Under the pieces are notes generated by a model. That model was not told where the DNA came from. It did no database searches and worked only from the letters and a program-made list of their open reading frames with translations. Positions 1 to 64,000 of a stretch of DNA of 64,000 nt are shown here, one piece after another. Within the stretch, counting starts at the first letter, position 1. Each line of letters begins with the position of its first letter. Origin of the DNA: Xylona heveae TC161 (taxonomy: Eukaryota > Ascomycota > Xylonomycetes > Xylonales > Xylonaceae); assembly GCF_001619985.1 (NCBI RefSeq), contig NW_017264195.1:2232001-2296000 (forward strand), given 5' to 3'. The translations under genes and the position numbers were made by a program.

Positions 1-543
1 AGCAACCGGCCGCCTAAATTGCCGGGGCTGGTTTGCTGTCCTAAGCATATTCATATACTTATCTCTCGAGAAGCAATTTATTACAATTTGTTTAAAAAAT
101 CATGTGGCCTATTAAACTGAAACTGCAAATGACGACAATTTGAATATCAAGAAACCGGTTACTGTTCTTAACACCTTGTCCGCAAATGCTTTGGCAGAGG
201 GCCCTTGTTTTAGGAGCTTGAACGCCCAAATGGATGTTCCTTTTCTCAAACCCTATGCTACATGTCCAATCAACCAGAACATGGGGGCATTACGAGGCAG
301 TCTACAATAGCCATGTCATGCAACTGTACTGAAATGATCTTCAATCTGAAAGGAAATGTAAATTGATATTTCATAAGGTGAAATGAAAATGAACAGCCGA
401 TAGGAGAAAAATTTGAAGCATCATGCAATAGGAGTGAGCTCTGAAGAGCTCCGCCAAGGGAAAAAGCTTCCCTAGTTTAAGAATCTACCGTAACCGGCCC
501 ATCAAATGTAAACAACTTTAATAGAATAAAAGAGACCAAGAAC
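1..543. other. Intergenic, left window edge
   Basis: No convincing reading frame on either strand. The right part is the 3' flank of PRE4, which is on the minus strand. Composition is ordinary and mildly AT-rich, and I see no repeat, tRNA or mobile element. Confidence 0.6.
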
Positions 544-1621
544 TTAGACTACCTGCGCACCATAGCCACGAATACGGTCAGCAAACGCCCAGCTCTGGTT
601 CTCGAGCTTCTCATCCTCCTTGAGGTCAACACCTTCCTTTGTGATCACAGCTATCGAGTACTTGTCCAAACTGCGGGCGTCCCGGTAGAAGAGAACCTTC
701 ATGCACTTCTTGATCGCCTCCACTGCCGTCTCTTGCGTCAAGTTCTCTGCTGCCTTTTCATCCGGCACGTACTCTCGCAGGACAGGCTGAGCCAAGTGGG
801 CACCGAATCCAGTCGCAAGCGAAGGGGACGAGTATCTTGTTCCCAAAAGGTCGACATAAGCCAGGAACGGCTTCTCTTCGCCATCGAGACCGGCAACTAG
901 GATCGCGTTCCACAGCGGATTGAAATCAGAACGGCGCTTATACATGACTTTGGTGAGATACGTGTGCAGGTTCTGCGCGTTGAGGCGGTGGCCCTCCGGA
1001 TAATAGTTCTCCTCAATGTCGAGCGAGTTAAGCAGGCGGTCGAGATACTGCATGTCCGAGACGTCGCCGCCGAAGCCGACGACCGTGGTGTCGTTGAAAG
1101 TTCGCAGACGCTTGACGTCGGTGAAGCGAGCGAGGGAGCCATATGATGCTGTTACGCAACGATAAGTTTGGATTAGCAAGTTGAGTCACTACGCTTTCCT
1201 TTGACGATGGATAGTGCAATCAAATTGTGGATGGATGTCTGATGTCGGCCCGAGAGCTCTCTGGGCTGTTCGCGATCTAGAGAAAGAAGACAGCGATAAA
1301 ACGTACCCAAGTTATCTGCGGCAATGACCACACCGTCCTTGAATTTGATTGCGAGTACTGATGTTCCTGTTACTATCGGCGACTGGGTGTGCTGCTTCGG
1401 TCCGGTCATCTGGAGGTATGAATGATTGTAGGCGCCGTAAACATCATCTCGGGGCTATTGTTTTCAAATATCCATCATTAGCTGCCTGTTTAATGCAATG
1501 TAAATGAGTTCGTCGGAGACAGGCTCCGGAATGCATCGCTGCGCTGTGAAGGGCGGCGGAGTCGTCACCGATGAAGGATTGCAGGACTTACACGGCCCCA
1601 GGCCTGAGGGAAGTGGTTCAT
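544..1621 (-). CDS. PRE4: 20S proteasome subunit beta type-7 (Pre4)
   Basis: Structural, non-catalytic beta7 subunit of the 20S proteasome core, acting in cytosol and nucleus. I model three exons: 1592-1621, 1307-1454 and 544-1148, giving 260 aa. The 10-residue first exon ([10 protein letters not shown]) is too short to stand alone as a frame but matches how fungal beta7 proteins begin. The beta-subunit core starts [20 protein letters not shown], continues with [14 protein letters not shown] across intron 2, and ends GYGAQVV. The segments [13 protein letters not shown] and [12 protein letters not shown] match human PSMB4 and yeast Pre4 as I recall them. Intron donors are GTAAGT and GTACGT, and the acceptors are ATAG and ACAG. 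It is one of three proteasome core genes in this window. Confidence 0.95.
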
Positions 1622-2039
1622 GATGTAGAGGAAATTGAGAGAATTATGGAAATAGCCGGAGGACTAAGAAAAAAATCGAATCGCAGTGAAAAGAAGATAA
1701 AAGGGGACGGGTTCGCGGAGAAATGGTTCTAAGAATCGCTGACGTTGGCTAAGCTCTCTTGCTGTTACCTAGAGCTTGAGGTTAAGCGTAAAGGGTAATA
1801 GGCGGTGCGCCGTAGACAAACGCAACAAGCGCGAATCACGTGGCAGACGTCAATAAGCAACAAAATGCGTAATTTATTCTTGGAGACAAAGGGAAATAGG
1901 TCCTTTTATTTGGTTTTGAAGAAATGGTGTTTTTATATATAAAAGAAATTATCGACTTTACAGAGGAAGATGCCCTGTTTTGTGCCCTAAAACGCCCCTT
2001 TGAGACAAGAAAACCCGCCAGCAGTAAACCGAGAAATGA
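1622..2039. promoter_or_regulatory. PRE4 upstream region
   Basis: 418 bp between the PRE4 start codon and the stop of the HCNGP-like gene, both on the minus strand, so it should hold the PRE4 promoter and the 3' flank of the upstream gene. I do not see a clear copy of the yeast proteasome element GGTGGCAAA. Confidence 0.45.
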
Positions 2040-3133
2040 TCACCTGGATCTTGATCGTCTGCGCCGCGGCGACCTTGACCTGCTGCGATCTCTGCTTCTG
2101 TATCCTTCATATCGGCCTCCTCGCCTTTCAAGATCTTTTCGTTTTCGGCTGTCCTGGACCTGGGGAGAGCGGGTCCTTTCGCGGTCTAGTCCGGCCATTA
2201 CTCTCTCTGCAGCGCTACCTCTCATACTTGGTCGACCGCTGCCCGTTGATCCTGGTGTTGCAACCCGACTAGAATCGCCCGAAGCAGCAGCTGGCACAAA
2301 ATCGATAGCCTCCCTCTGCATTTTTGCCTTTTCTTCCTCTTTCCGTTTCAATACTTCTTGCTGGCTCTTCGCGAGCTCTTCCTTGTATGCCCATTCAGGA
2401 AATGCTTGCGGATCCCATATATCACTTGGTAGAGTAGTTGCGTATTGCGTCTGGTCATCGATTCCAGCAAAAGATCTCAATTTCTGCAAGAGGCTCGGGT
2501 TCTTCAGCGCCGATGATTTGGAGAGCTTGTCGTTAAAATGGACGCCTTCTCTCTTTAATTGAAGGAAATGCGCAAATTTTGCTGTTGTCCGTGGCGGCGG
2601 TGATCCAGGGGGCGAAGGAGGAATATCGAGGTTTGGTACAGTAGGTAATGTTAGGTCGCGCAACAGTGATCGATTTGCGCTGTACGGAGACTGCGGCCTT
2701 GATTCTGCCCCGTCCATCGGAGGCGGTGATGCCGGCGGTCCAGTTGGCCCAACCATTGGTCCTTCAACTGCTGATTCTTCTTGAATGGATGTGGAAGCGG
2801 GCTCCGTCGGTGGTGCTGATGATATTGATTCCGCAGCCGCAGGATCCTTCTGTTCTGTAGAGAAAGTAGTTAGTATCAAAGTGGAAGTATCTCCAATTCC
2901 AATAAAAGGTACGCACCTATTGTAGAAAAATTATCCTTTTTCACTATCTCAGGAGCTGGTCCTTCTGCCTTCCGTCTGTAACGTTAGCTTCTCATTGATC
3001 CCACTACTGTGTTGGTGCTCTTGTTTCTGCCGATGCGACTTACTGCTTCGCCCTTTTGTGGCTTCACTTGCTGAGCTGGAGACTTGCCAACATCTTCTTC
3101 GTCGCTGCTCTCGTAAGCACCGAGCCCAAGCAT
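2040..3133 (-). CDS. HCNGP/SAP30BP-like nuclear protein
   Basis: Homologue of the HCNGP (SAP30-binding protein) family, nuclear proteins linked to transcription and pre-mRNA splicing. I model exons 3044-3133, 2917-2968 and 2040-2854, giving 318 aa. The start MLGLGAYESSDEED is typical of fungal members. The diagnostic HCNGP block lies near residues 140-190: HFLQLKREGVHFND, then LRSFAGIDDQTQYATTLP, then DIWDP. A charged helix with EELAKSQQEVLKRKEEEKAK follows, and the protein ends in an Arg/Ser tail (about 275-318) like those of splicing factors. Intron 1 only keeps frame if it ends at an AAG acceptor (2969-2971); the upstream CAG, 8 nt after the GCTAAC branch site, gives an early stop. Shares a divergent promoter with PRE7. 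Confidence 0.85.
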
Positions 3134-3452
3134 TATCTGGCTCACGCTTTAAACAGCTTTCCAAGACGGTCAATTGAGTACAGGGATTTTGGTAATTTAT
3201 TGGAGAACCAGCGTCGGGAGTTTAGGTGGTAAATCGGCTGTATTATTGAAGCGCCTGGGAACTTTAGCGCCAAGGCAACCTTAGCCGCGGCGAGCTGCGC
3301 GTCAACCCTTTGGTGAGGTAACCGTAGACCATCTAACCATTAAGTTAGTCCCTACGAACTCTCCAGTTACTCCAAGCAACCTTTCCAGCCTTACATCCTC
3401 TTCCCACTTTTCTCCCGGGCTTCCATTCAAGCTCAAAATAGTCATCCGAAAA
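3134..3452. promoter_or_regulatory. Divergent promoter, HCNGP-like / PRE7
   Basis: 319 bp between two start codons facing apart. It contains pyrimidine-rich sequence just before the PRE7 ATG and no frame of note. The AGGCAACCTTAG segment is loosely like the GGTTGC motif near PRE10, but the match is too weak to claim a shared site. Confidence 0.5.
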
Positions 3453-4348
3453 ATGGCATCCGCATTCATGCAGCCCGGCTTCGGCGAAGCTCCAGGCTAT
3501 TCATTTTCGCAAGCACCGACAGTAGCAGCTTCCGGCGCCCGAGAGCATAGCTTCTACCCGTAAGCCCTACCAACATTCTGCGTTATACCAGCTCAGTTCC
3601 ATCATCGTTGCAGCCTATATAGGATTATTCCACATTTTCTAACACATCTTTTTCAAACAGGTACACAGACAACGGTGGATCAACGCTAGGTATCACTGGA
3701 CAAGACTTCGCCATCTTGGCTGGCGACACTCGATCAACTTCTGGCTACAACATCAACACGCGATACGCCCCGAAAGTATTTCGGATCGGATCAGACGATG
3801 AGAGTGGCGCTGGCGGACACATTGTTCTGGCAGTCTGCGGATTTGCTGCTGACGGAGAGGCGCTGAAGGAGCGACTGGACGCTATGGTGAAGATGTACCG
3901 CTACCAACACGGCAAGCCAATGTCGGTCAAGGCATGTGCGCAGCGTCTTGCCACGATTCTATACCAGAAGCGATTTTTCCCTTACTATGTGCATGCCATT
4001 CTCGGCGGCTTGGACGAGGAGGGCAAGGGTGCTCTATACAGCTACGACCCCGTCGGATCGTACGAGCGGGAACAGTGCCGAGCGGCAGGTGCGGCCGCGA
4101 GCTTGATCATGCCCTTCTTGGACAATCAAGTCAACTTCAAGAACCAGTTTGTTCCGGGATCGGGCGTCGGCCATTTCCTTGAGGCGCGGGAACCGCTACC
4201 TCTGCCGAGAAAAGACGTCGAAGAGCTGGTGCGGGATGCATTCTCCAGCGCAGTGGAGAGACATATTGAAGTCGGTGATGGCTTGCAGATGATGGTCATT
4301 ACCAAGGACGGTGTGGAGGAGATCTATCATCCATTGAAGCGGGATTAG
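3453..4348 (+). CDS. PRE7: 20S proteasome subunit beta type-6 (Pre7)
   Basis: Structural beta6 subunit of the 20S proteasome (PSMB1 in animals). Two exons, 3453-3559 and 3661-4348, joined through a GTAAGC donor and AACAG acceptor inside the codon for the Pro of FYPYTDNGG, give 264 aa. The sequence tracks yeast Pre7 closely: ILAGDTRSTSGYNINTRY, then QKRFFPYYVHAILGGLDE, then YDPVGSYEREQCRAAGAAAS, then PFLDNQVNFKNQ, and the conserved end YHPLKRD. No catalytic Thr is expected, because beta6 is inactive. The start is the ATG directly upstream of MASAFMQPGFGE; a shorter open frame beginning in exon 2 is not the true start. Confidence 0.96.
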
Positions 4349-4769
4349 AAGCGCGATATTCGGCTGAACACATTTCGTATCCTTTGTTCTCGCGGAAGAT
4401 AGTATTTGTACTCAGGTTTATTAAGGGTTTATATTCAATGCATGATCACGTTTACTACGATTAAATGAAACTTCAACTTGTATGGAAGGAACGGAAGTGG
4501 AGCTGTATTTTTGTGAAGAAGAACGCCCTGCCTCATTTCATAGCTGTCGTAGAAAACGCCATCGATTCTGCTTGTATTATTTCCGTGATATGGTTGCCAT
4601 GTGCAAGGGGGAAATAAAGAAGAAAGAGCCAAAGAATAAAACGCCGGCCATGCAAAGATCCTTGATGTGAAATGCCCAAAAACGAAGAACGAGCCGTGCC
4701 AACGCCGATCCGCCCAAAGCCCAAGCCGATGCATAAGTCAAACCTTTTATGATACAGTAATGCCAGCAA
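4349..4769. other. Convergent intergenic PRE7 / MDM31
   Basis: Both neighbouring genes end here, so the stretch should hold two 3' UTRs and terminators. The short frames on both strands show no family resemblance. Confidence 0.5.
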
Positions 4770-7074
4770 TTAGGCAATATTACCTGCCATGCCTATGAAA
4801 AGAGCCTGCGCAGCTAATTGAAGAGACCATAGTCCTACCTTTTTGAAACGACGCATGCGAGCTTCTTGATCGACAACATCCCGAGCAAATGCTTCATATG
4901 TCTGGAGCTTGGATTAGCTGGAGTCTTAGAGCAATTTGAGACATTCGCGCTTACCTCAGCAGACAAATCGTCCATTAAACCGCTGTCGTAAATCGTCCAG
5001 CTTCCATCGAACTCGCTGGCCCTCTTTACTACCCGACAGTTGATTGGGATGAATGTGCGTCTTGAATTCATGTATGCGACAATTGGTCGAATAAGAGCAT
5101 TGTTGATGTATGAGAGATCTCTGGTAAACAAAGGAACGCCCGCTCGAATGTCATTCAGATGGACTCTAAGGTCCATGACAAGGAATCTCTTCTCGTCATC
5201 CGCCTTCTGAGTGGTTGGCGAAGGCGCTTCTTCCGAGTCCTTTTCCTCGGAGGACTTAGTGTTTCTGATCCCTGTGTAGTCCGAAATATATCGATTGCTT
5301 GTGACGGTGGCTTCCATTCGATCGTAGAAATCGGACATAACTTTCGCGATACTTTCGTCAGTATCGGCTGGGAGCATGATGTCGGCAACAATATCAACAT
5401 TGCCCTCGCGAATCCATGAAAATGGACCCTCAATACCGCGATTCAAATGATCAATGTTCAAACCATCAATTCGTAATCGACTATGCTTCTTCCAAGGATT
5501 TGGCGCTCCAGTAGCTTCCAGACCCTCTTTGAGCTGGGCCCCTGTTTGGCCGTGCGTTTGGCGTGGATGGATGGTGAATAAAGAGTCATCAAACGACCCT
5601 GACATCATATTTGCCGATAGAAAGTCGTAGAATAGCCATTGCTTTCTCAGCTGCGGAAGATCACAGGAGTAAATGCTGACGGAGAATGGACGGAAATCGC
5701 CTGGTTGGTAAACTGTGACGAGGAGATCCTCCATTTTGAAAGATTCGAGTTCAAAATCGCCAGGCAGATGTTCGTGTCTATAGCTTCTCGGATCGACATC
5801 CTCGTCTGACCAATAGACCGACCTACGGTCCACCACGCCGCGAACGCCTTTCACCTCCACGTTGCGTAGCAGTCCTTTTCCGTTGAACCACTTGGTAAAG
5901 GATAAGGTGACGTTGACATTTTCAATTGACAAGTCAAACTGAGTATAGTTATCATCCTCGTCCTCTTCAAGTCCAGTAGATGCGGCTTCTTCCTGGGTTT
6001 CATATTCTTTCGCCCTTTCAGCGGCTGCCGCTGCGGCAGCGCTTGCGGACGAACCCTTTGTTACTTTGGACTTTCCTAAACCAGGTCTTTTCGAAACGAA
6101 GACATTTTTGAGCGAAATCACACCATCCCCCCACTTAGGCACGATGGCAGATTCGAAGACAACCTTCACGCCAGATGATTTAGTAAGATAATTACCGATC
6201 CACCTTGTAAGAGTCTCTGGGTAAAACTGTCAGCACTGAAGTAAGCTGAGTAGTCAAGGAACCAACCTTGTGCAAATACAGTGTTGACTAAGAATATCAC
6301 GAGAGAGAAGAATGTTGTGGTCCCAACAATAATCCAAATCATATGCCCCACCAAAACCCAGGAGAAAAATGCACTGATATCGTCCATATTAAAGGGCCGC
6401 ACACTGCGGATGGAGAACCATTTAAATCGAACCTTTAATCGAGACCAGAACCCCGTTGCTGCTGCGAGAAGCTCTTCTTTCGAAGGCCGATGGATATTTG
6501 ACACTTGGGGTAGACGTTCTAAAATATGTTTATTTTGTTGGGACGAAGTACCGGAAGAATGTTCAGTGGCTGTGCTCTCCTTCGATTGCGAGTTATGTGA
6601 GGATTCGCGAGGTTGAGTAGCATGTTTCTCTCCAGTCTCACCACTTTTTGTGGCCGAGCTCTTGTTTCGTCTCCCAACCGCATCGCTGCGGACTTTTGCC
6701 TTGCTGCGAACGCCATTTTTCAATATCAGATTCCAGGTCGTGCCAACTGTATGGCTTGTAGAAGGACGCTGTCGAAGGAGATGTGTGTGAGCTACGGCGG
6801 TAGCAACTCCAGGAACTGATTTAGCCGGTTGCGAACGAAAAGACGAAGCGGCCGTTGAGAAGAGTCGATGAGATGAGGTGTTGTTTGTATGATTCAGACC
6901 GGGGAAATTAAAATTGGTCTTAATGCGAGTTGTTGGTATCACTGGACGAGACACAGAAGCTGCTGGAGATAGAATGCACTGTAGAGTGAGCGGACTTGCT
7001 CGTGTGGCTTTGTATAGAGGGCTAGCTGAAGCCCAGAGCTGAGCACATATCCTGCTTCGTACATCGCCAGTCAT
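4770..7074 (-). CDS. MDM31: Mitochondrial distribution and morphology protein Mdm31/Mdm32 family
   Basis: Inner-membrane protein needed for mitochondrial shape, nucleoid stability and cardiolipin homeostasis in yeast. Exons 6267-7074, 4955-6216 and 4770-4901 give 733 aa. The N-terminus is Arg/Ser-rich and suited to mitochondrial import. A transmembrane segment lies near 235-270 (VLVGHMIWIIVG, FFSLVIFLVNTVF). The family signature follows across intron 1: FAQETLTRWIGNYLTKSSGV, then VVFESAIVPKWGDGVISLKN. The C-terminus has a second membrane segment, VGLWSLQLAAQALFIGMAG. Introns are 50 and 53 nt with CCAG acceptors. Mdm31 and Mdm32 are paralogues; the name follows the single-copy filamentous fungal convention. 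Divergent from PNO1. Confidence 0.9.
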
Positions 7075-7592
7075 GATCCTGAAAACATGATCATCAGACC
7101 TACTTCAATGCACTGGTCTGAAAGGTTTGCGAGCAATATTGGGTGCGATTCAAGTGAGTTCGGTCGCTCGCATGCAACAAGAAACCTCTGGGGACTCCAG
7201 GATAGTAATGACGAGAGCAGAATTTCCGGGCTAAAGGCTGGAAGCTACAGAGTTACCGAAGACTCGCACGCGTTTTTGCGGAGCTAACCTTGTACCTCTT
7301 CTCGTGTCTTCGCTTCCCGCGTCCGTCCGCATTCTAAGGTAGCCAGCTATAGTGTCTCGGCTGATTGTCCAATCAGATAAGACCAGTCAACAAAACACTA
7401 AAGAAAAGTCGGTGATTATCGACCTTGAGGGGAACCTGATAGCAGAAAGAAACTCTGGCTTCGGTGACTTTTTCTGCCCTCACTATACGACTCTGCTGCT
7501 CCCTGTTCAGCGTCTTTCGAACGACACCCACACCTTGAAAGAGAGAAAATTGCGACGAATTCGTGTTCTCAGACGAAAATCGAAACGTGAAA
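7075..7592. promoter_or_regulatory. Divergent promoter, MDM31 / PNO1
   Basis: 518 bp between two outward-facing start codons. Open frames of 66 and 106 codons on the plus strand here have no recognisable similarity and overlap the PNO1 leader, so I treat them as chance. Confidence 0.5.
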
Positions 7593-8496
7593 ATGCCCGC
7601 TCCTACCGCTTTATTACGACGGCCGGGCGAACTGGCCGCAGAAGAAACTATCCCAGTCCCGGGTCAAGGTAATGGCTAATCGGCTTTGCTAAGAGAAAGG
7701 AATAGTGAGCACTGACTTGGTTGAACAGTTGACGAGGAACTTTTACTGGATGGCGGCGCAGGCGTTGCTGAGCCTGCCAATATCGGCACAGGACTGCCAG
7801 CTCAAAATCAATCAGAGGACACAGAGATGCATATTGACGAGGAGGGGCGACCGCAATTTGCGCCGGCGAAGAATACCGATGGACCCTTCCGAGCTGAGAC
7901 TCGCAAGGTCCCCATTCCTCCCCACCGTATGTCGCCGCTCAAGTCGTGCTGGACGAAGGTCTATCCTCCTCTGGTCGAGCACTTGAAACTACAAGTACGA
8001 ATGAATATGAAGAACAAGGCGGTCGAGCTACGCTCGTCAAAGCACACTGATGACCCTGGTGCGCTTCAGAAAGGAGCAGACTTCATCAAAGCGTTCAGTC
8101 TGGGTTTTGACGTTGATGATGCCATTGCCCTTCTGCGATTGGATGACCTGTATATCGAGACTTTTGAGATCAAGGACGTCAAGACTTTGAACGGCGAACA
8201 TCTATCGCGTGCTATTGGCCGTATTGCTGGAAAGGATGGAAAGACAAAATTCGCCATTGAAAACGCCAGTCGGACAAGAGTTGTCCTTGCCGACCAAAAG
8301 ATTCATATCCTCGGCGGCTTCAAGAATATTCATATTGCCAGAGAGGCTATTGTTAGCCTGATTTTGGGAAGCCCTCCGGTATGTGCACGCCCGAAATTTT
8401 TCAATATTTTTACCTGCCGCATGCTAATTCATTCTTTAGGGCAAGGTTTATGGCAACCTGAGGACCGTCGCCTCTCGTATGAAGGAAAGATTCTAA
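7593..8496 (+). CDS. PNO1: KH-domain rRNA-processing protein Pno1/Dim2
   Basis: Essential 90S/pre-40S factor. It binds the 3' end of 18S rRNA near cleavage site D, partners the endonuclease Nob1, and recruits the dimethylase Dim1. Three exons, 7593-7668, 7729-8378 and 8440-8496, give 260 aa, normal for the family. The N-terminal third is acidic and poorly conserved. The conserved part begins PIPPHRMSPLKSCWTKVYPP and LVEHLKLQVRMNMK, followed by FIKAFSLGFDVDDAIALLRL. The C-terminal KH domain has HLSRAIGRIAGKDGKTKFAI, then IHILGGFKNIHIAREAIVSL, and the terminal GNLRTVASRMKERF. Acceptors are AACAG and TTTAG. Confidence 0.96.
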
Positions 8497-8853
8497 GTGG
8501 ATTGTTTGAACGTGTCACAAAACTGCATTTAAATAAGGAGTACGGGGTTATCGGCGCTTAGGGAGAAAGATTCTGTCCTCGGAGATTCGACAAACAGTTT
8601 CCTATTCGACATATATCTGAGCGTTCCGCCTATACAATGGTCTGTGGATATTTACGTCTTGGTATTTTGGGTGAAATGGTTTACTGTCTGATCAAGAGAG
8701 TCTACCACCTGGCTTCCAAGTCAAAAGCTATATTCCATGATTAGCACCTCTTCGAACGTATGATGATGTAAATATTAAGTATTTCAGCATTAGCTTGATG
8801 AACTATGCGCAGTGGTATTTTTGCGAGAGATGTGAGTCGTGTAATCCGTCAGG
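8497..8853. other. Convergent intergenic PNO1 / MFS exporter
   Basis: 357 bp of 3' flanks from two converging genes. Nothing else visible. Confidence 0.5.
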
Positions 8854-10824
8854 TCAGTTCGTCTTTTGCTTGACCGAGCGCCACTCCATTGCCAGAGATC
8901 CGATGAGTGTGAGACATGTCAAGGCTAGCGGAAGATAGAATGTTTGTGTTATAGACTTGTCGTAGCCTTCCAGGACGCTGACAATCTCCTCCTTACTGAT
9001 GTATTTACTTAAATCTGAAAGACCCATGGAATCCAGCGCGGTAGCATTTAATGGAGGGTTGACGTTCTCCAACGCCGAGGCTAGACGACTGGTAAAAATT
9101 GTCTGAGCTAGGGGAACAGAGAGTGCCGGTCCTAAGGCTTGGGCAAACACGACGACAGCAATGCCCATCGGCACATCGCTCTGTGCAAGAATCGTCTGTG
9201 CAGCTATTTGGGGAGCTTGGAATCCTAAAGCTCCACCGAATCCCAAAAGCAGTTGATACCCTATAGAATCCGCCGGAGGGGCATTGATTTTGAGTGTTGT
9301 GAAAAGGCCCGCAGAGATGGGAGTTAGCAAGCTCGTAGCGATCATAAACGGAGTGTAAAATCCAGTAAGGGAGACTCCTGATCCACCAAGCACAAAGGCA
9401 ACCATTGAAGCACCAATCATTGGAATGGTCATAATGCCGGATTTAGCAGCAGAGACTCGTTTGACGGCCTGGAAGTATATCGGCAACTGGGTTGAGTAGT
9501 TAGCAACTTACTTTTGGGAAAATGAGCCCGTTTGACCTACATAGAAATAAAATACGTTCAATGCAGCATTGTTGAAGAAGCTGAACCACATGCCCGCGAG
9601 TATGCTTCTCCTGAGGATGATCCGCGGGGGTAAGATGGCTCTGTCCTGTCGTCGCTTCTGTAACCAAGCGAACGCGCCCAACAGTATTGCGAAGATGACA
9701 AAAAGGCAAATAATACGAACATCTGTCCAGCCATACTTTGTACCACCCCATTGAAGAGCCAGTAACAAGCAAACAACAGACGGTACGAAAATGGCTGAGC
9801 TTAAGAGATCTAATCTTGATACCTTTTCCTTCAATGGAAGCGACGTATCGGCGTTTACGCGGGGATTGTCGAAAAAGATGAGCACAAAGAGAAAAGTAAT
9901 CGCTCCCATGGGAAGAATGATGTAGAAACACCAGCGCCAAGACAGCTTTTCTGTGAGCACACCACCAACGAGTGGCCCTGCAATGTCCGAAATCATCTCG
10001 ATGGCGGCGAAGGACGCAGCATAGAATGATCGTGTCCGAAGAGGAATTGTTTGAGCAAGAATTCTGTGTGGTGTCAATCGTTATGTCATAGAAGAGAAGT
10101 CTTATGCCTTCTTTTTGGCATTTTCCGTCGTCAAAAGTAACATAAGGGCATACTTTCTACACCAAAGTATGGCCCATGGGGTTGTAACTTACGTGAAAAC
10201 GCCAGAGATTATACCCGCAGCCCCGAGACCCGATATCACACGCCCAAAAATCAAAGCTGCCGAAGTCGGCGCAATGCCGCAGAGCAGAGAACCAAGTTCG
10301 AAAATACAAACAGCGATGAGGAAGACTTTCTTGATCGAGAAGACCGTATATAGCTTCCCAAACATGAATTGGAATGAGCAGGACGTCAACCGGCTCGAGA
10401 AAAGTCAGGGAAAGGCCGGTATAGATACTCAATATTCTGTGCGATACTTACTATCCAGAGCTATACCAGCCCACATCAGCAATTGTTTTGAAGTGATTTG
10501 TTATGCTCGGTATAGCCGTGGCAATAACAGCGGTATCCTACAACAATTAAATTTCCAACTTGATCAATAAGCTTTTCATGGGCGGAATCGGCTCACTAAG
10601 GATGTAAGGATGAGACTGAGTCCTAATGCGAGCAGGATAGACAGTAATTTGACGCCTGTCGGATATACCCTCTCTTCATTCTGTGACGATTCCTCTACCT
10701 CAAGCGGCTCGAGACGAGGTGGACTGCTTTGTGTGTTGGTGTCTGCATGCTGAGAAGGATTGACAGGCTCCACGATGTTGGAAGCTTCTGCACCTGTGGA
10801 TTTGATCGTCTCAACTTGAGCCAT
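8854..10824 (-). CDS. MFS drug:H+ antiporter, DHA2 (14-TM) type
   Basis: Plasma-membrane exporter of the major facilitator superfamily, DHA2-like, as used for toxins and drugs. I model five exons: 10597-10824, 10452-10537, 10193-10393, 9541-10063 and 8854-9486, giving 556 aa, which fits a 14-spanner. A hydrophilic N-tail of about 55 residues precedes the first helix. Family marks follow in order: LDTAVIATAIPSI, DVGWYSSGYRLTSCSFQ, FGKLYTVFSIKKVF, FGRVISGLGAAGIISGVFT, GPLVGGVLTEKLSWRWCFYI (motif C), and YFYLPIYFQAVKRVSAAKSG. Intron 2 (10394-10451) appears to end in GAG; no other AG restores the frame across YRLTSC. The gene is divergent from a methyltransferase, but there is no polyketide or peptide synthase nearby. 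Substrate unknown. Confidence 0.9.
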
Positions 10825-11393
10825 TGCTGAGGAGATCCTCGTTGCTGTGTGACCTGTAGGGATCTAGGAGGTCAAGTATGGTTCAAGATGTATAGGTGGG
10901 CTAGGCAGCCATCATCTCTAGTGTATATCGCCATCGACTCCGCATTTCCCGTCTTTATCAGCTGGGCTAATCATAACAGTAGAGATCTCCTCTTCTCTAA
11001 ATGTCTTGTTTGGAAGTGACGGCAGGTTGGGCAAAAAATCTTATCCGAGCATAGTCTCGCCTGATAAATCCCAACGTGCTCAATCCTGGACGTTCTCCAA
11101 CTTAGCCAAAATGTCAATTAATCAAATGTCAATTCCACGTGTTGTAGTTCGTCCGTCAACTTGTGGGCGTATCTTAGGGTGTTGCCTATCCAGACTCGGT
11201 GCGAGTATATACCGAATTATAGCCAACATAGTTAGGACGGAACCCACCAGGCCACTAAACCTCCCGCTGACGCAACATCAGCCGCTGTTGACAGCAGCCA
11301 CAATATGTCCTTAAATTGAAAGAGTCAACCAACAGAAAAGCATCCATCTTCAGCATTTGTGACATTGAACGCCATCTGATCAGATTTTAAAAT
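10825..11393. promoter_or_regulatory. Divergent promoter, MFS exporter / methyltransferase
   Basis: 569 bp between two outward-facing start codons. A 102-codon plus-strand frame inside has no family resemblance. The region could co-regulate the two genes, but I see no named operator in it. Confidence 0.45.
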
Positions 11394-12599
11394 ATGCCGT
11401 CCTTCATCAAACAGGCCGCCGAGGCTGGCTTCGCCAATGCATCAAGCTATGATCTTCATCGGCCATCTTATCCTGCAGAGGCGGTAGATAAGCTGCTTGG
11501 CGCGCTCGGCCTCATTGGCGCGAATGGCGCCAAGGTCTTGGACCTTGCAGCTGGCACTGGGAAATTTACAGAGCTCCTCGCTCGTAGACCAGAAGCATAT
11601 GAAATCACAGCCGTGGAGCCACATGCTGGCATGCTCCAGGAATTGGACAAAAAAGCACTGAAAGGCGTCGTGACCAAGTCTGGAACGGCAACAAGCATCC
11701 CGTTGGAAGATGAAAGCGTAGATGCCATTATCATTGCACAGGTATGATCAAGTACGATCTTTTTGTTTGCTTTTCAATCAACATTGTAAACATTTCCTTT
11801 TCTCTTGTGAAACTACAGGTCTTGACTTTGACCAAAGAAGGCTAATGACGATGCTAAAAAATTATAGGCATTTCACTGGTGTGTAGAGCGAATATAAACT
11901 CAATTCGAGTTGTGTTTCAATGGAGCTGTTTTGCTAATTGACTGGCCTCAAGGTTCGCAACCCAAGAAACTCTGCGGGAGCTTCACCGCGTGTTGAAGCC
12001 CACCGGTGTTCTTGGGCTTATTTGGAATGTTGAGGATTGTAAGTAACTCTCTTTCATCTGAACTCATGCGCATTTCTCCCTCAGTTGTCCATGAGCACAG
12101 ATCTGACCGGACTAGACAATGCACCCAAGTCGTGGAAGCCAACCACTTTATGGGAATCCAAAGTCAAGAATCTCATGTGGTCATTTGATGACCATAATCC
12201 TCGATTCCGTCATGAAGGCTGGAAGAAGGTCTTTGAGGATCAAGTGAAGAGCAGTCCTCTGACAATCCAAACCGTCGATCCATTGTTTTCTCTTCCACTC
12301 GGCGAAGAGAGCGTGCCCTTTGAGCGTTGGCTCAGCAAGCAAGGCGTGTGGGATCGATACAATACGTTGAGCCAGATTGCTATACTTGAAGGAGAAGACA
12401 GAGAGGTAACGTGATCAAATTGCAAGCTAGCATAAACTGTTGCTGATGATTTTATTTCATGCAGAGAGTTAAGAAGACAGTCTTTGACGCCCTAGACGGA
12501 GACGAAGTTGAGAAGAACGCAAATGGAGATGTTGCAATCCACGGAAGCACTTTCCTTGCATGGACTACAAGTATCCCCACAGACACTCTTGGTCAATGA
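11394..12599 (+). CDS. Class I SAM-dependent methyltransferase (UbiE-like fold)
   Basis: Small soluble methyltransferase of unknown substrate. Five exons, 11394-11741, 11868-11878, 11953-12038, 12116-12405 and 12465-12599, give 289 aa. SAM-binding motif I is VLDLAAGTGKFTELLA, the acidic end of strand 2 is ITAVEPHAGML, and the family motif AFHWFATQETLRELHRVLKP is assembled from three exons. Exon 2 is only 11 nt and encodes AFHW up to the second base of Trp. Intron 2 must end in CAAG to give W-F-A. Intron 3 ends at the later ACTAG, producing VEDYNAPKSW as in related fungal proteins; a nearer CTCAG gives a poorer match. It faces an exporter gene across a shared promoter, which hints at a joint detoxification or metabolite role. 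Confidence 0.85.
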
Positions 12600-13327
12600 C
12601 TTAATCCTGACCAAGGCTGCGACCCTAACGAAATCTGTCAGCACTGAGCTTGATAGATGAGGGATTCCCCTGGACTTGGCATTTTCTATTTCCTTTTAAT
12701 TATTTGAATTCGGGAACTGACCGAGACGAGATACGTCTAGATTGAACAGGTCATGGAGGATTGGAAACCGCTTTTGATTTCAGCAATTGACAGAGCAAGA
12801 CATATTGCCGCGAGCAACACATTGCCCTTGTCAGTGGACACAGAGCATCGTAAATTTGGTTTACAACCATATATAAGCTGGAATAGCAGACCTTCGACTC
12901 TTCATTGTCCGCAAATAGTTTTTCTCAGTTCCCAGGACTGTCTGATGTCAGGCTTCGCTTTTGTTGAAAAGTTCCATGTATAATAATTTGCTTGATTTCC
13001 ATCTGTTTAAACGTGTAGAAAGATCTATGGTATTTGATTCCCGTGTCCTTAATGCCTCCACACAATAAAGTTGGCATCAGTGGCACAGAACGCTTGAACA
13101 ATTCTTTTCATAACTGCAATCTCGAAAGCGATATCTTCGATCAACCACTCGACGATTCCACTTGCGCCACTGTTCGAGGACAAACTCTCAAACGGTGAAA
13201 ATGAAATGCGACGAACACTTGTGCAGTTTTACGGACCCAGAACGCCATCAATAACCGCCGAGTGGGCTCGTCGTCGTGTCTCCGAATAAGACGTATAAAA
13301 GGGTGTGCGCCGATGCGCCGCAGCCGA
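12600..13327. other. Convergent intergenic, methyltransferase / LSM6
   Basis: 728 bp with 3' flanks of both genes. A 76-codon frame near 12753-12983 has no recognisable features. No repeats seen. Confidence 0.5.
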
Positions 13328-13694
13328 TCATGAGTCGGAGCTGATGTACATCACTACAAAAGGATGGTCAGCATACAGTATCGTAAGTGCTTGATCTGCT
13401 CCGTCTGCTGTCCATACCGTTGTTCCCTCTCACGAAAGCATCGCCATATGTTCTTCGTCGTTGACCGTTGACGTATTCCTCGGTTTTCTCAAGCGCAATG
13501 TTCATATAACCGTCCACGGATTGCAGTTCACCTTATTCACAAAGTCAGTCGAATGGTCTCCCGTTCTGCTGAGTTCAATAAATCATACCCTTGTAGACGA
13601 CACCCGAGTTCAGCTTGACTGTAACAGGCGCACCGATGATTTCGCTGAGGAAGCCAGAAGGGTCCTTGCCCTCAGAAGCCGCGCCGTTCTCCAT
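13328..13694 (-). CDS. LSM6: U6 snRNA-associated Sm-like protein LSm6
   Basis: Subunit of the Lsm1-7 ring (cytoplasmic mRNA decay) and the Lsm2-8 ring (nuclear U6 snRNA). The gene is split into pieces too short to show as a single long frame: exons 13589-13694, 13418-13531 and 13328-13353 give 81 aa, the normal size. Sm motif 1 spans FLSEIIGAPVTVKLNSGVVY and continues KGELQSVDGYMNIALEK; Sm motif 2 is YGDAFVRGNNVMYISS. Exon phases agree throughout. Intron 1 (13532-13588) must end in AATAAG to yield K-G-E-L; no CAG or TAG lies in range. Start is the ATG of MENGAASEGKDPSG. Divergent from the Rad60-like gene. Confidence 0.95.
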
Positions 13695-14003
13695 TTCCAA
13701 ATAGTGTTTCTTTGTTTGCGCGGGTCGGAATGAGGACAAAGACTAGAGTTTTCCTGTGTGTAGTGGGGGATGAAGTGTAACTTGCTCCGATTGCCTTGAT
13801 GTTTGTCGGCCCCGATGTCCACCGCTTTCGCCAAAGCTCGGGCCACTAGCTTAATATACACACTGTCAGCCAATATGATTTACTCTTGTTGAAGCGCAAT
13901 TCTGCATTCACCTCCAATGCGCTCGTTGCCTCGCTATAAAACAAAGTTCAAATAATTCTTTTTCTGATTGAGCTTACTTTAATCTTTATATCTCTCCTCC
14001 GAC
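13695..14003. promoter_or_regulatory. Divergent promoter, LSM6 / Rad60-like gene
   Basis: 309 bp between two outward-facing start codons. Nothing further recognisable. Confidence 0.5.
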
Positions 14004-15550
14004 ATGTCTGGCAACCCCGCCGGGGAAGACCAGCCTAAGACGGCCCCGCCGAAGCGCAGCTTGTTCAACAAACCCTCCTGGGCAGCACCCCGCAACACTG
14101 GAGAAAATGTCGATTTTTTCCGCCGTGCAAATTTCGCATATAATGATATAGTGGCAGAGGAGGAGGAGGAGCTAAAACGGAAAATTGCGCAACGCGCCAA
14201 GGAGCAGGCCGCACAGGATAAAGCGAATGTTGCGTCAAAGGACGGGAAGCGGCGGCGCATCTCAAACCAAGACGAGGATAATGACGAGAACACTACGGCG
14301 GGCAACGAAGAACGAGCTAAACATGACACATCTGCCCCCTCAGATAAATCGTAGGTCCTAGTAATACCGAGATTTGATTCCCATGGAGACACATGCATAC
14401 TAACGCTACTCATCGCCGTCCAGAATATCTCCAATCACGCAAGACTCTAGACCACTGCCCGAATCTTATGATTCTTCGAAAGAACCTTTACATACAAGAA
14501 GCAGCAATTCAGTACTGGGAGCAAGGGAATCTCGACCAGAGCGTGCGTCACGGAACATAATCAGCCTCGATGAGGACGACGATGAGCCCATTAGGCCTAT
14601 AAACCCCCCGAGTATCGAGGACGACGATGATGACCTTGCTATTGTGCGCCCACCTCCCCGTCAAATAGAAGCAGATCAGGAACAACTGTCAGACGAAGAA
14701 TTCCCGGAGCTTGCACGAAAAGCTCGAGAAAAAGAGCGAGCCAGGCTCGAGCAACTAGAGCGAAGATCAGAGAGCCAGGCCACCCCCGAACCTAGATCCC
14801 AGAGTATAACACGCCCGGCTTCAACCCAGGTTGAAAGTGCTTCACCACCTGCCCCGGATCCAGTGGTTCAGATTCTAATAACGTCTCCAATTCCTCATAC
14901 CACTCCGCTCATTGCGACTCGCAAGCTCTCTCAGCGGCTCAAGGACGTTCGTCTGGCGTGGTGTGAGCGCCAAGGCTTTGACCCAGACACGGCAACTTTG
15001 GTCTTCTTGACGTGGCGAGAGAAGCGAATCTTTGATGTTACGACGTGTAAAAGCCTAGGATTTGGGCTGAATAACGAAGGGAATGTTGTTCTCAAAGGAG
15101 AAAACAATGCATTTGGCGGCGAATTCGGGAGGATACATATGGAGGCCGTGACAGAAGAGATTTTTAAGGAGCAGAAGAAGAATAAGGCAGCAGGATACGG
15201 AGACCAAGCCAATGCAGAGGATGAGCTTGAAGAGCAGTTTGTTCCAGAGCAGCCCGCAATCGAGACAATCAAAATTGTTCTCAAGAGCAAGGAATTTGAT
15301 GAATTGAAGCTCAAAGTCAAGCCGGTGAGTAATCTCTGCGACTCGGTCTTTCCCATAAGAAAAAAAAATACTGACAAAGGCTTAGACAACGCAAATGTCC
15401 CGTCTTATAAATGCTTTCAGGCACACCAACAATATTCCGCAAGAGACGGGTGTCCATTTGGTATTTGATGGAGACCGGCTCGAGCCAGACATGGAGGTTC
15501 AAGAGACGGAGATCAGCGACATGGATTATATCGACGTGTTTTTGAAATGA
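14004..15550 (+). CDS. Rad60/Esc2/NIP45-type protein with SUMO-like domains
   Basis: Member of the RENi family (fission yeast Rad60, budding yeast Esc2, mammalian NIP45), which uses SUMO-like domains to bind the SUMO machinery in DNA repair and genome stability. Three exons, 14004-14350, 14424-15324 and 15386-15550, give 470 aa. The first half is charged and low in complexity, with acidic runs such as SLDEDDDEP that could act as SUMO-interacting sites. A first ubiquitin-like domain begins VVQILITSPIPHT (about 230) and includes TLVFLTWREKRIFD. The C-terminal SUMO-like domain starts IETIKIVLKSKEFDELKLKV, crosses the last intron, and ends VHLVFDGDRLEP then DYIDVFLK. Assignment within the family (Rad60 versus Esc2) is not certain. 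Confidence 0.85.
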
Positions 15551-16012
15551 TGTCAACTTACCATGCATAATGAATAACGACTAAAAGATTTTGCTTGAGA
15601 TTCATGATTTCTTGCGATCCAGCGCCCCATTACATCTTTAGTTGAATGCTAATCAGTATTAAAGCGCTAGCATTCAAGAATCAAAATAATCTATAGTTTC
15701 AGTATCCAACTTCTCAAATATAATACCTTTGGATATAATCTAATACTACTATATTTACTGTCTTGTCTACTCGCTGTCATGAACCCCACGCTTATATAAT
15801 CACCAGGCGCGACACAGCGCTAGGAAAATAAGCTTTCAAGCCGCATCCTCCCCACGCAGCCTGGCAGTTTTTGCCGAAATCGCAAAAGTCGAAAAAGTTG
15901 CAGCACAACTTAAACCTTGAACAGTGGTTTCCTGAGCTCAAAAAGTCCACCTCCTCACCCCCTCACATCAAATTTGCAATCCCAAGTCCGAACATCCAAA
16001 TATCCAAATATC
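15551..16012. other. Intergenic, Rad60-like / TRM112
   Basis: 462 bp holding the 3' flank of one gene and the promoter of the next, AT-rich near 15640-15760. A frame starting at 15871 runs into TRM112 in the wrong phase and is a shadow. Confidence 0.5.
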
Positions 16013-16781
16013 ATGAAGGTCCTCACAGTCAACTTTCTCACCTGCGCGGTGAAAACCTGCAAGACCTCGCCCGAAGCGTTCCCGCTGCACTTTCGCGACG
16101 CGGAGCTCGCGCAGCAAGATCTCGAATTCAACCCCGAATTCATCAAAAACATGCTGCTGCGATTAGACTGGAACGCTTTCCGCGTGACTACTTCAGAGGT
16201 GGGTCATTTTTTTTCGTTTGTGGCAGAGACCAAGTCTGCACGAAGTCTGCATACACTCTTATTTCTGCGTCCTTGGTCCAACACATTTCACATTTCTCAT
16301 AAAAAAAGCTTTGTTGGAAAGATTGGAGGACAAAAGGGAAGAAGCAAACGTAATTGACATGATACAAATAGCTCGGATTCTCTACGATCCCCGCCGAGAA
16401 ACCCGAAGGCGACGCGCTCAACGACGAGACCCTGCTGCGCGACCTGCACAAGGTGCTGCTCGAAACGCAAGTCATGGAAGGGAAACTCGTGTGCGGCCAC
16501 TGTGCGCATGAATACGCTATCAAGGAAGGCATTGCCAATTTCTTGTTGCCGAACCACTTGGGTGAGTCTCCGCTTAGGATTTCGTATCTATGGTGTTCCC
16601 TTTTATACATACTGCTGTTATACCTATTGTTTACTGCATTGTATACTGCATTGTATACGCATATACGCCATTCTCGCATATATCGAAACCAAAAACATTG
16701 ACTAACTTGAGTACTAGTATGAACAACAACCACTCTATCGACTATTAAACCCCTCTTTCTTTCTCCCATACAGAAGCATAA
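16013..16781 (+). CDS. TRM112: Multifunctional methyltransferase activator Trm112
   Basis: Zinc-binding partner that stabilises and activates the methyltransferases Trm9, Trm11, Mtq2 and Bud23, acting on tRNA, eRF1 and 18S rRNA. Exons 16013-16198, 16372-16561 and 16774-16781 give 127 aa. It begins MKVLTVNFLTCAVKTCKTSP with two of the zinc-ligand Cys residues. The family segment FIKNMLLRLDWNAFR then follows, and after intron 1 LGFSTIPAEKPEGDALND. The second Cys pair is in KLVCGHCAHEYAIKEGIANF. The last exon is only 8 nt and encodes the end of a Glu codon, Ala and the stop. Another Trm112 client, BUD23, lies at 40-41 kb. Confidence 0.96.
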
Positions 16782-17242
16782 AGCATGTCTACATACCCCG
16801 CATCACCATCGCATCGGCAATACTCTCAGACCAAATCGACTGCCTCAAACGACAGCGACATTGCCAGAAATTCTAAGAATTTCAACCACGAAAGTAGCTG
16901 AACAGCCAAGTCCACTACACGTCTCACTCACGTCAACAATCTGCGACTTTCGTCTTTTCTGGTCTTCTTACTCTTCTTCTTACTCTTCTTCGTACTCAAT
17001 CACTGCACTTGCACTTTTATTCGTCCGTGCAGTGCCAGAGAGACCACATTTACCAGCGGAATGACCATTGTCTGGTCCACACGTTACTGACGTTCTTACC
17101 TTCTCACCTGCATTTCCTTTCCCTCTCCCTCTCCCTGTCTCTCGGTCTCCCTTTGTCTCTCTCTCTGTCTCGCGGTCTCTCTGTCCATCAACTACTCAAA
17201 TCCAAGCATGCTAGCCCTTTTTATGCTTAGGAACCTCGAGTA

Positions 17243-17282
17243 GTCGAGGAGTCGAGGAGTCGAGGAGTCGAGGAGTCGAGGA
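17243..17282. repeat. 8-bp minisatellite, unit GTCGAGGA, 5 copies
   Basis: Five perfect head-to-tail copies of GTCGAGGA read directly from the sequence. It lies in the convergent intergenic region between TRM112 and SET1. Confidence 0.95.
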
Positions 17283-17410
17283 CTATACATTAAGCATATT
17301 AGGCGTTTCAACTTTTGTTTTCCCCTTTGTCTCATCTCATTTACTTATCATATCTTATACGTCCCGTTTCACCTCGAAAAAACTCGTTTTTCGTCACTTT
17401 GTCATCATGA

Positions 17411-17474
17411 TACCTGAATCCCTGAATACCTGAATACCTGAATACCTGAATACCTGAATACCTGAATACCTGAA
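17411..17474. repeat. 8-bp minisatellite, unit TACCTGAA, 8 copies
   Basis: Eight head-to-tail copies of TACCTGAA; the second copy carries one change (TCCCTGAA). It sits about 130 bp from the GTCGAGGA array and has the same unit length but an unrelated sequence. Confidence 0.95.
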
Positions 17475-18609
17475 CCTTTGCCCTACCTTTTAAGTCATGT
17501 ACACTATGTATGCTTTTTTCCTCCCCATATACATTAGAATTTACCTATCTCAATTTAAAAAAAAAAAGTTGCTCGAAGTATATCATCTTCATTCATTTTT
17601 TTTTTTCTTCCCTCTACGATCATGAGAGATACCCTAAGCATGAAATAAACCTAGGTAATAAACGTAGGGATCAACCTAATAAACGTTGAGATGAATATAA
17701 GAGCTAGACAAAGACATACAAAAAAAGGGGGATGAAAGGGAACACTGAAAGTAGACATACATAAAGAAAGGGGATGAAAGGAAAAGGGAACACGGAAAGA
17801 AGACATGAAAGAAAAAGAAGCAAGATGAACATACAACTACAACTACTGTACATTTATATAATACTTTCAAAGTGTCAAGTTTCAAGTTTCAAAATTTCAA
17901 AGTTTCGCCGCGCCTGTATTATCCCTCGCCTCTCCCGAGAATTTTGTGTGTATGTGTGTCTGTGTGTGTGATAAAAAAAGTAACCCTAGTACTACGGTAG
18001 TAAAAGCCAAGCCGGTGTAAAAGCCAAGCAGGTAAAAACATTCGATTCAAACCTCGGACAGATCATCAAGATCTCGAAGAAGAGAAAGGAAAGGAACAGA
18101 GAGGAAAAGAAAGAGAAGAAAGAGGTGAGAGCAGGGGATGAAAGAAAAGAAAGGAAAGAAAAGAAAAGAAAAGAAAAGAAAGGATAAGAACAGAACAGAA
18201 AATAAAAAAGCGAGAGAAGGGGATGAAAGAAAAGGAAATAAAAAAGCAAGACAAGTGGGATGAAATATAGGATGGAATGGAATATCAAGTAGGGCGGGGA
18301 GTCACAAGGAGGACGAGATTAATAGAGAAACATTAAAGGTAACACGGGACAAGGAAATAACATAGAGTTGGGTAAACTATCAGACATTCAAAAACGCCGT
18401 ACATGCAGATTTAGTAAGTTTACTATAAACTTGACATTTGGAGCGAGGATACAGAAGAGCAGCAAAGAGATTTTAAGGAAGGAAGGAATTGAGGGAGGGA
18501 GGGAGAGAGAGGGGAAAAGGTACGAAGACAGTGGAAGAGAGACGAGAGAGAGGAGAGAAAAAGGGAAGACAAAAAGAAGCGCGCGGGGGCAAATGTGAGC
18601 GACAAGCAG

Positions 18610-21600
18610 CTAATTGAGGAAGCCTTTACAGCCAGAAGAGCCACACAAGCAAGGAATACGATCGTCGCTGTCGAATTCACGCTCGAATTTGTAATCGTAC
18701 GTGAGTTCTTCGTCTGTTGGATTCAGTTAGCGGGAATAGTTCACAGAGTGCTTGAGAAAGAAACAGGGAAGTCTGTAGGTTTGAGAGTATCGAAGCCGTA
18801 TAAGATGTAAAGTGAAGTATATTGACAGTGAAGTATAATGACCGTGAAGAATAATGACTAGCACTTACTTTGAGCAATGTCCCGAAGGGCATAAATGACG
18901 ATCCGCTTGCTTCCTTCGACCTTGATAATCTTTGCCGTGCAGTTTGGCGTGCAACTGTGGTTGATGAATCGGGCAATGCCTCCACGCTTGGTCGCGTCGA
19001 TGACGGTGGTTTCATCAATTCGGAACAAGTAGCTGCTTCCAATGCCGCTCTTGAGATATCGTCTCTCGCGCATATCTGCCACCTGCTGTCGGACCTTTTC
19101 GCCCACGTATTCGATAATCATGTCGTTGGCAGAGATATTCTCCATGGCGTACAGACCCCAGTTGTGGATGGCGGAGCGGGCAAACTTGACCGGCTTCTTT
19201 CTCTTCTTGAGCTGGTTGAACCGAAGCACGTCCGCATCACCGCTAATGACTTGCTTCTGAGCGTTAATGTCGGCGACGAGGCGGCGGTTGTTCGCACGGT
19301 TAGAGCGCGATGATGAGCCGGAGATGCTCTTGGCAGCAGCAAGCTTGGCTGCGTCCACGACCGACTGTGTCTCGTTCTTGGCTTGCGCTTCGCGTTCCTC
19401 TCTGGCCTTTTGCACGCGGATGCGGTGCGGCAGGTATTTGGACTTTTCAGACTCCAAAATCTTCTTTGTGCCTTCTGTCCGTGCCGAGCCTGAAGCGTTC
19501 GGGACATAGTATCCTTCAATCATTGTCTTGCTCCGCACTGGTCCGCGCTCGCCGCCCCGGTTGAGAGCCTTAATCTCCTTTTGTTTCCATGCCCAAGCGG
19601 CCGCGTGGCCCAAGTCAGCCTCTGGCTCGTCCTTGAGCACGTCTTGAAGGAAGTGGAGATCTTCATTGTCCTTGATGAGATGTTGCCATCCATCCAGGTC
19701 GAGGATAATACTCTCGTCATCCTCCACGGTTCGCCTGGGTACATCTGAAGATACGCCCCATTCCACCTCCGCCCTCGGAGGTTCAACCTCGGCTTCTGGC
19801 TCAATCTCCTCCTCTGGCTGCGGCTCCTCCTCGATTTCCTCGGCAGGTTGCTCCTCTTGAATATCTTCGAGCAGCGCTCTCTCTTGTGCCTTTTTGAGTT
19901 CCCGTTCCTCAAACAACTGCTTCTTCGACTTCTTCTTTGGCTTCGCGCCCTTCTTCTTCGGTTTTGTCTTGGCCGTGGCCTCTGTCGCGTCAGGTAGTTC
20001 GCCGAGATCTTCCACCGGAGTTTCGGCTTCGGCCTTGACTTCCTGCTCCTCTCCAGGTACTTCAATCTCGATATTGATGGGCGCGGCTTCAAATGTCTCA
20101 ATGTCCTCCCTCTCAATACCAAACAACTTATCATCCTCTCTCTGTTTCTTTCGTGCCTCCAGTTCCTTGAGTAACCGTTTTCTCTTCTTGGAACTCAACG
20201 GCAGCATGTTCGCTTCGCGAGCAAGCTCTTCTATACTAGCATCCACCGTCTCATCCCTGTAGGCATCAGAGTGGATAAATGTCGTAGCTTGGCCGTCTTC
20301 GCCTTCATCTTCACCGCCCCATCGAGATTCCAAGTCTTCTTCTGTGCGGTCTTTGACCGGTACTTTGGCGTTTTCGTCTTCTGACTCGGCACTGGTGGTG
20401 CTCATCCTGCTAAGAGGCCTGCTCTCCTGCTCTTCAGTATCTCTCGTCATTGGCGTCCTTTGCTCATCTTCCGAGTCCTCCTCATCGTAGAATTGATGAA
20501 GCCGGTGGTGAAGAGGTCGAATATCAGCCTTTCTAGGCACAGGCCGTTTTCGCCGCTCGTCGGCAAAGCCCACAATGCCTTGCTTTGTGCCAGCACCCTT
20601 CCTGATTCGAGGCAGTGCCGTGATGTTAAGGGTCGAGGAGCCAAGCGGCCGGCGTTGGCCTGCTGCCATCGGATCGGCCCGCGAATCTGGCGTACCAGCC
20701 AGAGGACTCTCATCGGTTCGCTCAATGTGAATCGTGGGCCGCCGGGTGTCATACGGATCAGAAATTCCCAGCCTGCGTCTTTTGTCGACGTGTCGGTCGG
20801 GATCGAGGTAGTTGAAGAGTGCCGGCCCAGCGATGCGAGACTTGATGTCGCTCAGAAGCTTCTCAATGAGTTCTCGTCTCACAATGTCGGCAGCCTCTCG
20901 CACAGGGTCTAAATCGCTCGCTCTTTGCTTCTTTTGGATTTCAATCTCTTGCTCATATTCCACCCTGCGCCGTTCTCGCTCGGCCTTGTCGCGTTTCTCC
21001 GCTTCCACCTGGCCAGGACTCGGGCTGCGTTCGTAGCTGGGATTGCCATATTGCTGACATTCCATATTCATGATATATGTAAAAAGTGGCGTCATATGAC
21101 ACGCCTTGTAGCATCGCAAGGCCTCGTCCTCACCACGTCGGGAGTTGTCAAAAATGACATAGTACCCTGTTTTATCCAATCGGACCTCCTTCCAATCGAA
21201 AGCCTTCAAACGCTTCTTAAGGTGCGAGACCGTTGTGCTAAGAACCGGGACATAGCAATGGGCGATGAAGATGTAAGGCTCCCGCTTTAGCTGGTTCAGG
21301 ATCGGGCTTTCCTCCACTAGAGATGGAAATCCTGGCCGGCTGGTATTCTTTGGGCCTTCGGGAATCTTTGGTGCGACCTTGACTGAGGGGCCCTTGGGTG
21401 CGGTTGGGGGCGGCGCAGAGTTCGGGACGGTTTGCGGAGGCGTCTCTTTTTCTTCCGGCTTCTTCTCTTCACCTCTTAATCGATGGAGCACCGCCTCGAC
21501 GGCGCGTCTACATCGCCGACCTTCTCGATCTCTCTCAACCCGCACAGTGTACGTCCCAATGCGCTGGCCAGTGCCCCCTTTCTCCGCCCTTCTCGCAGCA

Positions 21601-22726
21601 TCAATGGCAAGCTGGGGCGCCGCGCCGCGCACTATCCTGTCCTTGTACCGGATCGAGCATACGCCCAAGAGACTTCCACTTATTGGGTCGGTCTTGTTAC
21701 TCGTTTCAGCAATCTCGCCGAAGCTCGAAAACAGTGCATTGATGTGTGAGACGGGCGTCAGCGGATTGAAACCAGTAACGACTACCTGTGTGGGGGGGCC
21801 TGGGCCGACAGATGTGGCAGAGTCAAACGGAAAGGCTTTCAGGATATAAGGCGCGGTTCTGAGTTTGCATTTAGGCTTGTTGGCTGCGCCTTTGGTATAG
21901 TGAGGAATTGCTAATCGGGGGTCTTTGGGAGGTAGATCATCGTCCTAGAAAGTCCGTTAGTTGGTAAATCTTCGGCAACCCGCTTGCCTGAATGTAGAGG
22001 TGCTGGCAGCGAGAAAAGGTAGAGAGTTCTCATTTGGGGGTCAAATGGTGGCAATCATACCTCTTCACCAAACTCTCGATATACTGCTTTTAATTTTCGC
22101 TTCTGCTTCGAATTGAGCTTCGGGTCAAGCTCAGGATCATATGTGGCTATGGATCCTTTGACACCAGCAGGCCGGGCAGAGAGGCGCGACTCAAGTGGGG
22201 TGTGCGCTGGTGTCATTGCATTTGCGACCATTGCGTCAGAGTCGGGCAATGGCTCAACAAAGCCAGGAGAGCCATCCGTAGGGGTATGGCCATAGGTGGA
22301 TTTGAATTGAGGAGAGCTCGGCGCTTTTCCGGGGGGAGAGGACTCGGTGTTTGTTAGAGGTGTGAGATTATGAAGGTTAGAAATTGCGCCGGCATTGGAA
22401 ATGATTGAGAGTTGATTATTCGCGCTGAAGACAGAAGACACGGTGCTTGCGTGAGAGCTCGCGGAGCCTACTCCGTTCAAAAGGTCTCCTGGCACGGATT
22501 CACTGTCCTCTTGGCCCGTCACGGCCTGTTCGATAATTGAACCGCTCGTGACACCGCCGGGGCGGGAGATTTGTGAATCTTCAGACCCTGACGGGCGGAC
22601 TATGACCCCGGCAGAGACGCTCGTGGCAGAGAGAATATCGGTTGGTTTGCCCCGCGCTCGTTGTCGTTCCTCTGCAGCTCTTTTTGCAGCTTTGGGGGCT
22701 GCGGGAAAGAAGTCGGCGAACGACAT
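18610..22726 (-). CDS. SET1: Histone H3 lysine-4 methyltransferase Set1 (COMPASS)
   Basis: Catalytic subunit of COMPASS; methylates H3K4 in chromatin. Exons 22061-22726, 18869-21944 and 18610-18713 give 1281 aa. The N-terminus starts [16 protein letters not shown], typical of fungal Set1 proteins. An RNA-recognition-like region lies near 280-350 ([20 protein letters not shown]). The Set1-specific RRM-like domain is near 440-530 ([40 protein letters not shown]). Acidic and Lys-rich stretches and the n-SET region ([15 protein letters not shown]) precede the SET domain. The SET domain carries [35 protein letters not shown], and, across the last intron, [15 protein letters not shown]. Post-SET cysteines are [10 protein letters not shown] and the protein ends FLN. 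The last exon had to be found past a 155-nt intron. All key SET residues are present. Confidence 0.96.
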
Positions 22727-23910
22727 ATTGAAGACGGTCCTAGCCTGACCTGGTCATCTCCAATCCAGCCCCTCATCGATTGTTTTTTCGCTCAGCGAAA
22801 GACTTTTCAAACATAGGGACGCCAACTGATTCAAAGCGTGGGATGCGTCAGTCAGGGCGACACGGTTGTAGTTGGTAGCGGTGGCCGCTGCAACGCGAAC
22901 CGTACACGAAAGCCGACGATTTGCAGAGCGGGCAACGGGAGGTGTGATGAAGAAGGGCGGCTGAGAGGTTGTCACGAGCTATAATAATGATTATACACCT
23001 CGTCTTTTCCAAAACCCTTTTGAATTCAGGGATTGATGGCGACAGGAAACAAGGTCCAAAGAAGCGCCGCGTACTCCGGTAGAAATTTTGGCGAACCTTT
23101 TGCTTTCTTCCCTTTCGTTTTGATGTGGTGCTTGCGGAGGACACGGGCGCAATTACATCGTACCGACCAGGATTGGGGCCTAATTACTTCCTCTCTCTCA
23201 GTCTCTCACTAGAGTACTCACCACCTAACTTGCCTACTTCTCCCACTTTCTCACATACACTTAACTCTACGCAGAAGCGTCGTCTCTTCTCTCTTTCTTT
23301 TGTTGCCCCTTGGCGCTAAACCAAAAGCGATGCGGGTGTAGCTTTACTTAATTACGTCTCTCCTCCTCCTCCTCCTCCTCCTCCTCCTCCTCCCTTTCCC
23401 CTCCCCTCTTCAAACCCTTTTGAGCTCTTGGGGTTGGGCAAACACGCCAACCAGCAGCTCATAATGAAGTTCGTTTGGTATCGCAAAGAAAATCAACGGT
23501 CAATGAATGCGGTCTCTCGCATATTTGTCACAACTCGATCACCCCCAAGAGGCGGTTCCGACACGCGGTGATAAAAGAGTCAGAGGGTCGAATCGTAATA
23601 TTGCTAGGTTGCGCGCATTCAGCTGACCTCGCCCGCGCTGCACATCCACTATCTATTTGCTCTCATTTCAATATCTGCAATTAAGAATATTCAAAATGAA
23701 AAAAAGAAAGTCTGTTTAATTCTAGCTAACAAGTTTGCAAGGCATCTAATACAGTGTCATTATACATGGTGGCTCCCAGCACGCAAGCAAACGACTCCGG
23801 TCCCTCGCCCAAAACCCTTTGCGCTCAAAGAATACCCAGTGCACCATGAACCCAGTAGCAATGCTCCTCAAGATAATTTCTAAAGTATAAAAGGTCAAGA
23901 CCAAAGCTTT
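22727..23910. other. Intergenic, SET1 upstream / GFA1 3' flank
   Basis: 1.2 kb holding the SET1 promoter and the GFA1 terminator region. It includes a (CTC)n microsatellite (separate entry) and a pyrimidine-rich patch at 23180-23300. No supportable gene. Confidence 0.55.
23358..23393. repeat. (CTC)n microsatellite
   Basis: About 11 uninterrupted CTC units in the SET1 upstream region. Confidence 0.9.
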
Positions 23911-26368
<2,458 letters not shown>

Positions 26369-29300
26369 GATGAATCGACTTCAAATGGAAGCCACACAAA
26401 GAACAATTAAAACACAAGTACAAGAAAAGGTTGGGTATTTGAAATTAAAGATTGTAACGAGAGATTGGCTCAGCAGCGGAAAAGTAACAGAGAGTAGCTG
26501 CGAGCAGAATGGAGAGATGGGACAGAGAACAATGTGTTTGTGTGGTGTTGATGGGGAATCGGACGAGATGGTGACAGGAGCTTTATACTATTAAAACGAG
26601 TTGCGTCTGACTTTAGCGTTGTTTGGTTCCGCCCGAGGAGGAGCGAGGGGTCAAAGGGCCGAGCTGGGGCGGGGGGTGTTAAAGGAGGGAGGGAGGGGAC
26701 AGGGGACAGGGGACTGGAAACGAACCAGCGGTCGCCTGAGAGACGACCGCCTCAGGCGCTAGAATAACGTAGAGTTACCATCTTTGACCGCGCAAACCGG
26801 ATAGAGGTGACCAAAGAAGGCCAAAGCTGTGTATTCGTCCAGTTGAGTGCATTTAGTTAATCCCATATCTCACGTGGCTTTTCAGGAAAAAAGCACTCTC
26901 GAATGATCCAGTGATTTTTCATTCAACTCTATACAAAATCTACCTTCATGTCAACGTTAGTGTCAAGGCCAAGCCGCCGTTTAGCTGGTCGCCTTTGCTC
27001 CTTCTCTCCTTCTCTCTTGTCGGTCGAGGCGCAGTCGCCGACACCATCGCTAAACTCCCGTCGGCACCTCGTAAAAACTTCTGTTAGTCGGAGCATTGTT
27101 CTATCTGCAGGGTCAGCATGCCCCACGTTCCGTCATGCTTGTGGACAGTCACTCTACTATTCTAGGGTAATGTGCGTGGTTCCGAGTCTTCCTCAGCCAA
27201 TGCTCCCAATTCCAACCATCTCGGTTCATACGTACAAGGTTTGTCAAGACTTTGCTAAACGGCAGTCCCTAGAAATTGTAATACCTTTAATGGAACTTAT
27301 TGGGCCTTCCAATGCCATCAGGGCAGTTTTGGTGTAACTGCTCAGTCACATGGGGGAAAAAAATCAAAGTACACCAAATGTGTGCCCTGACTAAATGTGC
27401 ATCGTTGCACTGATTATCTGTGAAATGTTTCATTCAAAACAAATGACTCTATGTAGACAAACAATTAATGATGCACGAAAAGCAAACCACGACCAAGCTA
27501 CTATGTCCTCCGATAGATAGCACAATGCAGGCCACTATAACGGTCACCTGTTATTCCGTGGAACCTGCAGCAGTTTAGGATACCTCGGCAAGCAGCATAA
27601 ACCATGCGGATGATGTTTTTGTGGCTGTCAGCCAAAAAAATTCCAATATCCGTGTTTCACTCTAAAAAGTTGGTGAAGCCACGACAAAAAGGTTTTTATC
27701 AATCAGGGGCCAAAATATCATATGAATCAGGATAAAAACCACATCAAGCTTCATAGTTCCCTGACAACATGCAAGGATACTCCTTCGTACTATTTTTAAA
27801 CTTCCAAAGATTCAGGAACAGAGCGTAGTGATCAGGGGCTGACAGGGTCCTTTCCAGTACCTCGTAACCGCATCCAATTATTTCCCTAACTTGAGCTTTT
27901 CTGCAGCAGATCAGCAACCTCCCAAATTACTTCATCATGCCTTAGCTCCGTTAGTAGATTATTGACCCTAAAGCTTGGCATCTCCAAATTGTTCCCCCAT
28001 ATGTGGATGGAAAAAGCCCACGCCCTTTTTTCTCGACCAACGCTGGGACGATTATTGTGCCTTTCATGCTGTCAGTGGAGCCATCTGCTTAGTAATTGGA
28101 TGTTCGTGTTACTCCCCTGTGGAGTCTTTTGTTCCTAGAGCCTCGGAGTTCCGGTGATAGTGCGTCTACTCTCGCCTCGCCCATTCCAGCCTGCACTCTT
28201 CTATTTATGGCTACCGAATGGCGCAGTGCACGTGCCATCCGGACCATGCGTCACTGCCTCAATCTTCAATAAAATACTTTGTAGGAGACGTCAAAAGAGC
28301 AGCCCGGCACTAAAAGCCTTTTGAATTCTCGCCGGAATTATTTTCCAATTTTTGCGAGCTCAATGCCGCTTATCATGCTTCTGAAGGCGGTGAGGAAAAT
28401 TGACATTTCAATATACGTCGGAAGATTGTCATGTCGGCCCGAAAAAGAAATGCTCGAAATGAAATGATACCAATTTGGACAAGCTAATAGATAAATTTAT
28501 TAAGCTTGAACATGCTCCGAACAAGAATCCTGTACACATATCTTAGATCTCTAGAGCTGGCTCCATCGAGCTTATGAGTTGTCGTTCGTGTTTCTATACT
28601 CTTTCGTCGAAACCCCCAATAGGAAGGAGATATGCCAGTAGGACAAACCCGGCATTTCAAGCACGTGCCGCCAACAAACGCCATCTTAAAATGCCATGTA
28701 ATTCGCAAACTTGGTAAAACATGAATTTGGTAAAAGGTCGTGTGATTGACATCCATTTTATCAACTCCAATAGTAAGAAACTGCACTCAGAACATATTCG
28801 ATACAGCAATGCCCTCTCGTCGAAAAAAATCTTTGGTGGACAGGCAAGCTCTCACCCAGAACATATGTTCAAGTAACACATACATTTCCGTATTCTGTCC
28901 TTGAAATTGTTTGCGCTACAGTAGACTAGTCGAACGTTTGTGTAGCTGGATGATGCAGGGAAGTATTAAGCATCAACAGCGATACACAATGTGCGAGATA
29001 ATCAATAGATACGACGATTTCTTGTGTTGAGTCAGATTGCAGCAGAGGCAATATATCAAGAAGGCGAATTAGGCAAAGGGAAATTAAGCCTACAATATAT
29101 CCACGATCAATGCTGGCCACCCACAGCGGTCCTGAAACAGGCCGGTGACCAAAGCGAGGCTCACGGGCAATAAAATACAACAATAACAGCCTAAGGCGTA
29201 CGATAGCCCCGAAATGGTCGGTCCGATATAAAATTTTCCAAATATCATCAATTATCATATGAGCAAAGATCTGTCACGCTCAATGCCTGCAAACTAATAC

Positions 29301-29370
29301 AATTACACATTCTATCGGTATTGCGCCGCCATCGTCGTCAATGAATCTGAACAAGAAGGCGCCCGAAGCA
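26369..29370. other. Gene-poor 3 kb region upstream of GFA1
   Basis: The longest stretch without a gene I can support. The first 500 bp is GFA1 leader and promoter, with a G-rich patch at 26640-26720. The remainder has several frames of 60-130 codons on both strands (for example 26948-27337 plus, 28484-28786 minus and 28926-29258 minus) with no recognisable motif. The right end is the 3' flank of PRE10. It could hide a short multi-exon gene, non-coding RNA or decayed gene. Confidence 0.5.
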
Positions 29371-30557
29371 TTACTCTTCCATCTTTTCCTCGCCCGTCTT
29401 TTCTTCCTCCTCGTCATCGTCATCTCCCTCGAGCGACTTCTTTGCCAACCGCTCGGCCTCTTCGCGCAGTTCCTTAGGAACCTCCTGGTGTCTGCCCTTG
29501 GTAGGTCCGTCTAATGAGCTGATCCAGGTCATCTCAAGTTCAAACTCCTTGTCTTTGCTGTCTTCGTGTGCGACGTAAATTATGCGTGCAGCTTCCTTGA
29601 CGCCCTCTTCTAACGAGATACCCGTGGGGGAAAGGTCGAGCTTCTCGAGTTCAGCCTTGGCCGCTTGCCGACCTTTGCCAGTGGCCGCTCCATAATAGCC
29701 CTTGATAACCTTGTTAACTACTTTGTTCATACAGACAAGAGGGAGAAGAGAGGCGAGGCAATCTTTTACGTACCCAGTACTGTCCACTCGGCTCAATCAT
29801 GTATAGTGCGGGACCACCCTTCTTCACATCCGTAACTTTGCCGCCGGCGCCAACTTGAGGGCCATTTCCTACTTGTCCATCGACAGGAATATCCGCCTCA
29901 GAGTCCCATCCGCCAATGATTGAAGTAACACCGAATGGCCGAACGCTAGAGTAAAGGGTATAAGCCTGGACATATGCGCCCAAACGGTTGGACAGCATGG
30001 CCGTTGAGATGGGCGCCTTGTAAAACTTTCTCCATGAGGATGCCTCATCACGGGCACGGGCAACAAAATGCCGTCCATCAGGGACGAGTCCTGATGATAC
30101 CTATGTAGTGGAACCTCGGGGTTAATGGATACGATGGGCGAACAGAGGCGGACAGAAAGGGAGGGCGCTTACGACACCAACGTGACGGTCAACTGTTGAG
30201 ATGCGCTTGTTCGCTCCGACCTTCAGAAGCTTGCTTGTAATGATCTTCTCGATGGCAAGTACAACGCCGTCCTTGCAACGAATACCGACCGCCGTGCCAC
30301 CATTCTCTACCGCCTTGACTGCGTATTCGACCTTGTTGGCAAGTCAGATGGCTGCGGCACTTCAAGGAGGAACAATTTCCGCATGTATCTCTCACCTGGA
30401 AGTTTCTGCCATCGGGCGAAAAGACGGAATTTGACAGATCGTAACCAGTACCTATTGAAGTCTACAGCAAGAGGATGATTAGTCTCTGCAGATCAAGATG
30501 GCCGGTGGTGTCTCCAGCTTCTCGTCGGGGAAGATTTCGCAGCGCACGACGTACCAT
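29371..30557 (-). CDS. PRE10: 20S proteasome subunit alpha type-7 (Pre10)
   Basis: Alpha-ring subunit of the 20S proteasome (PSMA3 in animals). Five exons, 30555-30557, 30396-30461, 30173-30331, 29774-30100 and 29371-29700, give 294 aa. Exon 1 is the start codon alone; splicing yields the expected [20 protein letters not shown]. The alpha signature [19 protein letters not shown] spans intron 2, which ends in AACAAG. Next come [39 protein letters not shown] and [10 protein letters not shown]. After an intron that also ends in AAG comes [20 protein letters not shown]. The tail is acidic ([19 protein letters not shown]), as in other alpha7 proteins. Compared with yeast there is a Gly-rich loop insertion near [18 protein letters not shown]. 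Confidence 0.95.
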
Positions 30558-31931
30558 CCTGGACGATTGAAGTAAACACTCTCGTTATGATTTATGATAG
30601 GAAGGTTTTGGTATAAGAGCGCCAAGTTGAGTATGCTGTCTGGCTTCAGGCTGGGTAATTAATCTAGAGCTGTACTCCGTAGGTAGCAACCGCTACGCGT
30701 AGGTTGCTTACAAGGTCCGAAGTGGAAGTATTAGCGAGCCCATCATCGTCACGATTATCAGCCGCGGAAGGTTGAGCCGAGCTAGAAGACGTCGACCTTG
30801 GACTGTATGAACATGAATCATATGCATTATCGCTCTACACAATGGCAACCTTTTACTTAGGTGAGAGTTTTCCTCTAATTATGCTGTGGACTACGGTCAG
30901 GCCCGTTTCATAGTCTCCCTAGGTAGGAAGGAGCCGATAGAAGGCGCAAGCTACAGGCAGAAAGTCTACTGAGACTGGGCGAGCGGTGAGGAGGTGGTTG
31001 TAATTGTAGTGGTGCCCCTCCGCGGTCGGTTCCTGCAGTGCGGCGGCTTTATCTAAATTACTTGGGTGTTTTAACTAGATGTGGGGAGGCATGTGCTTTT
31101 TAACCGGGACATGATGCTATCACGTTATAGGATGGCATTTTCTTCCTTGCCCGTAAAGTTCAATCAAAGACATTCCCCAGCGAATTACCGCCATGTTCCA
31201 TAACACGTCAAATTGCTGCCTCGGGCATCAGTGGATCAGGTGGCATGTCTTTATTGGAGAGCCAAAAGGACGCGAACACGGGCTAAAGCACTAAGTTGGT
31301 GTTGGGGGACGAAGGGGACGTCTCGTTGTAGTGGTCCAATGCCAATTTGCCCCTCCTACCCCTCGATCCTGATTCCGCCTTTCTACCTCCTCAGGGTTTC
31401 GAACGAAAGTCCCCACTATGACTCGTCCTCCGATGCTTCTCTGAGCCCTTCATGTGCTCGCCCAGAGCCGCCTTGCATCTTTTTCCAAATCTTAATTCTC
31501 ATACTTGCTTCAAAACTCACCTCCAGATTGCTTATTGTGCGCAGCATAGACGGAACGTCCTTCCAACACCACTTTTGACAGTATCTTGACTTCACAACGT
31601 CACAACGGTGGCCCCTCTTAGAAGACTCTCCTTGCCGCATATTGCTTCTCGCAGTTTGTAGTTGTTTCTCACTTCTATTCCCTGATCTTCCTAGTTAATT
31701 CAGCGAAGCACCAAGATCGCCATAATCTGAGCACAGTGTTGCCTAGAAACAGGCATCTGAGTTTGGCAATCAGAACATCGCAATCTTCAGCATCTTCAAA
31801 CAGGGGCCTTTTACGAACTTGTGAGAGAATCGAACCTTCCCCAACATCCTATCTTACGAATTGCTACTGACTGATATAAGTACAGTTCACCCATAGAATC
31901 AACTCACGTATTAGCATCTATTACTGAAACA
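30558..31931. promoter_or_regulatory. Divergent region, PRE10 / unknown gene
   Basis: 1.4 kb between two outward-facing start codons. A compact palindrome (30685-30708, arms AGCAACC and GGTTGCT around a loop containing TACGCGTA) lies about 130 bp before the PRE10 ATG. A 121-codon plus-strand frame at 31213-31578 has no recognisable features. Confidence 0.5.
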
Positions 31932-32765
31932 ATGACTACACATGAGGACCTCATCGCTCTCCTCTCCCGCAACCTTACATTTTCGAACCCTAATAATATT
32001 GATTCACATGGGTTGTCGGATATTCCATCGCCCAGTAATCCGCCTCCAATTACATATTCCATCACTCAGCATTATCACCACTCTGCCCATCAGGTAACAG
32101 CTGCGCCTGCTGAAACTCAGGAGTCTACCTTTGGACAACAGGATCGCGAAGCTGCCGAAGATATCTTGCGCAGTCATGGAGTTGAGCCGTCGAATCTCTT
32201 TCCCTCTCAAGTGACATTGTTTATGCACGCTGGTCCTGAAGAGCAATTTCGCCTTCTAGAACTCTGGCGAAGCTCACCGCCCAGCTACGGCGGGCACGAG
32301 CTAGCGCGAGACTTGAATAACTGGCCTGCTACTAGCTTGGAACAAGAGGAAGTCATGGCTCGGCTTAGACAAGAAAGACAGGCATCAGAAGAAGAAAGGA
32401 GACTCCTTCTCCTGTCCCCTCCAAGCATCAGTAGCCAAGAGGAGGAAATGGGGGATGCAGAACCTGACGTTCCTCTGGCTCTGACCCCAATTGAAGCTGG
32501 CGATGGACGCAGCCTTGCCGAGCCTTACATTCTGAACGGATACGATGTTGATGGATACAGCGACATGATTGAACCATTGACCAAACCAACCACTTATGTT
32601 CAAGCGATAGATCCGGTCTTCAAAGGGTCAGAATACCTTGGCAATTTTGTTGGAAACCAGGCTTTGGGAGACCAGTATGGGCCTTTTGAGCACATGAGGC
32701 AGTACGCCCAGATGTCTGGCGGTTTTGCGGGTGTGCACGAGTTGCATGATGAAGAGATGCTCTAG
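31932..32765 (+). CDS. Conserved-looking fungal protein of unknown function
   Basis: Single-exon frame of 277 aa that I do not recognise as a named family. It starts MTTHEDLIALLSRNLTFSNP. A middle segment reads like a short helical domain (REAAEDILRSHGVEPSNLFP, VTLFMHAGPEEQFRLLELWR) and is followed by a Glu/Arg-rich coiled-coil-like stretch (EQEEVMARLRQERQASEEER). The C-terminus (YGPFEHMRQYAQMSGGFAG) looks like a conserved tail. There is no signal peptide or membrane segment. Codon use and composition look like a real gene, and a clear in-frame ATG follows a long pyrimidine-rich leader. Probably soluble; role unknown. Confidence 0.7.
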   Translation: MTTHEDLIALLSRNLTFSNPNNIDSHGLSDIPSPSNPPPITYSITQHYHHSAHQVTAAPAETQESTFGQQDREAAEDILRSHGVEPSNLFPSQVTLFMHAGPEEQFRLLELWRSSPPSYGGHELARDLNNWPATSLEQEEVMARLRQERQASEEERRLLLLSPPSISSQEEEMGDAEPDVPLALTPIEAGDGRSLAEPYILNGYDVDGYSDMIEPLTKPTTYVQAIDPVFKGSEYLGNFVGNQALGDQYGPFEHMRQYAQMSGGFAGVHELHDEEML

Positions 32766-33401
32766 ACAGATGATACCATGAGATTGTTATTCACCATTGC
32801 ATTCCTGATTTTGAGCGTCGTTTCATTCATTGTATCCTTTCCTTCGCTTGGTGGTTTTAGATTCTTTTCCGAACTTTACGTCGAGGCTTCTCACGTGTTG
32901 GGCGATCATTTCATGTGGGTTCGTTTCAAATACACTCTACTCATTAATCGGATTCCCATACATAGTGTTCGACAAAGTAGTGTTATTGTTCTTGGTAGTA
33001 TGCGAATACATCAACAATGTCATGACAATTCCCTACAGCAAATTGCAATGGAGAGTTGACCAGAACAAAGTAGACAGATGCAAAAGGTGATCTGATTACT
33101 TAAATGAGTGGAAGAAGATATGGCATCATGTAAAGAGTGACAGGTGTAGAAAAGGGTAAGGAACGTCAGGGTTTTATGATACAAAAGCATTTCAATCAGT
33201 GAACCTGGTTTCACCAGACCAGACACCGAGTATAGTCGAATTGGTCCTATGCTGACTGCGATTCGACAAGTGGCTTGACGGTGCCGAATACCGGCATAAA
33301 ATGGAATGATGGAGATCATGTAAACTTGGGGCTTGATCTCCATGGCAGACTTTCCGCAATTGAACCGCAAAGTACTGCCAACATTCCTTGAGCCTTCACA
33401 T
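32766..33401. other. Convergent intergenic
   Basis: 636 bp with the 3' flanks of the unknown gene and the MFS gene. Two overlapping hydrophobic frames (32778-33059 and 32830-33090) are treated as 3' UTR sequence. Confidence 0.45.
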
Positions 33402-35066
33402 TTAGAAGGCAGTCTTCGGGTTCCATCCGATAGCAACGACGCGGGACGGCGCATAGCAGCTCAAGGCACCCAAATAAGCCAGACCAGCAAAGATGATCAA
33501 GCCCCAATAGGCACCACCCGTGGCAGTCAGGAGCTGGCCTCCGATTGGAATGCTCGTCAACGTGCTACAACGGAATCCATCAGCCTTGCACGTCAAAAGA
33601 GACAAATGAATAAAATAGATAGAAAAAAGAAAGAAATAAGGTAAAAAGAAGAAAAGGACGTGGTTACTCACCCAAAGCTAGCAAAGAAATAGGACGTAGC
33701 AAAGTAACGGCCATAATCCTCAGCTCGGCAGAGTTGCGACAGGCAAACTGGAATGAGGCCCAAGTTACTGCCACTGGCAAAGCCAAACGAGATGGCAAAG
33801 ACAATAATCACGGCTCGTGAATCTGCAGCTGGCAGCCAGATAGCCAAAACAGTAATGGCACACAGCAAGATTGTCACAATGATGACGTTGAACCTGCCGA
33901 GCTTGTCTGCCAGGAGCCCTGGAAGCCAGCGTCCAAAGAAACTTCCTGAATTCAGCAACGCGACAGCAGTGAAGCCAAAAGAAGGGTCTTGGCCATGCGT
34001 AGTACAGTACGAGCTAATGTACGTCAAGGGGACAAAAAGACCCCACTCCATCAAAAACATCCCAGCGGAGCACAGTGCGAAGCTGGGATCCTTGAAAGCA
34101 GTCAGGTCAGGAAGCAAGCTTCCCGAGGCCTTCTTAGACGGCGGCAACCGCTTCACGATGAAGAGGTTGGCAGGGACCGCCAACAACAGAAAGAGAAACC
34201 CAATGACGCGGGTTGACCAGGCAAAGCCAATCTTGGGAATCAGCCCCTGCAGCATCACTGGGATGACGATGCCGCCGATAGAGCCGCTGGTGCAAGCAAC
34301 TCCCGTTGCGAGACCGCGACGGCGCTGAAAAAAGTGACCAATGGATGCATAGGCGGGGGTGTTGAGAAGCGCTCCTCCTATACCTCCGAGGACTGCATAA
34401 TCAAGCATGAACTGCCAGTATTCTTATTTTACCATAGTTAGCCCATTTTTGCATAAGGTAATTGCATGCTGTCAGAAAGTATAACTAACCAGTGCAGAAG
34501 CCCAATAACATCATTGATAAGACCAGGGCCAGGCTGCCAAATGCAACCAGAAGTCGCGGGCCATGCACATCGAAGATTCCTCCAATGTACAAGCCACAGA
34601 AGAAAACCAGGAATAGGTTCAGACTGAAGATCCACCCAATCGAGCCAGGCGAGTACCCGCGAAGCTGATGGTTGCTGAAGTAGTCCTGCAGTGCGGCCGT
34701 AGAGTTCACGACACCAAATACCATGAACATGGCACAAAAGGAGCCGAATACGACGAGCCAGGCTTGGAAACCTCCCTCGGGAAACTCGTAATCTGCGTCG
34801 TCGTCTTCATTGTTGTCGTCTGAATGATTCCCAGTTTCGTGGGTACTTTGCTGAGGACCAAGTGGTGGTGAGGCTGCTATATCAGCCGTTGGGTCCAGCG
34901 AAAGACTGTCCTTTTCTTCAGAGAGTTCGGACAAGTCATTGGTGATGGCTTTATCCCCATTCACGCATTTTGGAAGTGGAGAGGGGGAGTTACGAGCGGT
35001 CTCGCCCGCAGCGATAGAGTGGTTTTTTAGGCAGGTGTCCTCTGCATAAAATCCGCCATGGTGCAT
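33402..35066 (-). CDS. MFS monocarboxylate-transporter-like protein
   Basis: Membrane transporter of the fungal monocarboxylate porter family (MCT/MCH). Exons 34490-35066, 33672-34422 and 33402-33564 give 496 aa. A cytosolic N-tail with acidic runs (SDDNNEDDDADYEFPEGG) leads into the usual family start FQAWLVVFGSFCAMFMVFGV. Later come LQDYFSNHQLRGYSPGSIGW, EYWQFMLDYAVLGGIGGALL, GHFFQRRRGLATGVACTSGS and DKLGRFNVIIVTILLCA. Twelve membrane helices are expected. Intron 1 ends at AATAAG (34423-34425); only this restores CTEYWQFMLDY. The C-terminus is NPKTAF. Substrate cannot be predicted; budding yeast Mch proteins do not carry monocarboxylates well. Confidence 0.9.
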
Positions 35067-36091
35067 CTACCGTGGCGTCACTCCAGTCTTGATTTGAGTT
35101 GCAGATGTCACCATGCACTTCGACGCTTTAAAAGTGTCTCAAATTTCTAGAAAGATGTGGGTTTGCTGGGAATTTATTAGGCGTGTGACACGCTGTCGTA
35201 GTAGATTGTGAAATTTATGACTCTTTTTTGTTTTCTCCGCGCTCTGCAATTGACTCCGACAGGGTACCCCACACGCGGAGCAGATCGATAACTCCCCCGC
35301 GCCACAACGTCCCCTATTGGCTTTCGCAATAGCCGGGAAACAGCGCGCTAATTTGGGGATATAGAAGAGATTGGATAAACCTAGTTATGGGCTTTAACTG
35401 CGGCCCCAAGCATATAGATACCATTTTCAGCGCTTTCAGCTGAAATCGTTCAACTAGCGATTTATGATAGAAAGGTAAAAATCACATTTGGTGTGATCAT
35501 ATGATTTCATGACAATGTTCAAAATTTCCGTTTTATTCCCTACATCCTAAATGCCAATTCGAGTCAAGGACTCGACTATTTAAACAAGTTGAACGTATCC
35601 GTTCTAGTCTAGAATCGAAGAGAAAAATATGCCTCGAAACATATCCGCTTCTATGGTACACTCCTGGCCTTCATTCTGTGCGGCTCGCTGTGTCGAACAT
35701 CGAAAAAAAGTACGCTGATCCAGCCTATGAAAGTTGACCCGAGGAGACTGTTGAATGTGTACAGATGCATGGACATATCTGTAGCAGACGACACAGGAGA
35801 CTCAAGCCTTTATTCCGGAAAGTGTATAACAGTAGAGGATATGCTAGCAGAGGTAAGAAGAGAAAAGAATATAAAAGAAACGCCAGCAAGAATATTAGAA
35901 AGGCGTAGCGGTTAAGGAGTGGATATAGTTGGAGTTCGTCCGCGGAGTATTGCCAATCAAAATTTTTTGTCTTCTATGTGAAAAATCATATTGATTCAAA
36001 TTGAATATCTGCAATCAGAATTAACAACTGTGCTTGTAACATTGCCAGATTATGACTGATAGTACTTACATAGTGACCGAAGCGTCCCCTC
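35067..36091. other. Intergenic, MFS upstream / pheromone gene 3' flank
   Basis: About 1 kb holding the promoter of the MFS gene and the 3' flank of the pheromone precursor gene. A 62-codon plus-strand frame at 35727-35915 has no support. No repeats. Confidence 0.5.
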
Positions 36092-36643
36092 TTACAGAGC
36101 GGCGACAGCATCAGCAGCAGCCTTTGCCAAAGCATCGGCAGCGCGCTTAGCCTTAGAGCAGCCCTGGCCAGGAAGGTGGCAGAAATGGACGGTGTCTGGG
36201 TTAGCCTCGGGCACAGGAGCTGGCTCGGCAAGTGCATCAGCAATGGCCGCAGCAGCGCGCTTGACCTTAGAGCAGCCTTGGCCGGGAAGGTGACAGAAAC
36301 GCTCAATAGCTTCAGCATTCGGCTCTGGTCCGGCGACGGCATAAGCGTCAGCCACAGCAGCGGCGAGAGCGTCAGCAGCACGCTTGGCTTTAGAGCATCC
36401 CTGGCCCGGCAGATGGCAGAAATGAACAGTGTCTGGGTTAGCCTCGGGGGCTGCAGCGGGAGCAGCAAAGGCGAGGGCCTCAGCTGCGGCATCGGCAGCA
36501 CGCTTGAGCTTCGAGCAGCCTTGTCCGGGAAGATGGCAGAAGCGGATGATGGCGTCCGCGTCCGGCGCGGGAGCCGGCGCCGCTGCTGCATCGACGGAAA
36601 CGCTGGCCAAGATGGCCGCCGAGATGAGAGTAAGGAGCTTCAT
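36092..36643 (-). CDS. ppgA: Alpha-type mating pheromone precursor (ppgA/ppg1-like)
   Basis: Secreted precursor of the alpha-factor-like sex pheromone, sensed by the Ste2/PreB receptor of the opposite mating type. Single exon, 183 aa. A signal peptide (MKLLTLISAAILASVSVDA) is followed by four copies of FCHLPGQGCSK at residues 35-45, 75-85, 116-126 and 154-164. Each copy is followed by one variable residue and a Kex2 site: LKR, AKR, VKR, AKR. The core Cys-x6-Cys with Pro-Gly-Gln is the Pezizomycotina alpha-pheromone pattern. Spacers are Ala/Pro/Glu-rich and read as X-Ala or X-Pro dipeptides in phase, the substrate of Ste13-type dipeptidyl aminopeptidase. Copies 2 and 4 follow DTVH; copies 1 and 3 follow IIR or IER. 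Phe precedes the first Cys where I recall Trp in relatives. Confidence 0.95.
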   Translation of the reverse strand: MKLLTLISAAILASVSVDAAAAPAPAPDADAIIRFCHLPGQGCSKLKRAADAAAEALAFAAPAAAPEANPDTVHFCHLPGQGCSKAKRAADALAAAVADAYAVAGPEPNAEAIERFCHLPGQGCSKVKRAAAAIADALAEPAPVPEANPDTVHFCHLPGQGCSKAKRAADALAKAAADAVAAL

Positions 36644-38283
36644 TTTTTTGATATTTTTGAAAGTGGTAAAAATAATAGGAACGAAGATTGAAGGAAGAAA
36701 AGATTGGCGTGGGCGTAAGTCCCAAATACGAATGCTAACAAACGTAACAGTTGGTCTGCAGAACGAAAGTAATGTAAAGATCTGAAGAGCAGATGGTAGC
36801 GGGATGATTTGTCCATTTAAATATCGTTGGCTTTCCTGTCAATAGGCTGTGTATTTTGAGTTCAATAGATAGAAGTCTCAATAACTTCAATAGCGGCCAG
36901 GCGAATAAAGGGACCTGCGCTCGTTGAATAAAAACAACTTTTTCCCCCCAAATTCCCATTATGACAATAAAAATAAAAAATAAAAGCCCTCCGGTTGGTG
37001 ACATGCAATTAAACAATTCAAAGAAAGGGGTGTATCTGATTTGGTCTAGATTATCGTAGAACCACAACTCAAGACAGGTCCAAGGTCACGTTGTCCAGAG
37101 TCCGTCAAGAATTGCAAAGAAAGGAGACCGTAGCTCTTGTCTACAGAACAGAAATCTAACCAACTGCTAGAGTCAGAAATGAAAGCAAAATCTCTAGAGG
37201 CAACCTAGCCATCTAGATAGAACAAAATACTGAAAGCAAAGAAAGACGGAGGCGGGAAAAGGTGGCATGAGGCGGCGTGTTAGTGTGGAAAATCCATTGA
37301 GAGATGGGAGATGCCAAGATTTTGGATCATCCATGTCGACGAGAGATTCTCTAGATCTCAGCCGCTTGGTTTTTCTTATTGATGCTATGTGGTGTTGGTT
37401 TTCGACGGATTTTGATCATCAATAAGCCCTGACTATTGAAGGCCCAGAGAGGTTTAGCTCGGATTTCTTGGGTCGCCATCTGCCACGTGAGAGTTAACAG
37501 ATTTCCCACCGCAATTTGGATATGGCGGTAAGAAATGCTTGGGTCAGAACTCTTAAGTAATATACTGCTTGACGATCTTGCTGGCAAGACGTTGGGAAGA
37601 AGCTTGGATGGAAGTGAAAAGCCGAAGCCCGAGCAGTGGGGCTGAAGCCAAAGAGAAATGTGTAAAAGGGATTTCTTAAATTTCAATCAGAAAAACATGT
37701 ACGTCAAATTCAAGATAGGATAGCAGAGCCATAATGGACAAAAAAAGAGCAATAGCGGCCATGTGGATATCTCATTCTGAAGTTGCCAATCACGCGGGAT
37801 ATTGTGAGAAAGGAGCCCCTTAACCCATAGAAGCACGTGATTAAACATTCAAAATGGGACGGTTAACAATATGACACCAGTACACAAATTAACATTTTTA
37901 TCTTCATAAAAATAACAAAATATCAAGAAGATTCGTCCCAGGACTCTATTTAATGAGCCATCATCATATCGTGTTGTCGTTGTCGCGGTTGCTGTTTCGG
38001 GGCGACCGGGTGCGATATCTGATCGTGTGGGGGGAGGAATTTGCCGTGGACGGAACCAGGTTAGACGAGATTACAGCAAGCGAATCTCCGTCAGTTTCCC
38101 AGACTTGATTGATCGGTACACCCTAGCCGGGGACCTCGTAGATTATTATTGCTCCTCCCGGCACTAGGAGCCTCTTTCGTCCTCTTGCGGCCTTTTGCTT
38201 TTCGGGTTATTGGCATCGTCTCTTTTGACACCATCTCCCATCTCGTCCTCTTCACTCTCCCATCCCTCCCTTCAAGTATCAGG
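36644..38283. promoter_or_regulatory. Divergent region, pheromone precursor / IDH1
   Basis: 1.6 kb between two outward-facing start codons, containing both promoters. Frames at 36735-37067 and 37351-37686 on the minus strand show no family features. The part nearest the pheromone start is pyrimidine-rich on the coding strand. Confidence 0.5.
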
Positions 38284-39786
38284 ATGTTGTCTCGCAGCTC
38301 CGCCAGATCAGCGCAGGTGAGTTTTCTCATTGGCAAATCACACCAATCGGGATCAATTGCACACCGAAAATAGCGCGCTAACAAACACTGCTCGACCGTA
38401 TAGGCCCTTCTGCGGGGCGCCAAATCTACGCCCTCGAGCGTTCTTGCCCCTTCTATGACCAGATGTAAGATCAATTGAGCTTTCCATGCATCAATTGAGA
38501 AGACATGAAGAGCTAACTGAATCCAATTGCAGCCCTGGCCACTGTGCAGTCTGATATCTTCAAGCCCACCAAGTATGGCGGCAAATACACTGTCACCTTG
38601 ATTCCTGGTATGATGGTTGCCTTCTTGTGCCATCAAGATAATTTTCAATTAGATGCTCATTGTTGAATATAGGTGATGGTATCGGTGCTGAGGTTGCCGA
38701 GTCGGTCAAGACTGTCTTCAAGGCCGACAACGTCCCCGTCGAGTGGGAGCAGATCGACGTCTCTGGTGTCGAAACCGGAAACAAGCATGCTGAAGAGCTC
38801 TTCAGAGAGTCTCTCGCTTCTTTGAGACGCAATAAGCTCGGTTTGAAGGGTAAGCACGACATTTTTCGGCCATGAGCTGGATCACCGACCTGACATGGCA
38901 TAGGTATCCTTCACACCCCCGTCGAGCGTTCTGGTCACCAGTCCTTCAACGTGGCCCTTCGTCAGGAGCTCGACATCTACGCCTCAATTGTGCTCATCAA
39001 GAGCATTCCCGGATACCAGACCCGCCACAAGGATGTCGACCTCTGCATTATCCGAGAAAACACCGAGGGTGAATACTCTGGTCTCGAGCACCAGTCTGTC
39101 CCCGGTGTCGTTGAGTCCTTGAAGATCATTACCCGTGCCAAGTCTGAACGGATTGCCAAGTTCGCCTTCAGCTTCGCCATGGCCAACAACCGCAAGAAGG
39201 TCACCTGTATCCACAAGGCCAACATTATGAAGCTTGCCGACGGTCTTTTCCGCAACACCTTCAAGAAGGTCGCCGAGGACTACCCCTCCCTTGAGACCGG
39301 CGACATGATTGTCGACAACGCCTCCATGCAGGCTGTCTCCAAGCCCCAGCAGTTCGACGTTATGGTCATGCCTAACCTCTACGGTGGTATTCTTTCCAAC
39401 ATTGGCGCTGCCCTCGTCGGTGGCCCCGGTATCATCCCCGGTTGCAACATGGGCCGCGACATTGCTGTCTTCGAGCCCGGTTGCCGTCACGTCGGTCTTG
39501 ACATTCAGGGCAAGGACCAGGCCAACCCTTCTGCTATGCTTCTCTCTGGTGCTATGCTTCTCCGTCACCTTGGTCTGGATGACCACGCCAACCGCATCTC
39601 CAAGGCCGTCTATGATGTGATCAGCGAGGGGTACGTTTCTTTCCCTCACCCTCATTGCCTTTTTTTCAAATATTGAACATGGCTAACAATCAATGCAGCA
39701 AGTTCCGCACTCGCGACTTGGGCGGCAACGCTTCTACTCACGAGTTCACGAGAGCCGTTTTGGACAAGATGGAGGCCGCCATATAA
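38284..39786 (+). CDS. IDH1: NAD-dependent isocitrate dehydrogenase subunit 1, mitochondrial
   Basis: Regulatory subunit of the TCA-cycle enzyme converting isocitrate to 2-oxoglutarate. Six exons, 38284-38316, 38404-38464, 38533-38607, 38673-38849, 38904-39630 and 39699-39786, give 386 aa. The N-terminus MLSRSSARSAQ followed by further basic and Ser residues suits a mitochondrial targeting peptide. Then come YTVTLIPGDGIGAEVAESVK, ENTEGEYSGLEHQSVPGVVE, ANIMKLADGLFRNTFKKVAE, MVMPNLYGGILSNIGAALVG, and the end of the nucleotide-binding region. The SVPGVVESLKIITRAKSERI segment matches Idh1 better than Idh2. All acceptors are CAG or TAG. The coding region is C-rich at third positions, as expected for high expression. 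Confidence 0.95.
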
Positions 39787-40026
39787 ACCGATTTATGTAA
39801 ATTGACTTTGGGAGAGACGATGGAGCAGAATACCATGTGCAGTTTTAAGATTTGTCACAGTGTAAAGTTGCCGCAAATTGTATTCTAGCCCTGCACATTC
39901 ATATCAACAATGTATATGTTACCTTACGCCTATTCATCGAATCATTTGCAATCCCCCAACGCCATCTGTAAGCTTGAAAGCAAAACACACACACAAGCAT
40001 GCCGAGTGAATCAAATGGCTCCGTTT

Positions 40027-41003
40027 TTAAAACTTTGGCCCTCTCCGCCGACCAGTATATTTGGACGACGGCTTGACAATCTTTCCTTTCTTCTCCAACT
40101 GGTCCTTCTTTTTCATAATCCAGGCCTTGCTTCCTTTTCGTTCCTCTTTCCGCCGTGCGTTCTCGGCCTTCCTCCGCGCGTCAACAATATCGACGCCATT
40201 CAATCCTTTGACGACACCGGTAATGTCACCTCCTTGCGACTCCAGCTCGCCGCCACCAACAGTCAGGACCAAGTACAACTTGGCGCTCTTCGTTCCCGGG
40301 TCGTCTTCCAAGATACCCGCACCGAAACCAGCGCGGACGGCGGCAGCACTGATCATCATCCGCTGCGCGTCATTCTTCGGATAGAATTGGCACACCGCAC
40401 GACCACCTCTGCGCAAGCTGGCGTACAAGCCCCCAAAGAATCTCGTCAGTCGACCTTCGGGACTGACATCGCTGCTCTCTGCATTACACAGCCATTGAAT
40501 GGCACTGATGCTGATTGCTGCATCAAAGCTTCCCGGTCGGAATGGCACGCCTTGCCCAATATCGGCAAGAAAAAGGTCTCCCTCCACATCCCGCTGCAGC
40601 GCCACGTCCAGCATCGACGCTGAGATGTCCATTCCCACCCACTCGTGCGGTCCTCCCTCTTCAGGAGGCACGCCTGATAGGATTTCTCCAGAAAGTCCAG
40701 ACCCACATCCTACGTCGAGAATAAAGGATGGGTGTTTGAGGTCCAGCAATTCCAATGCCCGGTTCGTCATGGACGCTTGAATGTTTCGGATACGAGAGGA
40801 TGTGGTGTACTTGCGCGATTCGAGGTCATTGTAGAAAAGGTCGGGGGGGCTGCAGCATCGAAGTCAGTCGAACCATAGAAGCATAGCATTGAGGAATTGA
40901 GTGATCCATATTTTGCAAAGATATGTTGCGATATTTCCGTTTCCTCATCCAACTAACAATGCAGGATAGGGAATGCTTACAGAGAGTCTTCGGGACGAGA
41001 CAT
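40027..41003 (-). CDS. BUD23: 18S rRNA (guanine-N7) methyltransferase Bud23
   Basis: Methylates G1575 (yeast numbering) of 18S rRNA and assists 40S export; works as a heterodimer with Trm112. Exons 40981-41003 and 40027-40849 give 281 aa. The 23-nt first exon encodes MSRPEDS and part of a Leu codon. Then come PPDLFYNDLESRKYTTSSRI, SAM motif I ILDVGCGSGLSGEIL, WVGMDISASMLDVALQRDVE, FDAAISISAIQWLCNAE, and AVCQFYPKNDAQ. The C-terminus is the Lys/Arg-rich nuclear-type tail of the family (KAWIMKKKDQLEKKGK, SKYTGRRRGPKF). Its partner gene TRM112 is at 16 kb. Divergent from SVP26. Confidence 0.96.
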
Positions 41004-41599
41004 GCTGGTATACTTTGAATATAGTCTATTACAAACTTATGAGACAAGTGGAACGATAATTGATTTGCATAGAGTATGTAGTTGTAGAGCCTTGTAATAG
41101 ACACAGCAGTAAAGTCAATAAATCGTATTCAAGGTACAGTATTTCCCTCTGCGTTTCGCTTGTGGGGCGGTGAATCTCGAACTTTTTGGTGGATGAACCA
41201 AGCGGCAAGTGCCGTCGGACCCTGTATCGTCTATTCCGAAAGTAGATAAGTAGACGAGAGACAAGAATACGCGGAGAGAGAGAGAGCGAGGAGCTTCGTC
41301 ACTCCCGCTCCGCATTTAGACCAAACAACACGCAGCACCTTACAATTCGGGGTTTGTTCTGCTTTAACTTAACCGTTCCGGATTCTCTCTACTCTTCCAG
41401 AGGGCAAAACGCAAACACAATCCAACCCACCTTTACAGAAACTGCGCCCGGAAAATTTCAGGTCACAATAATACTACAACATTTCGAATCTTTATTTTTC
41501 TGTTTCCAATTTAAATCCGTTACTCTCGCAGGACATCGCTGCCCCCTCGATCCAATTCACATGCAATCAACTCAATCGCAGCGGATATTATAACACACC
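41004..41599. promoter_or_regulatory. Divergent promoter, BUD23 / SVP26
   Basis: 596 bp between outward-facing start codons. A short GA repeat lies near 41272-41290. No gene seen. Confidence 0.5.
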
Positions 41600-42561
41600 A
41601 TGTGGATCCTCCCGCTCGTTGGCTACGCGGGGATAGTCCTGGGCTTTTGCTTTCTGACATTAGCAATTGGTATAGCCTCTGTCTCTTACTCTCCTTTTTC
41701 TACTTCTGTCTACCGGCGCCAAAATTGGAGGCCTGTCTTGAATCCCCCAATTCTACAACTTTCATAATTGAGCTCACAAAGTAGCTAACGAAATGTTTTC
41801 TGGGCAGCTTCTGGACTATACTACCTCTCGGAGCTGGTGGAAGAGCATACCGTACTTGCCAAGAAACTGCTCACGCGGCTGATATACACCATAATTGGGA
41901 TCCAAGTCTTCCTGTGGCTGGTTGACCGCTTCCCGTTTTTCCTTTCCTTGCTCAGCATCGTCAGCCACGTCGTGTATGCTGGCAATCTGCGCCGCTTTCC
42001 ATACGTCAAATTGTCCGACCCGCTCTTTTTGCTCTCATGCCGTACGTCCTCCCTCAGCTTCTCCTTGTTCCATTCTCCTTGTTCCACGGAATCGAACCTC
42101 TGCTAATGCAAAATGAAATTGCAACAGTCCTAGTCATCTTCAACCACTTCGCCTGGTTTCGCCACTTCTCCCAACCGCCCACTCTTCCGCCCGCGGGACG
42201 CCCGTCTGCTCTCGAACCGCTTGACGTTCCCTCCTTTTCGGAAATTGCTTCATACTTTGGTCTCTGCGTCTGGCTCGTGCCTTTTGCGCTCTTCGTCTCA
42301 CTCAGCGCGGGCGAAAACGTCTTGCCCAGCATGGGCTCAGAGTACGCGACGGGCGACACGAGCGCGTCGGCCGCTGCATCTGCTGCAGGAACCGGCCCCG
42401 CGAGTGCGCTCGGCGACCCCACGGGCGCACGATCAGCAGGAGGAGAGCGATCAAAGAGTAAAGGACTGGCCAAGGCCGCGGTCGATGGCGTTCGGGAATG
42501 GGTTGGCGAAACGGGCGAATTAATGGGCTTTTGGCGCGGCGAGAAATCCAGAAGGTTTTGA
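41600..42561 (+). CDS. SVP26: ER-Golgi membrane protein Svp26/TEX261 family
   Basis: Multi-spanning early secretory pathway protein; in yeast a COPII adaptor that sorts mannosyltransferases into ER-exit vesicles. Exons 41600-41669, 41808-42041 and 42128-42561 give 245 aa. It starts MWILPLVGYAGIVLGFCFLT. The second exon gives ASGLYYLSELVEEHTVLAKK, then a membrane pair with IGIQVFLWLVDRFPFFLSLL. The third gives FNHFAWFRHFSQ and FGLCVWLVPFALFVSLSAGE. Helices fall near 5-24, 55-80, 85-100 and 175-195. The C-terminal tail is Ala/Gly/Ser-rich (about 205-235) and ends with a basic segment. Exon phases agree; acceptors are GGCAG and AACAG. Confidence 0.92.
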
Positions 42562-44152
42562 TTTTTTCCCCCGTATTTACTTTAGTTCCTCTTTGTATTT
42601 TTTATATAATTTTTCTTATCCTATGAACTCTTTCACGTCATTAGGTTGCAAATGAGCTTGTTCATTCATATCACTTCCTTTTGTGATTATTTTTTTTATT
42701 TTCATGTCCGTAACATGTCATTGCAATGCTACTGTTACTGTTAACATACTATTACTATGCTGCATGAATCCTGGCCCATTTTTGCATTCTTTCTTTTTTT
42801 GTCTTCTTTTTTTCCTTTTCTTATTTCTCACCCTTTTTTTCTGTCTTTTGTTTTTTTGTCTCTTCTCTTTTGTATCGTTTGAATCTAAATGCATGTTTAC
42901 ATGTTTGCATGGTCTGATATTCGCCATGGAACATTTGGAATGTTTGGAACATTTATATATCTACTACTTACCTTATATCTATATACCTACCTTATATCTA
43001 CCTACCTTATACCTACCATCTTAAATCTACCTACCTGACTACCTTATATATACCTACAATGTAACTTACCCCGTAACCATGTACAATGTACTCTGTATGC
43101 ATGTACGCGTGTATCATGTTACCATGTATGCATGTATGATACCTCTCTTATACTTTTTCTTTTGAAATAAAAATGCAGACATGTCTATATGACAGCTGTC
43201 TGTCATCTGTCATCTGCTATCTGTTGTCTGCCGTCTACCGAGTTGAGTTGAGTTGAGTTGATATGAGTCGAGTCGAGTTACGAACAAGTTTTACTTTACT
43301 TTTTCACCTTACTTACCTGAGTTACATATTTTTCACGGTCCATTGGAACAAAGGGGAGCATCGTAAGCGCAACGTCACAATATCACAATGTCACAAACTG
43401 CACATAGGGCATCAAAGAGTACGGAATAAGTGAATAGAATAGAATAAAAAATAAAATAAAATAAAAGAAGAACGGGTTCGACTATATTATTCCTCTTGTC
43501 CCCTAGTTGACAGAGAAAAAAAAAATCAATACTTGGATAACGACGCAAGCGCAGGGTAATAAATAAATAGATAAATAAATAAATAATAAAGGACGGGAAG
43601 GATCTCATATCATCTCATTACATCGGAGCTAAGCTAGGGGCGGGAAAAAGAAAGCAAAAAGTAAATAGTAAAAAGTAAAAAGTAAAAAGTAAAACGTAGA
43701 GTTGGGAATCGTTATTCGTATCATTGAGAAGAAGAAGAAGAAGAAGAAGAAGAAGAAGAAAAGGCTGGCTTCGCGATCCACGACATGAGATACGCAAGAT
43801 ACGTAAACTGAGCACACAAGTGGCTCGGTATAGAGAGAACTAAAAAGCTAGACGGGTCAGTTGAAAAGAATAGAACGTAGAAAATAAATAATAGAGCAAG
43901 AAGTAGAAATAAGAGCAAAAAAAGAAAGATAGAATAGTAATAATAGGGGGAATAATCGTATATCAAAGAAGAAGATCATCAAACGACAGGGTAAATAAAT
44001 AGCAAAGCACGTTACGTTGGGGGTAGTGAGAAAAAGGGAAGACAAAAGTAGAGAAGAGAAGAGAGAAAGAAGGAAGGAAGAAAAGAAAGGTTGCGTAAAG
44101 GAGGGCGGGAAAAGATGATCGAAGCTGGAATAGCAGCAAAATTCATGAGCTA
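42562..44152. other. Long convergent intergenic with microsatellites
   Basis: 1.6 kb between the ends of SVP26 and EIS1 with no supportable gene. It has T-rich tracts (42760-42870), repeated short blocks of CTACCTTATAT type (42960-43040), GTTGA repeats (about 43240-43262), (AAAT)n near 43558-43590, tandem AAAAAGT-like units (about 43650-43695) and a (GAA)n array (separate entry). Confidence 0.7.
43726..43762. repeat. (GAA)n microsatellite
   Basis: About 12 GAA units read directly from the sequence, in the SVP26-EIS1 convergent intergenic region. Confidence 0.9.
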
Positions 44153-47081
44153 CTACAGGTTTTCCTGAAACTTGGAGTCGCGGACAGGACTAATCGAGGC
44201 GCCTCTTCCATTTACAGCCACATCGTGAATTGGTGGTGGCGGGGCCAGACTCTCTTCGTCAACGGTGTCACGGGCTTCTTCAAAATTATCCTCTTGGCGC
44301 GAATGAGTGGACGATCCGTCTGCCAGGCGTTTTGGTGAACGTCCTCGCCCGGCGTCTTGACCCCTGGCCGCGCTTTCGAGAGAGCTAATCGAGGGAGACC
44401 TGGAGGCACGTTTCTTGCCGGCGGCCGTTGCTGCTGCGGCTTCTTCTCCGGCCGACGAGACAGAGTAAAGACCATCGTCATGCTCATCGCTACGACCGGC
44501 TACAGCAACCTCACGCACGGAGCCGTCAGTCGCTGGCTCGCCTCCTGGGGCGTTGGCGGCCGCAGCACCGCCGTCATTACTGGCACGAGCGAGAGATGCG
44601 CCGCCAATAAAGGATCTGGACTCGGGATGCTGCTGGTCTTCACCACCAGAGGAAGTAGGTCGGTCACTTTCAGAAGATTTCTTGCCGTGACGTGAAAAAT
44701 GGTTCTTGAGCCAAGCTTTGACTTTGGAATCATGTTTGGGTGATGTCGGTGATGGAGTCCCGGATGATGAAGTGGCGCCGGTTGCGGCCGCACCGACGAC
44801 AGCTGCACCCGCCATCTGGTGGACTGGGGTAGTAGGTCGGTCCTCTGCAGTGGCGGGCTCAGCTGCAGGTGCTGAAGGAGCCTCTGCGGTTTCCGGTTCA
44901 ACGCCGACTTCTGCGTCTTCTTCCGCCTCGGGCGCCCTGGCCACTGTGGGAGACGAGGGTTGAGATGCAGTGGTCGCCTCAGCTGCGGCACCACCAGTGA
45001 CTGCTCCGGCGGCTGTAGCCTCTTCTGCGGCAGGCTCTACGGCGGCAGCGCCACCTGTCTGCTCCTTTTTCACCTCCTTGGACCTTCGCTTCTCTTCCTT
45101 TTGCTGCCGTTTCAGCTCTGCCTTTCGTGCCTTTTCCTCTTCTTTCCTAGCACGCTCCGCTTGCTTTTCCTCTTCTATATTTGCGAGTTAGCAGAGCCAA
45201 TCAAATATATATATATCTTTCGAATTGGCTACTTACGCTTGGTACGTTTGTCGTCAGCTTTCATCTCAGCATCACGTTCCCTTTCCACCAAAGCAAGACG
45301 CTTCTTTTCTTCAGCATCCAATTTCTCCTCTATCTCTTTTGCTCGGCGTTCCTCGGCCTTTTCGTCAATCTCATCGAGAGTTGGCTGCACGTTAGCCAAG
45401 GCAACTGCATCAATATCGGATTGATCAACAAATTTGCCTCCACCAATGTGAACCTTGCCTTGGTTGGCCGTGCGAGCCTCGCTGTCAGCTTCCGCTTTGG
45501 CTCTGGCTTTGGCTTCCCATTCTTCCATCAATGCCGGTGGAACTTTCCCAGTCTCAGCAAAAACCCGCTCATCCATTCCATGCATGCTGGTCCGAACGTT
45601 TCTCTGCGCTGCGGCAAGAAGGGCCTCTCGGTCTTTCTGTCTCTTGTCGGCATCAACCTTTGCTAATTTATCATTAAAGATATTCATTTGTGAGCGAATT
45701 TTCCGAGATTCTTCGAGGTCGTCAAACGCCGAGCTGTCACTTGAGGCTCGTCGTCGAGGACGTCTGATGGAGCGCCGAACCGATGGCGGATTCATGCCAT
45801 AATAATTGCGGTATGCGGCGGTCTCATCCTGCTGAATCCTTGCAAGACGCTCTGCTGCGAGTTTCTGAGCCGTTTCCTGTAGATTTACGAATTTGGGAAC
45901 GTGTGACGTTGTGCCGGTTGGGTTAGAGGCATTACCGGGGACTCCCCGGCTGTGTGCCGCTGTTGCTGCGTGGTGACCACTAGAGTAGCCGCCGCCTGAA
46001 CCTTGGTCAATGGATTGTTGCTGGAGATCGTACATTTGTTTCGCCATGGATATTGCAGCTGCACGTAGACCATCTTGCTTCTTCTTCTCTTCTACTTCAA
46101 TTGAGACCGGGGGGGTTGCAGAATACATCTCACGAGAGATGTTACTCTTTGCGATATTGTGTATTCGGCTTGCTTCCTGAGAGGACATGGCTGGAGACTC
46201 GGTCCGATTGGCTGCTGGGACCTTTTGCGATGGGCGATGAGCCACTGTCGCAGCATTGAGCGCATTGGCCGCTGAATTTTCTGCATCTGGGTAAGACGGC
46301 CTCACAACTGGGGAAGACTCTGCTCTCCGTCTGTTGCCAGACATTGCCCCTGTAGCAGCCAACAATGCACGTCGATTACCCTCCGGCGTGTGGCCGTAGT
46401 CAATTTTGGGACTTAGACCAGGAGTCCTCATTGCCTGGCCTGCCGCTGTATTACCGTGCGGGGTCTTCTCTGGGAGCCAGATATCAACATTCCCACCTTC
46501 TCTATGCGCTAATAGGGCGGCCTTGCTACCAGCAGCGCTCAGTTCGGGCTTCCAGGGTGCGGCAGGTTTATAGTCTTTGGCCAGCATGGCAGCAGCGCTT
46601 GCTGAAGCTGAAGAATCGGGCCTCCAGTGTTCAAATGGTTTTTGATTTGCATGTGCCAGGCTAGCAGCAGCTCCGGCAGAAGACTCCTTGTGGGCAAGCC
46701 CTAGCACAGGGTACGATGGAAGAGTAGTCGGATCAGCATGCTTCAAAGATGCGGCAGCACCTAGCTGGACGTATTAGACCAGCGAAGAGATAATTAGACA
46801 TGGTGTGTTTCGTACCTGCCGCGGAAAGCCGGTGATCGGCATCCAGAGGATAGTGACTCTCTCCCTTACTAGGAGAAGACTCAGGGTGTCCAGTATACAA
46901 CGCTGCCGAGGCTGCCTAGAAGAAGGACAACACTTAGCTCGTACTCTGAAATTGTCTTACGAAGATGCAAAAGAGTATCAAATACCTGGTCCTCTAGCTT
47001 GCTTGAGTCGGTATGATGGCTAGCAGCTGATTTCGGTGGAGGATGCGCAAGCTGCGCAGCTTGAGTTGCTGCTGTAGCCAT
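44153..47081 (-). CDS. EIS1: Eisosome protein 1 (Eis1)
   Basis: Peripheral component of eisosomes, the plasma-membrane furrows organised by Pil1/Lsp1. Four exons, 46986-47081, 46816-46915, 45237-46760 and 44153-45174, give 913 aa. It begins MATAATQAAQLAHPPPKSAA. The first 250 residues contain degenerate Ala-rich units, for example AAASLAHANQKPFEHWRPDS, AAAMLAKDYKPAAPWKPELS and KAALLAHREGGNVDIWLPEK, each with a Trp-Pro-like element. This is the repeat pattern of fungal Eis1. A long Glu/Arg/Lys-rich coiled coil (about 500-620) follows, then a low-complexity Ala/Glu/Ser tail ending in SKFQENL. Phosphorylation by Pkh kinases is known for the family; nothing here proves it. Confidence 0.9.
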
Positions 47082-48509
47082 GGTGCCAAGTGCGAATACG
47101 ACTCAGCGATGAAAAGATGCTCTTCTTCAAAAAAAAAATTGGAAGAGCTCCAAGGCAATCAACGACCTCAATTAGAGTAAGGCCCAAATAGGATATGAGC
47201 AAAGAAAAAATGGGTCGACGACTTAACAGGGCTGAGGATTTGCAACGAGAAGCGGGCATCACCAGGGAGATCGGCATGACGTATGTGGGTCGTCGGGGAT
47301 CGGCTGGGTCCGGTTTAGCGCGGGCTTGAGTCTGGCCTTTCGTTTGTTGATCGCGGAAATTCTCAGCTCAAACGCTCGTGCAATCATGACGCTAATCCAT
47401 CCAGTACATTTAATCACACTCCTCTCACTTCAATTGGTTTTAATTTAATTTATTAAATACTTTACATATATAATTAAAGGGTGAGCTTGAATTTCCTTCT
47501 ATTTGAAGAGCATACTTCCAACCACGAGTCTTCATGGTGATTGTATATTCGGTACAAGCAATAGCAATACTGGGGTTATCCCCCTAAAACTTGGCTTGCC
47601 AAACTCAAAGATCCACTCAGGGCAACTTGGTGTCGTCAAGGTCGACAAAGGGGGACCTTGTGGTAGCTGGCAACAGTATTTGATAGGCTGTCCTTGCAAA
47701 CGTCGGGTACCAGCATGCGGTAAATAGCATAAGAATTATATAAGCTTCTTACGACAGAAAAATAGAATGCATGATGAGGTAACATCAGCCCACGAGTTAA
47801 ACTATTCGTCTTTGGAGACAACGAGGAAATGCTGTTTCACTATGTCCCTCTGTTTTCTGTTCTCTCTATACATTTGTTACTACCAGCTCAAGAAAGAGTA
47901 CGATAGCTGCTGAACTGTATGGACTGGACAGGCAGAATAAGTATCAATATAAATCCTCATCTCCAAGAAAGTGTTAATTGTCTTCCATTCTCAATCAACA
48001 AATATCTAAGGTAGTTTTTCTTGCAAGATACAATTTTTATAATTCAATCTAATCAATACAATCAGTGACAATGCAAGACATCTCGAAGCAGTAGTTATAG
48101 ATTTATTACACCTCATACAAGTCTCACTCAACTTGAATACTATGAAATAATATACAAAAAAAATGGTTCAAGGCAAGCGTCGCAAAGTGTGTTGATGATC
48201 AGGAGGTACGACAGGACCCTTGACCCACGGTCCCCACCACCGATTACTGTAGTGTATGGGCTAAGGGTCTCGTCACCAAAATCGCTACCTGATTTACAAG
48301 GCATCTTCCCAAGGCTACTCTAGGTAGCTAAACGACAGTACCTAGTTTAATTAAACGATTTAGCATAACGCGGCCAACACTTTCACGAACTTCATCTGGT
48401 CCCCTACGAAAGGCATCTCCAGGCTCGCTGCGTCTTGGGGTGGAGCGGCTCTCATCAGCGCCTTTTACTTCCTACACATTCCCTGTTCTCGCCGTATCCC
48501 ACCCCCACC
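47082..48509. promoter_or_regulatory. Divergent region, EIS1 / phosphatase
   Basis: 1.4 kb between outward-facing start codons, mostly AT-rich (47400-48180). A small inverted repeat, CTAGGTA (48320-48326) and TACCTAG (48339-48345), lies upstream of the phosphatase. A Cys-rich 74-codon frame at 47503-47727 has no support. Confidence 0.5.
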
Positions 48510-49789
48510 ATGTCCCAGGCGACACTAGACGGCATTCTGAATTTCCGCGACGTCGGGAAAACCGTGAATCAGAAATCCGGATCTGCGTAGGCGCATCGAT
48601 TCCCCCGCAGAGCGTACTACTCTGTATTGTTGACCATCGACTATCTAACCCGTCCTCGCTATTTCAGCTTTGTCAACGAAGGCTTGTTTTTCCGCAGTGC
48701 TCGTCCAGGTGTGTTCCTTTTTTTCTATCACTGTTCTTGCTCGTTTAAGCCCGCTGGCCGGCGATAATAGATCAGCTGACATTCTCGGCCAGACGATGCC
48801 TCTCCTGCCTCTCGAGATGAATTAGTGAATAAATACGGGATTTCAAGCATTATAGATCTAAGAACAAAGTAATCCTTCCCTTTGAATTCAAACACGACAT
48901 CGAAATATGTCTCTTAACAGAAGTTACTCCCAGGTCGGAACATATAAGACAAGCGCAGAAACGCGCGGCTACGGTCAAGGCCTCTGCCGCCTTGGCCCCA
49001 TCGGACGCAGCCGCCGCGGAAACAGTCGAGATTCCCGGGATTCGTTACCACCTGATCAATCTCAATGGCAGAGGGTTCGAACGGAATCTGCTTTGGCAGA
49101 TGTCTTGGGGAGGCATGAGGTGAGCATTTCCTCATTGGCTTCATATGTTTCTCTTTCAAGTTGTACTATGGTTGTCATGTCTTTTCTATTTTCTATTTTT
49201 ATTTTCTTTTTATTCTTTTTTTCTTTTCTTTTCTTTTTTTTATGGATCGGTGACTGACCCTCCTTCCAACATCAGCAAACTTCTCACCCTGATGCTATTC
49301 GGATACCGCATTGAGGCTATTGGTGTGCTTGGGCGAGAAGTGATGCAGCATCGCGGACTGATTGGGCTGGGATGCGACTCGATCGACTACTGCCAGGCGG
49401 AGATTAGTCAAGTCTTTGACGTTCTTGCGGATCGGTCGAATTATCCACTCATTGTGCATTGCACGCAGGGAAAGGACCGTACGGGGTTGATCATTGCGCT
49501 GACACTTTTCCTCTTGGGAGTACCTATTGATGCGGTCAGCCATGATTACGTCCTTTCAGAGTCGGAATTGCTTCCAGAGAGGGAAGAACGTTTGGTCGAG
49601 ATCCATGAGATTGGCCTGACTGATGACTTTGCGGACTGTCCGCCTGACTGGGCGGAGAAGATTCATACGTACATCGATGACAAGTATGGCAGCGTTGAGA
49701 CGTATCTGAAGGATCATGTGGGCGTCACTGAAGAGAAGTTGCAAAGTATTAGAGAGATCTTGGGTATTAAGAGCGAGAACACTGCATAA
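48510..49789 (+). CDS. CX5R protein phosphatase, Y_phosphatase3 (tyrosine/serine) family
   Basis: Dual-specificity-type phosphatase related to fungal/bacterial PtpB-like and LipA enzymes. The catalytic loop is HCTQGKDRTG in exon 5, the Cys-x5-Arg signature with an extra Lys/Asp as in lipid-phosphate-active members. I read exons 48510-48586, 48668-48708, 48793-48868, 48921-49119 and 49276-49789. The N-terminal pieces give MSQATLDGILNFRDVGKTVN, FVNEGLFFRSARPDDASP and KYGISSIIDLRTK; then HIRQAQKRAATVKAS and YHLINLNGRGFERNLLWQMS; the C-terminus is a helical bundle ending in KSENTA. Exons 3 and 4 do not join in phase with any GT-AG choice I can find: the sum is off by one base. This is a sequence error, a real frameshift or an odd splice. 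Function otherwise looks intact. Confidence 0.85.
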
Positions 49790-50812
49790 CAGAAGGTAGG
49801 TTATAAATGATAGAGCCAGCGTCATATGTGTATAACCAGGGCTGCTAGGGGGCATTAGAGGAGACACTCGCGGCCCATACAGCTGGCATGATACCATAGA
49901 ACACGCATCTGTTTTGAATCATGTAGATAGATATTCCTAATGATAATAGAGAGTTTGATTGTATCTAGAGCAATAGCAATAATGGAATCTAAATGCGAGA
50001 TGCCCTCTCGCGGGTGTACGAACCCCTCGTCCCCCTTCGAAAGTGAATCTCTCCGAACAGGGCGCCGCCGGAAAAATACGGGCTCCAAGCTGCCTTTCGG
50101 GAGCAGCCCTCGCAGTGAATGCAGAGCCACGGTCATGGGCCGCCTTTGAGATCTCGAGTTCGAATCCGAGAGAAGGAATCAAAAGGACGCCTTGAGAAGT
50201 ATCAGAAAACAACAAATAAAGCTCGAAATAAAAGGTAAAATGAAGCTCAAAAAATAGGTAAAAAAGACAAAAAAGCTCGGCCGCCGAGGCGACCTACGAA
50301 AAACCCCCCTTCATGTCCTCCGTTAAAGAGAAGGTTTTTCCCCTGTAAACCCGGGAGTAGCGGATGTCGCCCCAGCACGGATATAGGAATATGGGGTTCG
50401 CCGTTCCGCGACGCCGGAGGAGCGAAGGGAGCCCTACTACCGGTGTACCATCCGACCCTGACGCATCCGCTGGTTAAAAAGATATGATTTCCGCCAAATA
50501 TATACCTTCAGTTTAGTTCCCAATCCAGTAATGCATAACTCTGCCCGTTTCCACCGAAAGCCAACTCACCCAGCTGCGCCCCCATGCATGGCTATACGTC
50601 CCACGCCACGCCATGATACGGGGTCAAAGCAGGGGATCCGCTTCCATCCGTAACGTTGGTGAAGCTATCGATCTTCTTCCAACACAATCATGTCATAACA
50701 ACCCAAACTCCCGTCAAATAAGTCGTTACCAAGTGAAGCATCGCAGAACATCAAGCCACAAGCACGTCCCAATACGCAAGAACAGCAACGTCATATCATA
50801 CTACCATAAGCA
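49790..50812. other. Intergenic with GC-rich element
   Basis: 1 kb between the ends of the phosphatase and J-protein genes. About 49985-50480 is much more GC-rich than its surroundings. It includes a sequence resembling a Pol III B box (GTTCGAATCC, about 50158-50167) followed by an A-rich part, and an inverted pair AGCGGATG / CATCCGCT near 50357 and 50464. No gene supported. Confidence 0.5.
49985..50270 (+). repeat. Possible SINE-like or Pol III-type element
   Basis: GC-rich body of about 190 bp containing GTTCGAATCC, close to the Pol III B-box consensus, then an A-rich tail (about 50205-50275) with repeated AAGCTC blocks. I could not find a good A box, a full tRNA fold or target-site duplications. 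Only one copy is in the window, so the element call is tentative. Confidence 0.25.
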
Positions 50813-51781
50813 TTACGATCCGACAGCATGCGCAAACACCTTTGCTGCCAGCTCGCTGAGCAACTGGGTCTTCTGAGATTGCGGCAACTCTCGGAACACG
50901 GTATAGACACTCTTGCCTCGCGCATCACGGATCGCGCCAAGCCGGTTGCCAGCCACAGCACCTGCCAACGCACCAGGGAAGTTCGCAACAATGAAACCCA
51001 TCGCTCCTCCGCTCAAGCCACCAACTAGACTCCAGAATTTGGAAGTGGGGCGGGCTTGCTCGCCTTCAGCCATGCCCTCCTCGCGCATCATCTCTTCAAA
51101 GACCGATCCGAACTGCTCGTTACTGAAGCTTTCCTCCTCGGCCTCATTCTTAGCGCCAAATCCAAAAGCTGACCAAGGGAACCCTCCGCTGGCTTTCTCT
51201 TGGCGCGGGATTTCCTCCTCGGGAGTCTCGGGCTCGTCACCAAAGTGATACGCACGCGCAGCATCGTATTCCCGCCGTCGGGCCGGGTCAGACAGGGTGT
51301 AGTATGCATCATTGACTTGCTGGAACTTCTTGGTGCGTTTCGTTCGTTCCGGAGAGTCCGCTGGCACGCGATCTGGATGCGACTTCAGTGCCGCTCTGCA
51401 AAAAGGACGTTGTCAGTATAGGAGTACTCCAAATACCCGATGGCGTCTTTGATGCCATGCTTTATAGATCAGTGGACAACATACCGTTTATACGCATCTC
51501 GAATTTGTTGCTGCGTAGCTGTCGAGGGAATATCGAGTATCTTATCTACACACTGGTCAGAGTGGTCTGGTCTCCAGAAACAAGTTGTCGATATGCATTT
51601 TGAATGCGGCGACAACGGAAAGGAAACGGATAAAATTTCGTTTTTGCACGAATCGCATGTCTATTAACGACAATGGAAAGTAAATGCCACGGCATACTCA
51701 CAGTAGTCTTGGTGAGGAGCTGCGAAGGTGTCAGTATATGCTGCTAAGAGAAGCCCTTCGGATGTTGCACGAACCGGACAT
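50813..51781 (-). CDS. J-domain (DnaJ) co-chaperone
   Basis: Hsp70 co-chaperone with an N-terminal J domain. Best model: exons 51775-51781, 51702-51740, 51485-51545 and 50813-51395, giving 229 aa. The J domain runs from DYYKILDIPSTATQQQIRDA to the HPD motif in LKSHPDRVPAD and on to FQQVNDAYYTLSDPARRREY. After an acidic linker, the C-terminal part has a Gly-rich hydrophobic stretch (GGLSGGAMGFIVANFPGALA) that may associate with membranes, and then ends FAHAVGS. The frame upstream of the J domain is open but lacks an ATG before a stop. Using the ATG at 51781 requires a 34-nt intron (or 31 nt with the next AG), unusually short, so the 5' end is uncertain while the rest is solid. Confidence 0.85.
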
Positions 51782-52267
51782 GATGCAATTACTCAAGATG
51801 GGCAGCTGTTTCGTGCTGCAATGCGGGATAGTTGCTTTCGCCTCTCACAGAAACGCAAGGATAATAATATTGATATTTCGGACAGATTATCGTCCGGCCA
51901 AAATGCTGGAGAAGATGAAGTTCTGCCTAGGGATTGTTACGCAAGTTCCTGAAGTTGGAATGACAGCTACGTGGCGGTGCAACCGTGGCCAGTAGCGGCT
52001 GCATGACGTAGTGTGGCTAACCTACCAGCATCCTTCCGGCGATAAGATATGGTTGCATTTATCCCTGGCAAGACCCAACGACGTCAATTCATCGAAGCTG
52101 CTTCACAGAAACCTCTGCTGCGAGGAATATTTCAACTCAATGCGAAAGAGCTCAGATTGAATCACTTCTCAAATCGGACAAAAAATTTACATATGGTTGT
52201 TGCTTTTCCCACGAAGCACTTCATTATTGCTATCCCAATTGGAAATACTCGCAGCTGCTTCAAGTAC
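51782..52267. other. Intergenic, J-protein / CrtC-like gene
   Basis: 486 bp containing the J-protein promoter and the 3' flank of the next minus-strand gene. Frames of 74-103 codons on the plus strand are unsupported. Confidence 0.5.
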
Positions 52268-53425
52268 TTATGGAATCGGAAACGAGTGAAGGATCCTGTT
52301 CTGTTCGCTTTTTGAAACTCCATTGAAAACTTTCTCGCCTGCTTCTCCTCCTTTCGCGGTATTGACAAACCTTGAATATTCGTCATTGGAACCGGGGCTC
52401 TCAAAGACAATATTAACATGATCGATATCGAACTTGTATCGCCTTTTGTTGGAGGGCTTTACTAGCTCGATTACAAACCCGGTACTGTTGTCTGCAAATT
52501 GGCCGTGAACAGTTCCGTTATATTTGAGGCTGAAGATACTATAATCTTCCGACGATGAGGCATTGGCTTTCGTTGACGCGAAGACGGTTTCTCCGGCTTT
52601 CTCTAGGTACGCATACGTATGCGTCTGTCTGTCAATGGACGAAACAAAAGTCCAGTATACCAAAGAATAGGGGCCGGTAACAGCTCTAGCCCACCACCAG
52701 TGGTCAGCGATGAAATCCCATATGAAGGGACCCCAGTTCCTGTCAAACCCCCCGATACCTTCGAACTGGAGGGCGTTGCCATTGAGCACCAAATTAGCCG
52801 TCACCCTGCCAGCAGGGACCGCTTCGTTCCAATAGATTAAAGGCGCCAAGGTGACAGACGCGTTTCCATTAGGAAAAGATGAGCCATCCGGATAACGTGC
52901 CTTGGTGAAAGAGTTTAGAGTATATGTTCCTTGGAATCCTGGACCATCGAGTTGAACAGTCGACTGAGAAAAGTCATTGGAAATGGCGTAGCTGGAAATG
53001 AGATTGTTGCTTGTCCAAAAACCTTCGGTCCAATAATCACTACCTCTCACAAGGGAGTTCTCTGCAAATGCCACGGTGTTGAAACGTGAGCCATTAGACC
53101 AGACTGCATCTACACTGACGCGCAGGATTCCTTGGCCCAGATAAACGAGGGAAGGGTCCCGGAAGAAAGCAAGAGTCACGCCGGCAGAGCCATTTGATGA
53201 TACTCCGTCAAAATACCAATATTCCCATGCCGTAGCATTGATTGACGATATTTTCGGTTTTGCAAATGGGGTTAATGGAGAAGTATCGATTGGTACGGAT
53301 CCATTGACAATATCGGACGCTGAAACTTGGCTCACAAAAGCTGGGGATTGATGCACATATGCAGGATTTGCCAAAGAAATGGAACCTTGGAAAAGTAAGG
53401 CCAAAAGGACATTTTGGAGCAACAT
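52268..53425 (-). CDS. Secreted CrtC/AttH-fold protein, Diels-Alderase-like
   Basis: Single-exon 385-aa protein with a signal peptide (MLLQNVLLALLFQGSISLAN) and many Asn-x-Ser/Thr glycosylation sequons, so probably secreted. The body resembles the hydroxyneurosporene-synthase-like (CrtC) double-lipocalin family that includes fungal Diels-Alderases such as Fsa2 and CghA. I base this on the order TAWEYWYFDGVSSNGSAG, EGIGGFDRNWGPFIWDFIAD, VTGPYSLVYWTFVSSID, FVIELVKPSNKRRYKFDIDH and GEAGEKVFNGVSKSEQ, which lines up with my memory of Fsa2. Known pathway enzymes of this group sit beside polyketide synthases; none is present here. Catalytic activity is not shown; it may be a secreted lipocalin-like protein with another role. 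Confidence 0.8.
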   Translation of the reverse strand: MLLQNVLLALLFQGSISLANPAYVHQSPAFVSQVSASDIVNGSVPIDTSPLTPFAKPKISSINATAWEYWYFDGVSSNGSAGVTLAFFRDPSLVYLGQGILRVSVDAVWSNGSRFNTVAFAENSLVRGSDYWTEGFWTSNNLISSYAISNDFSQSTVQLDGPGFQGTYTLNSFTKARYPDGSSFPNGNASVTLAPLIYWNEAVPAGRVTANLVLNGNALQFEGIGGFDRNWGPFIWDFIADHWWWARAVTGPYSLVYWTFVSSIDRQTHTYAYLEKAGETVFASTKANASSSEDYSIFSLKYNGTVHGQFADNSTGFVIELVKPSNKRRYKFDIDHVNIVFESPGSNDEYSRFVNTAKGGEAGEKVFNGVSKSEQNRILHSFPIP

Positions 53426-54816
53426 TATGGAATACGATCAGACGCGAAAGCTACTCATTATATAAAAATCAGCGGTCTGGCGTTCGGAATATATAGAAAT
53501 TCGAAGGGCATATCGTTTATGGCTTTCGCCCCCAACACAGAGACGGTAAGCGCTAGCGAACGTCATTGCAGAGGAGGCGTGACCCTGAAGTCTAAATTTC
53601 CCATGGCGCTGCAAGTGGCGATGAAGATGGACGATCCTGCATAAATCGTGGAGACATGCCCACAATTTGGGTATCTGGACCCCTCCGAGGGACCACCCCT
53701 AGCTGCAAAGCAAAGGTCAACTTTCTGTCTTTGTCATCATCAAGCTTATACTCTTAAAATATTGGATGGGTCGGTGCAAGCTTAACAAGGTCAAGATCAT
53801 CTACAAATCTCAAGAGCAGGTCGTACGACCGTGCCAAGTCATCAGAGGCCTAGAAAGGTGAGCATTGGGCTACGGTTGATGACTACAGCTCAGCGCTTGG
53901 CATCCAAACGCTGCAGCTGAGTTTGTTCTGCTGGGAAAAAGCGACATGCTCACCTAATAATTGCACTCTTTTACTGTTGGTTTAGTGATGGCTCGAAAAG
54001 GCGGTAAGTCATGGCTTAGGTGGTTACCCCTCACCAAATCCCCAAGCTCCACTCTGCCCACTGCTCACTAACACTGCGGTAGGCTAGCTCGTTTATTACG
54101 ATTTTCTTAACTAAAGCATGACATTCGTACGCCTATCATCTCGCCAACTCCCGCTATAGCGTGACCTGTGAACCATGGGCCCCTTGGGCGAGTCCCGGGG
54201 ACTCAGCGACCCACCTTAGGACGAAAATCAGACTGAACTCTCCACCATACTGCAACCCTATTCGTCCGACCCAATGATACTCATCCCCCCAGGTTCGCCA
54301 GGACAGGTTCGTAATGGAGGACCCAACGCAACGATGAGCCCTGCAAGTCAGAGATGAGTACAGAGGGTACACGGGATGGACCGTTCCCGCCAAACACCCA
54401 CGCACACACAGTCTCCACTACAAATTCGAGGGCTGGGGTCCTGGTTCTGTTCCTGAAACCCCGAAATCTCCAACATCTCAATTGATTCGAATTCCGCTTT
54501 TGCCTCTCTTTAACCTCCATATCTTTCTTTTCCAACAAGCAGGTGCTTCAATTGTGCAGCGTACACAAACTTCGTCTTTTTTCAATAACTATTGCAACCA
54601 ACTCACTCAAATTCCCTCTCTTATTCGAAACACATACTTTCTCTTGTCGCACAAATCCATACATACCACCGCACCGATTGAACCTTCCACGTTGCGCCAT
54701 ACAAATCATCTGATATCTGCAACTACAACCCTAAAACACACTACATTTTACCTCCTATTTTCACTCAATTGCAAAATCTTAATCAATCTACAACCATCTT
54801 CCGCCGAGCACACATC
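53426..54816. promoter_or_regulatory. Divergent region, CrtC-like gene / small membrane protein
   Basis: 1.4 kb between outward-facing start codons. The last 300 bp is C/T/A-rich leader-like sequence. Open frames at 54154-54405 and 54281-54538 (minus) and 54482-55030 (plus) show no family features. Confidence 0.5.
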
Positions 54817-55377
54817 ATGGGCTTCTTCTCCTCCAGCCCCTCACACCATCACAGCCATAACCATCATGGTGGCCGCACCGGGCACAGCGGACACAATGGA
54901 CACAACTATTTCATTCGCCCCAGTACTTCCACCCCATCCTACTCCAAACGGCCCGCTTTCTACGCCCGATCTTCCGCCTCATCGTACTACAAGCGACGTC
55001 CACGCGATGGATTTTTCACGCGCATGTTGACGCTGATCCGACGCTGGGTCCGGGAATTTTTCGGCTATGCTCGACGTCACCCGTTCAAGGTCTTCTTCCT
55101 GGTCATCTTACCGCTGATTACGGGCGGGGCTCTGCATTCCCTATTGCGCCAGTTTGGAATCCGGCTGCCGCCGAGCTTACTTGCGCTGGGTGGAGGCGGA
55201 GGCGGTCAATCGTCGCGCGGTGCAGGGGGTTACATGGATGAATATTCGAGATATTCGTACTCCGGGCAACCTTCTTCGTCATATGGTGGCTATGGTGGCG
55301 GTGGTGATGGTTTCTTTGGAGGTGGCGCAGGGAATACGCTTGGTACGTTGATGAAGGTTGCGCAGGCGTTTATGTGA
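54817..55377 (+). CDS. Small His/Gly-rich membrane protein of unknown function
   Basis: 186 aa in one exon. The frame is open further upstream, but the first ATG is at 54817 (MGFFSSSPSHHHSHNHHGG). Visible parts are a His/Ser/Gly-rich N-terminus (1-30), a basic Tyr/Ser/Arg-rich part, an amphipathic helix (FFTRMLTLIRRWVREFFGYA), one likely membrane span (HPFKVFFLVILPLITGGALH), and a Gly/Ser/Tyr-rich tail (GGGGGGQSSRGAGGYMDEYS, then GGYGGGGDGFFGGGAG). The last 15 residues (NTLGTLMKVAQAFM) look conserved. The His cluster could bind metal. I do not recognise the family, but the layout suggests a genuine fungal protein. Confidence 0.7.
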   Translation: MGFFSSSPSHHHSHNHHGGRTGHSGHNGHNYFIRPSTSTPSYSKRPAFYARSSASSYYKRRPRDGFFTRMLTLIRRWVREFFGYARRHPFKVFFLVILPLITGGALHSLLRQFGIRLPPSLLALGGGGGGQSSRGAGGYMDEYSRYSYSGQPSSSYGGYGGGGDGFFGGGAGNTLGTLMKVAQAFM

Positions 55378-55884
55378 TTATGAATCCACGGGTTGGGGCC
55401 AGATTGTTTTAAGGTATCAAATCCTCCGAGGGAGCTTGTCTTGCGCGACTTGTTCGGCTTGCGGCTCTGGCATTGCATTGCAATTTGCATGTGGATTTTA
55501 CCCTTTCGTCAGGGATCAAAAAGGTCAAGCGACGATCCCGTCGCAGGAAACCCCTGGACTGGTATATCAATGGTGGAAAGTGTGAGGAACAGAACGCTGG
55601 GGTTTGGGATTTGGGATTTGACTTTCAATTCTTCACGAAATTATTTCGCTTCGACCTGACGCCGTTATGATACACGATTTGTTTTTTTAGATTTTAACTT
55701 TGAATGATGGGATGCACGAATAGATATAAAGGATATCATCACTCGCAGTATATGACAGTTTTCTAGAGGCAAACTATGACATGACCAAAGAGCTATGCGG
55801 AACAGCTAGATTCGAATACTTCAAACAAAAAGACTTTTATTTTATGCTGTATAGATCATTTCATCCTTACATGACCAACATATT
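55378..55884. other. Convergent intergenic
   Basis: 507 bp of 3' flanks from the small membrane-protein gene and ERJ5. Frames up to 88 codons are unsupported. Confidence 0.5.
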
Positions 55885-57326
55885 TTACCTGCCTCTTCTT
55901 CGTCTCTGTGCCCCGCCGCGGCTGTTTCTCGCGCCAGGGAGCGGTGTTGGCGTGTCCGGAGCCAGGGTATCACTGTCGCCGGAATCGCTCTCTTCTGGCT
56001 CCAGCTCGCCTTCCTCGGGCTTTCGCAGAGGCGTGATTGCCCGTCCGACTGTTTGGTTGAAAGCCCAAATTGGCAGTCGGTACAACGCGGTCTGCTTGAA
56101 GGAGGGTTTGGCAATTTCATCAATCTGTAAGTAGTTGTCAATGATACCGATGCATGATAATACAAAATCCTCTTTGCGCAACTCACATCCAAGAGATATT
56201 CTGCCTTTTCGCCATCCTCGTTTTCTTCCTCGAGGTACACATTACCGTTTGCATCAACGATAAGCACCTTGCCGTTCTCTGCAACGACTCTCTTCCGTTC
56301 TCCAACGGGACCACCACTCACTTCGGCTTCGACGGGTGTATTGGTACCGCTTTTTCGGTTATTCTTGGACTTCTTGCCCTGAGAAGATTCCCGTTTGTTA
56401 TCTCTTTCTTGCAACCTTCTCTGACGTCGGTTCAAGACCATGGCAGGTTCTTCGGAAGGAGGCGGGGCAGGCGCAGATGCGGACGCGTCCATTCCAGCAG
56501 TAATACCTGGGATACCCAACTCGTCGCCCCAAGCAGCCCGTCTTGCCTGACGAACATATCTTTCGACGAATTCACGTTGCCTCTTCCAGCCTAGATACAT
56601 GGCTGCGTAGTGGGCACCACCTCCGCCGACGACAAGCAAACCGACCAGCACGGAACCTAGACCAGGCCTGAACCGCGCATAGTAATATCCCGTGCCTTTC
56701 CATCGAGGAAACCCATTTTTGAGGAAATGATCGTACCGCTCGCGGGTAGGTCCGCCGAGAATCTTGGCCACCACTGTGAGGCGCGCGAACCGTTGGTTCG
56801 CTTGAGCAACGGCCTGGCGGAGTTCGCTCTGCGAGGGACCTTTGTTGACGTGCACGCCGGGTTTCTTGCCTTTACCACGAGCGGTCTTTGCGGCAGCAGT
56901 TGCCTTGGACGCCGAGAGAGATTGTTTGACCTTGTCTGGGTGGTAGAGCTTCGACTTCTTGCGGAGCGCTTTGGTAATCTCGTCCTGGGTTGCTTTGGGA
57001 CGCACCCCTAGGAAATCTGCAGTGCCACGGCAAATTAGTTATCAGTGGAATCAAAGGGGCTGAGCTTATTCGAATGGGTGCAGGTACCGTAAAAAGTCAC
57101 ATTTTCGCCTTCCGCAGTTGCAAGCTCATCTCGTAGACGGAAGATTTCATGGTCTGTATCACAATAAAAAAAGATTGAGTCGTTAGCTCGTGTCGTTATT
57201 GAGCTCCAAAAGAGCACCTAGAGATAGATTGGACTATAGGGGTTATAGCTCACCTTCCTTGGTCCATGCAGAGACACAGACGAAAATGCTGCACAGCAGC
57301 AACAGGGTGAATGGAAGAAGCCTCAT
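55885..57326 (-). CDS. ERJ5: ER membrane J-domain protein Erj5-like
   Basis: Type of ER J-protein that aids protein folding with Kar2/BiP. Exons 57254-57326, 57088-57153, 56187-57016 and 55885-56124 give 402 aa. Signal sequence MRLLPFTLLLLCSIFVCVSA is followed by WTKEDHEIFRLRDELATAEG and a J domain, DFLGVRPKATQDEITKALRK then LYHPDKVKQSL. The domain is interrupted by a Lys/Ala/Gly-rich loop and resumes at FARLTVVAKILGGPTRERYD with FLKNGFPRWKGTGYYYARFR. A membrane span (GSVLVGLLVVGGGGAHYAAM) and a basic cytosolic tail with KRRQR-like segments follow. The C-terminus is acidic, then Arg-rich (QRRRRGR). All junctions are in phase and acceptors are CAG. Confidence 0.9.
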
Positions 57327-58612
57327 GGCGGTCGATCAACGGGGGGGTTGATCTCACAGCACTGTCACTCCTAGGACCCTCGTCCAGAGAAGTTCATCAA
57401 CAGCTACAAAAATACTGTGATAGAGCCAGGTACTGTGGCACCGCGTAGTAGGGTCTCTCTGCAGGACCAACAAAGCAATATGTGCCTGATTTGGACTAGT
57501 GGCTGGTCTGGGGAACGTGGACCAATCGACGCTCTCCAAAGTCGACTTGACGCCCAAATGCTCGATTGCACCTGCAGCAGTAATCACAGTAAATGAAGCT
57601 ATGGTGAAAGACACCGGAATATATAAAAGAGCCTGATTTCCTCGGTCAAGCCTATTCTTTACTCTAATTGCCCTTGATCAAAATGAATAATTGAAGCTAT
57701 GGCTAACAGTAGGAGATGTCTCTGGACAACAGCCGACAGCTGATTGGTTCATGGGCGTAAGCGCTCTGATTGGCTGTCGCTAACCAGTCCCTGATTTGCA
57801 GTAAGTTTTACCATCTCGGTTGGAAGAGAGCACGAAAGGGTTCTCAAAGTTGACCGATTTAGCTGACAGGCAACGACGGCCCTGGACGCGTTATTGATTC
57901 ATCACCCTCTGCCAGGGTTATTTTTACGTTGCGCCTCTCGCTCGGCCAAAAGTGGAGCAGTTCGGGGCGAGAGAGTTTGGATGGGCAGGACGAAGAGAGA
58001 AAAGTCGGTTGCAGCCAAAGCCTTTCCGGCGTAACTCGTAAAAGGGGGCTGTGACTTGAGAAGAGGTATAGCGACTTCCTATTCTATGACAGAATTGCCG
58101 AGCACTGCTGTATCGAAGACTTCTTGTCCTTACGAATCTGCTGCTGGACTGAACCATGGGCGACTCTCTCAAGGCGGATTAGCGCCAGGGTCGGTTCGGG
58201 GACAAAAAAGTCGTTGGTCTGGCTGGCAGGGTTTCCCCGTTCTGTGCTGACAAGTCGCCTCCAGGCTCCTACAATAATAACACCCTCTTCCGCATCCTCT
58301 AGTGCCATATTTCAGGCAGCCAGTCGAATATCTTTTGGCAATCTTCGCTCTTTTTGTTCTTGACAGATACTTCAAATTTCGAAATCCCCTTCTTTGGCAT
58401 CTGCACATTGTTGAGGTCAGTCTCCTGTGGTGGCCCCTCCCCTATCCGCGCTATCCCTCGATCGCGTGGCCTCCTTTGGATGAGAATGAAGTCCAAAGAC
58501 TGACACGTCTCCGCAGGAATTCTCGCAAGGCATTATACAAAGCATATATACCGCCTTGATTTATCCGCTGCCACTATAGTCCTCTATACATATCACCGTA
58601 CCACGAGACGCA
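57327..58612. promoter_or_regulatory. Divergent region, ERJ5 / PRA1
   Basis: 1.3 kb between outward-facing start codons. A TATATA sequence lies near 57620. Frames at 57354-57614 (minus), 58084-58308 (minus) and 58302-58559 (plus) are unsupported; the last could belong to the PRA1 leader. Confidence 0.5.
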
Positions 58613-59146
58613 ATGGCTGGGCGCTTTCAGATTCCGCTGGACGCTTTGACGTCGCGCCTTAACCTCCAAGGTCGCTTTGACAGCGTCCGATCTCAACCGA
58701 TTGCTTCTCGATTCGCCAACCTCAGGCCAGTGTCGGAGTTTCTGGACCTGAAGCGTCTCTCGAAGCCGGCAAACTTTGGCGAAGTGCAAAGCCGTGTCAA
58801 TTACAATTTGGGTTACTTCTCCAGTAACTATGCGGTTGTCTTTGTGATGCTGAGCATTTACAGCCTCATCACGAACCTTTTGCTCCTTTTTGTGATACTT
58901 TTTGTTGCTGGTGGTCTCTATGGCATTCGTATGCTCAATGGACGTGACCTTGATGTTGGTTTCGCCAGAGCCACCACTTCGCAGCTCTACACTGGACTCC
59001 TTGTCGTCGCGGTGCCTCTGGGCATTTTCGCTTCCCCGATCACCACAATTCTGTGGCTCATCGGCGCAACTGGCGTGAGCATTGTTGGTCACGCCTCGCT
59101 CATGGACAGACCAGTCGAGACTGCTTTTTCCGAGGAGGCGGTCTAG
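58613..59146 (+). CDS. YIP3: PRA1-family prenylated Rab acceptor (Yip3)
   Basis: Membrane protein of ER/Golgi that binds prenylated Rab GTPases. Single exon, 177 aa, starting MAGRFQIPLDALTSRLNLQG. Family marks are the RPVSEFLDLKRLSKPANFGE segment, then NYNLGYFSSNYAVVFVMLSI, and the paired hydrophobic hairpins IYSLITNLLLLFVILFVAG and LLVVAVPLGIFASPITTILW. The length fits the family. The stop is followed only 26 bp later by the ATG of the next gene on the same strand. Confidence 0.93.
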   Translation: MAGRFQIPLDALTSRLNLQGRFDSVRSQPIASRFANLRPVSEFLDLKRLSKPANFGEVQSRVNYNLGYFSSNYAVVFVMLSIYSLITNLLLLFVILFVAGGLYGIRMLNGRDLDVGFARATTSQLYTGLLVVAVPLGIFASPITTILWLIGATGVSIVGHASLMDRPVETAFSEEAV

Positions 59147-59172
59147 GTGGTCGGCCGCGAACTCCATACGGT

Positions 59173-60531
59173 ATGCCCCGACGGGGAAGACCACCAGGGT
59201 CGGGACTACGGAGGAAGGTCGTGGATTGGAGGAAGCAGCGAGATTTGGACGATCTGAGGAAATATGACGATACGGAAAGTGACGAGGGTGAATTGCGAGC
59301 GAGAGATATGCGCATGGTTGGTGGGCGATTCGTGAGTGACGAGCTACGGTTTACCGGGTATGATTTGGGACAGCGAGGGGATGATTCCGAGTCCGCAGAG
59401 GAGGTATTTGGACATGACGTTTCGGAAGATGACACTTTGCACACATTGTCACCTACGGAACGAGAAGACTTTTTGATTGACACGGCAATGGAACGAATAC
59501 GGCGCGCACAACAATCTGGGCAAAGCAATGTCAGCCTTAGTAAAGCTGAAATGGAAGCCCTCGAGGGTCTCCGAAGCCAGCGAAATCGGTCGGGCGGAAA
59601 GCAAAGCAGCTTGGGCAGAGTATCAGGCAGCGACCAAGGCCGGCGAGCTCGCGAACTCTCCAATGCATCCCTGAGTTCAAAAGCATCGAGTGGTCCACGG
59701 AGCAGAAGATCATCAATGCTTGGAGAAGATAGTCCACCATATTCTACCGGTGGCGGTCTAGCTCCACCAGGCTTCGTGGTTCGCGAACCCAACGGCGGCA
59801 CCACGTACGCACCTTTGGGCTACTATGGCCAACCGGCTATCCGCTCTCCATCAGCAAACTCATCGGCCGCCCTCTCAGACAGCTCGCCTCGGCTTCATTC
59901 GAGTCGATATTACTCCCCACCTGAGAATAACATTTCAAGCACTCTTCATCCACTGTCACCAGCGCTTTCAGCGCGAGGCGGTCCCGTCGATGAGCTTGAC
60001 TGGTCGCCACGGTCTCGCTCTCATTCTGCCGCTCAGATTTGGAACCTTGACCCTTCTTCGCCTCACTCAACCCAACCACAGCCGTACTCGCCAACATATT
60101 CATCGTCTTCGCCTTACTCCGAGCCACGACATAACTGGTCCAGCCCATCGGAGCTGCAGTACTCTGCAATCCGGCGAGTTCCGCCACCTGCCACTGCGGC
60201 CACCATAGCCCGCTATCCGCGTGCTCCGGCCCGCGTCCCGCCTGTGAGCTCTACCTCTGATCCTTCAGTCGCAACTCGCAGGAGACCAGTGGCTCCTGAC
60301 TCGTCGTGGATCAATGTTGAACCTTCTGCCAGCGGTCCTGGCAGCGGTGCTGCTGCATACGATTACGATACGGGTGACGATGAGGTTAGAGTCATTGAGC
60401 GAACTCCCTCCGCCGGCGGGCTCTTGACAACTGCTTCTCCCTCTTCTTCGCCTGCCGATGCTCCTGGGTCATCTGCTCGCTCAGGGTCAGGGAATGCGGC
60501 CTATACTCGTCAACGGAGGCAAAAGCGATAG
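59173..60531 (+). CDS. Ser/Pro-rich protein of unknown function, tightly downstream of YIP3
   Basis: 452 aa in one exon beginning MPRRGRPPGSGLRRKVVDWR. The reading frame is open upstream into YIP3, but this is the first ATG. The N-terminal 120 residues look conserved and charged: RKQRDLDDLRKYDDTESDEG, RMVGGRFVSDELRFTGYDL, and a helix TEREDFLIDTAMERIRRAQQ followed by VSLSKAEMEALEGLRSQ. The remainder is a Ser/Pro/Tyr-rich disordered tail with many possible phosphorylation sites, ending QRRQKR. There is no membrane segment. A 26-bp gap from the previous stop leaves no room for a normal promoter, suggesting a shared transcript, a promoter inside YIP3, or a splice variant joining the two. Confidence 0.75.
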   Translation: MPRRGRPPGSGLRRKVVDWRKQRDLDDLRKYDDTESDEGELRARDMRMVGGRFVSDELRFTGYDLGQRGDDSESAEEVFGHDVSEDDTLHTLSPTEREDFLIDTAMERIRRAQQSGQSNVSLSKAEMEALEGLRSQRNRSGGKQSSLGRVSGSDQGRRARELSNASLSSKASSGPRSRRSSMLGEDSPPYSTGGGLAPPGFVVREPNGGTTYAPLGYYGQPAIRSPSANSSAALSDSSPRLHSSRYYSPPENNISSTLHPLSPALSARGGPVDELDWSPRSRSHSAAQIWNLDPSSPHSTQPQPYSPTYSSSSPYSEPRHNWSSPSELQYSAIRRVPPPATAATIARYPRAPARVPPVSSTSDPSVATRRRPVAPDSSWINVEPSASGPGSGAAAYDYDTGDDEVRVIERTPSAGGLLTTASPSSSPADAPGSSARSGSGNAAYTRQRRQKR

Positions 60532-61844
60532 TTTATGACCCGCCCGCTTTCGTCACTGATCATGTTCCTGCATTTCTTTTATCGTCCAAGTATCTCATCT
60601 GCTCTCGCCATATTCTTCTTCTCGGCCTTCTCCTTTGCAACTACACGATATAATTTTACAGATTTTATTACAGGCATCAATCTTGTCCATTCTTATTCTC
60701 TGTTCCATGTCCTGACCCTTTCTCATTTGGTGGAACACAAGGCGTGGACATCATATAAAAATATCTTCTTCACAAATAACAATTGATTGCTTGGGATCGG
60801 GTTCGATTTTACTTGTCTTGGACTTTTGGAGGGAAAACCCTCATGGAGTTTTTGCGCCGCAGTGTCATTTTTTAAATTACTCTACCGTCATGATTCATTC
60901 TTAATTTCTACAAAATAGACAATGATTTGAATACATTATTTGTTCATTTTGGTGATTTGTTCTAGTCTCGTATCGACCATCTCACCTTAAGCACCTTGCA
61001 CTACATAGTATGAACTCGCAAGTTCATCTAGAACTGTATCGTTTTCCAACATTTTTGACATGCGTGGGGTGTCATACGCCACACGCCCTTTGGGAGTGGA
61101 GACTTGTAACCGGGCCGGTGTTGTTACCTGTGCTCTGTTAACAACTTGTACCTATTGTCTACGACTTCTTTTTTTTTTTTTTTTTTTTTTTTTTCACATG
61201 CAATAATCCACAGGCATGAATCAAATAGTTATATAAAAGTGCCGATGGAATAGACAAGTCTAATGCCATAAATATCACTCCATACGTATCCTAGAAACAA
61301 CTAGTGTTCGTGGTAAGGCTGACACTGTATACCGAGTACTCGTATAACTGGACGGTCTTAGCTCCGGGTAAATGTCCCGGTGGAGCCCCCAACGTTAATC
61401 TAGTTCGCCTCTAACAAGGGCGATGCAAACGAAAAAGGGACCACTACCACACCTGCCATCCTTCCTATAACCATTTTGGTTGAAGCCAGGCATCTGGAGC
61501 CTGCTAAAGTATAGCGATACTGCAGTGGGGCAACAAGCCCGGGCCGGTTGGCCAGTTTGGCTCAGTCACCCAGTTTATATACCACATACTATCATGCATA
61601 CAGAGTACAGCGGACCTGCTGCCAATAGGGAAAAACATTCTAGTGGATTTGTTTGATATTCTTTTACAATTTGGTTTCTGCTTAAGACGACAATATTGCG
61701 ATACAGCTATACGACAATACAACAATACGATACAGTAATATAATATTACTAAACGCTGAAATCAGAATCAGAGTCAGAGTTACAAAGTCACAGTCATATG
61801 ATCAGACAGTGTCACTATTGATACTGGGTATTCTGTATAAGAGT
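60532..61844. other. Intergenic, low-complexity
   Basis: 1.3 kb containing a 28-nt poly-T run (61167-61194), CGATACAG/ACAATAC-type short repeats near 61690-61740, and the TatD-family promoter. Frames at 60535-60786 and 61504-61725 are unsupported. Confidence 0.55.
61167..61194. repeat. Poly(T) run, 28 nt
   Basis: 28 uninterrupted T residues read directly. It could be a plain mononucleotide tract or the reverse of a retroposed poly-A tail; no element is recognisable beside it. Confidence 0.9.
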
Positions 61845-63399
61845 ATGGATCTCAAAGACTTCCCGGCCCATGCGCCTCCAAAAGCAACGAAAAGGTTGCG
61901 TTTTGCTGATGTACGTTGCCTCTTACATTCAAATCGCAAATAGAATCTAGATTAAATGGAGAAAGAAAGAAAGGAAGGAAGAAAGAAAGAGAAGGGTGAT
62001 AAGAAATGAACAAAAAGAAGGAATAAAAAAAGAAAAGAAGAACATGACGGAAGCCAAAGAAACCAAGGAAAAGAGGAAAAAGAAACGAAGAAAGAGAAAA
62101 ACAAAGCAGGAGTCAAATAAACAAAAGGGAAAGCATAATTCAAAGACAATAGGCATGCTAATTATATTATCCCAGGTCGCAGTAACAGCAACCGCCAAAG
62201 AATTCGCAGGCATCTACCGCAACAACAAGCAATATCACCCTGCGGACTTTGACCGCACGCTCGATCGGGCACTTGTTGCGGGCGTTGAGAAGGTGCTTTT
62301 GACGGGCATGTCCCTGGGTGATATCGCGCACAATGCTGGAATTGCGCAATCTCGCCCGAATCAGTGTTTTTTTACTGTCGGTGTGCACCCGTATCATGCC
62401 AACGAGATGTATGAGGGCGGGGAGGAGTATCTGGGGATATTAAGGCGGGAAGTTCGGGCTTTAGTGCAATTGCAACAGCAGCCAGGGCCGCAAGCGCAAC
62501 AACCACAGCAACAACAACAGCAGCAGCAGCAGCAGCAGCAGCAAACTCGTCCTCTCGCTGCGTATGGAGAATTGGGACTGGACTATGACAGACTACAGCA
62601 CGCGTCCAAGGAGGCGCAGATATATGCATTCAAAGCGCAACTCGATCTCTTCGTTTCAGAAAGGCTCGACTTGCCGTTGTTTTTGCACTGTCGAGGAACA
62701 GCAGCAGCAGCAGCAGCAGCATCCACTGCTACTGAAGCCACAACTGGAACCACAACTGGAACCACAACTGGAACTACAACTGGAACTACAACTGGAACTA
62801 CAACTGGAACTGCAACTGGAACTACAAGTGGAACTGCAACTGGAAGTAGAACTGAAGCCACAACTGGAACTACAAATGAAGCCACAAATGGAAGTACAAC
62901 TGAGACGACAAATACAACTACAACAGCAACTGGAGTATTTGACGATTTCGTCAACATCCTAACACCCTACCTGCCGAACCTGCCACGACGGGGACTGGTG
63001 CATAGTTTCGTGGGCCCCGCGCGTCAGATGCAGAAACTAGTGGAGCTCGGGTTCGACATCAGTGTCAATGGGTTTAGCTTCAGGGACGCAGAGAGCCTGG
63101 CGATGGTGGCTGCAGTTCCGCTGGACCGGTTGCAGCTTGAGACGGATGCGCCGTGGGGCCAGATAGAAGACCGGATGGAGGTGGCGAAGCGGTATTGTGT
63201 CAATGCGTCCGCGCTACCGGCGGCAGCAAAGAAAAAGGACAAGTGGGACGCGGCGTGCATGGTCAAGGAGAGGAATGAGAGCTGCGCGATGGAGAGGGTG
63301 GCGTTTATAGTTGCGGGGCTCAAGGGGATTGGTGTGGAGGAAGTTGCGGAAAGGGCATGGGAGAATAGTGTTAAAATGTTTGGTCTTGGTGAAGCATAA
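61845..63399 (+). CDS. TatD-family metal-dependent hydrolase (TATDN1-like), repeat-expanded
   Basis: Homologue of TatD deoxyribonucleases. Exons 61845-61910 and 62176-63399 give 429 aa. The start MDLKDFPAHAPPKATKRLRF precedes the usual beta strand. Recognisable are FAGIYRNNKQYHPADF, FFTVGVHPYHANEM, AAYGELGLDYDRLQ (metal-ligand Glu), LPLFLHCRG (His), LVHSFVGPARQMQKLVELGF (His), LQLETDAPWG (Asp) and KWDAACMVKERNESC. The segment that is IGINLTDP in human TATDN1 reads VAVTATAK here, so the Asn and Asp at the metal site are missing. Two insertions swell the protein: 13 consecutive Gln (about 132-144) and an Ala run plus some 70 residues of Thr/Gly repeats (about 197-277). Activity is therefore doubtful. 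Confidence 0.9.
62739..62860 (+). repeat. In-frame Thr/Gly-coding minisatellite inside the TatD-like gene
   Basis: Tandem 12-bp units of the form ACAACTGGAACY encoding Thr-Thr-Gly-Thr, about ten copies with decay toward the 3' end. A CAG/CAA tract encoding poly-Gln lies at about 62503-62541 and a GCA tract encoding poly-Ala near 62698-62720. Confidence 0.9.
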
Positions 63400-63765
63400 G
63401 GATAGGTTATAGATCTCGGCACGTTGGATTTTTAGATGTCTCGGAAATGATATACGGAGCTGATATTAAGTATAGAGTTAATAAGGTAATAAGGATAATG
63501 ATGAATAAAAGGACGTGAGCTCATGAGCTAGTGATTATGATAGTCGTAGAATAATAATAATAATAATAATAATACACGAGGCGTGACGTCGTAAAGTAAA
63601 TGGCACAAATCGTAAGAAGTGCTTGTGGCTGCTAGAGCAATGTAGAAATATCTTTGTAGCCACACGTAACGGTTCAAATATGAGATTCGAGATGCAAAGG
63701 TAAATGTCTAAATTCCCACGACCCGAGAGTCAAGGCTCAGAGGCTTCATGGTCAATGGTCAATGG
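63400..63765. other. Convergent intergenic
   Basis: 366 bp with a (TAA)n run at about 63552-63573 and ATAAGG-type short repeats. It contains the 3' flanks of the two converging genes. Confidence 0.55.
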
Positions 63766-64000
63766 TCAGTCGCCATCGCCATCGCCCAAATGAGGGTACT
63801 TTCTGTACCAGTCATGGGGATCCCCACCAGGCACGCACAGGCCCAAGCGCCAGAAATAATCCCGGTGAGCGAAAAAGAGCTCCCATAGCTTGAACCGGGA
63901 CGGAATCAGACCGCGAGCTTTAAGTTCAGTGTCCATTTCGGTGCCAGCATCTGCTTTTGAGTCAATGTCTGCTTGCGCATCCAGGGGTTCGTCTGCAGCG
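63766..64000 (-). CDS. 3' end of an unidentified gene, cut by the window edge
   Basis: The last 78 codons of a minus-strand frame that enters from beyond the right edge. It reads as an Ala/Asp/Glu-rich stretch (AADEPLDAQADIDSKADAGT), then a conserved-looking aromatic block (IPSRFKLWELFFAHRDYFWR, LGLCVPGGDPHDWYRKYPHL), and an Asp/Gly-rich end before a TGA stop. The aromatic block argues strongly for real coding sequence. I do not recognise the family. Confidence 0.65.
   Translation of the reverse strand, partial: AADEPLDAQADIDSKADAGTEMDTELKARGLIPSRFKLWELFFAHRDYFWRLGLCVPGGDPHDWYRKYPHLGDGDGD

What the first reader, a model, noticed from the sequence alone, without database searches (positions are those of the whole stretch)
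36092..36643. Pheromone precursor predicts two alternating classes of mature peptide
Sequence shows four FCHLPGQGCSK copies. Counting dipeptides from each Kex2 Lys-Arg, the spacers read AA-DA-AA-EA-LA-FA-AP-AA-AP-EA-NP and similar, always X-Ala or X-Pro, until DT-VH before copies 2 and 4, or II/IE before Arg-Phe at copies 1 and 3. A Ste13-type peptidase should therefore stop at DTVH-F or at I(I/E)R-F. If so, the gene releases two N-terminal forms in alternation (IIR, DTVH, IER, DTVH), with a C-terminal residue L, A, V or A left after Kex1 trimming. Copies 2 and 4 with their flanks are near-identical, suggesting duplication of a two-repeat unit.
Basis: partly seen in the sequence, partly recalled or inferred. 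Interest (0 to 1): 0.75.

Follow-up and report, generated by a model that had tools for sequence, protein, structure and literature searches.

The report
Fungal pheromone precursor, two peptide starts
A fungal mating-pheromone gene carries four copies of the same peptide core, but the short stretch in front of the core alternates between two types where related genes mostly keep it alike, so one gene may release two versions of the signal.

Summary
Confirmed: a 183-codon minus-strand ORF (36092-36643) encodes a signal-peptide-like start, four FCHLPGQGCSK cores, Lys-Arg sites and spacers reading X-Ala/X-Pro in one phase (33 of 33 dipeptides after Lys-Arg), leaving IIR, DTVH, IER and DTVH. It is an alpha-pheromone precursor, probably the Xylona heveae candidate reported in 2019. 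The genome also holds Ste2, Ste3, a Kex2-type P-domain, S10 carboxypeptidases and a DPP4/Ste13-family peptidase.

Relatives support the N-terminal boundary: in 33 genes the three residues before the aromatic residue agree between copies 1 and 2 at 69 of 99 positions, 26 by permutation; spacers show little or no excess. The window gene is the outlier: 0 of 3 tail matches for copies 1/2 and 3/4.

Full alternation was seen in none of 14 other sets, but identical copies 2 and 4 with a departing copy 3 recur (9 of 15, window included). Any duplication looks old. Mature peptides were not measured. Most likely: a typical precursor with two unusually divergent N-terminal classes.

The parts
36092..36643 (-). 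alpha-pheromone precursor ORF, 183 aa plus stop
   Evidence: homologous to proteins named Pheromone / Mating alpha-pheromone PpgA
36587..36643 (-). predicted signal peptide, residues 1-19 (cut after SVDA assumed from the -3/-1 rule, no predictor run)
   Evidence: sequence; inference
36551..36586 (-). spacer 0, six X-Ala/X-Pro dipeptides
36542..36550 (-). N-terminal tail of copy 1: IIR
36509..36541 (-). core copy 1 FCHLPGQGCSK, followed by L-Lys-Arg at 36500-36508
36434..36499 (-). spacer 1, 11 X-Ala/X-Pro dipeptides
36422..36433 (-). N-terminal tail of copy 2: DTVH
36389..36421 (-). core copy 2 FCHLPGQGCSK, followed by A-Lys-Arg at 36380-36388
36308..36379 (-). spacer 2, 12 X-Ala/X-Pro dipeptides; several relatives appear to have an intron here, none in the window
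   Evidence: intron inferred from relatives' ORFs
36299..36307 (-). N-terminal tail of copy 3: IER
36266..36298 (-). core copy 3 FCHLPGQGCSK, followed by V-Lys-Arg at 36257-36265
36197..36256 (-). spacer 3, 10 X-Ala/X-Pro dipeptides
36185..36196 (-). N-terminal tail of copy 4: DTVH
36152..36184 (-). core copy 4 FCHLPGQGCSK, followed by A-Lys-Arg at 36143-36151
36095..36142 (-). C-terminal remainder AADALAKAAADAVAAL, similar to the end after the last copy in some relatives (P0002, P0029, P0039)

Best explanation
This is the alpha-pheromone (ppg1/ppgA/MFalpha-type) precursor of an ascomycete, probably Xylona heveae. Proposed route: signal peptidase, then Kex2 after each Lys-Arg, Kex1-type trimming of basic C-terminal residues, and a Ste13-type dipeptidyl aminopeptidase that removes the in-phase X-Ala/X-Pro dipeptides and stalls at the first dipeptide not ending in Ala/Pro. 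Released ligands would begin IIR-F or IER-F from copies 1 and 3 and DTVH-F from copies 2 and 4, share FCHLPGQGCSK, and act on the Ste2 receptor found in the genome. In this clade the N-terminal stretch is part of the ligand, and this gene carries two divergent versions of it. Shown: anatomy, phase, presence of processing-enzyme and receptor families, within-gene agreement of tail and core in relatives. Inferred: each proteolytic step, the mature ends, and recognition by Ste2.
For: Anatomy and phase. Of 212 parsed sites downstream of a Lys-Arg in 106 proteins, the Lys-Arg phase leaves at most 5 residues (aromatic included) at 124, the shifted phase at 11. Tail agreement: 69 of 99 residues between copies 1 and 2 against 26.4 by permutation, 38 of 57 between copies 3 and 4 against 18.5; 0 of 20,000 permutations as high in each. 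By column, agreement beyond permutation starts at -3 (weaker at -4) and runs to +9. Genome: a DPPIV_N match at 3e-115, DPP4 family by sequence at 5e-86, with a hydrophilic start and membrane helix by my reading; Kex2-type P-domain; S10 carboxypeptidase loci; Ste2; Ste3. PMC6339444 (passages) names RFCHLPGQGCSK in X. heveae a candidate sexual alpha pheromone. PMC9769878 (passages) reports peptides detected after removal of XA/XP motifs.
Against: No expression or peptide data. The phase of copy 1 rests on an assumed signal-peptidase site. Arg before Phe in copies 1 and 3 could be a monobasic cleavage site, and several relatives carry Arg-Arg there, a possible Kex2 site that would remove the tail. 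Spacer controls are not perfectly flat: 31 against 26.6 (2,120 of 20,000 permutations as high) and 208 against 203 (1,594 of 20,000); in copies 1/2, columns +16 and +20 are reached by about 330 of 5,000 permutations. Many homologues have the aromatic residue directly, or after one residue, behind the dipeptides (57 of 212 sites with residual 1 or 2), so a tail is not needed for alpha pheromones in general.
Confidence: 0.72

Rival explanations
1. The tails are trimmed further, by aminopeptidases, so that all four copies give one mature peptide beginning at Phe (or Cys), and the two classes are only processing intermediates or neutral leftovers.
For: In many homologues the dipeptides abut Trp or Phe directly (41 of 212 sites leave one residue). 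The core is identical in all four copies while the tails differ.
Against: In relatives the tail tripeptide agrees within genes far beyond permutation, unlike spacer. In the window, tail codons of same-class copies differ synonymously at four codons (I, R; T, V) while keeping I..R and DTVH, though the numbers are tiny.
Confidence: 0.15
2. A Kex2-like or yapsin-type protease cuts after the single Arg in IIR-F and IER-F, so copies 1 and 3 release FCHLPGQGCSK while copies 2 and 4 release DTVHFCHLPGQGCSK. Two classes exist, but with other ends than the reader proposed.
For: Arg precedes Phe only in copies 1 and 3. Several relatives have Arg-Arg there, which fits a Kex2 site.
Against: Ile or Glu before the Arg is poor for Kex2 (recalled specificity, no call). 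In relatives the residue swaps between Arg and His within one gene (for example P0010 MQR/IQH, P0036 IHH/IHR), which suits a retained basic residue better than a cleavage site.
Confidence: 0.1
3. The alternation is a by-product of local sequence copying between copies 2 and 4 and has no functional meaning. This concerns origin and can be true together with the best explanation.
For: EANPDTVHFC differs at 2 of 30 nucleotides between copies 2 and 4, against 11 of 51 downstream. Copies 2 and 4 are identical with copy 3 departing in 9 of 15 sets, which repeated copying between 2 and 4 would produce.
Against: The DNA difference is not significant (p = 0.12 by nucleotide, 0.11 by codon), and the downstream core codons of copies 2 and 4 have diverged synonymously. 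Selection on the even copies would give the same family pattern.
Confidence: 0.35

Closest known systems
Alpha-pheromone candidate of Xylona heveae, jgi|Xylhe1|266977 (PMC6339444, passages seen)
   Same: Same conserved motif RFCHLPGQGCSK; X. heveae genome 24.34 Mb (PMC4392786, one table passage) against 24.28 Mb here; probably the same gene
   Different: The motif given carries the Arg of copies 1 and 3 only. The passages I saw say nothing of the DTVH copies, the alternation or this gene's dipeptide phase. Identity of the two genes was not verified by sequence.
Four-copy relatives lined up (P0002; P0008 with P0029; P0022 with P0039; P0017 with P0110)
   Same: Similar spacers, Lys-Arg sites, dipeptide reading, hydrophobic-x-basic tail before the aromatic-Cys core; copies 2 and 4 identical over 14 residues
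   Different: Copy 1 equals copies 2 and 4 in these, and copy 3 differs by 0 to 2 of 14; the window has two tail classes with 0 of 3 in common. An intron appears to lie between copies 2 and 3, absent in the window.
Aspergillus PpgA (for example P0062, P0077: WCHLPGQGC, two copies)
   Same: Nearly the same core (WCHLPGQGC against FCHLPGQGC), Kex2 sites
   Different: Two copies; different tail; spacer holds extra dibasic sites
Precursors with non-identical repeats in Ceratocystidaceae (PMC13037118, passages seen)
   Same: One gene encoding several different mature alpha peptides, five unique ones in Br. fagacearum
   Different: No alternation by odd and even copy in the passages I saw

Membership tests
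Ascomycete alpha-pheromone precursor | Secretory signal peptide at the N-terminus | tested here: inconclusive
   MKLLTLISAAILASVSVDA reads as one by eye; no predictor run
Ascomycete alpha-pheromone precursor | Repeated short cores with two conserved Cys, homologous to named alpha pheromones | tested here: met
   Four identical cores; homologues named Pheromone or Mating alpha-pheromone PpgA, for example P0062 at 4.1e-12 and P0026 at 2.6e-23
Ascomycete alpha-pheromone precursor | Kex2 Lys-Arg after each core and X-Ala/X-Pro runs for a Ste13-type peptidase | tested here: met
Ascomycete alpha-pheromone precursor | Processing-enzyme families and Ste2 receptor in the same genome | tested here: met
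   Ste2, P-domain, DPP4-family peptidase, S10 carboxypeptidases (which one is Kex1 was not resolved)
Ascomycete alpha-pheromone precursor | Secreted peptide with pheromone activity | not testable with these tools
   needs peptidomics and a receptor assay
KEX2-processed repeat protein (KEP) | Signal peptide plus repeated motifs separated by Kex2 sites | tested here: met
   repeats and sites; signal peptide by eye only; definition from passages of PMC9769878
Pfam Cys_Knot_tox (PF17486) | Score above the curated cut-off | tested here: not met
   23.9 bits against 27, best stretch 15 residues; taken as a chance match to the Cys core

The most novel reading that the evidence does not exclude
One precursor encodes two functionally different ligands for one receptor: the I-x-R and D-T-V-H N-termini change potency or signalling bias at Ste2, so that odd and even copies deliver two messages in a fixed 1:1 ratio. 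In the wider family the even copies may be the constant ligand while odd copies are free to vary. (Raised from 0.12 to 0.15 after one search showed the recurring agreement of copies 2 and 4.)
Probability: 0.15. Interest if true: 0.65.

Novelty: new member of a known kind. Interest (0 to 1): 0.4.

Why it matters
Mature ends of filamentous-fungus alpha pheromones are often inferred from the precursor rather than measured. The comparison here gives a sequence-only way to draw them: positions that stay alike among copies of one gene, yet change between genes, mark the ligand. By that map this clade's ligand includes a three-residue N-terminal stretch and ends near Cys-Ser-Lys. The window gene is then a natural experiment, since it breaks the within-gene rule exactly there. 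A few synthetic peptides and one receptor would show whether the N-terminal stretch tunes Ste2.

Tried and rejected
Considered and rejected: (a) a recent duplication of a two-repeat unit, because the four positions are recognisable in relatives and copies 2 and 4 differ at 14.5 of 19.3 synonymous sites over 27 codons. (b) A cystine-knot toxin (under cut-off). (c) The overlapping ORFs on both strands as genes: taken as shadow frames of the repeat; not tested further. (d) A conserved tail-length rule. In the strict set of 16 genes with both first copies resolved to 3 or 4 residues, 10 are 3 then 4, 5 are 3 then 3, 1 is 4 then 4, none 4 then 3. In the wider hand-labelled set of 25 (P0036's first copy labelled by eye) one gene, P0198, is 4 then 3, and the 3/4 against 3/3 label needs 6 changes, with 174 of 500 shuffles as low.

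Led nowhere: the MAT alpha-box search rang nowhere, controls included, so it says nothing. The sigma-70 scan does not suit a fungus. The PDB search with the precursor gave one match at E 8. Paper searches gave context or single passages only. No row named Xylona or Symbiotaphrina is in the listed rows (the last two capped at 120 rows; many rows are unnamed).

Selections and limits: the 33 genes (copies 1/2) and the 20 listed, 19 usable (copies 3/4; P0140 lacked two sites), both counting the window gene, were picked by me from the 251 proteins held. Left out were proteins whose dipeptides abut the aromatic residue, Aspergillus/Penicillium types, and rows without two regular cores. My search pattern fixes columns +1, +5, +8, +12 and +13 and allows only Lys/Arg at +10, so these columns carry no information. 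Column +11 is nearly constant in copy 2, so permutation has little power there; the argument rests on its difference between copies. Related genes are not independent; spacer columns of the same genes are the control. In one search first copies without an upstream Lys-Arg and spacers over 60 residues were not counted. In one search copy numbers were assigned by rule and a few rows (for example P0028, P0029, P0126) are misnumbered. The 15 sets were chosen by me; nine pair two ORFs by equal contig length and source only, and in five sets only three regular cores were found.

Full report
What is there. The minus strand of 36092-36643 encodes 183 residues without an intron. The protein starts with a signal-peptide-like stretch and holds four identical cores, FCHLPGQGCSK, followed by L-Lys-Arg, A-Lys-Arg, V-Lys-Arg and A-Lys-Arg. 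The exact pattern for the core occurs nowhere else in the 24.28-Mb assembly of 17 contigs. From each Lys-Arg the following residues read as 11, 12 and 10 dipeptides, all ending in Ala or Pro, and stop before DTVH, IER and DTVH. From an assumed signal cut the first copy gives six such dipeptides and stops before IIR. Ala-rich composition does not explain this: in 20,000 shuffles of each spacer's own residues the three spacers were never in phase together.

Who it belongs to. The homologue searches gave 105 proteins at E up to 10, then 219 and 299 at E up to 0.01 with profiles, 120 listed each. Rows with informative names include Pheromone (Pseudogymnoascus), Mating alpha-pheromone PpgA (Aspergillus) and Clock-controlled pheromone ccg-4; most rows are unnamed. 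PMC6339444 (passages) reports a candidate sexual alpha pheromone with the motif RFCHLPGQGCSK in Xylona heveae, by its own words the first in a xylonomycete. PMC4392786 (one table passage) lists that genome at 24.34 Mb. I take the window to be X. heveae or very near it; I did not verify it by sequence. The gene itself is therefore probably already in print. The searches for the core motif (one paper) and for X. heveae with pheromone (six papers, of which I opened only PMC6339444) showed nothing on the alternation; I saw listings and passages, not whole texts.

Machinery. The genome holds a Ste2 gene in two neighbouring pieces, Ste3 pieces, a Kex2-type P-domain, S10 carboxypeptidase loci (which is Kex1 was not resolved) and one DPPIV_N match; such counts are lower bounds by the tool's own note. 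The ORF around the DPPIV_N match (818 aa) has a long hydrophilic start followed by a hydrophobic stretch, as in Ste13-type membrane proteins (my reading), and matches solved DPP4 enzymes at 5e-86. Whether it sits in the Golgi like Ste13 or in the vacuole cannot be told.

Is the phase real in the family? I parsed 212 sites that follow a Lys-Arg in 106 proteins. Reading from Lys-Arg leaves five residues or fewer (aromatic included) at 124 sites; reading one residue later does so at 11. The other sites have phase breaks, read-through introns or other spacers, or are not pheromone cores.

Where does the ligand begin and end? If the tail before Phe is cut off, it should drift like spacer. If it is part of the ligand, copies of one gene should agree and change together. 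In 33 genes with copies 1 and 2, the three residues before the aromatic agree at 69 of 99 positions against 26.4 when copies are exchanged among genes. In 19 genes with copies 3 and 4 the figures are 38 of 57 against 18.5. No permutation of 20,000 was as high in either case. Spacer stretches of the same genes show little or no excess: 31 against 26.6 (2,120 of 20,000 permutations as high) and 208 against 203 (1,594 of 20,000). Column by column the excess starts at -3 (weaker at -4) and runs to the residue after the second Cys, +9. Column +10 is restricted to Lys/Arg by my own pattern. That is how spacer behaves, so I doubt that it matters to the ligand, though it may still be present on it.

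The window gene against its family. Of 33 genes, only the window gene and P0204 have no tail residue in common between copies 1 and 2. Of 19, only the window gene has none between copies 3 and 4. Yet same-class copies agree: I-x-R in 1 and 3, DTVH in 2 and 4, with synonymous differences at four of these codons. The two classes are thus unusual in degree.

Does the alternation recur? I lined up 15 sets, the window included: six single ORFs and nine pairs of ORFs of equal contig length and source; five of the 15 sets have only three regular cores. In 9 of 15 (P0001, P0002, P0008+P0029, P0022+P0039, P0133+P0157, P0151+P0163, P0182, P0185, and P0015, whose third core is degenerate) copies 2 and 4 are identical over 14 residues and copy 3 departs. 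In two (P0009+P0107, P0003) copies 3 and 4 are identical and copy 2 departs. In P0017+P0110 all four are identical, and P0007+P0118, P0036+P0126 and P0162+P0140 show no identical pair among copies 2 to 4. So agreement of the even copies is common, but two distinct tail classes paired odd with odd and even with even, as in the window, are not seen in the others; P0007+P0118 (VTR, VAR, VTR, EAR) is the nearest echo. These sets are related and chosen by me, so I give no probability. A tail one residue longer in copy 2 than in copy 1 occurs in 10 of 16 strictly parsed genes, but that label changes often on a weakly supported tree.

How it arose. The positional spacers and pre-KR residues of the four copies are recognisable in relatives, so the four-copy layout is old. 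Copies 2 and 4 of the window differ at 14.5 of 19.3 synonymous sites over 27 codons. Only EANPDTVHFC is nearly identical in DNA (2 of 30 differences against 11 of 51 downstream, p = 0.12; by codon p = 0.11). Local copying between copies 2 and 4, or selection that holds the even copies constant, would both fit; neither is shown.

Relation to what is known. Non-identical repeats within one precursor are documented in Ceratocystidaceae (PMC13037118, passages). Of 19 receptors tested with near-cognate peptides 14 responded, most with changed response, and one receptor that failed with the inferred ligand was activated by a candidate with two more N-terminal residues (PMC6265332, passages). Removal of XA/XP in repeat precursors is backed by peptidomics in Pichia and mushrooms (PMC9769878, passages). 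So the mechanism is established in kind. What I did not find in the passages seen is the two-class tail of this gene, the map of the ligand's borders, and the even-copy agreement.

Verdict. Observation confirmed; interpretation partly supported. N-terminal boundary: well supported by comparison. Two released classes: likely but unmeasured. C-terminal L/A/V/A: doubtful. Recent duplication: not supported. Function of having two classes: open, and cheap to test.

Noticed in passing
window 36308-36379 (spacer between copies 2 and 3): Several relatives' ORFs break between copies 2 and 3: first pieces run out after ..PEPGK or similar, and six second pieces start with MLT, as if at an ATGCTAAC intron branch site. 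The window gene has no intron there, so its lineage may have lost one. Inferred from proteins only.
   Followed up: partly
homologues: The first residues after each Lys-Arg show a consensus by copy number (about AADAAAEALA, AADALAEAVA, AAEAIAEALA, and a looser one after copy 4), although they should be discarded. They may serve folding or transport of the precursor.
   Followed up: partly
relatives P0133+P0157, P0151+P0163, P0182, P0185, P0015: Odd-numbered copies (1 and/or 3) look degenerate while copies 2 and 4 stay identical, as if only the even copies were held constant.
   Followed up: partly
relatives P0017, P0019, P0020, P0022, P0039, P0107, P0110, P0121: The tail reads Phe-Arg-Arg before Phe/Tyr-Cys, a possible extra Kex2 site that would make the mature peptide begin at the aromatic residue in those fungi.
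   Followed up: no
P0015 and P0185: Precursor-like proteins of Ptychographa xylographoides and Agyrium rufum carry the database name putative serine/threonine protein phosphatase, apparently a misannotation.
   Followed up: no
window 52268-53425 (-): A Diels-Alderase-family gene (PF24137/PF22903, AsqO-like), hinting at a secondary-metabolism locus nearby.
   Followed up: no
window 4835-5734, 6166-7074, 18858-21095, 24409-25515, 45229-46587, 62044-63399: Neighbouring ORFs match MDM31/32, SET1-type (N-SET and SET), SIS domain, Eisosome1 and TatD families; ORFs 31932-32765, 34485-35066 and 59173-60531 match no Pfam family at 1e-5.
   Followed up: no
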